A DNA stretch of 64,000 bases from Paraphaeosphaeria minitans (taxonomy: Eukaryota; Ascomycota; Dothideomycetes; Pleosporales; Didymosphaeriaceae). A model generated the notes under the pieces. It did no database searches. It saw only the letters and a program-made list of their open reading frames with translations, and was not told the origin of the DNA. The position numbers and the translations under genes were made by a program. The DNA lies in assembly GCA_015832175.1 (NCBI GenBank), contig WJXW01000001.1, positions 4,154,001 through 4,218,000 of the forward strand, read 5' to 3'. Below are positions 1 through 64,000 of this stretch, piece after piece; positions within the stretch are counted from its first letter, which is position 1; every line of letters starts with the position of its first letter.

Positions 1-276
1 CAGAAACCTGTTGACGCGCGCATGCAAGCTGAGGTAATGCGCGGTCGGCGTGCCGATGCCGAAAGTGGAGTGCCGCGTAAAGGAGCTGCGCGCCAGAGTG
101 ACGCTGGAGAGCAGGAGCTTTTCGAGCGTCTTGTAGTTGGGTTGCGGGGGCGCGTGCGAAGTTCGGCAGCCGTAGGAGTGTGAGTCAGGCAGGCCGCTGG
201 GCGGAGAACTGGGCGCCGTGGACACGCCGCTTACTGAGTCGGCTGAAGAGAACGACATATCTGAGGAGAAGGACAT
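1..276 (-). CDS. N-terminal part of an unknown protein, cut by the window start
   Basis: An open frame starts with ATG at 276 on the minus strand and runs without a stop for 92 codons to base 1, so the gene continues outside the window. The visible N terminus is Ser/Pro/Thr-rich and looks disordered (it opens MSFSSDMSFSSADSVSG). From about residue 48 it becomes more ordered, with Leu-, Lys- and Arg-containing segments (KTLEKLLLSSVTLARSS, then HYLSLHARVNRFL). No domain can be named from this fragment. No splice site is needed in the visible part. The start could lie downstream at the second Met (codon 7). Confidence 0.6.
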   Translation of the reverse strand, partial: MSFSSDMSFSSADSVSGVSTAPSSPPSGLPDSHSYGCRTSHAPPQPNYKTLEKLLLSSVTLARSSFTRHSTFGIGTPTAHYLSLHARVNRFL

Positions 277-1373
277 TGTCGATTTGGCTGTGTGTAGTGT
301 TTTTGAAATCACTTTGGCGCGCAATTTCGTCGTTTTCTCAGCGTTGATCGGCACCGTGGGGCTCAAATGGTTCGTCCTTAGCGTGGTGTAGCGTGCTCCG
401 CGGCACTTTGCTTCGCTGTATCTGGCAATCGCCGTCTTTTTCTTGCTGTTCACGGTCCGTGGTCTGCGTGTCTTTGCAATCGCTTGTAGTGTTGTATTTC
501 GTGGAGAGGAAGACGACGGAATACATAGTGCTGTTGGCTGTGCAGATTTATATTTCCGAGAAGAGTCACACCATGGACCGAGCCGATCAGCTGACTGGAC
601 CTTTGTCCCGCGGTATTCTTCCCTCAACACATCCACACCCCGCACAATTAAAAGTAGGACCCAAACAATATCATCTGACGCCTTCAATGTAAGATCAACA
701 TCTATCCTAGCTAGCCCCATAATTGGCGAGCAGGTTACATCGCGACGTCATCACTCCTTTTCTCGTGGAGAACAAAATCCGTGCTCAGCCTCAGCCCCAG
801 AACGGAGCAAAGCCCTGAAAATCTTGAAGAACTTGCTGACGCACTGCTTCGTCTTGTGTGGCGCGTTGGATGCTGTGGCACGTGAGATTACACTTTGAGT
901 AATATATCTGTCTGAAACGGCCTCAGCTTACTTAACTTCTTTCAGTTGCCCCGTCGCAGCGTCCAGAGCGTAGCCAACGATAGGAATTCCCTTCCGTACA
1001 CAAGGCGGGTCTTTAAGCGTCCCAACGTCCGAGCGAACGTTGGCTTCGATGGCACCGGGAGACCACCCGCATCCTAAGCCCAGTCGGACACGAAATTGCG
1101 AAGAGAAGCAAGTCTAGCGATGGATTGAGTAGTGCACCGACCCCCCGCGTTCAGCTACATCGTTCAGCACTGCATCAAAACCTCTTGCCGGAATGTTGTA
1201 GCACCACGATCATGCCGATACTCGAAGCTTGATCGATAGCGTGCAACTCATTGATAGAGTTCCCTGCACACCCCCCTGGTATCTTTATGACTCTGGCAGT
1301 ACCGTCTTTCCATCTTCATGAACGCTTACGAGGTTCCTGATGGACGACCTGGGTGGTGAGCCGGTTGTGTAGA
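277..1373. other. Intergenic region, no supported gene
   Basis: About 1.1 kb separates the partial gene at 1-276 (transcribed leftwards) from the 3' end of the membrane-protein gene at 1374-2114. The open frames here are short, overlap on both strands and show no recognisable protein motif or convincing splice signals. The left part should contain the promoter of the partial gene. Confidence 0.5.
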
Positions 1374-2114
1374 CTAATTTGTGTCTGAGTCTGCCGCAGC
1401 CGGTCGTGCGGCATCATCACTATGCCGATTGAGGGTTTCGTGATACTCAGGCGGACGGCCAGCATCAACCTGCTGTCTCGAAAGCGTTCTCAATGGCAAC
1501 GACAGCCCAGTCGCAGGATCTTGTGTGACGGTCACATCGCTTTTCGGTCGATATGGCGGAGGCGCTTCCCCATGCTCATTGAGACCTTCTTCTCTCCCTG
1601 TGAAAGCACGTGTTTCGTTCGGTCTCCAGGCACCATGGTACCATCTCCGTGTGTTGACCCAGCCCTCCATGTCCCGCGCAAGCGCATTTCGCCCGCTCAA
1701 CCGCATACGCTCTTTGCGTTTTATTCGGCGCCGATTGATCCACCAGAGGAACAGTGCGACTACCACACCGAAGATGGCGAGTATAAGCCAGTAGTATCTG
1801 AGGGCGCTCTCTTTAGGGTCTCTGGTGTTGGTGGCGCCCGGCAGGATATCGTTCGAAATCGGGGTGCTTGCGCTCGTAGCCGATGCCGTAGTATTCGATA
1901 CGATGAAGGATATGAAGGACGTTGTCATTGATGGCGTGTGCTCAGTTCGTGAGAGCGCTGTTGGTATGGAGGAAGTCGCTTCGGCCGTCAGACGGGAGGC
2001 TGCGGTCATGCTTTGTGCGGAGCCGCTCATGGGCAAGAGGGCAATGAGAGATAGTAGCGAGGATGGAAGAGAAAAATAGCCGATTATCGAAACCGAAAGC
2101 TTGCCGGAGCGCAT
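1374..2114 (-). CDS. Single-pass membrane protein with signal peptide and two PPxY motifs
   Basis: The 246-residue product has a hydrophobic N-terminal segment resembling a signal peptide, ending near an AQS site (about residue 35). A Ser/Thr-rich, probably glycosylated outer region follows to about residue 100. One strong transmembrane helix (about 107-127, with WWI at its end) is followed by a basic stop-transfer run (RRRIKRKERMR) and a cytosolic tail. The tail has two PY motifs, PPPY (about 185-188) and PPEY (about 221-224), which in other proteins bind WW domains of Nedd4/Rsp5 ubiquitin ligases. I chose ATG 2114 because the signal peptide follows it directly. An upstream ATG at 2153 is in frame, and the same frame extends to 2420. 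The family is unknown; a role in ubiquitin-dependent sorting is inference from the PY motifs. Confidence 0.65.
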   Translation of the reverse strand: MRSGKLSVSIIGYFSLPSSLLSLIALLPMSGSAQSMTAASRLTAEATSSIPTALSRTEHTPSMTTSFISFIVSNTTASATSASTPISNDILPGATNTRDPKESALRYYWLILAIFGVVVALFLWWINRRRIKRKERMRLSGRNALARDMEGWVNTRRWYHGAWRPNETRAFTGREEGLNEHGEAPPPYRPKSDVTVTQDPATGLSLPLRTLSRQQVDAGRPPEYHETLNRHSDDAARPAAADSDTN

Positions 2115-2527
2115 ATGTTGTAGGTTCGTGATCTCATGAGCTCTTGTGTGCATCTTCGCAAGCTGTGATAAGACAAGCTGACGACACCAAGGAAAGCGAT
2201 GGGAACAAGGGAAGGGAAAGGAAGCACATGTACCGGCCTCGATGGAGGGCCAATCAGTCAACCATGGGTCATATAACCACCCAGACAGCAGTGTCAGAGG
2301 GGAAGAACATAAGCTGCTGGCAAAGGCCACAGCGTGAGCGTCTCTCATGATGCCCGGAGCCCCACGGAAGCTTAACTGGAGTTGCCCGTAGCCCCGAAGC
2401 GGAAAGGGCGATTGTGTCATGGCGATCAGGGTCCACGCACCAGTGCACCTGCGAACATGAACACCTTCATGGGCCGCTAATCAACATCTCACCACCTCTG
2501 CTGCGACCTCACCCCACCAACCTCACC
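2115..2527. promoter_or_regulatory. Shared upstream region of two divergent genes
   Basis: About 410 bp between the start of the membrane-protein gene (leftward, from 2114) and the Tfb5 gene (rightward, from 2528). It must hold both promoters. I see no clear TATA box or named binding site. Confidence 0.4.
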
Positions 2528-2841
2528 ATGGTGAAAGCAGTTCCAGGTACGACCCTTGGATTACGAGGTTCAGGAAGGCCACTGACAAAATAGGCGTTCT
2601 CGTAAAGTGTGACCCGTCAATTAAAGCTCTGATTCTGAATCTCGACAAAGAGTTCGGCAATCAATACGTTATCGAGGATCTTGGCGATGAAGAGCATCTC
2701 CTAGTAAAAAATGACCGGATTCAAGAGCTAAAGAGGAGAGTTCAGGAGGTACGTGTCCTTATGCGCGTTCTGGAGTCGCGTGCTAATGCACTACAGGAGA
2801 TCTCAAAACGCATCGAAACCAAACTGGACGAAGAAGAGTAA
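2528..2841 (+). CDS. tfb5: TFIIH subunit Tfb5 (GTF2H5/TTDA homologue)
   Basis: Three exons, 2528-2546, 2594-2748 and 2797-2841, give 72 residues, the same length as yeast Tfb5. The introns (47 and 48 nt) start GTACG and GTACGT, and have CTGAC- and CTAAT-type branch sites and AG acceptors; all phases fit. The product begins MVKAVPG, followed by the family's conserved VLVKCDPSIKALIL stretch, then IEDLGDEEHLLVK and a charged helical C terminus ending DEEE. Tfb5 is a small core subunit of the transcription and nucleotide-excision-repair factor TFIIH and stabilises Tfb2/p52. Each exon is too short to stand out as an open frame, so the gene is easily missed. It converges with the GFA gene, whose stop is about 125 bp downstream. 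Confidence 0.93.
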
Positions 2842-2966
2842 TAGCTTCTTCGACGTCTACCTCGAAACACAGACCACGTCCGCGCTCTACCCAGCGCGCA
2901 CCGCCATTTGTTTTCCCCCAAACACATCTGCGACCCGCCCGTCCACCTAAAGCTCATGAGATCCTA

Positions 2967-3523
2967 CTACGACATGGCATCCTTCTGCTGAGTGCCAGCC
3001 ACCGCTTCAACCCAAGGAATACGATTCTTCGCAAAGAGCTCAACGCCAGGCTTCAAGTCAGACAGTGCGTTGGCATCGTCTAAGGTGCCGATCTGATAGC
3101 CATTAGCCTTGCCGGCCGGTTTACAGCGAACAGCATGCATACTTTGACGATCTTGGCGCCCTCGAATGCGGCAGTCTCCCTGAACAAGGTTGACCCGCAG
3201 TCTCCACTAGCATTTCGTTAGTCGCAATACATGAATAGGCCTGGGCCCATACCAGAAATGGCTGGTGATTGTGTTGCCCGTGTCCGCTGTCTTGGAATGT
3301 TGCTTGGGAGTGCCCTGAGTGAGATTGAACTGCTTGCTGGGGAAGATAGCATTCGTGGAGTAAGTTGAGCCAGTAATTTTGCGGCAGTCGGCGCAGTGGC
3401 ATAGGGCCTTTAGGGTCAGCAGAAGTCGACATAGGTGCGGCGGTGTTCATTTACCTTGCCTACAGGTTCGCCTTCAACGCTGTAACGGATGTTACCGCAC
3501 ATGCATCCTCCTTGTTGGGCCAT
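2967..3523 (-). CDS. GFA (glutathione-dependent formaldehyde-activating enzyme / CENP-V) family protein
   Basis: Four exons on the minus strand, 3523-3455, 3407-3253, 3206-3143 and 3092-2967, give 137 residues. The three introns are 46-50 nt and keep phase. The zinc-binding cysteines of the GFA fold are all present: GGCMCG (C7, C9), LCHCADCRKITG (C26, C28, C31) and FCGDCGSTLF (C75, C78). The C terminus carries the family-typical GTLDDANALSDLKPGVELF and RIPWVEAV segments. Bacterial relatives include S-(hydroxymethyl)glutathione synthase, but most fungal GFA proteins have no proven substrate, so 'Mss4-like zinc-binding protein' is the safe name. A fragmentary 109-aa open frame over the middle exons (3121-3450) is an out-of-frame shadow. 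Confidence 0.9.
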
Positions 3524-4315
3524 GATGGATAGTGGTTGCAAGAGCTAAGTCGAGAAATGAGGTTTGGATGGTAATAGTTCACGACAATGGTGAAGGAATG
3601 TGTTAAAACAACGGCGACGTCCAGCGGATTCATAGGCGACAGCTACCCCACCACGACGATCGTCCAGAGTCAATGACCGTGGTAACGGAGCGCGCATGTT
3701 CCGGAGGTCCAATAGGCTAGCGTCTGGCCCGCCGCAGGTGCCCCGACTCGACGAAATACGGTGAGCAACAACATGAGAGCCATCAGCTCCGTATGTAACA
3801 TCGCTGTGCACCGCTTGCTAACGATAGAACAAGAATAGCAAAAGATATCATGAGGGTTGTGTCCTTATTTGCAAGATATTGAGACATCGGGGCTATCTGC
3901 CATTTTCTTGGGAGCCAAATCTGTCGTTCACAAAGCATCCCATTTGAACGAAACTCAAATACCACACCGCTGACCCCATAATCAATGTACTCAATTGCTG
4001 CGTCCGATCTGATGTTGGATGATACGTGACGTGAGACTTGCAAGTGTTCAAACAGTAAAGCGGGGTACCTAAACCAGTGGACTCGTGGACCCCTGCTTTT
4101 TAGATCACGTGGACCCGCGTGGGCATCAGTAGACGCGTCGAGTTGCCCCACGTCTACTTTCCTGCTTTCTTGTGCAATTGCCTTTTCGCAACTGCAACCA
4201 TCAACTGTTGATGCACTTATAGATCAGGATCGCATGATGCATTCTCAACACCCCAACCCCATCAAGCGCAACGGATAAAACGACAAGGTCCTCTGAACTC
4301 GCCTCAACGTCCGCA
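3524..4315. other. Intergenic region between divergent genes
   Basis: About 790 bp upstream of both the GFA gene (leftward) and the small Cys/His protein (rightward from 4316). Minus-strand open frames of 88 and 122 codons occur here but show no domain, no conserved motif and no splice support, so I do not call them. Confidence 0.45.
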
Positions 4316-4918
4316 ATGGCTACACCTACAGTCTGGGCAAACTACGTGCCCCCACGAGGCCAATGCAACTACAAGCCATCCATAATGTCGGCCAAGTGCC
4401 CATGCCTACGATTCATGCTACATCCCCTGAAGGTAAACGCGCCATTCGCTTCCCACCGCCATTCGTGGAGTGCTTGAATAATCACTCATCAGCTTTGATT
4501 CAGCGCTGACTTCGCACAGAGCACGTCTAGCTTCGAATGTGACGGCTGCGCGCACCACGCATCCTTCCACAGCATGGAGAACAAGGAGGACGACGAAATC
4601 CGGAAGCGATGGGAAGAAGAGGCTCGAGACAAGGCGCTTCGGGAGCAGATCAAGAATCTCAACCGACCGCGCAAGAGGCCAAAGGGGATTGAGCATGGCA
4701 GTGGAGGTGCGACAAGCTCACAAGCCTCGACAATCGAAGCTGGTATCGCGACCCCGTATGAGGAGACGGCGAGTGAGTCTGGCAGTGCGAGGGTTGTCGC
4801 AAAGGGAAAGGACAAGGGTAGAAAAGCCGCCCCCCAAATCTCAACGCGAGGCTCGCGCGCCAAAGGAAGGATCACGGAGATACCCGACGATGACGAAGAT
4901 TTTTTCGAGCTGGATTAG
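4316..4918 (+). CDS. Small fungal Cys/His protein with acidic tail, function unknown
   Basis: Two exons, 4316-4432 and 4520-4918, joined by an 87-nt intron (GTAAAC..CACAG) in phase 0, give 171 residues. The N-terminal third has ordered Cys/His residues: C17, the pair C28-P-C30, then ECDGCAHHASFHS (C46, C49, H51, H52, H56), which looks like a metal-binding site. A charged helical middle follows (EDDEIRKRWEEEARDKALRE), then a Lys/Arg/Ser-rich disordered region and an acidic end (DDDEDFFELD). The 39-aa first exon fits splicing and reading phase exactly. I recognise no named family; the pattern could be a degenerate zinc ribbon. The basic patch suggests, but does not show, nuclear location. Confidence 0.75.
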
Positions 4919-5296
4919 GTCCTTGCCCAGCGAGGATGTTGAGGATCTGGGCATCCGGCGTAGCACGGCGTGATTTTTGGGCATGGTTCGACATGAAGGA
5001 ATGGACAGCATGATACCCCTTTGCGGCAGGAATCTTAATCATAGGCTCGCGGATGGATCAGCCACCCAATATTTGTCGTTTCTAGTTTCGAACCCCATTA
5101 GGAGCGTATATCTACTGTGCCGTGTGTAACATTTGAAGGCGTGTGCCAAGACATGACTCGCGTGAGCTTCAACTGCGCGCGGCAGGTCCTCGTCTTTGAC
5201 AGACAACAGCCGTGCCGCGCGATGGTATGATCGACGTCCCGCTGCAAGAGCGCCCTACGCCCTTCGCCGCTAAAGGAATTCTCCTCGCTCGCAACG
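4919..5296. promoter_or_regulatory. Upstream region of med1
   Basis: About 380 bp between the stop of the preceding gene and the Med1 start codon. It must contain the terminator of the former and the promoter of the latter, which is transcribed in the same direction. No TATA box or named motif is evident. Confidence 0.4.
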
Positions 5297-7369
5297 ATGG
5301 CGACGCCTACGCCCTCGACGAACACGCCGCAGAAGCAGCACCTCCACAACCTCTCCTCGCCCGCACCCCGCAGCGTCCCACCCATGAATTTCGACTCGCC
5401 CGCTGTTCTTAATATGCTCGGCGAAGGCGGCATTGGAATGGGCATTTCCATGAGCGGCATGGGCATGTCTTCTCTGGGCCTCACCGCCAGCCAACTCGGC
5501 CGTGCCGACGAAGAAGAACGCCGACGCCGCCTCGAAAGCATAATCGCATTGATCAACAAGCGCAAGGCTCGCGTGAGCGAGGAGGGCATAGCTGCGCTAT
5601 GCAAGCAGGAGCACATCGATTTGATGCGGGATGTACAGGGTGATGGGACCGTGCTGCTGGTCCTCGGCCTGGGAGACGAAGCTGTGTGTGAGATCAGTTT
5701 GCTCAACGAAGATGTGACGAGCGTGAACCTCGATCTGGCGAACGATGATGACGATGTGTACAAGACGTCTGGTTCGAGGTTACTGAAGAAGAGTTTGCTA
5801 CCGCCGCCGGGCGTTCGAAAGATCAACACCACGCTGAACCGCTTTTCGCTGAACCTGGATAAACTTATGAACATGGACAAATTGAGCAAGGCAAATGCAG
5901 GGATACCATGTTATAAGGCCATCTTCAGTGTCCATGCGAGCTTGAAGAAGCTGTTTGAGCATGAGAAGAAGCTGGCGCTGGAGCTCATTGGGTCGGATGC
6001 GCCAAATGCAAGCTATAAGGCTGAGCGGGAGGTTCTGTGCAAGAAGAGTGGGAGGCCGCGAATGAACGCGGGACACTGTCTCGGGCTAACTCTGGAGTAC
6101 TGGATGGATAGGCGGCATCTGATACCAAAGAATGCGCAAAAGGCTGCCTCCCTAAGAGACAAAAACAAGGATGAGACGGACTCCAGAAATCTCGAGGCAT
6201 ACCCAGAAGAAGCAGATCCAGACAGCAATAGGGTCTACTCGCTTACCATAGAGTGCGAATCCGCGCCCTCTTCGATGTACACACCGATACGCACACCGGA
6301 CTCTTGGATAGGGGACGACATCGAAAAGGCACCAGACGCGCAACCCGATGCTGATATTAATAACCTTCTTCTGAACACTCCACGAAGCAAAATAAATTGG
6401 CTAGAGCCAAAGCCTACATACCTGAATTCCCCAGCGCAGGGAGGTGACCACGAGGCCATGAACATAGACAACACACCGGGCCGACTTCCCAACATCCGCT
6501 TCGTCGCCAAATTCAACCCACCGCTTGTGGTTCCGTTATCTCTCTACGTCACCGTGCTGCAATCAGTCGGATTGGAATACAACCCGCAAGACCTTCGCGC
6601 TACGACCTTTGTCGGTCTCGCCCTCAGACCAGAAGAGGCTGACCCCGGCATGTCCACTGCGGCAGGCGGACACACCCCCGAGGTTCGCAGCACGACCGAA
6701 GTCCTCACCATTGACCACGCGGGGAACGAAAGCCAGGCTACACACGCAAACACGCTCTACGTACCCCGACTCGAATACGCCCGCACCCTCGACTCCCTCC
6801 CCTTCCAGCATCCTCGCCAGCTCGTCGCCCTGCTCCCTACATTCCGACAGTACGCCTTCACCACCTCGCTCGTACAAGACGTCTTCGGCGCCAACGCACC
6901 CCCCAAGTCCGCGTCCCGGCAAACCCCGCCCCCCCCTCGCACCGCACCCAGCCACGACGCGCAGCGAGGCCTGCAGATGGACCTCACCCTCGCGTACACG
7001 TCGCCCTCGCCCAAACTCGCCCTGCACTTTCCTCACCCCCTCTCATCCGCTCCCGAGACGCCTCTCCCGTCCAACGCCACCGACTTGCTGAGCCAACTGC
7101 TCGCGCGGCACAGCTTTTCGGCTTCGGCCTCGCTGCTGTATCCGCCCCTGAGGCTGGTCGTGGAGGTGGGCGAGAACGCGGAGGTTTACGTCGCCGAGCA
7201 GAACGTCGTGGCTGCTGAGACGGGCGCGGACGCGGGTAGGGAGGGCGGGGCTGGAGGGGCGGAGAAGGCGCCGGGCGAGGTTAAGCGGTTGGAGAGGGCG
7301 CTGGATGTGTGTGGGGATCTTGGGATCTGGGCTGAGTGGATCAGGCGGGAGGTTGTGAGGGATGACTGA
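5297..7369 (+). CDS. med1: Mediator complex subunit 1 (fungal Med1)
   Basis: A single uninterrupted 690-codon frame. The N terminus is Pro/Thr- and Gly/Met-rich. From about residue 75 the fungal Med1 region begins (RRRRLESIIALINKRKARVSEEGI, then the beta-rich GDGTVLLVLGLGDEAVCEISL), followed by the helical LNRFSLNLDKLMNMDKLSK segment. The C-terminal half is less conserved, with Pro-rich loops, and ends in a Glu/Gly-rich helix. Med1 is part of the Mediator middle module that links activators with RNA polymerase II. The ATG at 5297 lies in a good context (AACGATGGC). Assignment rests on overall resemblance to fungal Med1 rather than a catalytic motif. The codon bias is strongly GC-rich in the last third. 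Confidence 0.85.
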   Translation: MATPTPSTNTPQKQHLHNLSSPAPRSVPPMNFDSPAVLNMLGEGGIGMGISMSGMGMSSLGLTASQLGRADEEERRRRLESIIALINKRKARVSEEGIAALCKQEHIDLMRDVQGDGTVLLVLGLGDEAVCEISLLNEDVTSVNLDLANDDDDVYKTSGSRLLKKSLLPPPGVRKINTTLNRFSLNLDKLMNMDKLSKANAGIPCYKAIFSVHASLKKLFEHEKKLALELIGSDAPNASYKAEREVLCKKSGRPRMNAGHCLGLTLEYWMDRRHLIPKNAQKAASLRDKNKDETDSRNLEAYPEEADPDSNRVYSLTIECESAPSSMYTPIRTPDSWIGDDIEKAPDAQPDADINNLLLNTPRSKINWLEPKPTYLNSPAQGGDHEAMNIDNTPGRLPNIRFVAKFNPPLVVPLSLYVTVLQSVGLEYNPQDLRATTFVGLALRPEEADPGMSTAAGGHTPEVRSTTEVLTIDHAGNESQATHANTLYVPRLEYARTLDSLPFQHPRQLVALLPTFRQYAFTTSLVQDVFGANAPPKSASRQTPPPPRTAPSHDAQRGLQMDLTLAYTSPSPKLALHFPHPLSSAPETPLPSNATDLLSQLLARHSFSASASLLYPPLRLVVEVGENAEVYVAEQNVVAAETGADAGREGGAGGAEKAPGEVKRLERALDVCGDLGIWAEWIRREVVRDD

Positions 7370-7384
7370 ATGGGCGGAGGAGGT

Positions 7385-7410
7385 GGGAGGGGAGGGGAGG
7401 GGAGGGGAGG
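7385..7410. repeat. GGGGA pentanucleotide run
   Basis: About five tandem GGGGA/GAGGG units directly after the Med1 stop. All purine on the plus strand. Confidence 0.8.
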
Positions 7411-7474
7411 AGATGGGATGGGCGATGGGGAGTCGCGATATACCCGTAGACTAGTAACTTGTGCTGCCAGTAAC

Positions 7475-7503
7475 CTGGCTGGCTGGCTGGCTGGCTGGCT
7501 GGC
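7475..7503. repeat. CTGG tetranucleotide microsatellite
   Basis: Seven perfect copies of CTGG in the spacer between med1 and the glutamine synthetase gene. Confidence 0.9.
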
Positions 7504-7864
7504 GAAGAAGGGAGACAGCGAGTGAAGAACACATCCTGTACAACACATGCCGTGCATTGGTTGTACCAGCGTGAGACTATTGAGCATACGTTGTTAGTTC
7601 ACGGGCACCATCCAAGAAGCAGTGTTTGTAACAAGTAACCAACATCTCTCTTCATTATCGTGCGCAGTGTATCTCACCACTGGCTATGGTATACTACACG
7701 CAACCAACTCGAGGCACCCGTCGAACGGGCACCTCCAGAATATGACCTTCCAAGTGAAGGCGGGAATCGTTAAAACCCAATCACAACGCCAAAATGTCTA
7801 AGGGGGAGGGGGAAGGCTGAAAAGAAGTCAAGCAAACGCGCGGGCCACCAGAAACGAAGCGCGG

Positions 7865-9539
7865 CTAGGGTTTCGCGACGGGGACGACGAGCTCCTCCAC
7901 TTGGCCGGTGCCCTCGGCGAAGGCAGCGACGTCGGCGCCCTCGACCTTGCCGTACAGAGTCTCGGTGATGATGCCGGTGAGCTGGTAGGGGTCGCCGTTG
8001 GAGGCGGGGCGGCGGTCCTCGAAGTAGCCCTTGCCCTCGGCAGCGACGGAGCGGGGGATGCGGACCGAGGAGCCACGGTTGGCGACGCCCCAGGTGAACT
8101 TGTCGTAACTTGACGTCTCGTGCTTGCCGCTCATGCGCTGCATGTTGTCCTCGCCGTAGACGGCCATGTGCTCGGCCTGGCGCTTGGCGAGCTTCTCCAT
8201 GGCCGCCTCGATGTGCTTCATGCCGCCCTCGTCGCGCATCTCCTTGGAGGAGACGTTGGTGTGGAGGCCGGCACCGTTCCAGTCGCCGGGGATGGGCTTG
8301 GGCGCAAACGTCACCTTGGCGCCAAACTCTTCGGCGACACGGTGGAGGATGAATCGGGACATCCAGAGCTGATCGCCCACTATTTACGTAATTAGCATGC
8401 GAGGCTCCACTATTCTGGGGAAAGGTTGTGGAGAAGAACGTACTGGAGATGCCGTCGACGGGGCCGACTTGGTATTCCCACTGCGCAGGCATGACCTCAG
8501 CGTTGGTGCCCGAGATGTTGATTTCGGCGTACAGGCAGGCGCGGTAGTGAGCCTCGACGATGTCACGGCAGAAGACCTTGCCGGTGCCGACACCACAGTA
8601 GTAAGGGCCCTGGGGAGCCGGGAAGCCGTTCTTGGGCCAGCCATACGGCCAGCCGTTGACGTCGAGGAGAGTGTACTCCTGCTCGAGACCGAACCAGATG
8701 TCGTGCTCCTTGTGCTTGTTGAGCACGATGGCGGCATCGTGGCGGTAGTTGTACTTGTTGGGCTTTCCGTCGGCACCGTACGTCTCGGTCATGACCAGGA
8801 TGTTGTCGCCCAGCCGGAAGGGGTCAGGGTAGAAGGCCACGGGCTTGAGGTAGACATCGGAGTTGTCGCCAGGAGCCTGGCCGGTTGACGAGCCGTCGAA
8901 ATTCCATTCGGGAAGGTCCTCAACCTTGGTCACCTTCGCGTTGAGGGTCTGGAGTGAAATCAGCAACATGGTCGGTGAATTGTATAGACATGGACGTCAT
9001 AGTCGTGCCTGCCACGCGGAATAACGGTGCAGGGGTGCGACTGCCCCTCCAGACGGCTTATCGAGGAGCGGGACGATAAGAGGCAAAACCAAACACGGCC
9101 CACGCACCCCGGCCATGCGGCGGCGGCTGCTGCTGCATGAGGTCACCGCACGTCGCTGGCCCCGAATACCCGCAAGCAAGTTGAGCGGAACCGCAACCGC
9201 ATTGTGCATGTATGCATTTCCCCCTTCCGAGGGCATACGCAGCAGGGAGCGCCGGTGCGGGATTCGGGGCCAGGATGCGTGGGCTGGCGGGCTGGCGGGC
9301 AAGGCAGGAAAGAAAATCATGGGAATGCTCACCCTGCTTTTTGAGCGGACACCGTTGGAGCCGTCTATCCACACATACTCGGCGGTGATCTTGCCCTTCT
9401 GCGGGAGCTGAAGGTACTTTGCGAGCTGCGGACGAGTTAGCTTTTGAGCGGGCGGAAAAGAAGAAGAAAGAAAAAAAAAGGGAGCACGCGACGGATCACT
9501 CACGTTGGCAGCATTGGAGATGACTGTTGATTCGGCCAT
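7865..9539 (-). CDS. gln1: Glutamine synthetase (type II, eukaryotic GlnA)
   Basis: Four exons, 9539-9504, 9425-9333, 8948-8444 and 8379-7865, give 382 residues. The enzyme makes glutamine from glutamate, ammonia and ATP. Visible signatures are [14 protein letters not shown] and [14 protein letters not shown] (beta-grasp domain), [10 protein letters not shown] (metal and glutamate site), [11 protein letters not shown] (ATP region) and [10 protein letters not shown] (substrate arginine). The C terminus ends [11 protein letters not shown]. The N terminus is [12 protein letters not shown], encoded by a 12-codon first exon. Intron 2 is 384 nt, far longer than other introns in the window; introns 1 and 3 are 78 and 64 nt. 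Fungal GS is usually a cytosolic octamer or decamer under nitrogen control, but I point to no specific GATA-factor site. Confidence 0.97.
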
Positions 9540-9584
9540 GACTGCGGTGATGTGCAACGGAGTAAGGCAACGACGAAGGGTGCA

Positions 9585-9710
9585 AGACGAGAGGAGGCGT
9601 TGTCGAGGGTGGAGTAGAGAGTAGAGAGTAGAGAGGCAAGACGAGGCGTTGTCGAGGGAGGAGTTGTCGAGGGAGGAGTAGAGAGTACAGGGTACAGAGT
9701 ACAGAGTACG
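9585..9710. repeat. Short tandem and direct repeats in the glutamine synthetase promoter
   Basis: Interleaved copies of GTAGAGA, GAGTACA and a longer GGCGTTGTCGAGGG unit lie 45-170 bp upstream of the GS start codon. Read on the transcribed (minus) strand they are CT-rich, a feature common just upstream of highly expressed fungal genes. A role in expression is inference. Confidence 0.65.
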
Positions 9711-10217
9711 GGAATGGGTAAAAGTGTGGTAGACGGGCGATTCGCAGTAATGGGGGTCAGACCCTTAAGTAGGCTTCGACTAGAATGTCGGGCAATGGCG
9801 GGGCGGGTGAGGTAGATAGACTGTTATTAGGCTGGCACTGGCCAAGAGTTGGAAGAGGCGTTCGCCGAATTGTATCCGTGGGATGAAGGTGCAACGAGAC
9901 GGTGAATGTGCTGGGGGGGGGGGCCTTGCTTCACCCCAAGGATGCGCCTATCTGGGTCCGCGACTGCACCTCGACCGCCCGCCTGTGTCACTTGCGGCCC
10001 AATCTGCGGGCGGCCATTTCTCGTCGCCGCCGCAATTGAATTCGTTATTGAATCTTTCTTCGTCGCAGGCTGGAGCGTGGCCCTAGCGCCGCGCTGACAA
10101 GGCCACAGCGCAGCGCCCGCGGTTGGGCACGGTGGCTCCGCCTGTGCATTCCGCATGTGGCCGACAAAGCCATGGCAATCGCCGCTCTGGGGGGGATCTA
10201 AATATATATCCATGCCG

Positions 10218-10254
<37 letters not shown>

Positions 10255-13017
10255 CGACCTGCCCGGCGCGGACTCACCGCAAGTTGGGTGGTGCGATGGG
10301 TTCTCGTTCTCTTGCACGCAGTCGAGGTCGCGATGTGCAGACGCAGTTCCTGCATGCACGCCTATCAGCAGCGTGTGGTGCGCTTGAGGGGAATGAAGGG
10401 AAGGCGCGCGCTAGCTTGTTGGGGAGTGGGGAAGGGGCACCTGTGGCGAGCGATAAGGCCGGCCAACCACAGCCCCACGCACCGCCCAGTCGCCCCCGCC
10501 AGACTCGTCACTCAACCTCGTCGAAACCGTTTCTCTTAGTGAAGAATTGGATTCCCCCCCCCTTGCCCGATGTTGCCTCCTCGTCGAGATCCGTGACGAC
10601 CAGCTAGATAGCTATCTAGGACCCGCGTACAATGCTGGTAAATTTTGGTATCTATCGACTCGCTCTGCGTTGCTGCTGCCGCCGCCGCGCCGAGAGCCAT
10701 CAATTCGCGCATGGCTGGGCCCCCCGTCCCCCCAGCGTCCACCCGCCGCGTGGGGATAAAAAGGTACACGGCCCTCACACGACCACCTTTCAAAAGTCCC
10801 GCAGATTCACACACATCTAAAGTGGGAATCATGAACCATGTGCCCGTCTATTCTATCCTCATCGCATCTAGCTGCCTGGACAGTGCTCAACGTTGGCAAT
10901 GTGCTCTTGTGCTGTGTAAATCTAAATCTACTCAGCACACGCACCCGTCGGTCCACTTGGTTCATCCCGCAGCCTTCCATTTCTGCTTCTAGCGCTTCTA
11001 CCCTATCGTGAGCTTTTGCGCTCGATTGTCGCGGGTATAGCCCTTCACCCGGCGTCGTTGCTCATCGCTCATCGGGTAGTCTAGATAGTTTGCTTGTGCC
11101 GACCCCACCACGACAATGTGTAATCCGTGCCTTCTAGGTCTCAACCACCACCTTTGATCCCGGAAAAAGCCGCACGTCGACCCGACCATCTGCCATTTGT
11201 CGTTGCGATGTCGGCAAACGGGACGGTCGAGGCGTTCGCTTCGTGCCCATCCCCGCGGCTCTGGCGCCGGGGCCCGCATATCCAAGATAAGGACCCTCCT
11301 CGCCTGTCATTGGCCAGCGATGATTGATGCTCAAACGTAATAATGCGCCCGCCCTGTTCCCACCGATCGTGAAGCCGTCGCGTCGAGGGCAGCCGCTGCA
11401 AGATAGGCTAACATGAAAAGAAAAAAAGGTGACTTCGACTTCACGGGTGTGTGACAGGACCTCGCTGGGGCAGAAGAGTCAATGTTGCAGGCTCACGATA
11501 AGCCAATGCAAATCCAGCCAAGTCCTCTACCAGATACGGTAAAGCCGCAGATTCCACGGGTGTGCTTGGGCTTCTCCAGATGCTCCTGTCCTTTCATACG
11601 AGCTCGGATGTTCCCGGGACCAGGTGCTCCCGGTTCGCGGCGGTGACAGTGTGCCTCCCAGGCCTGCGTCTTCCCGCTGCCCTCCCGGCAGGCACCAACA
11701 CCATGGCGCCCTCGATCCGAAGGGAGAGATGATGGTTGCTTGCCGGAACGATACCCGTACATCTCTCATCGCTGTTCGCTATTCGCCCTCGCCTCGTGCC
11801 CGCTGTCGGCATGTAGTCAATGCTCCCTTGAGGTGAGGAAACCTCCAGCCATCTGTCAAGAAGCACCAAAAACTCATTTCGTCTTCATTCCAAACCCATG
11901 AACCCCATGAACCGAGCAACCGCCTCGCATTCTGGAGCTCGTGGGGGGTCTCGACGGTACCTGCATGAACCCAAGGCCATGCAGCCGCAGACCGCCGATG
12001 CGGAGGCAAATTGTGGCCGTGACGGATCGCGGGGAAATAAACACAGGCCATGCGCCGTACCGACAAAGCGGATGGAAATCTGGGGGAGGCGTTGCCCAGA
12101 GACTGGTGGAGGATTGACGTGCACGCTCACTCATCCCAGTCCCTCCTGGCCCTGTTTGTCATCAGTATTGCCAACAACCCTAATCGGCTGCAGCTGGCGC
12201 CTCATGCGAGCCACATCCCATGCGCTCTTTCTTGAGACGAGTCGCCCTCCGTAGCCATCTTGTCGACAACAACCAAATCCCCGTTGAGATTTGCCCTGCT
12301 CGCAAACACCCGTGGCAGCTGTTGTCCCTTCACTCATCCACAGCACGACCCTTGAGACTTTTATTGGTCGCACGTGAAACTAGACAGTGAGACGCGAAGC
12401 AACTGTGCCTTTGTAAGCCGGTGAATAGATCGAGAGGCTGCATCTCGGTCCAATGACCATCAGAGTCGAGATGACCTCACTTGGGCTGCGCTGCGACCGT
12501 CACGTGACAGTGTTCCTTCAAAGGCACAAGCGCTAGCGACACAGCCTGTGTGTGAGAGTCGTGCGGTGACACTCGGAGTGCTATGAGCTCTTCCCATGCG
12601 AGGTCTCATGCTCAAATTGGTCTGCCATCGTTTTGTGCGTCAACCGGTTCTTGAAATCCACTCAAAAGTTTCCATCGTTGAGCTGACCTCCACAGGTACT
12701 GCGATACATTATCAAAAGCGTCCAGGCCCTCAGGGGTGAGATGTGGCTTTGAACCGTCGCGACAGTCTGCGCGTAGTACAACCATGTAACCAACTCAACT
12801 GCTGTGGCTTCGTCGCTTTCCATCCTTTCTGTCACTCTGAGCCAAACAGCGGCTGGGACGCTGCAGCTCTCCCGACCAATGGGCGACACCTGGAAAGACC
12901 TGGCAGCTGATTGGCTCATATCGTGGTTGTTTGCTGCGTACAATGTTCTTCTCGTCGACTTCCTTTGTTGCCGTTTCACAATGTCCAACCTTGTTGAAGA
13001 GATATATACCTACACCC
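9711..13017. other. Gene-poor region
   Basis: About 3.3 kb with many short overlapping open frames on both strands and no recognisable protein. It holds a CTG run (10221-10252) and a poly-G run near 9915. A TATA-like GGGATAAAAAGG stands at about 10752, but the only following open frame of note is 53 codons and looks non-coding. I found no tRNA or rRNA gene. The base composition does not show the strong AT shift expected from heavy RIP mutation. Confidence 0.45.
10221..10252 (+). repeat. CTG trinucleotide repeat
   Basis: About ten tandem CTG triplets, 20 bp after an AT-rich TAAATATATATCC stretch. In one plus-strand frame they encode a run of leucines after Met-Pro-Met, which imitates a signal peptide; see the rejected list. 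Confidence 0.9.
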
Positions 13018-13419
13018 ATGCCGGCCTTCCTGAGATTCCATGGGCGGACGTCTTGCATGGTAACCTGGCTTTCTCGCTTGCCTGTACCAGACCTGCAGCG
13101 AGCATCCCAGGTACCATGTGCACCTCCCAGCACGTTTATCATCGATGTTGCCGTAGTTGGGGGAGGAACCGGCTGGATCCGTGTATCCGATCTCTCGTTG
13201 TAGATGGGCATTACACTGGTTGTGCGTACATCGAAAGCCTAGGCAGTGTTGACACCGACGATCTATGCTTCCAATGCGAGCGTAAAGCATCGGGGGACAA
13301 GTCCTTTGAGCTTTTCAAACGATCGCTACCAATCCTGAGTGTTAGACACGCTCATGCCATCAAACCTAGCTCTTGCTCGGTCACTTCGAGTAACGATGCC
13401 CAGGTGTTGCTTGTATTAG
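13018..13419 (+). pseudogene. Decayed N-terminal fragment of a secreted FAD-dependent oxidoreductase
   Basis: One plus-strand frame from ATG 13018 to a TAG at 13417 contains three further stops but still reads as a protein. It has a hydrophobic leader, then IDVAVVGGGTG, the start of an FAD-binding Rossmann fold, followed after a stop by MGITLVV, as expected for the second beta strand. Further on, TIYASNASVKHRG and SFSND resemble the region after the FAD motif in secreted flavin amine oxidase-like enzymes. The rest of the enzyme is missing. Other frames over the same bases (such as a 221-codon frame from 12804) show no family resemblance. The match is by eye; chance similarity is possible. Confidence 0.4.
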
Positions 13420-14238
13420 GTAGGCGACATCGCGATCATGTAATAGCAATAGCAGACTCCGGGTTCTGATGTATGGATTCTTTACCAGAACATTTTTAGG
13501 TATCAATGTAGGACGACAACGTGCACTTGCTCCGTGCTGTTGAACGCAACCCACTAGCGTCAAGTTCACGAGGAGCACCTGCAGGGACGGTAGCTCACAA
13601 CGACTACCGCAAACATCGCCGCCAGTCGTCGCAGTGGCCATCGAGCTGAGGGTATCACAGTGCGTGAAGGGATTAAAGTAGTTGAGGAGGATAGAGGTAT
13701 GACGCCTCGAGGTGGAATAGAAAGGTCAGGCGGGGAGGAGGCGCGAGCGGAGCTCCTAGCCAATCAGAAACATTCCAATGACTAAACGGAAAGGACGAGC
13801 AGCCTCCTTGTCTTCTGCTACCTAACATAAACCATACTTGCAATATGTCATGTGTGTACCCTTGCCCTTATTTCTTGTTGTCAGAAATAGCCCAACGTTC
13901 GGCATCCTAGGTATGTCATTGACTAATTGTGGTAGGATCCAACGTGGTGGCTTGTCGTCAACAGCGACGAGCGCACACTACACAGTGTTCTACGGCTCAA
14001 CAGCAGACTTGCGACGACTCATCAACAAGGTGACGGCATGCCCAAGTGTATCACGGCACCAGGGTTCTTGCTCCGCGTCTGCACCCTGATTCAATAGACT
14101 ATGGTACGTGGGCAAAGATGGAAGGGCAACAGGTTATGGAACACATGCGGTGCTTAAGACATGGCGTTGTTGCTAGTCGACCACGTGAGAAGGCGTAAGA
14201 GCTGTGCAATCATGTTTTGTCCGGCAGTAGGGATCGTG

Positions 14239-14690
14239 GTTCGATTCAAGATGCGCTGCTAGAGTCGGACCGAGTCATTGTATGGCGGTTTCGACATTGT
14301 TTAGCAGAAGGTAGGTATGGTGAGGTCGATTCATCACGCGCCGCCAAATCTGTGACCGAGTCATTGTATGGCGGTTTCGACATTGTTCAGCAGAAGGTAG
14401 GTATGGTAAGGTTGACATTGTTCAGCAGAAGGTAGGTATGGTGAGGTCGATTCATCACGCGCCGCCAAATCTGGACCGAGTCATTGTATGGCGGTTTCGA
14501 CATTGTTCAGCAGAAGGTAGGTATGGTAAGGTTGACATTGTTCAGCAGAAGGTAGGTATGGTAAGGTTGACATTGTTCAGCAGAAGGTAGGTATGGTGAG
14601 GTCGATTCATCACGCGCCGCCAAATCTGTGACCGAGTCATTGTATGGCGTTTTCGTCCATGTATCGTGAGGTCGGGCCGAGTAGTTGTAT
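14239..14690. repeat. Nested minisatellite: 86-bp units with 1, 2 then 3 copies of a 35-bp subunit
   Basis: Units begin with ACCGAGTCATTGTATGGCG at 14269, 14355, 14475 and 14631, so their lengths are 86, 120 and 156 bp. The difference is one extra 35-bp subunit (containing GACATTGTTCAGCAGAAGG) at each step, less one base in the second. Diverged partial units flank the array on both sides, near 14239-14268 and 14660-14690. There is no coding evidence. Copies are nearly identical, so the array is young or homogenised. Confidence 0.92.
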
Positions 14691-15514
14691 GGTGCTCCTG
14701 TCAAAGCATTTTCAGTAGATAGATCGTCTATCTAGCGGACACCCGTCTCGATTGAGCATGATTCAGTGGCCATGGTTCGCGCTCCAACGCGTCGCGGTAG
14801 TGGGCATGGCACCTCTTAGCTCCCTTGCATCGCGTCAGCTCTGCGAAGTTCTCGTGCCTTGCCTCGCGTCCGCTGTCTGCGAAACCTTCGTGCCTTCCCG
14901 CGCTGCTCTACCACAACCCCAGACGTGTCAGTATCTACTTCGTGCACCGCGCAACGCCATCGTGCTTCTACCGGAACATGGCTACAATGGACCTGAATCA
15001 TCCAGGGGCAGGGTCGGGTCGAAGGGCCTGAGATGGGCGAGAGGCGCCACGAAATTGCAGCGGAAACGAGGCACTAGGTACAAAGACAGACAGAAGCCGA
15101 GGACGCTTTGCACTTGCGAGTCAGATGCAGCATGCAGCACGCAGCACGCAGCGCGGAACCAACTGCCACGGTGAAGACATACGGGACGCCATGGAAGACT
15201 GACGTTTCGACGGATTACACAGGTCGGGAAAGCAACATGGTCTCGCATGCGACAAGCCTGGTACGACGACAGCTGGGTGCCACGTCGGAGCGATTGTTTT
15301 CAGGTCTCGAGGGAGGTAGGTAGGTAGTCATCTAGAGACACGGCGTTGGCGTCAACAAGCGCCGAGGATCAATCAGTTCATGCTCATCGCAGCGGGAGCG
15401 AGAGTGGAGACGGTCGCGACGCCGCTGTTTCTGGCGCGGAAGGATCTCGTGCTAGGTAGGCAGGGCGTTTTGGCATGGCTGGCCGCCTCTGGAGGCTCGA
15501 CGACGCAGCGTGTC

Positions 15515-15595
15515 ACAGCCTACAGCCTACAGCCTGCAGCCTACAGCCTACAGCCTGCAGCCTGCAGCCCACAGCCCACAGCCCCTACAGCCTAC
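15515..15595. repeat. 7-bp tandem repeat (ACAGCCT variants)
   Basis: About eleven units of ACAGCCT or GCAGCCT. The unit is not a telomere repeat, and no gene is associated. Confidence 0.85.
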
Positions 15596-16218
15596 AAACG
15601 AATGCAGGTGTGTGACAGCCTACAGACGAATCCAGGCTGACGGTTGCACGTATCTAAAAACTCCCGACGCCTCTCAGCCGCGCCGCGTCGCCTCGACATC
15701 AGCAGGCGCTGCCCGTTCTGCACAGTCGGTTCCAAGTTGATTCCGCGTGTGCTCCTTTGAGGGCCGCGCTGCTGCTGAAACCAGTTCAAAGCGGGCGTCG
15801 ACGGAGCTGCACCTGCATCGCATGGTCCCTGCCGTCGATCCTCAAGTACAACCCCGACTCTTCACGCCCGCCTCCTATCCTCCAGCAGGACCACCAGGCG
15901 TTTCACCTGCCCGCTCGGCCCTCCTTCTCTCGCTCTTGTCACCTCACCACCGCACGGCCCGCCATGGCCCGCTGAAGAGTCGACACCAACTTGCACCGCG
16001 CCAGCACGCAGAGCCTGCCTATTGCTCCGCCAGATCATTGTTCCTTCGCCAGCTGCCGGCTCCCAGCATCCAATCGTTTCACCGCGCCCCACGACGCCAG
16101 TCGCCGACGTGCTCCGCCGGTTCGCAGCACGCTGCTATTATTAAACATCGCCGCAACCCCAACCACGACCGCCTCCGCCCGAATCCTCTGCGCGCAAGCT
16201 GAGGACCTCGCCGCCAGG

Positions 16219-19200
16219 ATGCAACATCAGCGCAGCCGCAGCGATGCCGGCGACATCTCGTCGCCGCGCTCCAGCAGAGCCCCGAGCTTCAGCAGCGACC
16301 GGCCTTCGCTCGCTGGCACAGTCACCTTTCAGATGCCCTCGAGCGTGCGTCCTGCGCCCGCCTACATCGCCGCCTCGGTCGCCTCCCAGATCGTCACCGA
16401 TACCCACAATGCGCAGCTCCGCGAAGACACGGCCGTCTCCGACGACCAAGACCCGGGCGCCGGCCTGTCCAACGTCCTCTTTAGCGAACAGGCGCTGTCC
16501 CTCCTGAATGCCTTCCTCGATCACCTCCTCTTCGCCTTCCTGTCCACGGCGCGCTCGCCGTCGCTGACTGCGATTCGGCCCGCCATAATCAACGTTCTGA
16601 AGCCGCGTCTGGCCAGGGACGCCATGGCTACGGCCGACGAAGAGCTTGCAGGCCTGCTTGCCGGAGAGGATGACGAAGAGTTTCCTGCACAGCAAAGAGG
16701 AGAGGGTGAGCGATGGGACGTGGAGAAGGTTTGGAAGCGCACTCGCCTGCGTATCATGGTGTACACGCGATTGGGTGAACTAGAAGACGAAGACGAGGAA
16801 CGATACGTCCAGCAGGAGCGCGGTCTCAGCATGGACGAGAGCGACGGCGGGGAAGCCGGGCTTGTGTCGTGGGCCTCTGCTATTTTTCTCACCTCCATCA
16901 TTGAGCACGTGGCCGAGCAGACACTGCTCATTTCTGGTCAAGCCGCTTTCACTAGGCTGTCGGCGAGAATGCGGAAGATGGATCAGCAATCCCCCGACGG
17001 CGAAGAGCAACAGTTGGAGCGATTTATTGTGGAAGAATTCGACGTGGAAAAGGTTGCCCTCAACTCAGCGCTCGGTAGACTCTGGAGAACCTGGAGGAAA
17101 CGTGTGCGATCCCCTATCATGCCGCTTTCACCGCGCGGCATACACAGCATGAGCAGCTACACAAGTCTCCACCGACGACATCTTAGCCATGACACCGACC
17201 ACGGCTCAATCATCGACGGTGTCCCCGAAGTACCCGAATATAAACCCACGGAGACGGAGATCGCTGCCAACATTCCTCTTCCCATTGGTGATAACGATAT
17301 CAAGGAGATAGAGGTCCCAGGCCTTGCGCATACCTTTGAAGAGAATGAGAGCGCGCAGACTCCCGTCACACGTCCGCAACGCCCGACCAGCGTCATTATG
17401 CTCGCACCTGCCGAACTTCTGAGAAACAGAGTTGCCAAGGAGCGACCTTTGTCTGTCCCACCGCCGCAGAGGAAGTCCCTCGTTATACCTGCATTTTCCG
17501 AGCAGGAGCGTGCCGAGCAGGGATCTGAGGAGGAGGCGGATGACCTGCCATTTGAGACCCCTATGGAAGCTATGGAGCCAACGTCGGATGACGATTCTTA
17601 CATTCATGACGAACGCCAGGAAGACATGCATCACGACAACGAAGAGAACGGCGACCACGAAGCGGATGCGGACATGGTGGCATTCGCAGCTTCCACTGGC
17701 TTGGGTTTTGGCATGACTCTCCCCCGGGGTTCGATTGATACAGAGAAAAAGAGCACCCTCGGCAAGGAGGAAGATGATGCAGATACGCCCACGCAAGCGA
17801 ATTACGATGGAGATTCCCGCGTGTTCGTGTCAAAACGCATGTCTCTCGAGAAAGCAGGACCGCCTGGCATTGTACGTACTTACTCGACCCGAAGCTCGAG
17901 CTTGATAAGCCAAAACAGGAGCCAGCCAAACTCTCCTGGTATGACTCCCAACCTGGACGCAAGATCATTTCTCGATGATGATAATTCGGAGGATGACACC
18001 CCTGGAGCAGACGCTATAGGAGTAGCACGCACCTCGAACATTCCGATACCTTCACCCTCTCCTTCGGCGGAAGTCAATGGTACCGAGAAGGCTCCTGGTC
18101 ATGCCAAACATCCTTCGCATGGAGGATACGTGGAGGTCCCCCCACGCCAGATTGCTCCTACTGCCATTGAAGTTCGTAGCACCCCTACACCAGACGGGAC
18201 TCGGGGGCCAGCAGAGATACCTGATGCCCGTAAAGAGGTTCAACGAAGGGATGTACCCCAACCCTATGTGCACGTACCGCAGTCGCGACCGCGTGAGTTC
18301 ACTCCACCAGGAACGCGATTGTCGTCGCTCCAGGAAACCGAAGCGTGGCAATCAAAGCAGCAGCAGCATCAACCAAGCATACCCGTGAAATCTGCGCGCA
18401 GAGGAAGCCCTTCTGAAGGCAGTGCTCGTTATACCTCGCCACATCGTGCTCGCGAGCCTCCCATGACCGTCGCTGAGCGGCCCACGCACCTGAAGTCAAT
18501 CGAAGGCTCGCCACCTCGATCTGGACTGACTGACGGACCTGCCGACGCCAAAAACTCGCTCAAGCGCGTTTCTTCCTCCTCCTCTTCAACAGCTGGTCGA
18601 TCTGTTGGGACATCCATCCTTCATAGCGGACGTGAATCGAGTACCAGTCTCGATGGCCGTCCACGCGGTCTCAGCGGTCGCATGTCGGAGGAGGACCGGC
18701 AGCGAGAGTTCGATTCGCTGGTCAGAAGTGATGAGACCGTCAAAGTAACTCTCACTCCTCAAAACATGCGCGACATGGATGTGAGTAGCATTTATATTTC
18801 TGTAAGGACGGCATACTAATAAAAACAGGAAGCAGCCGTCGTGCGGCGTGAATCACCCAAGCCATCCCCTAAACCAGCCAAATCTTCTGTCACTGTGTAC
18901 CCACGTGTTAATGCGGACAAGGACAGCCAATTTGGATCGCAGCACCTTCCAGCTCGGACAGCGCCGCGAAGCAATGGACCAATTCCTTCGTCAAGCAGTA
19001 AGGGGTCACTGAAGAAGCCGTTGGCGAGGGAACCGCAAGTGAAGGGAGATTCTATGCGTGATTTCGCCGACTTCATCCGTTCCACAGGACCAGCACCTGG
19101 TGACGAGAAGCCTGTACAGCGATTTGCGCTCAGTAGAACTGGTGCTAAGCCAACTAATGGCTCTTCCTCAGTTGGCGGACTTGGCAGGAAACTGTCAACA

Positions 19201-20178
19201 CGTCGGACTTCTTCCCATTCTCATTCTAGTTCCCTTGCTGGCGACGGCCCTTCCGCAAAGCCTAGGATACACATGGAGCCTCGTAGTCCCGCCGGTCAAC
19301 GCAGCGGCAATGATGATCTGATTGATTTCATTCGCCAAGGTCCCCCGAATTCAAATAACGGGCAGCCTAGGATCCCCCGTTCTGTTGCCCCATTCCGAAC
19401 GACCGTAGACTCTGATCAGTTCGACCACATGTTGGACAACGGTAACGTTGAGTCGGCATATAGTTCGCAAGTTTCTACTGCCTCCAAACAATCTTCGCAG
19501 ACTTCAAGCTCAAAGACTGGCCTGATTCCGAAGCAGAATGTGACCCAGCCTGCGTACTCCAATACCCCGCAACAATTATCAGGTAGCATGTCGAATGCCG
19601 AGCCCCAGATCACGCGCACTCGCCGGCGTATCAAGGACCCCTACGCCATTGATTCTGATGACGAAGATGATGATCTTTTGACGGCCCTCCCCACGTCCAG
19701 CAAGCCCGTTCACAGAGAAGAGAGCATGATGGACTTCCTTAACAGCATGGAACCTGCATCCAACAGTCCACCACAAGCCTTCATGCTCAGCCCAGAAACC
19801 ATAGCCGCAGCAAAAGCTCGCGCAGCCGCTGGAAAGGATGGTGTTAACGGACATCACCACACCAACAGCTTGACTTCGTCGAAATCCGCACCCAGGAACG
19901 GGATGAACGGCCGTGCAGGCCCTCCTCAGGCCAACACCTCGAGTTCTGTTGCCTCCAATCCCCCTCGAGACGGCTACAAACCGAAGCTTCAAGCCCGTGT
20001 TGCGGCAAGTGAACCTCGCGCTGGTCGGTCTGCTACCAACGATCTTGCTGATTTCCTTCGGAACTCAGGCCCGCCTGAACCTCCAGCCCCTGCTCCGGGT
20101 GCGACAATCAGGAAGGAAGAGAGTAAGCCCAGCAGAGCTAGATTCTGGCGCAAGAAGACTTACCCCGATATGCCCTGA
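16219..20178 (+). CDS. Large Ser/Pro-rich fungal protein with a four-fold DFxDFIRxxGPP motif
   Basis: Two exons, 16219-18780 and 18829-20178, with a 48-nt intron (GTGAGT, TACTAAT branch, ACAG) give 1303 residues. A helical conserved region lies at about 85-330 (SEQALSLLNAFLDHLLFAF, then IRPAIINVLKPRLARDA, and LVSWASAIFLTSIIEHVAE). The rest is mainly disordered and rich in Ser, Pro and charged residues. In the second exon a short motif recurs four times: RDFADFIRSTGP (about 931), DDLIDFIRQGPP (about 1016), SMMDFLNSMEP (about 1153) and NDLADFLRNSGPP (about 1258). No signal peptide is seen. I chose ATG 16219 because the preceding in-frame 76 codons are low-complexity and Arg/Pro-rich. The helical region could be a histone-like or dimerisation fold, but I cannot assign a function. 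Confidence 0.8.
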
Positions 20179-20753
20179 TCTCGGCATTCGATTCTATTTC
20201 ATTGACTTTTACGAACTGCCATTTGAGCGATACCAATGTTTTCTTCTACTCATCATGTCTCACACTTCTTGGACACCTTGTTATTGTATGGATTGGGGTA
20301 TTGTTGTTATGCACTAGCTTTTGAGCCTCGATTCCTTGATGAAATGTATCTTGCGAACGCGATGCACACCTGACCTGCCGGTTCATTTCGCTTCTTCGAT
20401 ATCAGGGTATTGAAGAGGACTTGACTGTGGGGTTTGTCATTTGCGTGCGTGCGGGAAATGATCTGCATATAACGCGAGGCAGCTTCTCATTGTTATACAT
20501 AGATGAGTGAATAAATGTCTAGACTATATATATCTTGTTATTTGACAGCGTGATGGTTCTCACTTCTCCGCAGAGTCCTCGAGACATCGGACCCACAGCC
20601 AATATAGTTAGACCAATACAACGAGCGTCTAGCCTCGGTCCGGTAAGCTTGCCTCGCAATGTGCTGTAGGTATAGCCGATCAGTCCTCCAGTCAGCTTAC
20701 ATCTGCTTCAATCGTCCGTCCCACGACAGAAACAGACTGTTCATATTCACACC
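20179..20753. other. Intergenic region
   Basis: About 575 bp between two co-directional genes; it should contain the 3' end of the first and the promoter of the second. It is relatively AT-rich near 20460-20540 (ATACATAGATGAGTG, ACTATATATATC), but I cannot identify a defined element. Confidence 0.4.
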
Positions 20754-22410
20754 ATGGCTTCTCGAGACACATCCACGCTCGCCCTTGAAGATGCCCCGCC
20801 TCCAACTTACAATCACACCCAAGACAACATCACCGCCCTCATCCAGGACATTCAAAGTGCCTCACCTTCGACGGCATACTCCACGAACGCGGCAGACCTC
20901 ATTTCCACGTCTTCAACAAACCACTCGTATGCGCCGCCGGAGCAGGTATCGAAAGCTGTGTTTTACCCGAAGACTACAGAAAATACGTCCGTTATCTTGA
21001 AAGCATGCCATAGGAGGAGAATAGCGGTGACGGCGTACTCGGGCGGGACGAGTTTACCGGGCGCACTGGCGAACAGTCGGGGTGGGATTTGTGTGCACTT
21101 TGGAGCCATGGATAAGATTCTAGGTGTGAACGAGGGGGACTTGGATGTGAGGGTTCAGCCGGGGGTTGGCTGGGTAGAGTTGAACGAGTAAGTTAGAGGT
21201 ACGTTTCCTTAAAATCTTAGATCATGAACGAGTTTGGGAAGGAAAAAGTTCCAGATTAATCGTTGACGATGTGCAGGTATCTTGCATCCAAAGGGCTGTT
21301 CTTCCCAGTAGACCCAGCGCCTGGTGCAAAGATCGGCGGAATGGTGGGTTTCTAGCAAACGAATGCAAAATTGGAACGATATAGCTGACATGTCGACAGG
21401 TTGCAATGTCGTGTTCAGGCACGAATGCATACCGCTACGGCACGATGAAAGAGTGGGTCATCTCCCTGACGGCCGTCCTCAGCGACGGTACCGTCATCAC
21501 CACGCGCAGGCGCCCGCGAAAATCTTCGGCTGGCTACGACCTCACGCACCTCATCATCGGCTCTGAAGGCACACTCGCCCTTGTTACAGAAGCCGTGCTG
21601 AAGATTACTCCCCTGCCACAGAATTTGCACGTCGGGAAAGCGACTTTCCCGAGCTTACAACAAGGCGTCAACGCCGTCAAGCAGATTCTACAAAGCGGAA
21701 ATCTACTCGAAGCCATCGAACTCGCCGACAAGCCGTCCGTTGTATCCATCAACCACTCCAAACTAGCAAAAGAGCACTTCGAAGAAACGCCCACGCTGTT
21801 CGTGAAATTCGCCGGTTCCAAGGAAACAGTCTCCTCGCAGATAGCCTTCGTTAAGAAAACATGCAGAGACAATGGCGGGACAGACTTCGAAGCGTCGAGT
21901 GACAAGCACCGAATAGACGTCATCTGGGGCGCCCGGAAATGCCTTGGCAATGCGCTGGTCACGATGAAGAAAATCCCCACGGATCTTTTCATCAGCACGG
22001 ATGCTGCCGTGCCGACCAGTGCTATGGCTACACTCATCGAGGAGACCAACGAGATCATTGCAACCCGGCCTTACGACACATCAAATTGGTTTTGCGCGAA
22101 TGTCGGACATGTTGGAGACGGCAATGTGCACACGGCCATCGTATGCCCGGTTGAGGATAAAGAGAAGGCGGAGCAAGTGCTTGTAGAAGTGCAGAGGCTG
22201 GCGTTGAAGTTGGAGGGCACGATTACAGGGGAACATGGGGTGGGTTTGAAGCTGAGGGATATGCTGGTTGAGGAAGTGGGTGAGACTGGTGTTGGAGTTA
22301 TGCGAGCGGTGAAAAGAGCGTTAGATCCCAGGTGCATCCTGAACCCTGACAAGGTGTTTAAATTGGAAGCGGAAAAGGGTGCGATAGGGGCGAGATTGGA
22401 GAAGTTGTAG
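20754..22410 (+). CDS. D-lactate dehydrogenase (cytochrome)-like FAD-linked oxidase
   Basis: Three exons, 20754-21187, 21277-21343 and 21400-22410, give 503 residues. The family (FAD-binding PCMH plus FAD-oxidase C domain) oxidises D-lactate or related 2-hydroxy acids and passes electrons to cytochrome c in yeast Dld1. Visible motifs are the FAD-binding SGGTSLPG, VDPAPGAKIGGM followed by SCSGTNAYRYG, and IIGSEGTLALVTEA. The C domain has the metal-site VGHVGDGNVH and the family-typical GEHGVG near the C terminus. Length is usual for the cytosolic/short form. The N terminus (MASRDTSTLALEDAPP) is acidic and lacks an obvious mitochondrial presequence, unlike Dld1, so a non-mitochondrial paralogue or a glycolate/2-hydroxyglutarate substrate is possible. 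Confidence 0.9.
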
Positions 22411-22745
22411 GTAAGACGTCGGTGCACCGCTTGACCCCAGAGTCTGAAGATTACCGGGCTGAAATGAGAACACCCCCATGAATCTCGATGACGTCTGAAA
22501 AGCAAATTGCATGTCATGAGAGCGCAAGCGATTCGCGAAGAAAGCCAGTCGAATGAGCTTCGTAGCCCGGGAGTGTTGTGGAAGGATTACGATTGCCTAC
22601 CTAGCGCGGAAACAAGCGCCCCTCCGAGCTCGTAACGACCATCTATCCACTTCCACCCTTCCTCATGACAGGCCGACTTTCATTGTACCTAGTTCAATCA
22701 TAAACCTTTCAAGCTGTTTCCGTTGTTCTTCCACAGGGATCGAAG
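22411..22745. other. Intergenic region
   Basis: About 335 bp between the flavoenzyme stop and the start of the pepsin-like gene. No feature is recognised. Confidence 0.4.
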
Positions 22746-24169
22746 ATGCTGTCGCAACAATTTTCCGTGCGTTCTGTGCTCATTGCGTTGCTGCTTTCGT
22801 GGACGTCAATCACATCATTCTCGCCTGCTTCGCACCGGAGATCATTTCACGAGAAGCTCTTGAAAACACAAAGCGATCCGGGCCTCCTCCAACACAAGAT
22901 TTACGATACCTCGCATTATGACGCTACACAGGCACCTCTTTCGGGACCTGGGTTCACAGTGCCATTGACTACCAACGCTAAAAAGACTGCAGTCCTCGAA
23001 GTTGCACGTGTGGATATCTTTGACCTCCCCTTCTAAACGGCAAACTTTGCCTTTGGCAGTCCACCCCAGCCATTTGCGATGTTGATCGATCTACGGTATG
23101 GTGGCGCGGTAGTGCGGTCCGTCGATTGTCCAACACGGCATCACCTCAACGACTGCGGTCAACGTGTGTTCGCATACAACCATTCAGCTTCGTCGACGTC
23201 GAATGATCTGGGAATGAGGTTCGGCGTGGGTTTGTTTGGTCAGGTAGCCCAAGGCAGCTTGTTCGGCGACACCTTGCACATCGTATCGCTCCAGGTGCAG
23301 AATGCGACTGTCGGAGCCACGGATGTCTTTCGCGGTGGAAATATACTACTGCAAGTTTTGGCGGAGTTCTGCGATGGGTAGGTCGATCTAGGTGCTTTGC
23401 ATGCTGCGATCTTCGCTGGACTGCTCACTAAGATGACCGGTATTACAGGGCTATTGGACTTGCTCGGCCGAACCGGACGTCGTCGTCGTACTTTAACGGC
23501 TGGAAGGACGGCGTCAGATCGCATCCAAACGTTCTGTACGAAATGACGGAGAGCGGAGCGCTAGCTCGCAATGTCATAACCCTGAGTCTGCCAAAACGCA
23601 ATAACGAAAGAGGAAGCTTCATACTCGGCGAAGAGCCACCGCCAGCAAAATATCGCATTCCACTGAGCGAAACGTTGGCGATGGGCGAGGGCTGGATCGT
23701 TGACCTCGAGGGTATCTACTTCAATGGAACTTCCGTTCCCCTGAACATCTCCTACACCGCGGCCGCTGCCATCACGCTGGAACCAGCCTTCGCCATTGCT
23801 CTTCCCAATGAGATAGTCCATACGATCTTCGAGTACCTTGGGGCCAGCGCGTCCGAAGAAGTGGGGGGTGGAATCATAGACTGCAAAGTACGCGAGAACC
23901 TGCCGGACTTGACACTCACATTGGGCGGCCAGACCATCGCATTTGGATGGCGGCTGTACACCGGACTGAGATACTATGGCGGCAAGGAGTATTGCGTAGT
24001 GGGGATTCAGCCTACTTGGGGCAATGAAGGAGGCGCAGTGCTGGGATCACCGCTACTGAGGGACTTTGACTTGTCCTTCGATATGGACCGCAACGAGGTT
24101 GGATGTAAGTTTGTGCTGATGGATCTGACCAGCCATGATTTTGACATAGAGGCAGTGATTGAATCTTGA
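22746..24169 (+). pseudogene. Pepsin-like (A1 family) secreted pseudoenzyme with an in-frame stop
   Basis: Two segments, 22746-23377 and 23449-24169, join through a 71-nt intron (GTAGGT..TTACAG) and would encode 450 codons. A signal peptide is clear (hydrophobic core LIALLLSW). Family landmarks include FAFGSPPQPFAMLID, the DGAIGLA flap-to-core motif, LPNEIVHTIFEYL and a C-terminal GSPLLRDFDLSFD strand. Codon 97 is TAA (23034-23036), directly before the conserved strand, where Tyr would be expected; the frame is open on both sides. Both catalytic DTG/DSG motifs are also replaced (D-L-R and E-P-A), so even an intact product would lack protease activity. The loss of DTG may be ancestral to a non-catalytic subfamily, while the stop looks recent. 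A sequencing error remains possible. Confidence 0.75.
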
Positions 24170-24373
24170 GATTGCGGCACTTTGCCGTTGACACCTCCGC
24201 GACAGGTAGTCGAATTCTGCAGCCGGGTATAGACCGAGTCAGAACCATTCCGATCTTATGTATATTTCAAATGTAGACCATTAATGAAGGATACCAGACA
24301 AGTCTAGTACGCGGAGCTGCCATGATCAACACTTTCGCATTGATCATTCCTTCTGTTGTGTTCGACAGCCCTT

Positions 24374-25396
24374 TCACCCCTTCTTTAGTTCAGCAGTCCA
24401 GCTGCTCAGCATCTCAGCAGTGATATTACTGCCACCGCAGACGACGAACACCACCTTGCTCTCTCCCGTCAGATTTGGAAGATACTTCTTCAATCTTTCG
24501 CCATAGCACAGAGCCATGCTTACACCACAAGCAGCCTCGACCATGATGCGTTCATCGTCCGCAAACCTCACACAACCTTCCATCGCCGCGCGATCCGAAA
24601 GCACAACGCTCGTGACATTTTCCCGCTGACCGTACGCAAAAGCCTGCGCCGCAACCGTCCTCGCACCCAACGTCGTCGCAATGCTCGAGATGCCCGACAA
24701 CGTCGACAACTCGCCCTTCTCGAGCGACAAAGCAAGCGAATGTGCCCCCTCCGTCTCAACCGCCAGCACAGCAACATGCCCAAGCCCCGCCCTCTCCAGC
24801 CCACGCACAACGCCGCAGAGAAGCCCGCCCCCACCCACGCTGCACACAACCGCATCCGGAGGCCCGTCCCCCTCCATCTGCGCAAGCATTTCGCCCACCA
24901 GCGTCGCATGCCCGTCCCAGATCTCCGCCGCGTCGAACGGCGGGACGTACACGGGTATCGCGCCCGCCTCGCTCGCCCGCGGGATCACGGTCCCCCGCAG
25001 ATACGCATCGCACTCGCTCCAGGACGCGCCCTCCCGCAGGACGCGCGTGGCGCCTGCTGCGCGCATCTTGTGCATGGTGTGCGTCGAGGTCGTCGCGGGC
25101 ACGACGACGGTGGCGGCGGCACCCAGGGCGACGGCGGCGTGCACGCATGCCAGGCCGGCGTTGCCGCCGCTCGAGCTGTAGAAGTGCGTGCGGTGGCGGT
25201 CGGAGGCGCGGGCGGAGGCTAGGTGGCTGCGCAGGAAGTTGCCTATGCCGCGCGACTTGAAGGAGCCGGAGGGCTGGAGGTTTTCCAGCTTGAGGTAGAC
25301 TTTGCAGCCTGCGTGCTGGGACAGGAGGGTTGAGTGGTTCAGGGGCGTTTCTCTCCACGGGTGGGGTGGCGCGGGGGGTTGCGGTGATGGGGTCAT
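24374..25396 (-). CDS. L-serine/threonine dehydratase (catabolic, PLP-dependent)
   Basis: A single 340-codon frame. It belongs to fold-type II PLP enzymes, and catabolic members deaminate L-serine to pyruvate or L-threonine to 2-oxobutanoate. The PLP lysine motif is GSFKSRG (about residue 48), the phosphate-contacting and substrate loop is SSSGGNAG (about 75), and the glycine loop is VGGGGLLCGV (about 190). The C terminus has the VVFVVCGGSNIT strand with the serine/cysteine that contacts the pyridine nitrogen. Length is typical of yeast Cha1 or human SDS, with no ACT regulatory domain, so allosteric control like that of biosynthetic threonine deaminase is not expected. It converges with the pepsin-like gene. 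No introns are evident. Confidence 0.92.
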   Translation of the reverse strand: MTPSPQPPAPPHPWRETPLNHSTLLSQHAGCKVYLKLENLQPSGSFKSRGIGNFLRSHLASARASDRHRTHFYSSSGGNAGLACVHAAVALGAAATVVVPATTSTHTMHKMRAAGATRVLREGASWSECDAYLRGTVIPRASEAGAIPVYVPPFDAAEIWDGHATLVGEMLAQMEGDGPPDAVVCSVGGGGLLCGVVRGLERAGLGHVAVLAVETEGAHSLALSLEKGELSTLSGISSIATTLGARTVAAQAFAYGQRENVTSVVLSDRAAMEGCVRFADDERIMVEAACGVSMALCYGERLKKYLPNLTGESKVVFVVCGGSNITAEMLSSWTAELKKG

Positions 25397-27677
25397 GGTG
25401 TGATGGGTGATGTCGTTTGGGTAGGTACGAGGGTACGAGCACGAAGATACAATAGGAGAGAATTGTAGGTACCTTTGAGGGTGGTGACGATGATCGCTAA
25501 GCTAGATAGATGTTACCTATGTACGACATGTAACTCTCTAGATTCTTCCGCGCCCTAGGAGATACATACGGCCGTGTACCCTTCCTAATGATACTGTACT
25601 GTGGGTGTTTGTGGAAGACACATTGAGCGATGTCGGTAGTGGCGGCAGCGGCGGATGGTGCGGGAGTAGACGAGCACAGAATGTACGCGCTTACTGTGAC
25701 AGAAGGACATTTACAAAATTCCGAAGTAAACAATTTTGAGATACGTCGTGCCTGCTTTTAGTTTGTATCATAGGGGCAGAGAGGGTGTACAAACTTGATA
25801 TCATCTTCCTTGGAAAAGAGATAAGGTGGCCCACCGTCACTGCTCAGATTCCGACGATTTCCTATTCCCTAACTATATCGACTTGCATTGCGAATGCCAT
25901 CTGGAGGGAAGAAAAGATAGAAGCGGCTCCACGACAGAGATTGCTAAGCGGAAAGATCAGCAGTCCGACTTTCAAGCAATCCTTTCTTTCGTGCCGTACA
26001 ATATGCTGCAAAAGAATATATCGAGGACTAACTCAATCAAGGAACGTATAGCGACTACTTAAATCTAGTGTGATAGGACTTATGACCCCTTTACCATCAC
26101 TTACCACGCGACCGACCTACAACTGTGGTACAAACGCAGAAGTACCAACCCATAGTAGGGACCAGGCATGCCCAGCGAACCCATCGCATCTCCTCAACAC
26201 CAACCAATCCCTCTGGACCGACCCCCTACCAATCCTCTCCCGACCTGTCTTCACAATTGCTCGATCACCTATTCCCGGCGGCAGCATCGTGGCCAGCGGC
26301 GCCGTTGCCTTGCCGAAAACATTAAACCTACCGAGCACGAGCAGACCAGCGCGGTAGCATGACTCGCTCATTCGAGCCTGCGCGTCGGCGTGTGGAAAGT
26401 GGCCCGACCTGAAAAGCATCTCCACTTCCACACCCGTGCCTAGCCGAGAGTTACTCGGGGGAACTCCTGACACTGGATCGGCTCCAGTCCCGCTCGCATC
26501 CAAATCATCATCGAGAATCTGGGGTTGATGCCGTAGCGAAGTGACTCTGGAAGGGTTGACGGCGCGCTGTCACATTTATAGAGTTTGCTGTAGTGCGTGC
26601 ATTGCAATCGGAAAACCGAGTCAAGTGGCGATGGGGTAAAATCGGCCGTGTGCAGGAGAAGCGCCGAAGAAGAAAAGCCGAGCGAAGGCAAAGTGTCGGA
26701 TGAGCCCCCCCCCAGGATCGGGTAGCAGACAGAACTCGGTCCAGACAGAACAATGCAAAGGTCCATCCAGCCTCACGCACGCACTGGACAACGAAGTCGT
26801 TCTAGACCTTGCCGCTAGGCCATCGGACCTACATAGAAACAATACTCGCACCTCAGTGGTTTGAAACCTACAGTACAAGCAACGTCCTTGCACCACTGCG
26901 GACAAAAGGCTGTTCTGAGGTTAGAGTAGGTATATGCTCAGCAGCGCACGCCCTGCATGTAAGCTGTCTGAACGCTATTCCAGCTGAATTGTGATTTTTG
27001 CTTCCCAGCTGGTTCTAGACCTGGACGTAAATCTGCAGAATTGACGCTCGCCGTGGTTACGCGTCGCCGATTTGATGCAGAATATATGAGAGTGATGCAT
27101 GAAACGCGTTGTGCTTGACCCTGCCAGACTCTGACGTTAGCGCCTCGTATGATAATAACCCTGTTCTCAGTCCGATCTCACAATGTGCAAGGGAAAATAT
27201 GTGCTGAACTATTCAATGTTGATGGGTATTTCAAAGTTGTGATATCCTGAAGAAAGATAGACACTCTTGCTCTTACATGTGGCACCCCCGCGCCTGCCTA
27301 ATACGTAGCTTTCTTCCTTGTGCTCAAAATGTACAATTCCCAAGATAGAGTGGAATCAAGTCCTCCGTCCGGTAACAAATCCGTAACTCGGAGATGGCAG
27401 CGCACATCTACGTCGGGTCTGTAGCCTCGGAGGCAGTATGCAAGGTGTCCGAGACAGACGAAATTCGTTCCAAAAACACAACGCCGGTACCACAAGCGGT
27501 ACAGGTAGATGCAAAGAGTTTCATGCAAGATGAAATAGTCGAGGCTAAACGGCGGTAGTTACGCTGCTGAGAGGCGTCGTCGGGTCCCAAACACCGGGAC
27601 TCCATGCAGCTGTATATGCGTCGACAACCGAAAATAATGAAAATCGTCATGGCGTCGAGAGGAGTCGGATGGAAAGC
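25397..27677. other. Gene-poor region
   Basis: About 2.3 kb between the dehydratase start (leftward) and the kinase stop. Open frames of up to 128 codons occur on both strands, but none shows a motif, a splice pattern or sustained coding composition. The first few hundred bases hold the dehydratase promoter. No RNA gene was found. Confidence 0.45.
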
Positions 27678-29616
27678 TCAAGTATTGCTGATGATGACGC
27701 GAGCGCCTTCTTTCCCAAGTACGCCTCTCTCTTTCGCCTTGGGGCTCCTATCGCGGCCCTTCTTGCGGCTGAGGAAGCCAAGCATGCCTGATGGCCTTTC
27801 AGCATTAGGATTCTGTATGAGCAAAGAGCTCTGATTAGCCATATCGGACCACGAGCCGGTCTCGTTGAGAACTACCTGTACGCCGCCGCCCATACTGGTA
27901 CTACGCTGAGGTCCTCCACGGCGGTTGTTCATAGGACGCGAATAGGAGACTGGTTGTCCATCGGTCGGAAAGTAATCGGCATTTTCTCCGCGCTGGGAAG
28001 TCGGCGAATCGGAAGCCTGTTGCTGACCGAGGACAGCTGCTACGAGAGGAGGACTGCCATTAGGCGAGTGTGTTGTCGAGCGGGTATTGATAGATCGAGA
28101 AGGTCGCAGATCCCTGTCCCCTTCCTGCTGTTGCCCATTCCATGGGTCCTGATGCGATGTTGATGAAGTGGGAGTGTTTTCGCTGTTGCTATTGTTGCTA
28201 ACGCGGGAGACATTGAGTGGATCCACAGGGTCTCCGACTCCAATGGCAACGGGACGCTGATCTGGGACCGTTGTGTAGTTGAAGGGTTCAAAGAGAGTTT
28301 CAATCATCTTGTGCAATTCCTCCGCACGGATCTCGGCGTCTGTCGCATCGTCTTTCAAAGCCTCGCGAGGCTTCTGTCTTCGAGCTCTGGCTTCCAGTGG
28401 CGCTTCCTCTAAAAGTAATTCTTCCAAATCATAGGTGGCATCGAAGTTTGTTTTATCACTTGACGGACGGAAGACTGGCTCGATTTCCTTTCTCTCTAGG
28501 GCTCCGAAATCGAGCGGGCGGAAGAATGGACTGTCTGTGAATGTGTCGAACCCGATAGCGCCAATGCGCTTCGAGCGGTCCTTTTCCAGTAGTGAGCTTA
28601 TGGCGTGCAAGCAAGGCATCGACACGGGAGGGTTCGTAACGGGATAGGTAGGCTCGCCCTTTGAAATCTTCGCAGCGAGCGAGTCATGACTGCCTGCTTC
28701 GAATGGCCGCTGTCATCGTTAGAGACGCTTCGGAAAGTAGCAAGTTCACCCACCTTGTTGTAGATGCACTCGTAGAATAACACGCCCAGAGACCACCAAT
28801 CCACCTCACATGAATAGCCCTTGCCTTCGTAAACCTCAGGTGCCAGATACGCGAGAGTACCGGATTTACTTGTCAGGGATTTGTGAGGCGTAAAATCGGA
28901 CGCCACGTTCTATGACTTGTCAGCTGTAAACCTTCTCCCAAGGAACGAGCGGTAACGCACGAAGTCGGCGAGATGCACATGGCCTTCAGAGTCGAGCAGC
29001 ACGTTGTCGGGCTTGATATCTCTGTGCACAATGCCTTGTGTGTGTATGTATCGCACGGCGCAGCCGAGCTCGGATATCCAGAACCGCACGGCGTCTTCCG
29101 TGAACGTCTTTCGTGAAATGTGGAATCGGAGGTCACCGCCATTCATCAAATCAACGACGATGTACCTGCCGGCTTGTCAGCTAGACGTCCATGTAGCCAC
29201 GGGTGTGGCAACGTACAGGTATTCAATGTCCTGGAAACTGTATCGCAGGTTGCAGAGGAAGGGGTGGTTGAGATGCTCGAGCATCCGGCGCTCGCGAATG
29301 ATGTTGCGTACACTTTCGGACCGTACAACTGTGACACAGCGTCAGCATCGAGTTCCCCGTCGGGTGGTGGTGCCGCGGTGCTTGGGCGTGGGAGCACTCA
29401 CTCTCATCCTTCCTGATGTACTTGAGAGCAAAGGTGAGGCCGGTATCCTTCCGCTCGACAATGCGGACCTTGCCAAAGGCTCCCTTGCCGACGACGCGCA
29501 GCAGGCGGAAGTGGTTAAGGTTGACTGCTCCAGACGGTTAGTTGGGCAGGTGCTCGGGGGCGGGGCGACGAACCTTGGTCGGTGAAGACGACGGGCTTTC
29601 CATTGCTCTGACCCAT
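27678..29616 (-). CDS. Serine/threonine protein kinase, YANK/STK32-like (AGC group)
   Basis: Six exons, 29616-29574, 29524-29402, 29328-29217, 29165-28961, 28909-28754 and 28709-27678, give 556 residues. The kinase domain covers about residues 20-300. It has the glycine loop GKGAFGKV (27-34), catalytic K49, HRDIKPDN (140-147), DFN (160-162) in place of DFG, APE (184-186) and [11 protein letters not shown] with HVHLADFN is characteristic of the YANK/STK32 group. The N terminus MGQSNGKP is a candidate N-myristoylation site (MGxxxG/S), as in human STK32 proteins. After the kinase domain comes an AGC-type tail ([22 protein letters not shown]), then a long Ser/Pro-rich disordered tail. All intron phases fit. 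The substrate is unknown. Confidence 0.92.
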
Positions 29617-29675
29617 CGCAAGCTACAAAGGCAGTGGCCTCGCAATTATCTGGACGGCAGCAAAGGCATCAGCAT

Positions 29676-29687
29676 GGGGGGGGGGGG
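29676..29687. repeat. Poly-G run (12 G)
   Basis: Twelve consecutive G on the plus strand just upstream of the kinase gene (a C run on its sense strand). Length may vary between isolates or be affected by sequencing. Confidence 0.8.
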
Positions 29688-30209
29688 TGGGCGAGGTGAT
29701 GGGGCGCAGGCGGGCTAGCAAGCGATGATGCGGGGACAAAGATGCTCAGGAGGCAGCGTGGCGGGCAGTGGACCAGAACGGGCAGCGGGCACTGGGCAGC
29801 GAGGGCAAGTATATTGCGTGGTAGAGGCAGACTCTTGGCCGGTGGAGTCGCACGGAGGGCCCTTGAAGGTGAAAGGAGAGGTGCAGGAGTTTTGACGGCC
29901 GTCGTGGTCGGGGCGCTGCAGGGAGCACGAGTTAGCTCGAACGACCGGCGTTGAGCGTCGGTTCGCTGGGCTGGCACGCCAGGAAAAATGCACGATAGGC
30001 GGCGCACCAAGGCTGCTAAAGCAGAGCTGGCAAGGATGGCCACGTTTTGCTCGACAGAGAGGAGGCAAGCCCGCAGCCCGTAGAGGCCGCGCGCTGCCAA
30101 TTCCGTGAGCGCCTCCAACGTGCACCTTTTGGCGGGCCTGCCACCTCCCTGCGCGCTGCTCGCTGCTCGCTGCTCTCATGTGCACGCGGCACGCCGGGCC
30201 TGCCTCAGT

Positions 30210-30308
30210 GCGCTTGTCCTGCTCGCTGTCGTCTGTCCCAGAGCGCCTGTCCTGCTCGCGGTTGTCTGCTCCAGTGCGCTTGTCCTGCTCGCTGTTGTCT
30301 GCCCCTGC
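30210..30308. repeat. 33-bp tandem repeat, three copies
   Basis: Three units of 33 bp, each containing GTCCTGCTCGC and a GTTGTCTG/GTCGTCTG segment, with a few substitutions. The unit is a multiple of three, so a plus-strand frame reads an 11-residue repeat (LVLLAVVC core). I regard the reading as incidental. Confidence 0.85.
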
Positions 30309-33300
30309 GCTGCGTCAGAGGGCGCTGCACTGTCGCGACCGCCTCCAGTCTTCCTGGCCATCCTTCACCACGCTAGGGAGGGTCCGCACGTGTATGCGTC
30401 GCACACCAAAGACACAGTCAGCGGCCTCTTGGAGCCGGCATTGCGATACGAGCCAGCCCTCGCCTGGCCTCCTAGCTGCTCTGGGCCTGGCCGTCCGATG
30501 CCCTGTCGGCCACACCACACGCATCAGACCTCATTGCGCTCCCGTCTGATCTGCAGGCCTTGCTTGCTGCTTTCGAAATGCCAAAGCCGAGGGCAGGCCA
30601 GCGAGAGCCCAGCGCGTCGTCGTGGACCAGGTTGCCAAGACCCACACACCATCTTCAGCGCGCCTTCTCACGATAACTGACGGTGATGGCTCTGCTGCTG
30701 CCGAAGCAGCCACCCGAATTCCTTCACCAGCGTTCGCATGGATGCATTCCGTGGCCTCTCGTCGCTGGCCTCGTCGTACGCCATTTTTGGGGGTGCCACG
30801 TGAAGGTCAAGTCGGTGGCGCTCCAGATGCTCGTGTGCTGCTGCTTTCGCGTCTCATCCCGCCGTGGCTGCAGCGGCAGACAATGGGGAACTTCAAGGGG
30901 CCTGTCCGGAGGATTCGCTAAAGCGGTCAGCCCGAGAAAGGGGGGCTCGCAAGGCAACTGGCCATGCAGATCCATCTCAAATTCGTGCTCGAGAGTCGAG
31001 AGCCAAGAACGAACGTGTTGGAATGCAAGTCGCAATTTGTGTTATACGAAGAGACCGGTGAAATGCGTGAGTTATGCAGCTTTGCGGCAGTGCTTGTTAT
31101 TGGCAGGTGCGAAAAGACCTTCGTTGGGTATATTCACAGAAAAGCCATGACGAGGCAAGAGCGGCCTCTGCACGTGCAGTACATCATAGGCAGGCGCGAC
31201 CGGCGTATGTACCTCGTGACATTGAGCACTACACAGTACGCTCTGCACCCTCGCCCCCGTCCTGTTGATGTGAAAGAGATGGAAGTCTCCACTCGTCTTG
31301 TTGTGCATACTTTCCGCAATGCATGCACCATTGCATCGATTTCACGTTTCCATCGGGACGTCCCACAGCACGATTTGCTTCTTCGCCTACCATCTCTCTT
31401 TGCAGCACTCTATCAAAAAAGCCTCCTTGGGGTGGGGACATGCATGGTTGCTTCTCCACTGATACTGTGTTGATAGGTCCTCCACTGCCGCAACACATAC
31501 GTGGCGGCGCCATTCGTTTGCGAACAGATCGTCGTGAATCCTCCTTCACCTTGATTCTGCAGTCGGTGGAGCGGCACGCTTTACGACGTGGACAAAGCCC
31601 AAACCACCCGAAGATCCGGTCGCCTTCCGCAGGTTGTGAGTGGTGCGAGTGATATGTCGGCCATGTACGTTCTTGTCGCCAACTACGCGGTCTGGCTCAG
31701 ATACCTAGTTGAAGGATGCTTGCTTCCGCTCCGAGAACCTCACAGTTGGTGTTGTCTCATGTCGCAAGTCAACGTCCGATGCATTTCGGATGCTATTCCT
31801 CCAGTCCGCTCAACTGGGTCGAGATTACGTTCCAGTCAGCACATGGGTATTACCGTAACGCTTCTCGCCGTATGACCTCGTATAGGGATGCAAGTAAACG
31901 CGTGCCCCCCAGTTTTGAAACACTACCAACCGCGCCAACTAGTGCCTCTTTCAGTACCTAGCAAAGAACCGTAAACATGCATCTCTCTCTCTCAGGCCCG
32001 CAGCAACACTGCACACTTCAAAATCCGTCTCCGGAGAGTAACCACGACGCGCTTTGACTTGTAGCCGAGCATTCGCCCTGGCCTCTTGTGACGGACTCTG
32101 GAGCCTCATCGGCACGGTTGCCAGCCGCCTAAGACCTTTCTTGACACCAGCATCTGTACGCTTGGACAGTTACTCCGGCTCCTGGGGCCTCAACGCAGCC
32201 CATGCACATGGTACAACATGTACGCGCCTACATCAGCTCACTCGGACTCATGCCAATTACCTCAGACATGCACGAGATACCACGACAACGAGCTTGGAAA
32301 GAAATTGAGATCAAAGACCCAACCGACGCCACAGTATGAAACATAGACAAGGCTCTATAGATCAGTGCTGGTTGGATGAATGGACAGCCTCGTGGTGCGG
32401 CGTTGGCATCAATGTCCAAAAACAGCAGCCACGAAGCGCACCAATCACGCCCGTCCACATCCTCGCTAAGCGCACACTGTGTACACTCGAACGCCCGTCA
32501 GCCTTCATACGGACAGCCCTACTGTCTACCGTATAGGTTTCCCGATTGCACGGCAGGGACTGTCCGCCTTCTCAGCGGCCGCTCCGTAAGGTGGAGAAGC
32601 CCAGATCTTCTGCACGTTTCTGTATTCCGATCCGGTGCGCTAAGAGGACTGTGGAAGTGAAGCGATACCGAGCCCTATTCCCTAGCACCGTGTAACACGG
32701 CGGACATGCTTTGAAAGTGTGTTCTTACTTGGGTCCAACCCACCCTGGGTCTCGTACGGAAGTATGGCTCTGGCGTCGCTGTTCGGTCCTCAGGCACTGG
32801 TGGAAAGGCACTGTAATATCTACTCTCGGACTTACTGTGTATGCACCATCGAGTATTTGTGGGAACCCGGAAGCACAAGGTGGGTCCATTTTTATCTTCC
32901 ACGTGTTTATCCGGGCACAGTCAGAACCTTCCTGTGCTATGGCTTTGATTTAGCTTCGTAGAATTCTGACCTCGGGATTGTGAACGCCACTTACCTTGTG
33001 CATGCTGGAGAAAGACCTCTTGTGTCTTTACAATATTCTGTAGCGTCCGAACTCTCCCCGTCGACCTACCGCGTGGACTCTACCAATGACACGTCGTCTG
33101 CTTGGATGCGCAGCCATCGTCGGCCGGTCTGTGCTCAACTCCCGCAAACTTGACGCTTTGGGCGAGGGCTGACGTACAGTACCATCCTTTGTAAAGTAGG
33201 CAACCTACCAAGGCCTTGCGCAAAACACTGGACAAAGTAGGAGAGTAAGCGACCGTTGCAGCCTTGCCTGCGCCAGAGCACTGGCAAAACCCAGCGATGG

Positions 33301-34291
33301 GGAGGCGGGCGGACTTGATACCCTTTTCGTTCCGATCATGCATCTAACCATATTCCTGTACATGGCACTTGGCTCCCACTTCTTGCGTAGGTAACGCAGT
33401 GTCAAGGCGGAACCCAGCAAGCCCTCCCGACTGACCAGCTTCCTAAACCAGCCAAACCTGCAGGTCGGATGGGGGAGAGCCACGCTGCTCAGCATATGCA
33501 CGGAATCAGAATTCGCACAGGTGGAGAAACGTCGCCGTGCTACTTACCGCACGGAAGCCGGGATACGGTCGCACTGCATTTGGCGACGAAAAGGCAGCGT
33601 TTGGCGCTTCTAGAAGCTTTCCTTGTACAGTCAGATCCCGTCTGGGCCTTGGTAAAGCCTCGTCGAAGCTGGGGGCCCACACCTACCTACCTACCAACCT
33701 GAGCCAAGTCCGTGGGCTACGCCGCCCGTGTGCGTCGGCAAAGGTGACACATGATTTCGAGACCCGGGAGAAATGAAAGGATCGCAGCATGATTCCAGCA
33801 CGACGGCGTCTATTACATCATGTCGAACCTAGATGAAGGGAGGAGATGCAGCGCCGATAGTGCACACGTGTGCCTGCGGTTGCTACGGGAGATTTTCTCA
33901 ATGACATAATTGACCTAGCAGTTATAGGCAAGTCCAGGATGCATGTCGACCCACCCGTACACATCACTCTCTGCCAATAATAGCTCATCTTAACGACTCC
34001 ACCAGGTCTGCGATCGACCTCGCTTCTGGACGGCAACAGAGATCGTACATCCGTTTTTGCGCAATCGTTCCTTGTACATTATCGGCCTGGGAGGTCTATG
34101 ACAAATGTGGAAAGGAGTCGTGTTGGGGACATGTTGGATTACAACTGGTAAGTGACGAAGTCGGGCGAAATCGAAGAGATTGTCCATTGCCAAGAATTCA
34201 TGTTGTTGAACTGTAAGACTTGGCAAGGATGATAGTTGGGCTGCGTGGTTTGATCTTACTGTACTGTGAATATTCATGCCTCGGACAGCAT

Positions 34292-35897
34292 TCAGAACAG
34301 ATCGATGAGGTCACCATTGTTGGGAACCGACATGTTCTCCACAGCAATTTTGTCCGCACGCGGCTTGACATACTCGGAGATCCGTAGATCGGCAAGGTGC
34401 AAATCCTTCTTCATGTTGCAGTTAGCCGCGGTACCCAAGCAGCCGTCTTTCTGACACACATGACCTCTGAAGCAATCAAGCCGTTGACAGCTGCTTCCCT
34501 CGACACATGGGAAGCCTCTAAGGATGAATTGAAGACAGTATAGAGCATCTGGTCCTAGAGGGTCATGGCTATACTCGCAAGGTACATTTTGGCATCCCTG
34601 GCCGAGGTGGTAAAAGGCACATGGTTCCCGTATGTGGGCTCGGACTCGGTATGCAGACAACTCTTTTGGGGTACGCTCGCTCGTATAGAGGTCGAGGCGT
34701 TCGTTCTTGGAGTTGACGGGGATCAGACCGGGAGGACTCTGAGATGGCAGGTACGACGCTTTCGCGAGGTCCGCATCGAGATGCTTTCGAATCATAGCAT
34801 TGCTGTGAACCTGATCGGCGCCCTTTTCAAGCGTTAGGTTTATTTCAACAAGTAGGTTGAAATTCCAGAGAGAGTACATACCTTCAGATCCTTCCTAGCA
34901 CGTACGTACCCGCGTGCCGCAACTCCAAGATCGATATTAAGGGTTCGAAACACCGTGGGAAACGATACACTTGGGAGTGCCAATCTCGATTGCTCTTGGT
35001 CGTTGAAGCCTGTTAGGATGAGAGTAACCTGTCCTTCGTAGTCGACAACATGCTCGAACGATTCGGTGAACAGGCCACATCCAGCCGCGGCAAGGAACAC
35101 CTGCACACAGCTAGAGTCTTCGACACAGTCCTGAAGACGCTCTTCCTATAGTAATTAGCTGCTTTGTCTTTTCAATGCTCAGCAAGAACCCACATACTCG
35201 TTATCTTATTCCGGATCACCGCTTTGTCCTGGACATCGATAAAATCAGAATCGACCCGACCGGAAAATCCTGACGCGAATGTTGCCAGGGATGGTGACCG
35301 GCTGTCAAGTAAGCCTTGCTTTAGAGCATCAGTAGACAATTGTTTGAGGTTTGCAAAGGTCTGGACTATGATACGCGTTTGGCTGAGGTCAGGAAGGTGC
35401 GTTAGTAGGTACTCCCCAACGGCTTCGCGAAGTAGCCTCGCTGCGAGAGGCCCTCCTTTGCTTCTGTCTGAAATCATTCCATCCTTGAACTATAGCCTTG
35501 TAAGTCATTGTTTGGAGACAACTGGTGTATGGAACAAGGACACACCTTGTGGCTGTGCGCGTCAACGAGCACCATCACATAGCTTTTTATTTTCACGACG
35601 TTCTCGCCGCTTGGCTGCCCGACGTTCAGGGCTTCGTATTTCTTCTGGAGTCTCGTGAACCTCAAGAGAAGCTCACTATGTGTCGCAGCATTCTCCTTCA
35701 GAGTTTGCGCACACATCTCAACCGCCAACTGTCCTGCGTCAGTAGAGGTCCGACTAAACGGAGATAAGATTCAGAGAACATACCTTGAGGTGCTCTATCT
35801 GGTCTGTTGCACGCAATTGAAGCTTTCGGAGCTGCTCATCCATCTCAGCAAGCTCGCCTTGGTCGTGTATGACCGCCGCAATTGCCTGATCGTCCAT
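34292..35897 (-). CDS. DUF7923-type fungal protein with coiled coil and CCCH zinc finger
   Basis: Five exons, 35897-35784, 35728-35546, 35489-35198, 35141-34882 and 34810-34292, give 455 residues. The N terminus (about 1-85) is a charged coiled coil (LAEMDEQLRKLQLR). The middle (about 90-280) opens VKIKSYVMVLVDAHSHKFKDGMI-like and carries ARLLREAVGEYL, typical of the fungal DUF7923 domain, a PIN/NYN-like fold by inference. Near the C terminus is a CCCH finger, CAFYHLGQGC..CEYSH (C-x8-C-x4-C-x3-H), followed by additional Cys/His clusters. Such fingers often bind RNA. Most junctions are clear, but the exon 4 acceptor at 35142 could shift by 4 nt, and exon 5 could start 12 nt earlier (at an AAAAG). 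The function of the family is not established. Confidence 0.82.
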
Positions 35898-36902
35898 AGT
35901 CCAGCAGAGATTTTGCGGAAAACGTCGATCGGCCAGAAATTGTGAGAGATCGGAAATGCGAAATACACGGGCGCGGTGTTGGTGTTGCCTCTCCGTTCAG
36001 CGTTGCGCCTTCCGTATGTAGAGGCGCGTTGCACGTCGCGTAACGACCAAGGAAGGGTCCAGAAGCGTTTTAGCAAAGGAACACAAGAACGCGGTTGGTT
36101 GTCACGACAAGTTTCGCTAATATAGATTAGGAAATCGCAGTATGCAGTATGCAGAGTGCACCGTCGCTTTCACTTCCAGCGCGTCCAACGAACTGGACAG
36201 GCACCGAACAGAGCTTATGTTCGTTCGTTCAGTCTACATACAACGGTACGTATGCTTAGCACGATGAGGAACTAGACCTGTTTAGTCCGCACAGTGAACA
36301 TTTAATGATATATAGTGTAAAGAATGTATAGAAGTAATTTTTCCTAGCATGAGACATGAAAATAGCCTCTTACATGCTCTTAAATAAATAAGTATTTAAT
36401 TTCCAGTAGCCTAGATAGATCAATACAACTATTTTTTACTTCGCCTAATTGCTGTATAGTCATTGCGTACTGTGCGGGGCAAACATATAGTACGTTAGAC
36501 GCGCTGTTCACTTCTAATCCTGCAGAAAGCATTTCTGAGCGGTGATGGTGGGTCTTGGTATACCATGCGCTCTTGATGGCTGCCTCTTCATTCGACGTTG
36601 TCTAGCACCTTCGTTGGGGCGCCCTTAAAGCAAGGAGATTTCATATCCGTCCCGAATTCACGTTGAGAGCGTCCTCGATGGCCGCCTGTCTATCACTTTG
36701 CAACGACAAGAAGCTCTCGAAGAATACTCACTTGTTGGAGTCTTTCGCTGCTAGCCCATCCTATTCTCAATCCTCCCTACTCAAACCTCAATCAGCAACA
36801 CGATCCAACTACACACAAATACTCTGTGAGTGCGAAGGATCCTCAAAACGCTGACATCTAACAACAGCAAGCAGGTGTATACTGCGAGGGTGAGGGTTCA
36901 TC
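35898..36902. other. Intergenic region between divergent genes, AT-rich centre
   Basis: About 1 kb separating the DUF7923 gene (leftward) from the first ankyrin gene (rightward). The part at about 36300-36480 is the most AT-rich in the window. No gene is supported. Confidence 0.5.
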
Positions 36903-38280
36903 ATGGGGCTTCTAGACCTCCCTCCCGAGATCTTCCAGCGCATCATCCAGCAACACGTGAAGACTATAGGATTGTGCGATGCGTGGAAACAACGAGAAGT
37001 TTGCAGTAAGAATGCTGGGCGATGTACGAGGCAACCACTGGCTGACCGTTCCAGGAACTTTCAATGCCTACATCACCGAAGAAGTCTTCATACGCCAGCC
37101 AATGAAGGTATACCTCAACCGCCAGTCGAACCGCCGAAACCACCGCTTATTTCGAAACGGCATGCATGTCTTCCTTGAGTATCGCCTCGATGCGGTCTAT
37201 GGTGCACATGATCTCATTCCTTCGGTTGTTCGCAAGACCGTCGGAAAACTCATGGAGATCACTGAAGAAACATCCGACAGTGCGCGAGCTCAACTCAACA
37301 AAGAAGTCATAGCTGCAATTACGAAGATTTGGAACAATATACATGTTGACGCCCCCAACCCGTACAAGCAAACAGTGTCGGCGTGCTCTAAGGACACCGA
37401 GGACGCGCGTCTGCTCTGTCTCGCCATCGGTATGGGCAAACCGGATCGTATCAAGAAGGTACTAGAGCATTGTACAAGTCCATGGACCAGTACCCATCGC
37501 ATGGGATATCCATTCGATGTCGCTGTTCATGTGAAGGACTTGCGTACCGTGGAAATCCTGCTCAAGGATCAGAGATTCCCCAAACCAAAAAAGGCTGCGC
37601 TGTTCTCAGCGAAGATCAACAACTATTGCCATGGGGACTCAGACAAAGCACTCTATGAGGAATTGATCTCTTTGCATCATAAGTGCCTTGGCAGACCCCG
37701 AGCTGGTTTTTGCGATAGATGGTTCAGTATTGCCTGCTTGAGAGGACATATGGATATCGCTAGAAAGATCTTGGACATGGGTTTTACCGCCAAGCTAGCT
37801 GATAGATACCGCGATGGCTCATTCATGAACATGTGGTTGCCCCAATACCGCTCAATGACCTTGCAGCTTCTCCTTGAGAAGAACGTCATCGACGTTGCCA
37901 ACATCTACGAGTTCAAAGGTCATATGAATAACGCTTTCGAGATTTTACCGACTGAGGTAAAATCCCTGCTCTCCTACGCTGTCTATCACGGCTACGCAGA
38001 TGTGGTACGCCTCGCTCTCGAAGCTGGTGCAGACCCAAACGGCGCTATGACTTCCACTGGCACGCCGGAGTATCCTATCATCCAGGCAATCCTGCGTCAA
38101 TCTTGCGAGGCTAGCATATTAAAGCACCTCCTCGCCCATGGCGCCGACCTCGAAGGTGACGCTGGGGTGGTCCATGAGGTGGTCCATGCAGTGGTCTATA
38201 CGGCTGGCTTTGAGAGCATTGTCGCGGGACCCGAGAAACGAAAAATGCTCCATGTGGCCCTTAGACGCATGAGGAAATGA
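36903..38280 (+). CDS. Ankyrin-repeat protein with F-box-like N terminus (paralogue 1 of 3)
   Basis: Two exons, 36903-37005 and 37055-38280 (49-nt intron GTAAGA..CTGAC..CCAG, phase 1), give 442 residues. The N terminus MGLLDLPPEIFQRIIQ resembles the start of an F-box helix, and the intron falls just after a conserved Val-Cys. The body is helical with degenerate ankyrin repeats. The clearest are near residues 165-200 (PFDVAVHVKDLRTVEILLK), 230-260 (FSIACLRGHMDIARKILDMG) and 345-400 (LLSYAVYHGYADVVRLALEAGADPNG and LLAHGADLEG). The 34-codon first exon was joined by phase and by agreement with the paralogues at 48839-51215 and 51648-53583. A role in substrate recruitment or protein binding is inference. 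Confidence 0.85.
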
Positions 38281-39202
38281 CCAGAAGAGTGTACGGGTGG
38301 TGGAGTCGAAATCGACCAGAGCGCAACGGGCTGGAGCGCGCGTCTAGTTCTCCAGCGAATTTCCCAGAGCTCTGAGCAGCAAATCTCACAAGCGTTCGCG
38401 CTGATTATTGAGAAGCGAAACATGAATCCCTGCGGCAGGATCTCACGAGCACACTGTTTATCGTGAGCATGCACCTTGGGAGTTTTTCTTTGTCTTTTCT
38501 TTTGTCTTTTCTTTTGTCTTTTCTTTTATCTTTTCTTTTTCTGGTCTTCTTTCTTTTCGGTGATCTTGCAGGGCCCACCACAGCCATTAATGGCCTAGGT
38601 ACCTTATACCTAACTACCCAGTGCCATTGCACGGGCCAGCAAAAGTCAACCTTCCAGTTCTGCCATTGCACCCTTATCTTGCCCAAAGCTTCTTTCGCCA
38701 TCGTGTACGTTCTCCTGGCGGCTCGGCACCAAGGCTGCGGGCGATTTCCCCCTTCCGATACCGCTTTGACATGTGCGATTTTTATCTTCCAACGTCTCAA
38801 GTTTCTGAGATGGACATCGTCTACGGGAGATGATTTAGCACATTTCTGAAAATGCAATATTTGCCTTTGTACAGACAAAGGCCACTATTTTATCCACTGT
38901 AGCTCATGTATGGCATGGTCGAAGCAGCATCACTTCGTTGCATCCATCCACACGCAGCCGGCCAACTACGCAAGACCAAATTCTTCAACACGCAGACTTT
39001 TGCCGTGAGACTTTGTCTGAAAAAAAAAAAGGCAAACATCACAGCCTCGTAAGATGACATGACCGAGATTCCGGTCTGGCACAGGCTGTCCAGGGCTACT
39101 ATATCTGATTTACAGTAAGCATTGCAAACCTAGCGGGCTACACGACTAGACAACTCCTACCCATCCTCCATCCCCTCTTACGCACTCCCCTCCCGCCCCC
39201 CA
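38281..39202. other. Intergenic region with a pyrimidine microsatellite
   Basis: About 920 bp between the ankyrin gene and a small minus-strand gene. A TTTTCTTTTGTC repeat lies at 38483-38560. Its reverse complement makes a Lys/Arg/Asp-repeat open frame (157 codons from 38878), which is a product of the repeat. No other feature is seen. Confidence 0.5.
38483..38560. repeat. 12-bp pyrimidine-rich tandem repeat
   Basis: Five or so imperfect copies of TTTTCTTTTGTC. All pyrimidine except for scattered G and A. Confidence 0.85.
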
Positions 39203-39463
39203 TCACCTCCGATACCTCGTCCCGCTATCGCCCCAAAACCCCGGGTTCCCCAGATACCTCCATGCATCCGCATGAGGCGCCGTGTGCGGATGCCTCATCT
39301 GCCCCGGCATGCCCACCCCACCCTTGCGTCCTCCGTGGAAGCTACTATGGTATCGTTCCGCATAGCGACGGCCATAATGATTGTCCCAGCTCCGGCGGGG
39401 ATCGCCGGTGAAGCCATCATTCCAGGCGTTGACGCGCTGGTTATATTGTCGCCAGAGCTCCAT
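39203..39463 (-). CDS. Small Arg/Gly/Trp/Tyr-rich hypothetical protein
   Basis: An 86-codon frame with ATG in a good context (CGTCCATGGAG). The product is basic and aromatic, starting MELWRQYNQRVNAWND and continuing with SWDNHYGRRYAERYHSS and a Gly/His-rich end. It has no signal peptide, membrane segment or cysteines. Composition and GC-rich third positions look like real coding sequence, but there is no recognised family and no splice support. It could be a terminal exon of a longer gene; I found no joining exon upstream. Confidence 0.45.
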   Translation of the reverse strand: MELWRQYNQRVNAWNDGFTGDPRRSWDNHYGRRYAERYHSSFHGGRKGGVGMPGQMRHPHTAPHADAWRYLGNPGFWGDSGTRYRR

Positions 39464-41232
39464 GGACGAGGAGTGTTTGGTAGTTTCTTTTTTATTTATT
39501 TGAATTTAGTGCTTAGGATGATGTAGGGTTCTCGGAGTGGGAAAGTGCTCTGCGATGCTTGTGCCCACGTTTGTAGTAAATGGTGGGGTGCTTATGGTTG
39601 AGGCGAGGAAGTGAGGTTCCACCGAGCGGTCTATGTATGTTTCTCCCTTCGCAGGGGTGAATGCATTTGAGACAAGCAAGTAGACTGCGCTGGTCCATTT
39701 CTTCATGTGCACCTGCTGTGGTGTTCGATACAGTGAAGGTTTGAGCTGCAGTGTGGCTCTGCCATGACTGTGGAGTGTGAAGCAACCTGTGAGCATTGCC
39801 CGTGCAACGAATTCAGAATGTGTCAGCCTTCGGTCAAGTTCAAAGGGGTAGGTACTCGAAGCACGTAGTGGGATGCTGTAAATTCAATATCGCACGTTGA
39901 GAGGCCATGGCCTGCTGCAGCAGATGGCTCTTTCGGAGACGGTCTAGCGCGATGGGACACGATTGGTAAGCCTCCTTCAATGTCGACGACTACAGTGTTA
40001 CCGGGTTAAAGCACCGTGATATTTCAGTGTGGATTTCAATATCGCACGTCGAGAGGCCATGGCCTGCTGCAGCGAATGGCTCTTTCGGAGAAGAACTGCA
40101 ACTGCACGTGACATGTGAGCTGAAGGCGGTTAGTGCAACGGCTCCACGCGTTATGCGGGGCAACGCAGGGCAGACCCGGGACGAAAGGGCAAATGCGTCT
40201 TGGAACGTGTGCATCAAACAAAGGTTCCGTAGCAGTGCCTCGAAGATATGATCGGGTTTGCATGTGTCCTGGGTAGTCTTCAAGCCAATAAGTTGTCTCA
40301 TCAGGGCCTTCCGGTGGAAATGGCCATGCACATGCTCTCTGGTGACACCCGGAGTTGCACCAGAAGCGCTGGACGAGAGCACAGGAGCGGGCGGAGAAGA
40401 GGGGACGGCCTCGAGTCTCGCTCTGGCGCCTGCGTAGAAGATAGCTACAAACTACACATTAGAGAACCAAACGATCCGAGACCCTCGCACAGTTGACGGC
40501 TGAATGGAGGTTCTCCACTCTCCACTCTCTGGTGTGGTGACAGCGAATGGCCGTCTGCCGCGTCGGCGTGCATTGACTGACTCGCATGTTGACGTGCTAG
40601 CGACGAGGAGGAGCGTGCGCCATGGTGGGGGAGCGCTCGAATGGATGCGTGAAGCTGTGCACTCGCCCATGATTGCGACGAAACTCGACTTGCATAGTGA
40701 ATTGGGGATGGTCGACTCGCACCCAAGAGCTGCATTCGTGAGGTCCAGGGGCGGCGGCAGGCTGCATGGACGCGGTCGGTGGTAGGCCAACGGTTGTTCC
40801 CGCACAGCCATGCGACGTGTGCTGCTAGCCCGTTGTGGTAGCGCCGCAGCGCCTTTGTTTACTGCGACCTAACCGCCAGCGCCAGGATCAACCCACTCCA
40901 CAAAATCTTTACCCGCGCCGACCACGCTGTCTTTTTGACCCTGCAACCCACAGAGAAAGATAGGAGCATGTCCGTAGAGGTCCTGCTGCCAAAATTGAAA
41001 TATTGACGCTCAACCAGCACTCGTTGCATGCATTCGCTCTCATCCCGACGGCTCGTTGCATCCACTCCCATCCCGACGCTCCTGCGCTGATGCAATCCCC
41101 CGCCGCTCGACAGCTGCTGAGCCTGACGCCCTGTTCTCTCGGCCTTAGCAGATAGCTCGTGCTCCGGCACCGCAGTCTTGCCCGCATCGCTGGTTCGCTC
41201 TCGAAACCCCGCCCTAAGGGGCGCACATCGCC
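39464..41232. other. Intergenic region with a 57-bp direct repeat
   Basis: About 1.8 kb between the small gene and the coiled-coil membrane protein. Open frames up to 155 codons occur in overlapping frames without recognisable features. The last part should be the promoter of the gene starting at 41233. Confidence 0.45.
39883..40091. repeat. 57-bp direct repeat, two copies 152 bp apart
   Basis: Copies at 39883-39939 and 40035-40091 share CAATATCGCACG, GAGAGGCCATGGCCTGCTGC and ATGGCTCTTTCGGAGA with only a few differences. Flanking sequence is not clearly repeated. No target-site duplication or inverted ends are seen, so it is not obviously a mobile element. Confidence 0.85.
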
Positions 41233-43524
41233 ATGGACGGCCCTCCGCCGCCGCCACCTCCCCACGGCGAGAACCCGAAGACGACAGGCGGGTCCCACGG
41301 CACTGCTGGAACAGGCGGCTTGCCATCGGGCAACTATGACATCTTCATCATACCCCCGCACTCGGCCGGTGGAGGCTTCGTGTACTTGCCCAGCCTGCAG
41401 GTCCAGCGGAACAGCTTCATGGCCGGCGTGGCCAGCACCATTGCCAGCATAGCTGTGTGGAAGATGATGGAGCCGACCGTGAAGCAGTGGTTCTTCATCA
41501 TCACCCAGAACGTGAGTGGCGGTGCTGGCGGTAACAACGTCCTGCTCCTCGTCATCGCTATGGGTATTGCTGGCTGGGCCTTTGGTAAGTCACAGACACC
41601 TGGCGGCTTCTCGGGCGCTTTTGGTGGCGGTTCTGGCCCGGGAGGAGCTGGAGCTGGAGCTGGAGCATCTGGAGCGGGCTATGAACGCGCCCCACCACCG
41701 CCTCCGCGTGGTGGCTATCCGAACGGAAGTGCCCCTCCGCCTCGAGGCTCCGGTGGTGGGTGGTCTGGACGACATCAGCAACGTGGTGCTCAGTCGCCAC
41801 CGCCTGAAGACGACGAATTTTGGGGTGACGATGCCGACGAGGAGAAGACCCGCGAAGAAGCACGCAAGAAGGCCGAGGAGCAGAAGAAAGAACAAGAGCG
41901 CAAGAAGGCCGAGGAGGAGCGTAAACGAGCCGAAGACGCGGAGAAGAAGAAAGAAGCAGAACGCAAAGAGGCAGAGCGCAAAGAGGCAGAGCGCAAAGAG
42001 GCAGAGCGCAAAGAGGCAGAGCGCAAAGAGGCAGAGCGCAAAGAGGCAGAGCGCAAAGAGGCAGAGCGCAAAGAGGCTGAGCGCAAGGAGGCTGAGCGCA
42101 AGGGGGCAGAACGAAAGAAAGAAGAGGAGCGCAAGGAGGCCGAGCGTAAGGAGGCAGAACGAAGGAGAGAAGAGGAGCGCAAGGAGGCCGAGAAACGAAG
42201 GGAGGCTGAACGGGTGGAAGCTGAGCGGCGGAAAGAAGAGGAACGGAAGGCAAAGGAGGAGGCTGACCGATTCGCACGAGCCAAGGCGGAGAAGGAGAAG
42301 TGGGAGAAGATGCGCGCTCGGGAGAAAGAGCAGCGCGAGCGTGAAGCCCGCGTACGTCTTGCAAAGGAGCGCGAGCAGAAGGAGAAGGCCGCCAAAGAGA
42401 AGGCGGAGCAGGAGAAGCAGGCCAAGGAAGCTGCAGAACGGGCCAAAATTGAGCAGGAGATCCGCGAAAAGCTCGCGGCGGAGCAGAAGGCCAAAGCTGA
42501 GGAGGAGGCGCAGAAAAAAGCCGTCGAGGAAGCCGCTGCTCAGGAAGCCGCCAAAGTCAAAGCCAAAGCGGATGCAGAGCGAAGTGAACGATTGAAAGCT
42601 GCCCGAGAGCGTGCCGTGCGCGACCGAGAAGCTCGTCTCAAAGCCGAGGCCGAGAAGATCAAAGCACAGGAAGCGGCTGCTACAGCCCAGTCCTCGGCCG
42701 GTCGACGCTCCACCACATACGGTGGCATTGGCGGTGGTGAACGCCTCGACCCATATGCCGGCGCTAGAAGTCCACCGGCACCGTCCGTCACCTCGACACA
42801 CTCCTCGCCCATCAAGGCCACCGTCACACCCAAGAAGAACTACGAGATGCCGTCGGCGAAGTCTTACATGGGCGACGGAAGCGAGCATTCCTTCCGCCCC
42901 TACGACACTGCCAGGCCGCCGAAGCCTCCTTCGCATGCGTCTTCCTACGCAGCATCCAGCTATGCACCGTCGCAATCAACCGCGGCATCCACAGCACCCC
43001 CGAGCCAACGCGGGCCATACTCAACAAACGATCCCGACAAAATCAAAATCAAGGCCGTCTATCTCTTCAACGATCTTTTCCCGAAGCCTGTCGCGCAGCT
43101 CGTGTCGAATGTGGGCAAGGTGACGGACGGGCTGATCCTGAAAATCCAGACCGAGGGTTTGTTCATCGACGACGACGTCCGGGGCATACCGCAGCGCGAA
43201 TGGGACGTGAAGGCGTGGACGCTGAAGCTGGTCGAGGTAAGTCGTACTCACTCTCCCGTGCCACCTCCTATCTTGTGCATTGCCGTACTGATTGCCCGAC
43301 AGACGGGCCAGCAAGCCTCGAAGCATCTCCACGTTCTGCGCGCGTGCGTCCGCGACGGCGACGGCAAGAAGTACGTCTTCCTCATCGACGAGTCCGAGAG
43401 CTGGAAGGTGTCGATTGGCCTGCAGCGGCTGCGGAAGGGGTCGCAGGTGCGCTCGCTGGCGAACAATACGATGACGCCGAGTGAGGTAGTGAGGGTGTTG
43501 AACTCGGTCCCGCCCGTCGCATAG
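41233..43524 (+). CDS. Membrane protein with long charged coiled coil and conserved C-terminal domain
   Basis: Two exons, 41233-43236 and 43303-43524, give 741 residues. The 66-nt intron (GTAAGT..GACAG) is a multiple of three without a stop, so the unspliced frame would be 763 codons. After a Pro-rich start come two hydrophobic segments (about 61-85 and 101-118), which may be a membrane hairpin. A Gly/Pro-rich linker leads to a long Lys/Glu/Arg-rich coiled coil at about 200-480. A C-terminal globular domain (about 600-741; KIKAVYLFNDLFPKPVAQL, DGLILKIQTEGLFIDDD, REWDVKAWTLKLVE, KYVFLIDESESWKV) looks beta-rich, possibly PH-like. The ordered C terminus suggests a conserved fungal protein, but I cannot name it. 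Confidence 0.85.
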   Translation: MDGPPPPPPPHGENPKTTGGSHGTAGTGGLPSGNYDIFIIPPHSAGGGFVYLPSLQVQRNSFMAGVASTIASIAVWKMMEPTVKQWFFIITQNVSGGAGGNNVLLLVIAMGIAGWAFGKSQTPGGFSGAFGGGSGPGGAGAGAGASGAGYERAPPPPPRGGYPNGSAPPPRGSGGGWSGRHQQRGAQSPPPEDDEFWGDDADEEKTREEARKKAEEQKKEQERKKAEEERKRAEDAEKKKEAERKEAERKEAERKEAERKEAERKEAERKEAERKEAERKEAERKEAERKGAERKKEEERKEAERKEAERRREEERKEAEKRREAERVEAERRKEEERKAKEEADRFARAKAEKEKWEKMRAREKEQREREARVRLAKEREQKEKAAKEKAEQEKQAKEAAERAKIEQEIREKLAAEQKAKAEEEAQKKAVEEAAAQEAAKVKAKADAERSERLKAARERAVRDREARLKAEAEKIKAQEAAATAQSSAGRRSTTYGGIGGGERLDPYAGARSPPAPSVTSTHSSPIKATVTPKKNYEMPSAKSYMGDGSEHSFRPYDTARPPKPPSHASSYAASSYAPSQSTAASTAPPSQRGPYSTNDPDKIKIKAVYLFNDLFPKPVAQLVSNVGKVTDGLILKIQTEGLFIDDDVRGIPQREWDVKAWTLKLVEVSRTHSPVPPPILCIAVLIARQTGQQASKHLHVLRACVRDGDGKKYVFLIDESESWKVSIGLQRLRKGSQVRSLANNTMTPSEVVRVLNSVPPVA
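41969..42090 (+). repeat. 15-bp coding minisatellite (AERKE repeats)
   Basis: About eight almost identical copies of GCAGAGCGCAAAGAG inside the coiled-coil part of the gene at 41233-43524, encoding Ala-Glu-Arg-Lys-Glu. DNA-level identity shows recent expansion rather than only protein-level selection. Confidence 0.95.
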
Positions 43525-44236
43525 AGCACGATGCAGACAAGTCGTGTTGTTGAGATGGAAGTGTTGATGCGGATAGCCGAGGAATGTTGGCAAGGTCGCA
43601 TTTGGTTGGCATGTGTGGAGATTTCCCATTTCCCTCCCTCCCTCCCTCCCTCCCCTTGAGCGCGCGCGCAGTTGATTGGTGTTGAGATATCCCCTATTTT
43701 TTTTCTCTCTCTCTCTCTCTCTTTTTCTTTCTTTCTTTCCACGTTCGTTTTCTTGCACGTTTGCTTGCATCGCGGAAGCATCAGCGACCGAGTCTAGTCT
43801 GCGAGTTTCTTTTGCGTGCGGGGTACTGTGTATATGGCATAGGGTCGCATCGTGGGCGGCTGAAGATACATAGGGAACGAGGACTAAAGAGGGTGTGGAA
43901 ACAAATGATATTGTATGATTTTATTTTTTATTTGGGATGCCTCATTGTTTTTGGAGGGGAGTACCTGGTCTGGTGTGAGGAGAGGTATCGTAAGACAGCG
44001 GGAGAAAGCCCCATTGCTGGACTGAACGAACCCACGTGAGGTCTGCACCATTCCGATCCCATTTCCATTTCCATTTCCATGTTCATCTTCAGATGTCCCA
44101 TGTCCGACCCGTTCCATCGATGCTCTCCTCGCACCTGCGCACTCATCTCCTGCAATGCACACATATCAGCACATCTCCCACCCCACCCATCGCACGCCCA
44201 AGTTTGCTCACCCACTCGCAGACTGACAGCAGCCTA
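43525..44236. other. Intergenic region with simple repeats
   Basis: About 710 bp between convergent 3' ends. It holds a CCCT run (43631-43655), a CT run followed by CTTT units (43704-43740) and a short ATTTCC hexamer run (44059-44080). No gene is seen. Confidence 0.5.
43631..43740. repeat. CCCT and CT/CTTT microsatellites
   Basis: A CCCT run at 43631-43655 and a CT dinucleotide run passing into CTTT units at 43704-43740, both in the 3' flank of the coiled-coil gene. Confidence 0.85.
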
Positions 44237-44743
44237 CTAAACCACCAGCTGCACGCTACCGAACCCTACCACGCGACTACACGCACACCCCTTCCCACCA
44301 GCCCCCGCGCACGTAAGCGCAGGCTCGAGCGTCCATCCGCCGCTGCAGTCATTGGAGTTGTAGATACGCACTGCCGTACCCCAACGTCATTAGCCACCGT
44401 GCTCCAAACCTTCCACCCGGCGATGGGCACGTAGGTCCATCTCCCCCATTTTGCCCCCCCAAAAGGTACCGGCACCAGGGGACGACTTACAAGAGTTGTA
44501 GCGGAGCGAGTTGCCCTCGCTGATGCCGACCACGCGCAGGCTCTCCGCGTCCGCGGGGAAGGCAACGCAGCCCGAGCCCGCGGCCACGTGCAGCGCGGGC
44601 GTGTTGTCGGCGAAGCACTGGGTGTTGCGGGCGAAGGTGATGGTGGCCGTGGCGGTTTGAGGGCCCAGGTCGGAGGGCGAGGGGAGGGCGGCCGCGAGGA
44701 TGGCGAACAGGGTGGGGAGGAGGACGAGGAGGAGGGGTGTCAT
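44237..44743 (-). CDS. Small secreted cysteine-rich protein (six Cys), effector-like
   Basis: Two exons, 44743-44491 and 44370-44237, with a 120-nt intron (GTAAGT..GGCAG) in phase 1, give 128 residues. A strong signal peptide (LLLVLLPTLFAILAAALP) ends near residue 20. The mature part has six cysteines: one in NTQCFAD, one in SGCVAFP, and four in the second exon (NDCSGGW, LTCAG, KGCACS). Six is an even number, consistent with three disulfides. The protein resembles small secreted proteins of plant-associated fungi in size and layout, but no specific family is recognised. Without splicing the frame would read into a Cys-poor tail, so the two-exon model is preferred. Confidence 0.72.
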
Positions 44744-45484
44744 TTCGACGGGTGGGGGAGTTTGTTGGTAGGTGGTGGGTTGGTGTTGGTGGAAGTGAGT
44801 GAGGTACGTCGAGGTGGCGGCTGTGGTGTCTTGAGTTATAAAACGGTGGAGAGGAAGTAGAGGGAGAGAGGGAGACAGGGAGGAGGTTATATAGGTGACT
44901 GGAGACTCGGTTTGCAGCGGAGGGGTCCGTTTGCAAGGTTAGGTCAGGTCAGGTGGGAGCGCGTGGGCCGCGTGGTTGCCCCGTGCGGAGGTGAGGTCAA
45001 GGTCGCGGATAGACTCGGTTTTGCGGAGGGCGGTGGCGGGTGAGAGGTTTGGGCGCTGAAGTGGGCAAGAGCGTTCGTAATGGAAGGAAGGGTCGATGTT
45101 GGGAGAAGTGGGGGCTGGTGATGGTGCGCCATATATACATTTCCAGTACTTGGATCGACACCTGAATCCGGCATGAATACGCAAGGCCGATTGATCGCAG
45201 GCTTTTGTTCCAGTTCTGCATGCCTTAAGAGCCGCCGTTACAGCTTCACATGCACTTGGAAATGCATCCGACGTGTAACAGCCCTCAGAAGAAGATGGTC
45301 TATTCGACCACTGACCTGCACTATGTGTGACATGATGTCAATCCAATGCCTGCGTCAAACAAAACGTTTTTGTGAGCAGGTAGCACGTGACGTGCATGTC
45401 TGCGACGCTGCAATCGCGCCACAAGAGATCTACAGGCCGTGGAATATTCAGTCGCTCATACAATTCGTTAGACTACTAGCTCAC
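44744..45484. other. Intergenic region
   Basis: About 740 bp upstream of the small secreted protein gene and downstream of the Sec39-like gene (both leftward). It carries GT/GA-rich stretches near 44750-44960, including GGTTAGGTCAGGTCAGGTGG. No gene is supported. Confidence 0.45.
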
Positions 45485-48328
45485 CTACTGCCGCTCGTTG
45501 ACAGGCGTAGCACCAAGCACCCACCCAAGCCCACTCGCCAACCCGCCAGTGACCACATTGGCAACCATATCCCTCCGCCTAACCCTATCGTCACCAGTGC
45601 TGTGCATGCTCCCCGAGTCGCTGCCCAAATCCACCGATGCACGTCCCGTGTCACCGTGGCTCTCTGACCCTGATACGGCGCGGCTGCCTCCGCTCCCACG
45701 AAGTGGGAATGCACTCTTAGAGAACGCAGCAGCAGCGCCTCTCGCCACATCAAACAAACCTATAGGCGCTTCTTCCACTGCGCCTCTTCCGACTTCGCGG
45801 CGGGGCTGGATGACGACTGCTTCTGCGAAGGCACCGGGGAGACGGCGGTCCGCGGCGTCGTTGAATCGCTCTTCCGCTTCGGTCTCTTCCGCGAGTAGAT
45901 TGTTCATTTCTGTTTCGCATTCCTGCCATACCGCTAGCACCTCTTCTAGGTGTCGTGGCGGTGCAAGGAGAAGTGCTTGTGAGAGGAGCTCCATGCGCTG
46001 CTCTAATCTGCGCAGATCAGGGCGGGCGGCAGTGTTTGCTGAGCCCCATGTCTGGGACGATGAAAGCGAGAAGCGGTGACGACCAGCTTGTACGGCAGCG
46101 CGCCAGGCTACGTCTTCGCCGTAGTCCTCCTTTGTATCTGAATCGTAGGACCCGAACGAAAAGGGTTGTGATGACTTGGACAGCGGTGGTGATACGGGCG
46201 GCGATGGTGTGCTCGGCGTGAGCCTGTTTACGACGTATGAGTACGCGGTTTCAAAGTCGTCTTCTGCAAGAGCGGCTTCGACCGTCATGCCTATGACACG
46301 GCGTTCTGCTGCGGCTTTCATCTTCTCCAACACAGTTGCGTCGAGGTCGGTGTGACTGTCATCCTCATCCATGATAGTAGATGGCATGGCGACTACAAGG
46401 TTCTGTCCGATCGAGATGAGGTCGTCCAGATGAGTGTAGCTTCGAAGATTTTGCTCGAGCAGCTTCTGAATCAATGATAACGGGTCGGCGCTCACTCTGA
46501 TGTTTACGGGCTGGAAAGGGACACCGTGTTGTAGGATTAGCGAGTAAAATGACATCGCATGTGTTGCGGCCAACAGCGCTTGCATCCGTTGGAAGCGACC
46601 CGAGCTTGGGAAATGGGATTTGAAAGCTGCAAAAATGTCGGAGGCCCGCTTCATGCCTCCCCTGGTCCGATTTCCGTTGCTTGCGTTGTCATAATGCTGC
46701 AGTACAGCTGTCAGGATAGTTCGCTCTACGTCGGCAAGGGGCAACAGGCTTCGATCAGACGCTGGCCGGATGTATAGTTGGACCACCAGAGGGAATTGGC
46801 TGCCCTCCAGAAGTCCTTTCAGTATCTCAGTCTCAATCGTATTGCTGTCGATGTGGCCAAGTATTCCTTGGGCATGTCGATCATTGCCTGCCTGATTCGA
46901 TCCCCAGTTCCAGAGCCAGAGGAGTCTGGATCGATTCGACCGCCATTGTTCGCCATCAAGCTTAGTGCTTGTGCTCAGCGTGTGGACGATTTTGTGGAGA
47001 AGAGAAGTTTGCTCGGATTGATCGTTGCGGAGGAACATGCGCGAGACATGTCTTAAACTAAAAGGCTGTTGCAAGCTTGAAAGTACAAAAGTGGAGAAGA
47101 TGAGGAGTTCAACAAGATGCACAGCATCCTGCTTCGCTTCGGTCAAGGGATTGTCTGTCCGTGTTATGTTTTCTTCCAGTAGATTAGAAGCTTTCAGGTC
47201 TTGCAGTATGGGCATATCCGCGGTGCAAGACGGCAATGCTTCGACAGTCACGGTCAGGTCTGGGGGAGGCTCTAGGCCAAGAAGATCGGATATGCGTGAC
47301 AGCAGGCCATGTGCCGTCTGTAGCGTGTCGGTGTGGTTACTGTCCAAGAGATATAAACATGCCAACGCCGTCTGTGCATATCGACGCTCCAGTTTCCGTT
47401 GGCTATCATCATCGACATAGTCACGTCCCTCTTCGAAGCCGCCCAAGTCGAGGTCCTCAGGGCCATCCCACTCGGTGATGGCAGACGAAACCAGAGCGAA
47501 GTCGGCCTTGGAGGTATCCACAAGCCACCCAAACAAAGCCTCCCAGTCATCAGGCTCTTGAGCCGGTGTTTCGGTTATGGATGCACTTCGATCGTCTGGC
47601 GATAATTTCCGTCTCTTTCGCTCTGTCGCGCCACATATCCAAGGGCCAACCACGCCCCTTAGGTCTCTCGCCGCATGTCCCCCCTCCCGTGTGCCTGCAT
47701 TTACCCGACGGAGGTTCGCTAGCTGCAGGTCGATTGCTCGCCTGCCTGTCAACCTGGCGAAGTCGTCGAGCGATGGAGCGGGGCTCTCAGGGTAGTATTC
47801 GTACATCAGTCGCAGAAGCGGCAGTGCTGTGGAGATGAGCCATGTCCGCAGGTATTCGGAGTGGCCAATAAAGGGCGCAACAAGCTCGGGTATCGCACTG
47901 GGAAGGCCCGTCTGGGCGTCTATCCGGTGTGCGCGGTGGATGAGGAAGTGGGTGAGCAGGTCCAGGTCCGTCTCTGATTTGTATAGAGGATGTACCAGAG
48001 GCAGCAATTCCAGTTTCCGGCGCTTCTTCCTGGCGTCTGATTTTGTGAGTTCCTCCACCGGCGCGATATCGAGCGCAGCGGCGGGGTCGTCGCCCGGCGT
48101 GCGGTTATCGCTTGCGAGTTCGTCCAAATACCCAATGTATTCGACAGGAGGAACACTTTCAGGCAGGTGCGTCAACAGGATTCGGAAGGCAAGCTCCACG
48201 TCGAAATCGGTGTCGCGGAGCGCTGTGAGTGCGCGCAGGGCAGCGAGATTCGATTCGTTTGCGTAGTGGACGGCGAGGAGGACGCAGTGCGGTGCAGACA
48301 GATTCTCGAGCTCCTGGAGCCCCGCCAT
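45485..48328 (-). CDS. sec39: Sec39-domain protein (Dsl1 tethering complex subunit)
   Basis: A single 947-codon frame from ATG 48328. The N terminus (HCVLLAVHYANESNLAALRALTALR) and repeated helical hairpins fit the Sec39 alpha-solenoid. Further family-like parts are the FRILLTHLPESVPPVEY segment near residue 50 and a later LHKIVHTLSTS helix. Yeast Sec39, with Dsl1 and Tip20, tethers Golgi-derived COPI vesicles at the ER. The protein is longer than yeast Sec39 (about 709 residues), as is common in filamentous fungi; the extra length includes a Ser/Pro-rich linker near 700-760 and a Gly-rich C terminus. Recognition is from overall resemblance, not from a catalytic motif. No introns are evident. 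Confidence 0.85.
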   Translation of the reverse strand: MAGLQELENLSAPHCVLLAVHYANESNLAALRALTALRDTDFDVELAFRILLTHLPESVPPVEYIGYLDELASDNRTPGDDPAAALDIAPVEELTKSDARKKRRKLELLPLVHPLYKSETDLDLLTHFLIHRAHRIDAQTGLPSAIPELVAPFIGHSEYLRTWLISTALPLLRLMYEYYPESPAPSLDDFARLTGRRAIDLQLANLRRVNAGTREGGHAARDLRGVVGPWICGATERKRRKLSPDDRSASITETPAQEPDDWEALFGWLVDTSKADFALVSSAITEWDGPEDLDLGGFEEGRDYVDDDSQRKLERRYAQTALACLYLLDSNHTDTLQTAHGLLSRISDLLGLEPPPDLTVTVEALPSCTADMPILQDLKASNLLEENITRTDNPLTEAKQDAVHLVELLIFSTFVLSSLQQPFSLRHVSRMFLRNDQSEQTSLLHKIVHTLSTSTKLDGEQWRSNRSRLLWLWNWGSNQAGNDRHAQGILGHIDSNTIETEILKGLLEGSQFPLVVQLYIRPASDRSLLPLADVERTILTAVLQHYDNASNGNRTRGGMKRASDIFAAFKSHFPSSGRFQRMQALLAATHAMSFYSLILQHGVPFQPVNIRVSADPLSLIQKLLEQNLRSYTHLDDLISIGQNLVVAMPSTIMDEDDSHTDLDATVLEKMKAAAERRVIGMTVEAALAEDDFETAYSYVVNRLTPSTPSPPVSPPLSKSSQPFSFGSYDSDTKEDYGEDVAWRAAVQAGRHRFSLSSSQTWGSANTAARPDLRRLEQRMELLSQALLLAPPRHLEEVLAVWQECETEMNNLLAEETEAEERFNDAADRRLPGAFAEAVVIQPRREVGRGAVEEAPIGLFDVARGAAAAFSKSAFPLRGSGGSRAVSGSESHGDTGRASVDLGSDSGSMHSTGDDRVRRRDMVANVVTGGLASGLGWVLGATPVNERQ

Positions 48329-48838
48329 GTTGTATATCGGGACTCTGAGCGGCTATCGGGTCGTGAAAACGTATGCAGTCATTCTTGTGGTAATTCCGTG
48401 GCCCCATGCCGACTACCTACTCAATCGGACAACACGTCGCGATTCCCTGTCCCGCCTTACGTAAGGCAAGCACTAGACTTCCGAGGTCCGACGACACCTT
48501 CGCGTCACGCAAGCCAGTTTGTTGTATTAACCATTATGAATTCTATCTACAGTCGCATTCAACGATACTAAAGTAACGCTTTTAGTACAAGGGAGTAAGC
48601 CCGTGAGTGCACGCTTCTGTAGCCAATGCTAGAAAAGACGTGCAGGCACGCTCACCCCAGAACGCTACGTCATGTTCTATGATTCTAAAGTGTATGTTCG
48701 AAAGACGAGACGCCAAAATGAGGGAAGAGCAAGGAAAGCTCCCAGATTCGCTGCCGGATGATCCGCAAAGGAATGGCTGAAAAAACAACACACCATCGTG
48801 CAAATGAAGACAAGGAACAAGCTCACAAACACTCGCAA
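48329..48838. other. Intergenic region
   Basis: About 510 bp between the Sec39-like gene start and the stop of the next leftward gene. It should hold the Sec39 promoter and the 3' end of the ankyrin gene. Nothing else is recognised. Confidence 0.4.
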
Positions 48839-51215
48839 TCACCTGCCCAGACCGTGATCCTCCCCCTCCCACACCCTGCCATCTTCCTCCGGAGCCCCAG
48901 CAAAGAAATCGTCAAAAGAATTGTAATCATCTTGTACTGTATAAGTACCCGGTATCGGACGAAAAGTGTAACGCGCGGGGCCAGCCGATGGGTTGTTGAA
49001 AGGGCTACCACTACCACCTCCATAGCCAGCCATGTTCGCATTTGGTGCTAAGGCTTGACGAGAGGCTGGCGTCAAGAGAGGGTACTCTGGAGGGACGGAG
49101 AACCTACCAGCAGGTGGCCTGGACGACGGAGTGAACGAAACAAACATTCGGTCCCGGCTGTGGTAGTCTGAAGGAGCCGGTTGGGTGTTGGAGAGATTGT
49201 AGCCTTGAGGATCCGATGAACGTTGTTGAAGTCCAGAATGTACGTGAGCTGGGAAACCTTGTTGCTCGGATCGGTTCCGCGTCATGAGTTCTTCCTGCGT
49301 ATGGATAGAGGCCGCGTGTACCATACCCGGATTGCTGCGTGGGTAGTAGCTACGATCTTCTGGGTAGTTCGGAGTCCTCGTGTACGTTGGACCAATCTGA
49401 CGTGAGTCTGGTGCCGAGTGGACGTAGCCGGGAAGTGCTGCTGGAGGTTGAGCGAATCGGTTCTGCCATATGACACCTTCCGTATGAGAGGTTGGGTAGG
49501 CACGTGTGGGATTGACCACTGCGCGAAGGCGATCGCCTGCATACCCACCATAATCCATGTAAGATGAAGTGATACCACAAGAAGTCGTTGCTGAAGGACC
49601 GTAATCTGGAAGAGCCAATTGAGATGGAACGACCGGGTGGTGACGGTACGAAACAACAGACAGAGGTGGAGCGGCTGGGGTTTGTTGACCTGGAACAACC
49701 AATGGAGATCGGGACTGAACGATTGGGCTCTGTACCTTGGTCCTCCTACACTTCTCCTTGTAAGGGGGAACGAACTTGCCCGTCTGTTTCATCTTGGCCT
49801 CACGGAGCATGTCGTACACGGCCTTCGTTCGGTGGTCCACATTCACGTGTTTGACATCCGCGTCGTGATCGAGCAGGACCTTGATGATGTCGGTCTTGCC
49901 TCGCTTGATGGCCTCGTCGATTGGCACCACCACGGGCCGCATTTTGCTAGAATGGAGGACACATTTGGCTGGGCGCCCATTTACCCGTGCTCCAGCATCG
50001 AGAAGCGCTGCCACCATGGACGCTGTGCCGTGCTTGACGGCGATTGTCAGCGTGGTTGAGTTGCGCCAGATGTAGTCGACGTCCACCGAGAGAAGCTTGG
50101 CCACACGCAAGGCGACGTGCTCGTCATGCTTCTTGCAAATGTTTTCGAATAAGCCGACTTCCAAGGAGAATCGGTCGGTCGTCAGATCTGAGCCCGAATC
50201 TAGGAAGTTGAGAACCACTGCGCTGTCGCATTTGTCGATGGCAAATTGTAGCACTCCGCGAAACTTCCAGCAGTTTCCGGACGATTTGCCGGGGAAGTAT
50301 TTCAGAATGAACTCGAGAAGCAGTTTGACCCACGGACTACGCTTCATTTCCATAGCTTGTTTGATCACTATGTCCCAAGAGAATAGCTCCAAACACAGTA
50401 GCTCAGAAGCACGTGAGCGCTGTCGCGGGTCCACTGGTGTTAGTAGCCTAGGCTCTGAAGATGCCAGGCTATCCAGGTAGTCCGAGAATGCTGCCAGTAC
50501 TTCAGGACAGTCGAAACTGAACGAGTTGGTTAATATGTCACCAAATATTGACTTTCCATAATTGGATGAATGTTCAAGTTGGGCGAGGATCTTCCTCAAG
50601 AGCGAGTCATCACCGATGGCTGCGGCTGCGGCGAGTAGGCAGTAAGTATCGATGGTCCCATTTGTGTTGAAGATGCCTCGGAGGGGTCGAGGGTAGCGGC
50701 CCATATAATCCAGGGTTGGCTCATGGCGGTTCTCATCATGCCAAAAACCCAGTTCGAATCCTAGTTCGCTCATTGATATAATTTTGCTGACTGCCTTGCA
50801 GAGAATCTCGCGCAGTGTCTTGTCGTCAAGTGTGGAAGCCTTGGAGCTGTACCCACGAAGGAACTCGATCATGCCGTTGATAATATCAAGTATCTCCGGA
50901 TTTGCGTCGCGGGGTAGAAGGGTACCGTTGAACATATAGAGCCATAAGTTTTTGCGCATGAGCTCTTTGCTCTTATTCGACGTGAATGCGATTTGTGGCT
51001 GTTGGGCGAAAACCTCATGCTTAATTGCAGCGGCAAAGGTTTCTTCGAGAGTCAGTATACACACAATACCACTTCGTGTCAACTGTTTGCCGCACATGAG
51101 AAAAATACATACTGCAAACCGCACGAATTTCCCAGGCAGCGTGAGGTTCCTTTTGCTCCACGATCTCGTGGACGACGCGTGCGAAAAGCTCCGTTGGAAG
51201 ATCAAGTAGCTCCAT
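48839..51215 (-). CDS. Ankyrin-repeat protein with F-box-like N terminus (paralogue 2 of 3)
   Basis: Two exons, 51215-51113 and 51042-48839 (70-nt intron GTATGT..CTGAC..GAAG, phase 1), give 768 residues. The 34-codon first exon starts MELLDLPTELFARVVHEIVE, close to the paralogues, and the intron again follows Val-Cys. The body has ankyrin-like repeats, with the best at LTIAVKHGTASMVAALLDAGARVNG and PIDEAIKRGKTDIIKVLLDHDADV. After a segment shared with paralogue 3 (YDMLREAKMKQTGKFVPPY) comes a Pro/Ser/Tyr/Gln-rich disordered C-terminal region of about 280 residues, not found in the other two. An alternative ATG at 51205 reads through the intron in another frame of exon 1, but it loses the conserved N terminus. 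Confidence 0.85.
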
Positions 51216-51647
51216 GGTAGGTAGCTAAGTGGCTCATAGGTTGAATATTCTGTTGTTGAGCGGTGAGGGGTCTTAATCGAGGGTCGCGTTTGGGTTTTAT
51301 ATAAAATGGAATCTGGCGCTAGACAAGAGTTGAGGGCACGGGCTCAAGAATGCGACACGATGTGCGGATAGGCAGAACAGTCAGAGGCAAATCTGTGCCT
51401 GTGCGAAAATACAAGGCATAAGATGAAAACACTTCCTTTAGTTGAGACATGAGCTCTGATCCTATGTCCAGAACTAAACTGAAGAAAAGCCGGCGACGAG
51501 GTGGTGTGTCGCCAGAACATCTGCCGTGACTCCCATGATATCCTCCATCAACCTCCCTTCCACATGACCCGGAGGCATAACTTGCCAAGTTTATCAAATA
51601 TGCAATTGTGTTCCATCACGAGACTCGACTCGTGAGCATAGGTTGGC
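51216..51647. other. Intergenic region between two ankyrin paralogues
   Basis: About 430 bp. It should contain the promoter of paralogue 2 and the 3' end of paralogue 3. A 92-codon minus-strand frame here has no recognisable feature. Confidence 0.4.
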
Positions 51648-53583
51648 TTATACCGGAGGCCAAATTGTGATGTCTGGCGTTTCCCCGATCGTGAATCCCA
51701 TGACAGGATGGTGAATACGCCAATACTTCGCACACTTTGGGCAATACCTACGCCAAAGTTCATCTGCGTACGTCAGAGGTGCAGCTTCACGGAGGTATAT
51801 CGAAACTTACCTGGATCTTGGCACCTACACTGGCATGTATCGCGGCACCATGCGTCGTAGGTGGGAACGTACTCGCCATATTGTTCGATCTTTGCTTTCC
51901 GAAGTATGTTGTATATCACATGTGTGTCTTCGCCATGAAATAGGTAATTCCAACGCTCGCAAGGTATCTTTTACACATTTGCACCTCGGTCGATGAGGTA
52001 TTGAACCGCGGGTACATTCTTCCTAATCACGGCGCGTTCGAGTGGAGTCTTCTCACGTAGTTTTTTGGCGCACACCAGTGCTAGATTGCTCTTGCGTCGC
52101 CCTAGCAGGCACTCCGAGACCATCGATCGAGGCACCCGCATCCAGAAGGACTGCGATCACCTCTTCTGAGCCGCTCTCCGCGGCTATATCCAGTGCGCAT
52201 TCGCAACTGGTCACCTCGCCAGCGCTGTTGACGCTCTCCCACAACTCATTGGGGCTGATTTGAGCAAGGTCAATAAATGTCTTGACAAGTTCTGGATGAT
52301 GACTTTCGCAAGCGAGGGTAAATGCATACTTCCGAGGGTATTCGAATAAAGGATAGGGAAGGTCAACACGTTGGTAGGTGGTGTCGGGGTTCACTTCCAG
52401 GACCAGCTCCAACATCCGCGGGTCCTCTGCGTCTATAGCGCTCTCCAGCCATTGAATATAATCCTTCTGGTGCAACTTCTTTGTACATATGCGATGAAGC
52501 CAGAGCAGATCCTCCATGGTAGCTTCGTCACAAAAGTGCATAGCGTCTGCGAGGGCCTCGTTAAAGTTGCAAGACGTTCGATTTCTTGAGGATCGGATAC
52601 TATTTCGCATATAGCTGCTTTGAAACTGGTTGCAAACCTGGACGAACTGCGGTGTTCCGGAGCGGACCCATTCGACGACGACAAGGATGATGTGATTGTG
52701 ACCTTGGATTGCTGCGTTCCCCAAGGGATCTCCAAACATGACATGGTCTTTGTTGCGGTATTCTGAGAAGTCGACGTGTGGTAAGAGAGACTTGACTAGT
52801 TCCACGTCTCCAAAGTGTGCGGCAACCGAAAGCTTCATTTCAAGCGTCAATGCCGACGCAATGTACTGTATTACATCCTTTGGACGAAGAAACATGAAGT
52901 AGGACTTCCGAGAAAGACGTAGAAGCTGTGCCAGAACAGTAGGATGCAGACGCCACTGGACGAGGTCACACATCAAGTCACGGACCCAGTTCTTTTCCTC
53001 CTCTTCCAGCTTGCGTTCCTTAGCAACGGACTCCGTCATATCGCGGATCCGGAGTAAGAAGACGGTGCCTATGAAGGCAGTATTCGTAGGCAAATGCTGT
53101 ACCTTGTAACAGATATGCTTCCGTATCCACTGAGTCCAGAAGGGACGAGGCATGCGGCCGTCTCGGTAGATCTTGGCAACAGCTTGACGATCCTGCCTTG
53201 CGAAAGCATCGGCTTCGATCTCTGCGGAAAAGTGCCTACTGCTGTAGCACGTGGACGAGGTATGGTACTTCAATGATAGACTTATGGCAAACCGGGCGAA
53301 AGGTCCACGCTTTTGATATAGCGACGTCCTTTATAAGCTCGTGGATGATGTCCTGGAGCAGCTCGGGCGGTAGATCGAGAAGCGAAGGGGCAACATGTGT
53401 AGACTCCGTGTCCACTTGCAAGATTTGCTCATGAAGAGGTAGGAGTGTTGGAAAACCGGTATCTGGAGTGCTGTGGGGCGACCCCGTGGCCTGAAACGGC
53501 CGGCAATCACCGATGCTTGCCATGCTTGCGGTTGAGGGGCTCACTTCGTTGCAGGGTGTGTGGCATATGAGTACAAGAGCCAT
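51648..53583 (-). CDS. Ankyrin-repeat protein with C-terminal Cys-rich (zinc-like) motif (paralogue 3 of 3)
   Basis: Proposed exons 53583-53282, 53235-52113, 52051-51985, 51927-51811 and 51763-51648 give 574 residues. The F-box-like LLDLPPELLQDIIHEL follows a 65-residue Ser/Pro-rich N terminus. Exon 2 carries degenerate ankyrin repeats. Splicing GGA to AAG at 52113/52051 creates a canonical repeat (GASIDGLGKTPLERAVIRKNV), which supports that intron although its donor is GTGCCT. Exons 4 and 5 join by a strong intron (GTAAGT, CTGAC, GCAG). They encode YNILRKAK, matching paralogue 2, then CRDTCQCRC and CPKCAKYWRIHH, a likely zinc site. Intron 1 (donor GTCTAT) and intron 3 (donor GTGCAA, spanning an in-frame TAA at 51971-51973) are weak. 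If intron 3 is not used, the protein stops after RGANV. Confidence 0.62.
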
Positions 53584-54207
53584 TGAGGTCTCAAGTAGCT
53601 CCAGGGGCTCCCGCGCGGCATGAGCACGGTCACTGAGGTGAACAGATCATCGACACAAGTCCTGCAGCATGTCCTTCACTTCTTAGTGTCACTGGGCACG
53701 TTCCCAGCATCGCCACGAGCGCTGGGTATGACAAAGAGAAAGTCACTCATAGATTCGGTTCAACATCACCTACCTAGCTCAATACAATGCAATCCACTGA
53801 ACATATAATTTAATAACCGTCCAGGACAGGGAGTCCCAAACGTTTTCACTGTGTAGTGTAGACACACGCCTCGTTGCTGTGAAAAGTTGCTATCATATAC
53901 ACTGGTAGTCTACGCGTTGCCGTGAGAATCAAGTCGTTTGAACAGATCGATTAAGAACAAATTTAGAGAACCAAGATCTAAGTTGGTAGTATATAGAACG
54001 AGTAGTCCGCCATTTACAAGACCAGATACAAAATATATGGTGAAGCACTACCCAGTTGAATGGACACATGCTCACCTGTCGGTCATCCCTCTATGAGAAT
54101 GACCGGAATATAGTGTAAATTCGAAGAACAACAGAAATGAATACAACAGGTATTGCGCATTCTGCGATCAAGGTACAGTATAATACGTTCAAACCGCTGC
54201 CCAAGCA
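53584..54207. other. Intergenic region
   Basis: About 620 bp between the ankyrin gene start and the hydrolase stop. No gene or defined element is recognised; it is moderately AT-rich around 53800-54130. Confidence 0.45.
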
Positions 54208-55528
54208 TCATTTGGTGTTCCAAACCGCCGACATCGCGTCCATGAAGACTCTCATCGTTGTGCTTTTATCGGGCACGTCGTCACCGTCCTGGAATTCAAA
54301 GTTCCCATCAATCACATAATCGAACCCATGCCCCTTGTGGACCTTCAGAAAGAAGACCCCGAGGTCTTGGGGCTCGAACATGGTTCTCCACTCTTTGACA
54401 AAAGCCTTGGACACTTCGAAGGGGACGTTCTTGTCGTCGGTCCCGTGGTAGATGAACAGAGCGGGTATCTTGGCTCCCGGTCCAAGGCGCTGCCGTTTGG
54501 AATTCGCTTGCACCATCAAGGTCAGGACGTCTGGTGATATTTCCCCCTGAGGTCCCCCGCCAAAATAATCTACCCATGTCCCTACCCAGGAAGTCACGAA
54601 GGCGCCGCACATGCCGTAGGGTGGGGTGCGTCGCTCCAGAATATCGGCAAAGACGCCTTGGTCGCTAAGACCAAGCAGACCCGCCTTCTTCATCTCGCCA
54701 CGAATCCGTTGGACCACTTCCCAGAGGGCGTTCGCGCCCTCTTGAGCTTCTTTCTTTACGATGGACTCGCCCATGTACGGGATCTCCAAGTTGTCCCTGT
54801 CATCGCGTTTGTAGTGGCGAAGCATCGGATATCGAAGGAACAGGGCATTGGCCTCTAGCTTTGGGTGCGCACACATCACCGAATACGCTGCCACGTAACC
54901 TCCAGCGCTTTCCCCAGATACGAGCAACCTCTTCCTATCGATGCTGAGTCCCGGAAAAGCATGTTTGTAGTCCTCAGTGAAATCGTTTTCGTCGTAGAAA
55001 TACGCCCAGAAATCATCGACCGCGCGCGTGATGTCGTTGATGTCGGCAAGTGGGAAACGTGGATAGTTGACTGCAAGGATCACAGCACCTTGGTCTCTAG
55101 CCTGGCACAGACTTTCATGAAGATACCACGGGCAAAACTTCCAGTCGCCGGTCCACTTCCATTGTGTAAGCTCAGACCGGGATGAGTATGTGAGATGGTA
55201 CTGTACTTACGAACCCTCCACCCATAAAGAACACATGGACTGGAGCTGCGGTGCCATCGTATTTTATATTATCGGGTACGAGGAGTCCAACCTCGTTCCA
55301 GTACTTTTCGGGCTTGCGGTAGTAGAGCGTGTCAGCTTTGAAGCCATGATCTTCGAATATGCTCTTATCTCTTTGCTTCTTGTCAAACAAAGGCTCCAGA
55401 GAGATGAATTGTGGCCCTTTGAGATAATTGACTGCGCTTTCCAATTCTTTTTTGGACTTGTTCTGGATTTCGGACCGGACTTCTTCCATCTTAGCATTCC
55501 ACTTGTCCATCACCTTCGAGTTCGACAT
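54208..55528 (-). CDS. Alpha/beta hydrolase (hormone-sensitive-lipase-like esterase)
   Basis: Two exons, 55528-55211 and 55155-54208, with a 55-nt intron (GTAAGT..GGAAG), phase 0, give 421 residues. The nucleophile elbow is GESAGG (Ser about 189), the acid is in YHGTDDKNVPFE (Asp 346 or 347), and the histidine is in KGHGFDY (His about 382), so a full catalytic triad is present. The oxyanion-hole loop is FMGGGF in place of the usual HGGGF, with Met for His. The loop is split by the intron and continues WTGDWKFCPWYLHESL. A charged N terminus of about 40 residues precedes the fold, with no signal peptide, so the enzyme is probably intracellular. The substrate is unknown; short-chain esters or a xenobiotic are typical for the group. 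Confidence 0.88.
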
Positions 55529-57538
55529 CCTTGTAGAATTGTCGCTGGATTCTGGTACTGTAGGCTGTGGCAGGAGATTCAGGTTGTGAAATGAAGATAT
55601 AAGCTATGATGTACTAGTAGCCTGTTAGCAATGAATCTCTGCTTGGAGTCCAAGGTGTAGGTCTCTTATAGTGCACATTCGCTCATTAATCAGTGCCGCA
55701 CGGTGCGTGAAACGTGGACAATTTTCCTTTGATAACAATACATGAGTATTGATTGTATAACTATTATGTGTCACATGGGACTTTGAGAACAATAGGCAGC
55801 TACGATGTGTCATTCGACGCGCAACACTCACACAAAAGCATTCGAGTATCATGTTCCCGAAGGAATGACTGGCTACGCGGCACAGCTATACTACCCAACT
55901 GTGACTCCGCCATCGTGGTGAGTTGACGTTCCACATCAAACACTGCTTGGGGTACATTTACATGATCAAATTGACCCCATCAAGCCACTTGTTTCGAAGC
56001 AAGTCGTCGTGGCGTCGATCGTACCAGGTGGTAGCCGCTTGGAGGAAAACATTTTGATGGCGAAAGAGCCGTACAGTGAGGCGCTGGAGAGGCTTGCATG
56101 CACATTAGCCGTCCGCATTGTATCTTGCATAGCACTGCGACTACAGATGGCCCCTGATTGTCTTTTCTCAACGGTACCGTTGGTCTGGGAGGATGGACGG
56201 GTCGAGAGCGGGCCGGATCTAGGAACATAAACGGCCAGCCCGAGTGCTCTACGTGTTAGCACCGAGGGTAGCCCGAGCGAAGGTAGCCACAACCTAAAGC
56301 CAGATTGAGCAGGATGCGTCCGTGGGTCGTTTCTACAGCCTGGCACGTTGCCACTCATTTGGTAGGATGCTCATGCACCAATGAATCGGCCCATTCATGC
56401 GCAATCATGGTACCTCACGCTGCCTGGGTACCTTTCTCTGTGCACTGAAATTACAGTTGCGAGTCAAGAAAGTCGTGCAACCCATGTTTTCCCGAGACCA
56501 GGGTACAGGTAGGGCTTGGTGACCAGACCCTAGGCTCGGGCATCAACGAAGAGTCGCCCGTCGAGAGCCCGCGGCAAACGTGAAAAGTCGCACCGCGCAG
56601 CCCGTCCACATCCCGCAGCAACAACGTGAGCTATTTCACGTTGGTACGTCCCGGGTTCGCTCATCTAAAGGTGCGACTAGTGTTGTTGCTGCGCATGAAA
56701 CACTTCGACGGATGCGGCTCGGCAACGGGAAGATCTGCATACGCTGCTGTATAACTGTCAATGCGATGCCGACCAGTTTGTTACAGTGTACGACGTGGGT
56801 CAAGTGTGGGGGTGGGGTGGATGGTAATTCCATCAGCACTCATGGACAGCTCTAAGACCTGGAAGAAGATCCGGCCAGACCCCTTCAGCCAACGAGGACA
56901 AGCCGCAAACAAGGGCCTTATTCCCCGACATCCTACACCGGGGATGTGAAAGTAGCGTACAGGGTACATCTGGTCGTGCCTTTTCCAGCAGACAAGGGGG
57001 CGCACAAACTCGACACAGCAATCCTGATACTGTCCTAAGCCGCCCCAGACCAATGAACATGTTTATAAATTCCCGAATATACATTGTATTCATCGCACTA
57101 TGCTAGGGCATTTACATCTTTTCTTTGCTCCACCTTTGCCTTTGCCTCATGCAGATCGCCAATTATCAAGAAGCTCATGTCGCAAACGCTGAAAGTTGGC
57201 CACCATACCCCAAGATCTTCCTCCTCGAAAAAAGCTCTTTTCTGTTCTTGCCTTTTTCACTGGGTCCATGGAATGAAATTCCAGACTCCAGAGATATCGG
57301 AACTGACAACGTGACGTTGTGTGGATGGTGGTAGCCCGTTTCAATCCCGTCCCGCTCTTTTCCGACCCACAATGTCACACACAGATGCCCTCCAGAAAGC
57401 TACACAATCTGGCATACCACGGAGACTTAGCCGCCAGCTGACCAATGACACATATTGTAGATGTAGAGACGGGGCATCAAAGGCCGAAAACACAATAGAC
57501 TTCGTAGTCACAGAAGACTCTGCGGCTGTGCAATTGCT
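55529..57538. other. Gene-poor region
   Basis: About 2 kb between the hydrolase start and the 3' end of the BTB-like gene. Open frames are short (up to 130 codons), overlap on both strands and show no motif. No RNA gene or mobile element is recognised. The left part holds the hydrolase promoter. Confidence 0.45.
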
Positions 57539-59436
57539 TTAGATGTAGGCAGGGCCTGTGGCGAGCCACGCCGCATCCGGATCGACGTTTGCTTGAACCG
57601 TCACGGCGGTTGGGAGAACCTTCCCAGCAGCCTTGGTAGATGACGTTCCCTTCTGCAATCCGTCAGTGCTTAATAACCTAGTGATCAATGATAGTCTCGT
57701 ATTACCTTTCCAATGGTGTATGTAGTACCCCATACAACGTTCTTCTGAGCTTGGACGTCTTGCACCTTGCGAGCCAGCTTTGGGAGCCGGAAGAGTTCCT
57801 CATCCCAGCTACCAAGGTCCTCAGGCTTGACCTTAGAGCGCCCCATGGCCATGCAATTGGCCAGACAATCGAAAATCGGATCATCCTCGGTGTATGCTAA
57901 TTCCTCGATCAAAGCAACAAGCTCTTTTGATGGACCATCGCGCAGCTTCTCGCAGTATCCGCGGGTGAACTGGCTAACATACATGGGGTGCAGGCCAAGT
58001 ACGCGGGCACAACGGACCAGCTGAAGGTTTTGGCGATCAGAGTTCTCGGGCTTCAACTTGATGCTGAACACAGACTTGCAGTACGTGAGCATCGTCATCC
58101 AGTCGAGAACAATGTTCAGGGCGTCCTTGCTCATGGAACCTCCCTCGAACTTGATTGCCGCTGCAGTCCCATTGTCCGTCCAATGCTTGTAAGCCTTGAG
58201 CGAGACCTGCATGAACGCGTATTTGGGCACCGCAGCTACGGTCTCATTGCCCATAATAATCTGCACGGTAGGACCACAACCGAAACGCTCTCGTTCTTCT
58301 TTGGGCATGGTTCGGATGTCCTTGCTCACGTCGATCTTTGGGGGAGCCTCAGTCGCACGGCGTGAGCCAAAGACAAACTTCTTGGGCCCTCCCGCTGGCT
58401 GCTTCTTATATTTTGACAGGTCGACAGCCATCTTCATCGTACGCGCTGGCGGAGGCGGCGGCATCTGCTTAATGTTCTCCGCCGTGACGAACGGAGACAG
58501 TCGTAAATTGCGGACCGGTGTTGGCGTGCCGAGTGCGGGAAACTCGGCAGGGGAGAGAGCCGGGAAGTCATCATCGGCGGCGGTGGAAGCAGCGTGAGAC
58601 TTAGCTGGCTTCATTGGTATAGTTTCCATGGCACCTGAAGTGGTGTCTGCAGGATTCACGAATCCATCGAGTTTCTTGGGCTCGAGTGCAATGGGAGATG
58701 TCTTGGGCCCAGGCTGAGACAGCGCTGGCCCATCAGCACCTTCGTCGACTTCAACCTCAGTAGCCGAACCAGAGTCAGGTATGCTTGTGTTCTCGGCCAT
58801 CTGTAGCTGCAACCTCTCGATGATCTTGTACTTCTTCTCAAGCTCTTCTTCGAGCTGCATGGCCCGGTGCGCCTCTTCGTCTGCCTGGCGGATGAGGTCC
58901 ACGATACGCGCATCTTTATCGGTCGCAGTGACTTCTAGGTCGGCCACGCGGGCAGTCCTTTCACTGACTGTAGCCTGGAGCTGAACAATCCGAGAAGCGT
59001 GGACTTCAATTTTGCCAGAGAGCTCATCGATGCGTCGTGCTTGCTGCTTGACTGTGGCTTCTGTTTCTTCAAGGCGTTTCGCCTGGCAGGCTACGGTGCT
59101 GGCCATGGCTGAAGATTCGTGACACGTCTGATGATCATCGTTTGCCTCTGCCTCGGCTTCTGCCTTGGCCTGGTGTTCCTCCTCGTCTTCGGAATCGTAA
59201 TCTGCCCATGACATTGTAGTGCTTGGAGTCACGGGCGACTTGGGTAGGTATGCCGGCTTCTTCACTCGGGAATCCTTCGGTGGTGCCTTGAACACAAGAC
59301 CTCCGCCGTTCTTCTTGGGCGCGGTTACTTGGGCCGGCGTGGGTTCCTCCGACTTCTTCTCGGGCTCGGGCGACGGGAGCTGAACTCGGCGCAACTGACC
59401 GATCTTGCGCGCCCAGAAATCTTGGGGATTCTCCAT
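57539..59436 (-). CDS. Coiled-coil protein with C-terminal BTB-like domain
   Basis: Two exons, 59436-57706 and 57652-57539, with a 53-nt intron (GTAATA..CTGAC..TGCAG), phase 0, give 614 residues. The second exon replaces a short readthrough tail (to 57685) with 37 residues ending PGPAYI-like. I start at ATG 59436 (MENPQDFW); the frame is open 28 codons further up, but that stretch begins without ATG. A disordered N terminus is followed by a coiled coil at about 115-225 (RRIDELSGKIEVHASRIVQLQ), a Pro/Ser-rich linker containing FPALSPAEFPALG, and from about residue 380 a folded region (GPTVQIIMGNETVAAVPKYAF, YCKSVFSIKLKPENSDRQNLQL) that resembles a fungal BTB/POZ-like domain. Function is unknown; BTB domains usually mediate protein binding. 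Confidence 0.78.
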
Positions 59437-60270
59437 CTTCGGGGGGGAAGCGGCAGCCGGAGATCCTAGTGAGGAATGCAATCGGGGGTAGGGTGCAGGT
59501 GCAGGGGCAGGAATGCGCAACGTGAAGTGCGCGCCGGCTGGGGGTTATCTTATGTTGTAGCGAGCGAGAGACGGTGTCAAGAGCCGCTCGTCGAAGCTTG
59601 GAAGAGGTGGTGGTGGAGAGGGGGATGCAGAGGCAGGGCGGGGCGGTTTATGAAGAACTTGAGCACGGCGGGAGCGATAGTGAGGCCAGTGGGCGAAGTG
59701 CAAACGGTCCAGGCGGGCTCGCTTGGCGGCTGCGCGTGCGTGATCCGAAATTTCCTCAACGTGAAGTTGAAGTGAAGGAGACATGCCAGGCACAGACCAA
59801 TCAGGTGCTCCCTGGGTCTGCAAAGGGAGGGAAGCCGCGACTCGGCAACCGCGAAAGCACACGGAGAGCAGGAATGAGAGTGGCAATAAAAACGACCATA
59901 GATATATAGATGAAACACGGCTGTGGCAAAGCCCATGGCCGTGTTCTGATTCCGTGATGGGCGCCGAAGAGACTATGTAGCATGGCCTCTGGAGGGAGCA
60001 GCCCACGTGCACCCACCGCGTGATCCAGGACCCGGGCAGCCAGGTAAAGCTGGAGACGAAAACATCTGGCGTTTTCTACAAGCCTCAGCGCTTCGTTTGA
60101 CTGCTCGTGCGGGCAACGTTTGCCAAACACGAAAGGGCGCCTGGCTTGGAGAAAGCATGAGGACCGGACACCACAAGATCCGTGCTCGCATGCAAACGTC
60201 ATACGAAGCGTTCCGACTCAGCTGCGCGCCCGCTGATTGCAAGCGTGACGTAACGAGATGCTCAAAGGTT

Positions 60271-60389
60271 GGATGGGATGGGATGGGATGAGGTGAGATG
60301 AGATGATGTTGATGTTGATGTTGATGTTGATGTTGATGTTGATGTTGATGTTGATGTTGATGTTGATGTTGATGTTGATGTTGATGTTG
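60271..60389. repeat. GGGAT run followed by a TGATGT hexanucleotide array
   Basis: Four or five GGGAT units at about 60271-60303 are followed by about 14 perfect TGATGT units at 60304-60389. Confidence 0.95.
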
Positions 60390-60620
60390 TTGATGCTGAG
60401 GCGAATATCGGTAATACATTCCTCCGACCCGAGCGGCTTCCTAGCTATCATAGGTACCGCAGCTACCCGAGCGGCTTCCTACCGTAGCTACCCGCGTCAC
60501 GCTTCCTTGTGCTACCTTATCACTGCTGACCTCTCGGCATGGCATTTTCTGTAAAAGCTGTCCGACTACCTACGCTATCGCCATCATCCACACCCATCTG
60601 CCTACGACACCATTCGCCAC

Positions 60621-60665
60621 GCTCTGCTCTGCTCTGCTCTGCTCTGCTCTGCTCTGCTCTGCTCT
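60621..60665. repeat. GCTCT pentanucleotide array
   Basis: About nine perfect GCTCT units, 570 bp upstream of the seven-module gene. Confidence 0.95.
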
Positions 60666-61232
60666 CTCTGATCTTTGCAGCTAATCTGTCATGGTATTAC
60701 AAGTGATGCTTCTTAGAAAAAGTGCTGGCTAATTTGGCAGCGTGATTCGCAGTAAAGCTCTAACTACTCATCCAAGTCTTGTCCCTAGGTCAGGTAGACA
60801 AAGCCCCCGAAGGTAGCATCGTACAGCTTCAAAATCGGTGCTCACTGCTTCAATGTCACTCGGTGTTGCCAACATCTGCTTTACTCTTGCCGAGAACAAG
60901 TCCAGCCTGTGCAGCTGCCTCCTCCGCAGGCACAATGGCAGTCACAATGAGGCCGCCAAAACAAGCATCCCCTGAACCACTCCCTTGTCTTCTTCCACCC
61001 TTTCAACCAACCGGTCCGAAACACACTTACCACTACCAGGTATGCTTCAACCCCGCCGCTTTGTCTCCAGTTCTGACCTTCGCAGCGAATACACCGAGAT
61101 TGACTAGGTTGGCTGATCGTCTCTTTTGCTCTCCTCGCACCCGCTGTACTCTCCTGCATATTGCTCTGGGCCGTCTCGACCGAAGCAAGACGACTTCAGC
61201 TCTCTCGTTTCCCCGAAGTACAAGCTCTGAAC

Positions 61233-63916
61233 ATGTCTAGATTTGCCATCATGCTTTTCACGGCCCTTGCTGTGGCTGGCTTGGGTGTGCTACCTGTTCA
61301 CGCTTGGGATAAGCCTGTCCAGGAGATCGACTTTCTTGGCCCCTGCAACCCGACCGACGAGCAGTGCGAGTTGAAAAAACGTCAAGACGATGAGCATCAG
61401 ACCACCGACGGTGACTGGCACATTGGATGCGATGAACCCCGCCACTGCGGCTACCACCAAGATCACTCGAACAAACGCTCTATCGATCCCGACCCCAACA
61501 CAGCAGCCCGTCCGATTCCGACACGCTCATCTTCTCAGGAGTCCCCAAATCCAGATTGGCTAAACATACCAGACCGGGACGGTATCGATACGCGCTGCAG
61601 CCTTACCAGCATCGAACTCGTCGAGAAGTTCAACGGCCAGCACTGGGTTCACCACTACAAATGCCCACCGGGTACCTCCTGCACTGATATCCTTGGTAGC
61701 GGGGCCTGCAGGGCCGGCCTCTACGAGTTCATCATCCCTGGTCAAAGCTACCTATGGGCTTTCGACTGTCCAGATGCTCTCAACGACCCGAGTACTTGTC
61801 ACTTCTCCGAGACGATGCACTCACTCGGTGCTCCAAAGCCGCAAGAGCCGTACCTGACTGGAACGACGCGTTGCAACCCAAATGGACGAGCCGTTCAGTA
61901 TTTCGACGGCGACGTATGGACGGATGTCTACTCTTGCAAGGCGGAGGCTGCCTGCGTTGAGCACGAAGGCCGCGGTGGCTGCATGGCTGGTGAAAGCCTG
62001 TCCTATCCATTGACCTCCCGCGAATCGAGCTCGTATCGATTACCAATCGCGCATGCTGACCAAACAGGCTCTCTTCCCTACAAAGACCAAGCTACCACGG
62101 GGAGGTACATCCAGTGGCCACCTGTAAGGCGCGGTGCAGAGGATCAGCCACCGACGCGTTGCCATCCCGAGATCGACGGCCGTGTCCAATTGTTCAGCGA
62201 GTGGTACCATAAATGGATCGACTTTCGCGATTGCGATTACCAGAGCGTCTGCCACAATTCGATGGATGAGGCTAAATGCGAAGATGAAGAAGAAATCCAT
62301 GTCCCGTTGGTGGACCTTCGCAACGGCGTAGAGAGTTGGCATCCTATCAAGGCCTCCGACCGTCCACCCAAGCCGGTTCTGCAGGTCCAATACGATGAAG
62401 ATGACTATGTATTGCCGCCAATTCAATCAACGATTGCCCAGAAAGAAGGTCCCGTATACACCAAGTGCGATTCTCTAGATTATACTTCCAAATTCGTTCA
62501 ATATCTCCACCCCACAGCGCAACAGTGGCTCCGATTCTACGTATGCGGGGGGCGTTGCTTCCAATTCCGCGAGTTTGCAGCTTGCGAAGAGTACACCGAC
62601 AAGTTTGTGATCCCGAGCCCACCGAAAGAGAATATCTCAAAGCACGACGCCCCCAAGGATCTGGATTCTCAGTGAGTCCGCCCAGAAGGGGGGGGGAGGG
62701 GGTGGGGTGATTCAGCATGATGACTGTCCTTTTTTATTGCCTTGCAAGACGAGGCCTGGTCGTCATATATATCTTTGCGTTGTTGCATCTATGAGTGAGG
62801 TTCACTGGCTGATTTATATCAGTCTTCTTCGTCGCCAAAAACCCCACAATCCAGTAGCACCCGACTTCCACACAATCGACACTCGCTGCAACCCTTTCGA
62901 TCTCAATGAAGTGCAGCGTTACAACGGAACACATTGGATCCACCATTACCAATGTACCTTTCTCGGATCTTGTATCGATGTTGACGGCCACGGAGCGTGT
63001 CGCCTGCAAGACAATGTCTACGAGTTGCCTTCAGCCAATCGAACCTCAATCAAACAGGGAGAAGGTGAAAATCCGCTGCGAGTCAAGACACGTTGCAACA
63101 AGTCGAATGCGAGCGAGATTCTTGAATGGCAAGGTCATTCTTGGGAGCCGCAAGGGGTTTGTCTTCCGCCGTTCGAATGTTTCGACTTCCACGGCAGCAC
63201 GGGCTTCGCTCTTTGCGTGCAAAACGATGCGCAGTACCAGAGGATGTGGCTTCCCTGGCCTGAGTTGAGCCGCAGTACAAATAGCGGACAGGTTACGCGC
63301 TGCAAGGACCATGGAACAATGGAGCAGTTCAAAGACAACGCTTGGGTTCCGTACAGGAGGTGAGAGAATCCGATAAAGTCACTAGATGGTTCAAATTAAG
63401 ATCGACACGACAATCCCAGCGTCGCATAGTGCAGAATCTTCGCTGACAGCGCCTAGGTGCAACGGAATCTTCACGTGCCAAGGTGTTGAAGGTGGTCCAA
63501 ATGGGGGTTGTGCAGCACCCAGTCTTTACGACATCTTGACCCAGCGGGCCGTTCATAGCTCCGGATATCATGCCAGCCGAGAAGCAGCTCCTCGCCTTCC
63601 CAAGCGTGACAATAACGATGATAGCCTGTTGGAGAACAGCGAAATGCTGACAGAGCAAGGCAAAGTGCGTGCTGATAGCCTGCACCGGCGTTCTCCATCT
63701 ACTGTGCAAGTGCTGATGTCCACCCGCTGACATTTAATCCAGATCTTATTTAGCGAAGGCAAGGACCTTACAGAACAGAGCAATCCTCTTCTTGAAATTC
63801 TCTTCGGCTCCCGGCCGAACCCTGAAGTGGATATTGATCCGTCAAAGCCCCGGGTGAATGTTGACATCCACGATGCCGATGCTCGCGATGAGGACACCGA
63901 TTTTGACACGGAGTAG
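61233..63916 (+). CDS. Secreted protein with seven four-cysteine modules and Kex2-type sites
   Basis: Four exons, 61233-62671, 62823-63359, 63457-63664 and 63743-63916, give 785 residues. All phases fit; intron 1 is 151 nt (GTGAGT..CTGAT..TATCAG). Residues 1-24 form a signal peptide ending near VHA-W. Seven modules share C-x(19-25)-C-x5-C-x8-C, with a Trp exactly six residues before the second Cys in every copy. First cysteines are at C122, C214, C310, C412, C502, C571 and C640, mostly preceded by T-R. Module 4 has x3 instead of x5; modules 6 and 7 have a longer last loop. Module 7 is split by intron 2. Dibasic KR sites at 49-50, 81-82 and 708-709 could be cut by Kex2. The C terminus is acidic. 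No known family is recognised. If intron 1 were not spliced, the first exon would be a separate 480-residue protein. Confidence 0.8.
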
Positions 63917-64000
63917 GACGGAACAACACGAAAAGTGCTGCTGCTTGAGTGCGGAGATGATGGGTGTCCTGATTAACAGAGTGTGCTGTGGTCTCGTTTT

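Follow-up and report, generated by a model that had tools for sequence, protein, structure and literature searches.

A repeated four-cysteine module in a predicted secreted protein of Paraphaeosphaeria minitans and its relatives in the Massarineae

Paraphaeosphaeria minitans, also named Coniothyrium minitans, is a parasite of Sclerotinia and is used as a biocontrol agent. Among the described systems that come closest to the protein considered here are the CBM14/peritrophin-A domains (PF01607), whose members include the CBM of chitotriosidase, tachycitin, Der p 23, EHEP and Avr4, and within which chitin binding is not universal. The cysteines of EHEP follow C-X15-C-X5-C-X9-C-X12-C-X5-9-C, a six-cysteine spacing that the modules described below do not show (PMC10619976, excerpt). 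A second point of reference is QID74, a wall-associated protein built from 13 tandem cysteine-rich repeats of 59 residues (PMC13170347, excerpt). Additionally, Kex2-processed repeat proteins are described as having a signal peptide, at least three repeats and Kex2 sites between them (PMC6339444, excerpt), and LysM proteins of Clonostachys rosea have been linked to hyphal protection (PMC7176902, excerpt).

Gene structure and module array

The gene PMIN01_01242 lies on the forward strand at positions 61233..63916 of the window, by which we mean the whole stretch of 64,000 nucleotides analysed. Its four exons (61233-62671, 62823-63359, 63457-63664 and 63743-63916) fuse in frame across three GT..AG introns and encode 785 aa; the public prediction (P0001, PMIN01_01242, 779 aa) differs only in a start six residues later. 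Intron 1 (62672..62822) measures 151 bases, intron 2 (63360-63456) interrupts module 7, and intron 3 (63665-63742) falls inside the C-terminal tail. The original prediction had joined these exons from the letters alone, and the joining is supported by proteins from other species, which contain these modules in the same order. Residues 1-24 (61233..61304) form a probable signal peptide, containing the top 19-residue hydropathy window of the protein (2.31 from residue 4, versus a best value of 0.89 past residue 40). There are five N-glycosylation sequons, two in linkers and three within modules 5 and 6. A search of the fungus's own genome (47.45 Mb, 30 contigs) for a second copy matched only the gene's own exons. 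The gene upstream encodes an alpha/beta hydrolase, and the neighbours give no functional lead. Simple-sequence repeats with TTGATG and CTCTG units occupy 60297-60390 and 60618-60666, within 1 kb before the gene, and downstream of the window lies a protein with a Peptidase_M54 domain (L021 270-1847, minus strand, E 2.2e-9, over the cut-off).

The seven modules, all on the forward strand, lie at 61581..61745 (module 1), 61860..62018 (module 2), 62145..62315 (module 3), 62451..62621 (module 4), 62872..63036 (module 5, the closest to the family consensus and the one modelled), 63079..63264 (module 6) and 63286..63544 (module 7, with intron 2 inside it). The proposed seven-fold four-cysteine module is real: W-x5-C is present in every copy, and C-x5-C-x8-C was confirmed for modules 1, 2, 3 and 5. 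Module 4 is a C-x3-C variant (C-x3-C-x8-C), module 6 reads C-x5-C-x11-C and module 7 C-x5-C-x10-C. The idea that the divergent copies vary in a single loop is too strict, since the loop between the first cysteine and the tryptophan is extended in modules 3 and 4 as well. Similarly, the suggested V/I-x-x-F/Y/W core is strict in five of the seven, but ends in Leu in module 4 and starts with Met in module 7.

The repetition exceeds chance. Scored with a profile built from the remaining six, each held-out module reached between 11.6 and 49.1 bits, and none of 2000 full shuffles attained any of the seven scores. With the cysteines fixed, 2/2000 shuffles reached module 3 and 0/2000 each of the other six; with cysteines and tryptophan fixed, the counts were 18/2000 for module 3, 2/2000 for module 6 and 0/2000 for the other five. 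Module 3 is the weakest on its own score, and other species have clear counterparts of it. The unit had been put at about 40 residues; it is nearer 55, because the last cysteine is trailed by a short extra strand in the module model and then by a hydrophobic-x-hydrophobic-Pro stretch, seen by eye in 6/7 modules.

Relatives and age of the array

Related proteins were gathered by a single-protein search (P0001-P0006, 6 of 4634 candidates), an N-terminal profile search (P0007-P0011, 5 of 3348) and a full-length profile search (12 of 5281, with P0012-P0015 new). Eight of the fifteen carry a species name. Seven of these, from P. minitans, Karstenula, Kalmusia (placed as a genus), Didymosphaeria, Paraconiothyrium, Trematosphaeria and Lentithecium, belong to the Massarineae, and the eighth, P. 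sporulosa, is placed there through its genus. As far as these searches reach, the family thus appears confined to one suborder; the protein searches cover only candidates close in length and with short exact words in common, which makes absence outside the Massarineae a tentative statement.

An iterated profile recovered 78 modules, 76 of them with four cysteines, the other two being cut-off pieces in P0003 and P0005. Since the four cysteines are so widely kept, two disulfides per module are likely. A tryptophan stands six positions before the second cysteine in 73/76 modules, and the three exceptions are the modules that P0005, P0006 and P0012 carry between slots 4 and 5. These three proteins have an extra eighth module without the usual tryptophan, which P. 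minitans lacks between modules 4 and 5 (62622-62871). Across the 76 modules the gap between the first two cysteines is x19-25, followed by x3, x5 or x8 and then by x8-13; the second and third cysteines are spaced by x5 in 63 and the third and fourth by x8 in 56. Among 55 non-redundant modules, the T-R-C start has Thr in 52, Arg in 47 and Cys in 55, and the first core position is V, L or I in 51, giving the consensus T-R-C, V-Q-x-F, G, W-x5-C-x5-C-x8-C.

How old is this arrangement? In ten proteins, 65 of 66 modules match another species' array better than their own, a comparison in which close relatives make a cross-species best match easy for some modules. P0012, a protein lacking any close relative among those compared, gave the same result for 7/7 modules, and P0013 for 6/7. 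Taken together, these best matches argue that the array was ordered before these families split, and, judged by module similarity, an old ordered array in the Massarineae is shown.

The ends of the protein are more variable. The N-terminal cysteine region (61344..61448, forward strand, by alignment) has four cysteines and is shorter than in most relatives: at 61341-61352, P0002-P0009 carry about 30 extra residues of a cysteine-rich N-terminal domain that P. minitans lacks, with two cysteines lost. In P0003 the cysteines of this domain follow C-x9-C-x13-C-x13-C. The C-terminal tail (63608..63916, forward strand) comprises, by model and sequence, an amphipathic helical segment and an acidic end. 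Among the tails compared (P. minitans with P0002, P0004-P0006 and P0012-P0015), the helical segment has a seven-residue L-x-x-E-G-x-x rhythm, in one copy in P. minitans and two in several relatives. The four more distant relatives, P0012-P0015, have a further cysteine-rich region of a different kind after the tail, and P0012 contains a short exact tandem repeat, NKIVSEE, at about residues 315-347 in the linker before a module.

Named families and predicted fold

The expectation that the module belongs to no named family was borne out, with nothing over the cut-off in Pfam (protein, exons, modules and relatives) or NCBIfam (exons 1 and 2). Scattered single Pfam rows, among them TILa, COR-A, CBM_35_2, Kelch, WYL_2 and Tudor-knot (best E 0.03 to 0.2), were dismissed because values of about this size are expected by chance in 40 scans, and a likeness to the LDL-receptor-type module among PDB sequences (best E 0.023) weakened to 0.93 with a larger alignment. 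DUF6087 (PF19565) was rejected as well: its best score of 20.6 bits over 16 positions (P0003) compares with a cut-off of 27.1 and a 99-position profile, and the PMIN01_01242 protein scores 17.9 bits. Several relatives show recurring sub-threshold matches to it in modules 5 and 6, which span 16 to about 36 positions with a best E of 0.00056 in P0003 and perhaps reflect a shared W-x-G-x-x-W hairpin. DUF4789, the source's label on P0005, gave no row for that protein at E up to 10.

Two carbohydrate-binding families deserve a closer look. CBM19 (PF03427) is likewise fungal, chitin-linked, short and cysteine-rich and has two places over the cut-off in the fungus's own genome, but the Pfam scans gave no PF03427 row for the protein or its modules. 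In hhalign, against three near-identical or short CBM19 rows, the probability was 2.1 with the cysteines misaligned, and the score stood marginally above shuffles (4 to 5/100 as high in local mode, 1 to 3/100 in global). CBM1 (PF00734) shows C-x5-C-x9-C in most own-genome copies, similar to the C-x5-C-x8-C of the modules, but has a far shorter first loop, and the modules lack its GQCGG start and YSQC end. In Pfam, 2/40 modules gave a CBM1 row at E up to 10 (best 0.038), none over the cut-off. Membership was rejected with a profile score not above shuffles, 14 and 32/200 being as high in hhalign against seven of the eight own-genome copies (L029 left out).

The predicted structure of module 5 agrees with the small beta-rich unit originally envisaged, with 3+2 antiparallel strands over about 55 residues. 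Its nearest solved folds are CBM14/peritrophin-A domains; the resemblance is weak and the Z low, and the matches converge on this family in two libraries. We therefore suggest that the module fold weakly resembles CBM14/peritrophin-A, with two rather than three disulfides. By eye, the second and fourth cysteines of the module take the places of the fourth and fifth of CBM14, and the third corresponds to the Phe in the GLxF of CBM14. At the level of sequence, neither the protein nor its modules gave a PF01607 row at E up to 10, a six-frame search of the fungus's own genome with PF01607 gave no match, and hhalign of the modules against a CBM14 profile of only five or six rows was no better than shuffles. 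Fibronectin type I and VWC/TILa layouts, which have a similar order of cysteines and tryptophan, are absent by name among the fold-search matches listed.

For the whole chain, the five strands recur in 7/7 modules, and the mean pLDDT of 36 makes the model unusable for their arrangement. The 'long rod' of the original prediction is not supported, given this very low confidence and linkers of 23 to 57 residues between module cores; 119 residues precede module 1.

Function and comparison with described systems

We tentatively favour a multivalent protein that Massarineae fungi secrete to bind wall or matrix, a reading that comes close to being probable. Its modules would be beads on flexible linkers that jointly bind a polymer, for which chitin or some other glycan of the wall is the likeliest candidate. 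The array could then form a coat on the fungus's own wall, the role proposed for Avr4, LysM or QID74 proteins, or alternatively attach the fungus to other surfaces, and dibasic sites may allow trimming of the chain by a Kex2-type protease. Carbohydrate binding by the modules gains slight support from the predicted likeness to CBM14. To our knowledge, several genera bearing the array are not known as mycoparasites, which favours a general wall or surface role.

The protein could also act as a secreted cysteine-rich repeat shield that binds proteins instead of glycans and might, for instance, block wall-degrading enzymes in the manner reported for QID74. We know of no enzyme partner for the modules and consider this unlikely. 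QID74 of Trichoderma does bind the fungus's own chitinase (PMC13170347, excerpt), and the CBM14 fold also serves non-glycan ligands, EHEP binding tannins (PMC10619976, excerpt); however, the 59-residue QID74 repeat has eight cysteines and carries an NGKQCVCPKGQVW motif (PMC13170347, excerpt), whereas the seven modules have four cysteines and no CxC or NGKQCVCPKGQVW-like motif. An adhesive or structural surface protein with its own small beta fold and no specific glycan site, for which the CBM14 likeness would be a coincidence of small 3+2-strand topologies, seems to us similarly improbable, as the fold matches point to a single family in both libraries; the widely kept tryptophan would suit a binding site, but may equally belong to the core.

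A precursor cut by a Kex2-type protease into active module or tail peptides is very unlikely. Its support lies in dibasic sites that recur in relatives: NKR/S before module 1 (61473..61478; KR/RR in 9/11 of P0001-P0011, missing in P0006 and P0011), RR in the module 4-5 linker (62830..62835; KR/RR there in P0001-P0005, not P0006) and LPKR/D after module 7 (63602..63607), all on the forward strand. KR/RR occurs within 32 residues after module 7 in 9/9 tailed relatives, a count to be read against shuffled 90-residue tails, of which 16 to 55% hold KR/RR anywhere; in P0002, P0006 and P0012, the tail has two related segments, both preceded by a dibasic site. In P. minitans itself, though, only 2/6 between-module linkers hold KR or RR (the other is RR at 62127..62132, forward strand, between modules 2 and 3), and the total is not above chance, with 462/2000 shuffles having as many. 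The modules are also strongly divergent, whereas Kex2 precursors carry identical or nearly identical repeats (PMC6339444, excerpt). The likeness to that class thus consists of a signal-like start, internal repeats and some dibasic sites.

Returning to the wall- or matrix-binding proposal, a wider form of it is possible, if rather doubtful: a new domain family whose two-disulfide module would have arisen in or near the Massarineae. The module would either have its own fold or be of the CBM14 type with disulfides lost and shifted, and seven or eight such beads in a fixed order would coat fungal walls or serve to recognise them. Should the CBM14 likeness prove real, profile searches can lose sight of a chitin-binding fold once its disulfides have been lost and moved, a point that matters for the many unnamed cysteine-rich secreted fungal proteins. 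There is also practical interest in proteins that guard a mycoparasite's wall or grip its prey, and a single gene in the genome offers an easy deletion target. Titles and abstract openings in the literature on the C. minitans secretome, genome sequence and transcriptome, and on tandem cysteine-rich secreted proteins in the Pleosporales, do not name the protein, and a search with the locus-tag prefix returned nothing on PMIN01_01242. An RNA-seq series on P. minitans and Sclerotinia exists, in whose abstract and section 4.8 PMIN01_01242 does not appear (PMC12428990).

Compared with described systems, the module shares with CBM14/peritrophin-A a size of about 50 residues, richness in cysteine, probable secretion and a tandem arrangement that is frequent there, and on the prediction it may share the fold of three N-terminal plus two C-terminal antiparallel strands, but differs in having four cysteines at other spacings where CBM14 has six; a link to chitin-binding folds is plausible but weak. 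With QID74 it shares secreted tandem cysteine-rich repeats of 50-60 residues in a mycoparasite, the QID74 repeats differing in being nearly identical to one another (PMC13170347, excerpt). Overall, this appears to be a sequence family new to the libraries searched and not a categorically new kind of protein, taking its place within the well-populated group of secreted tandem cysteine-rich fungal proteins.
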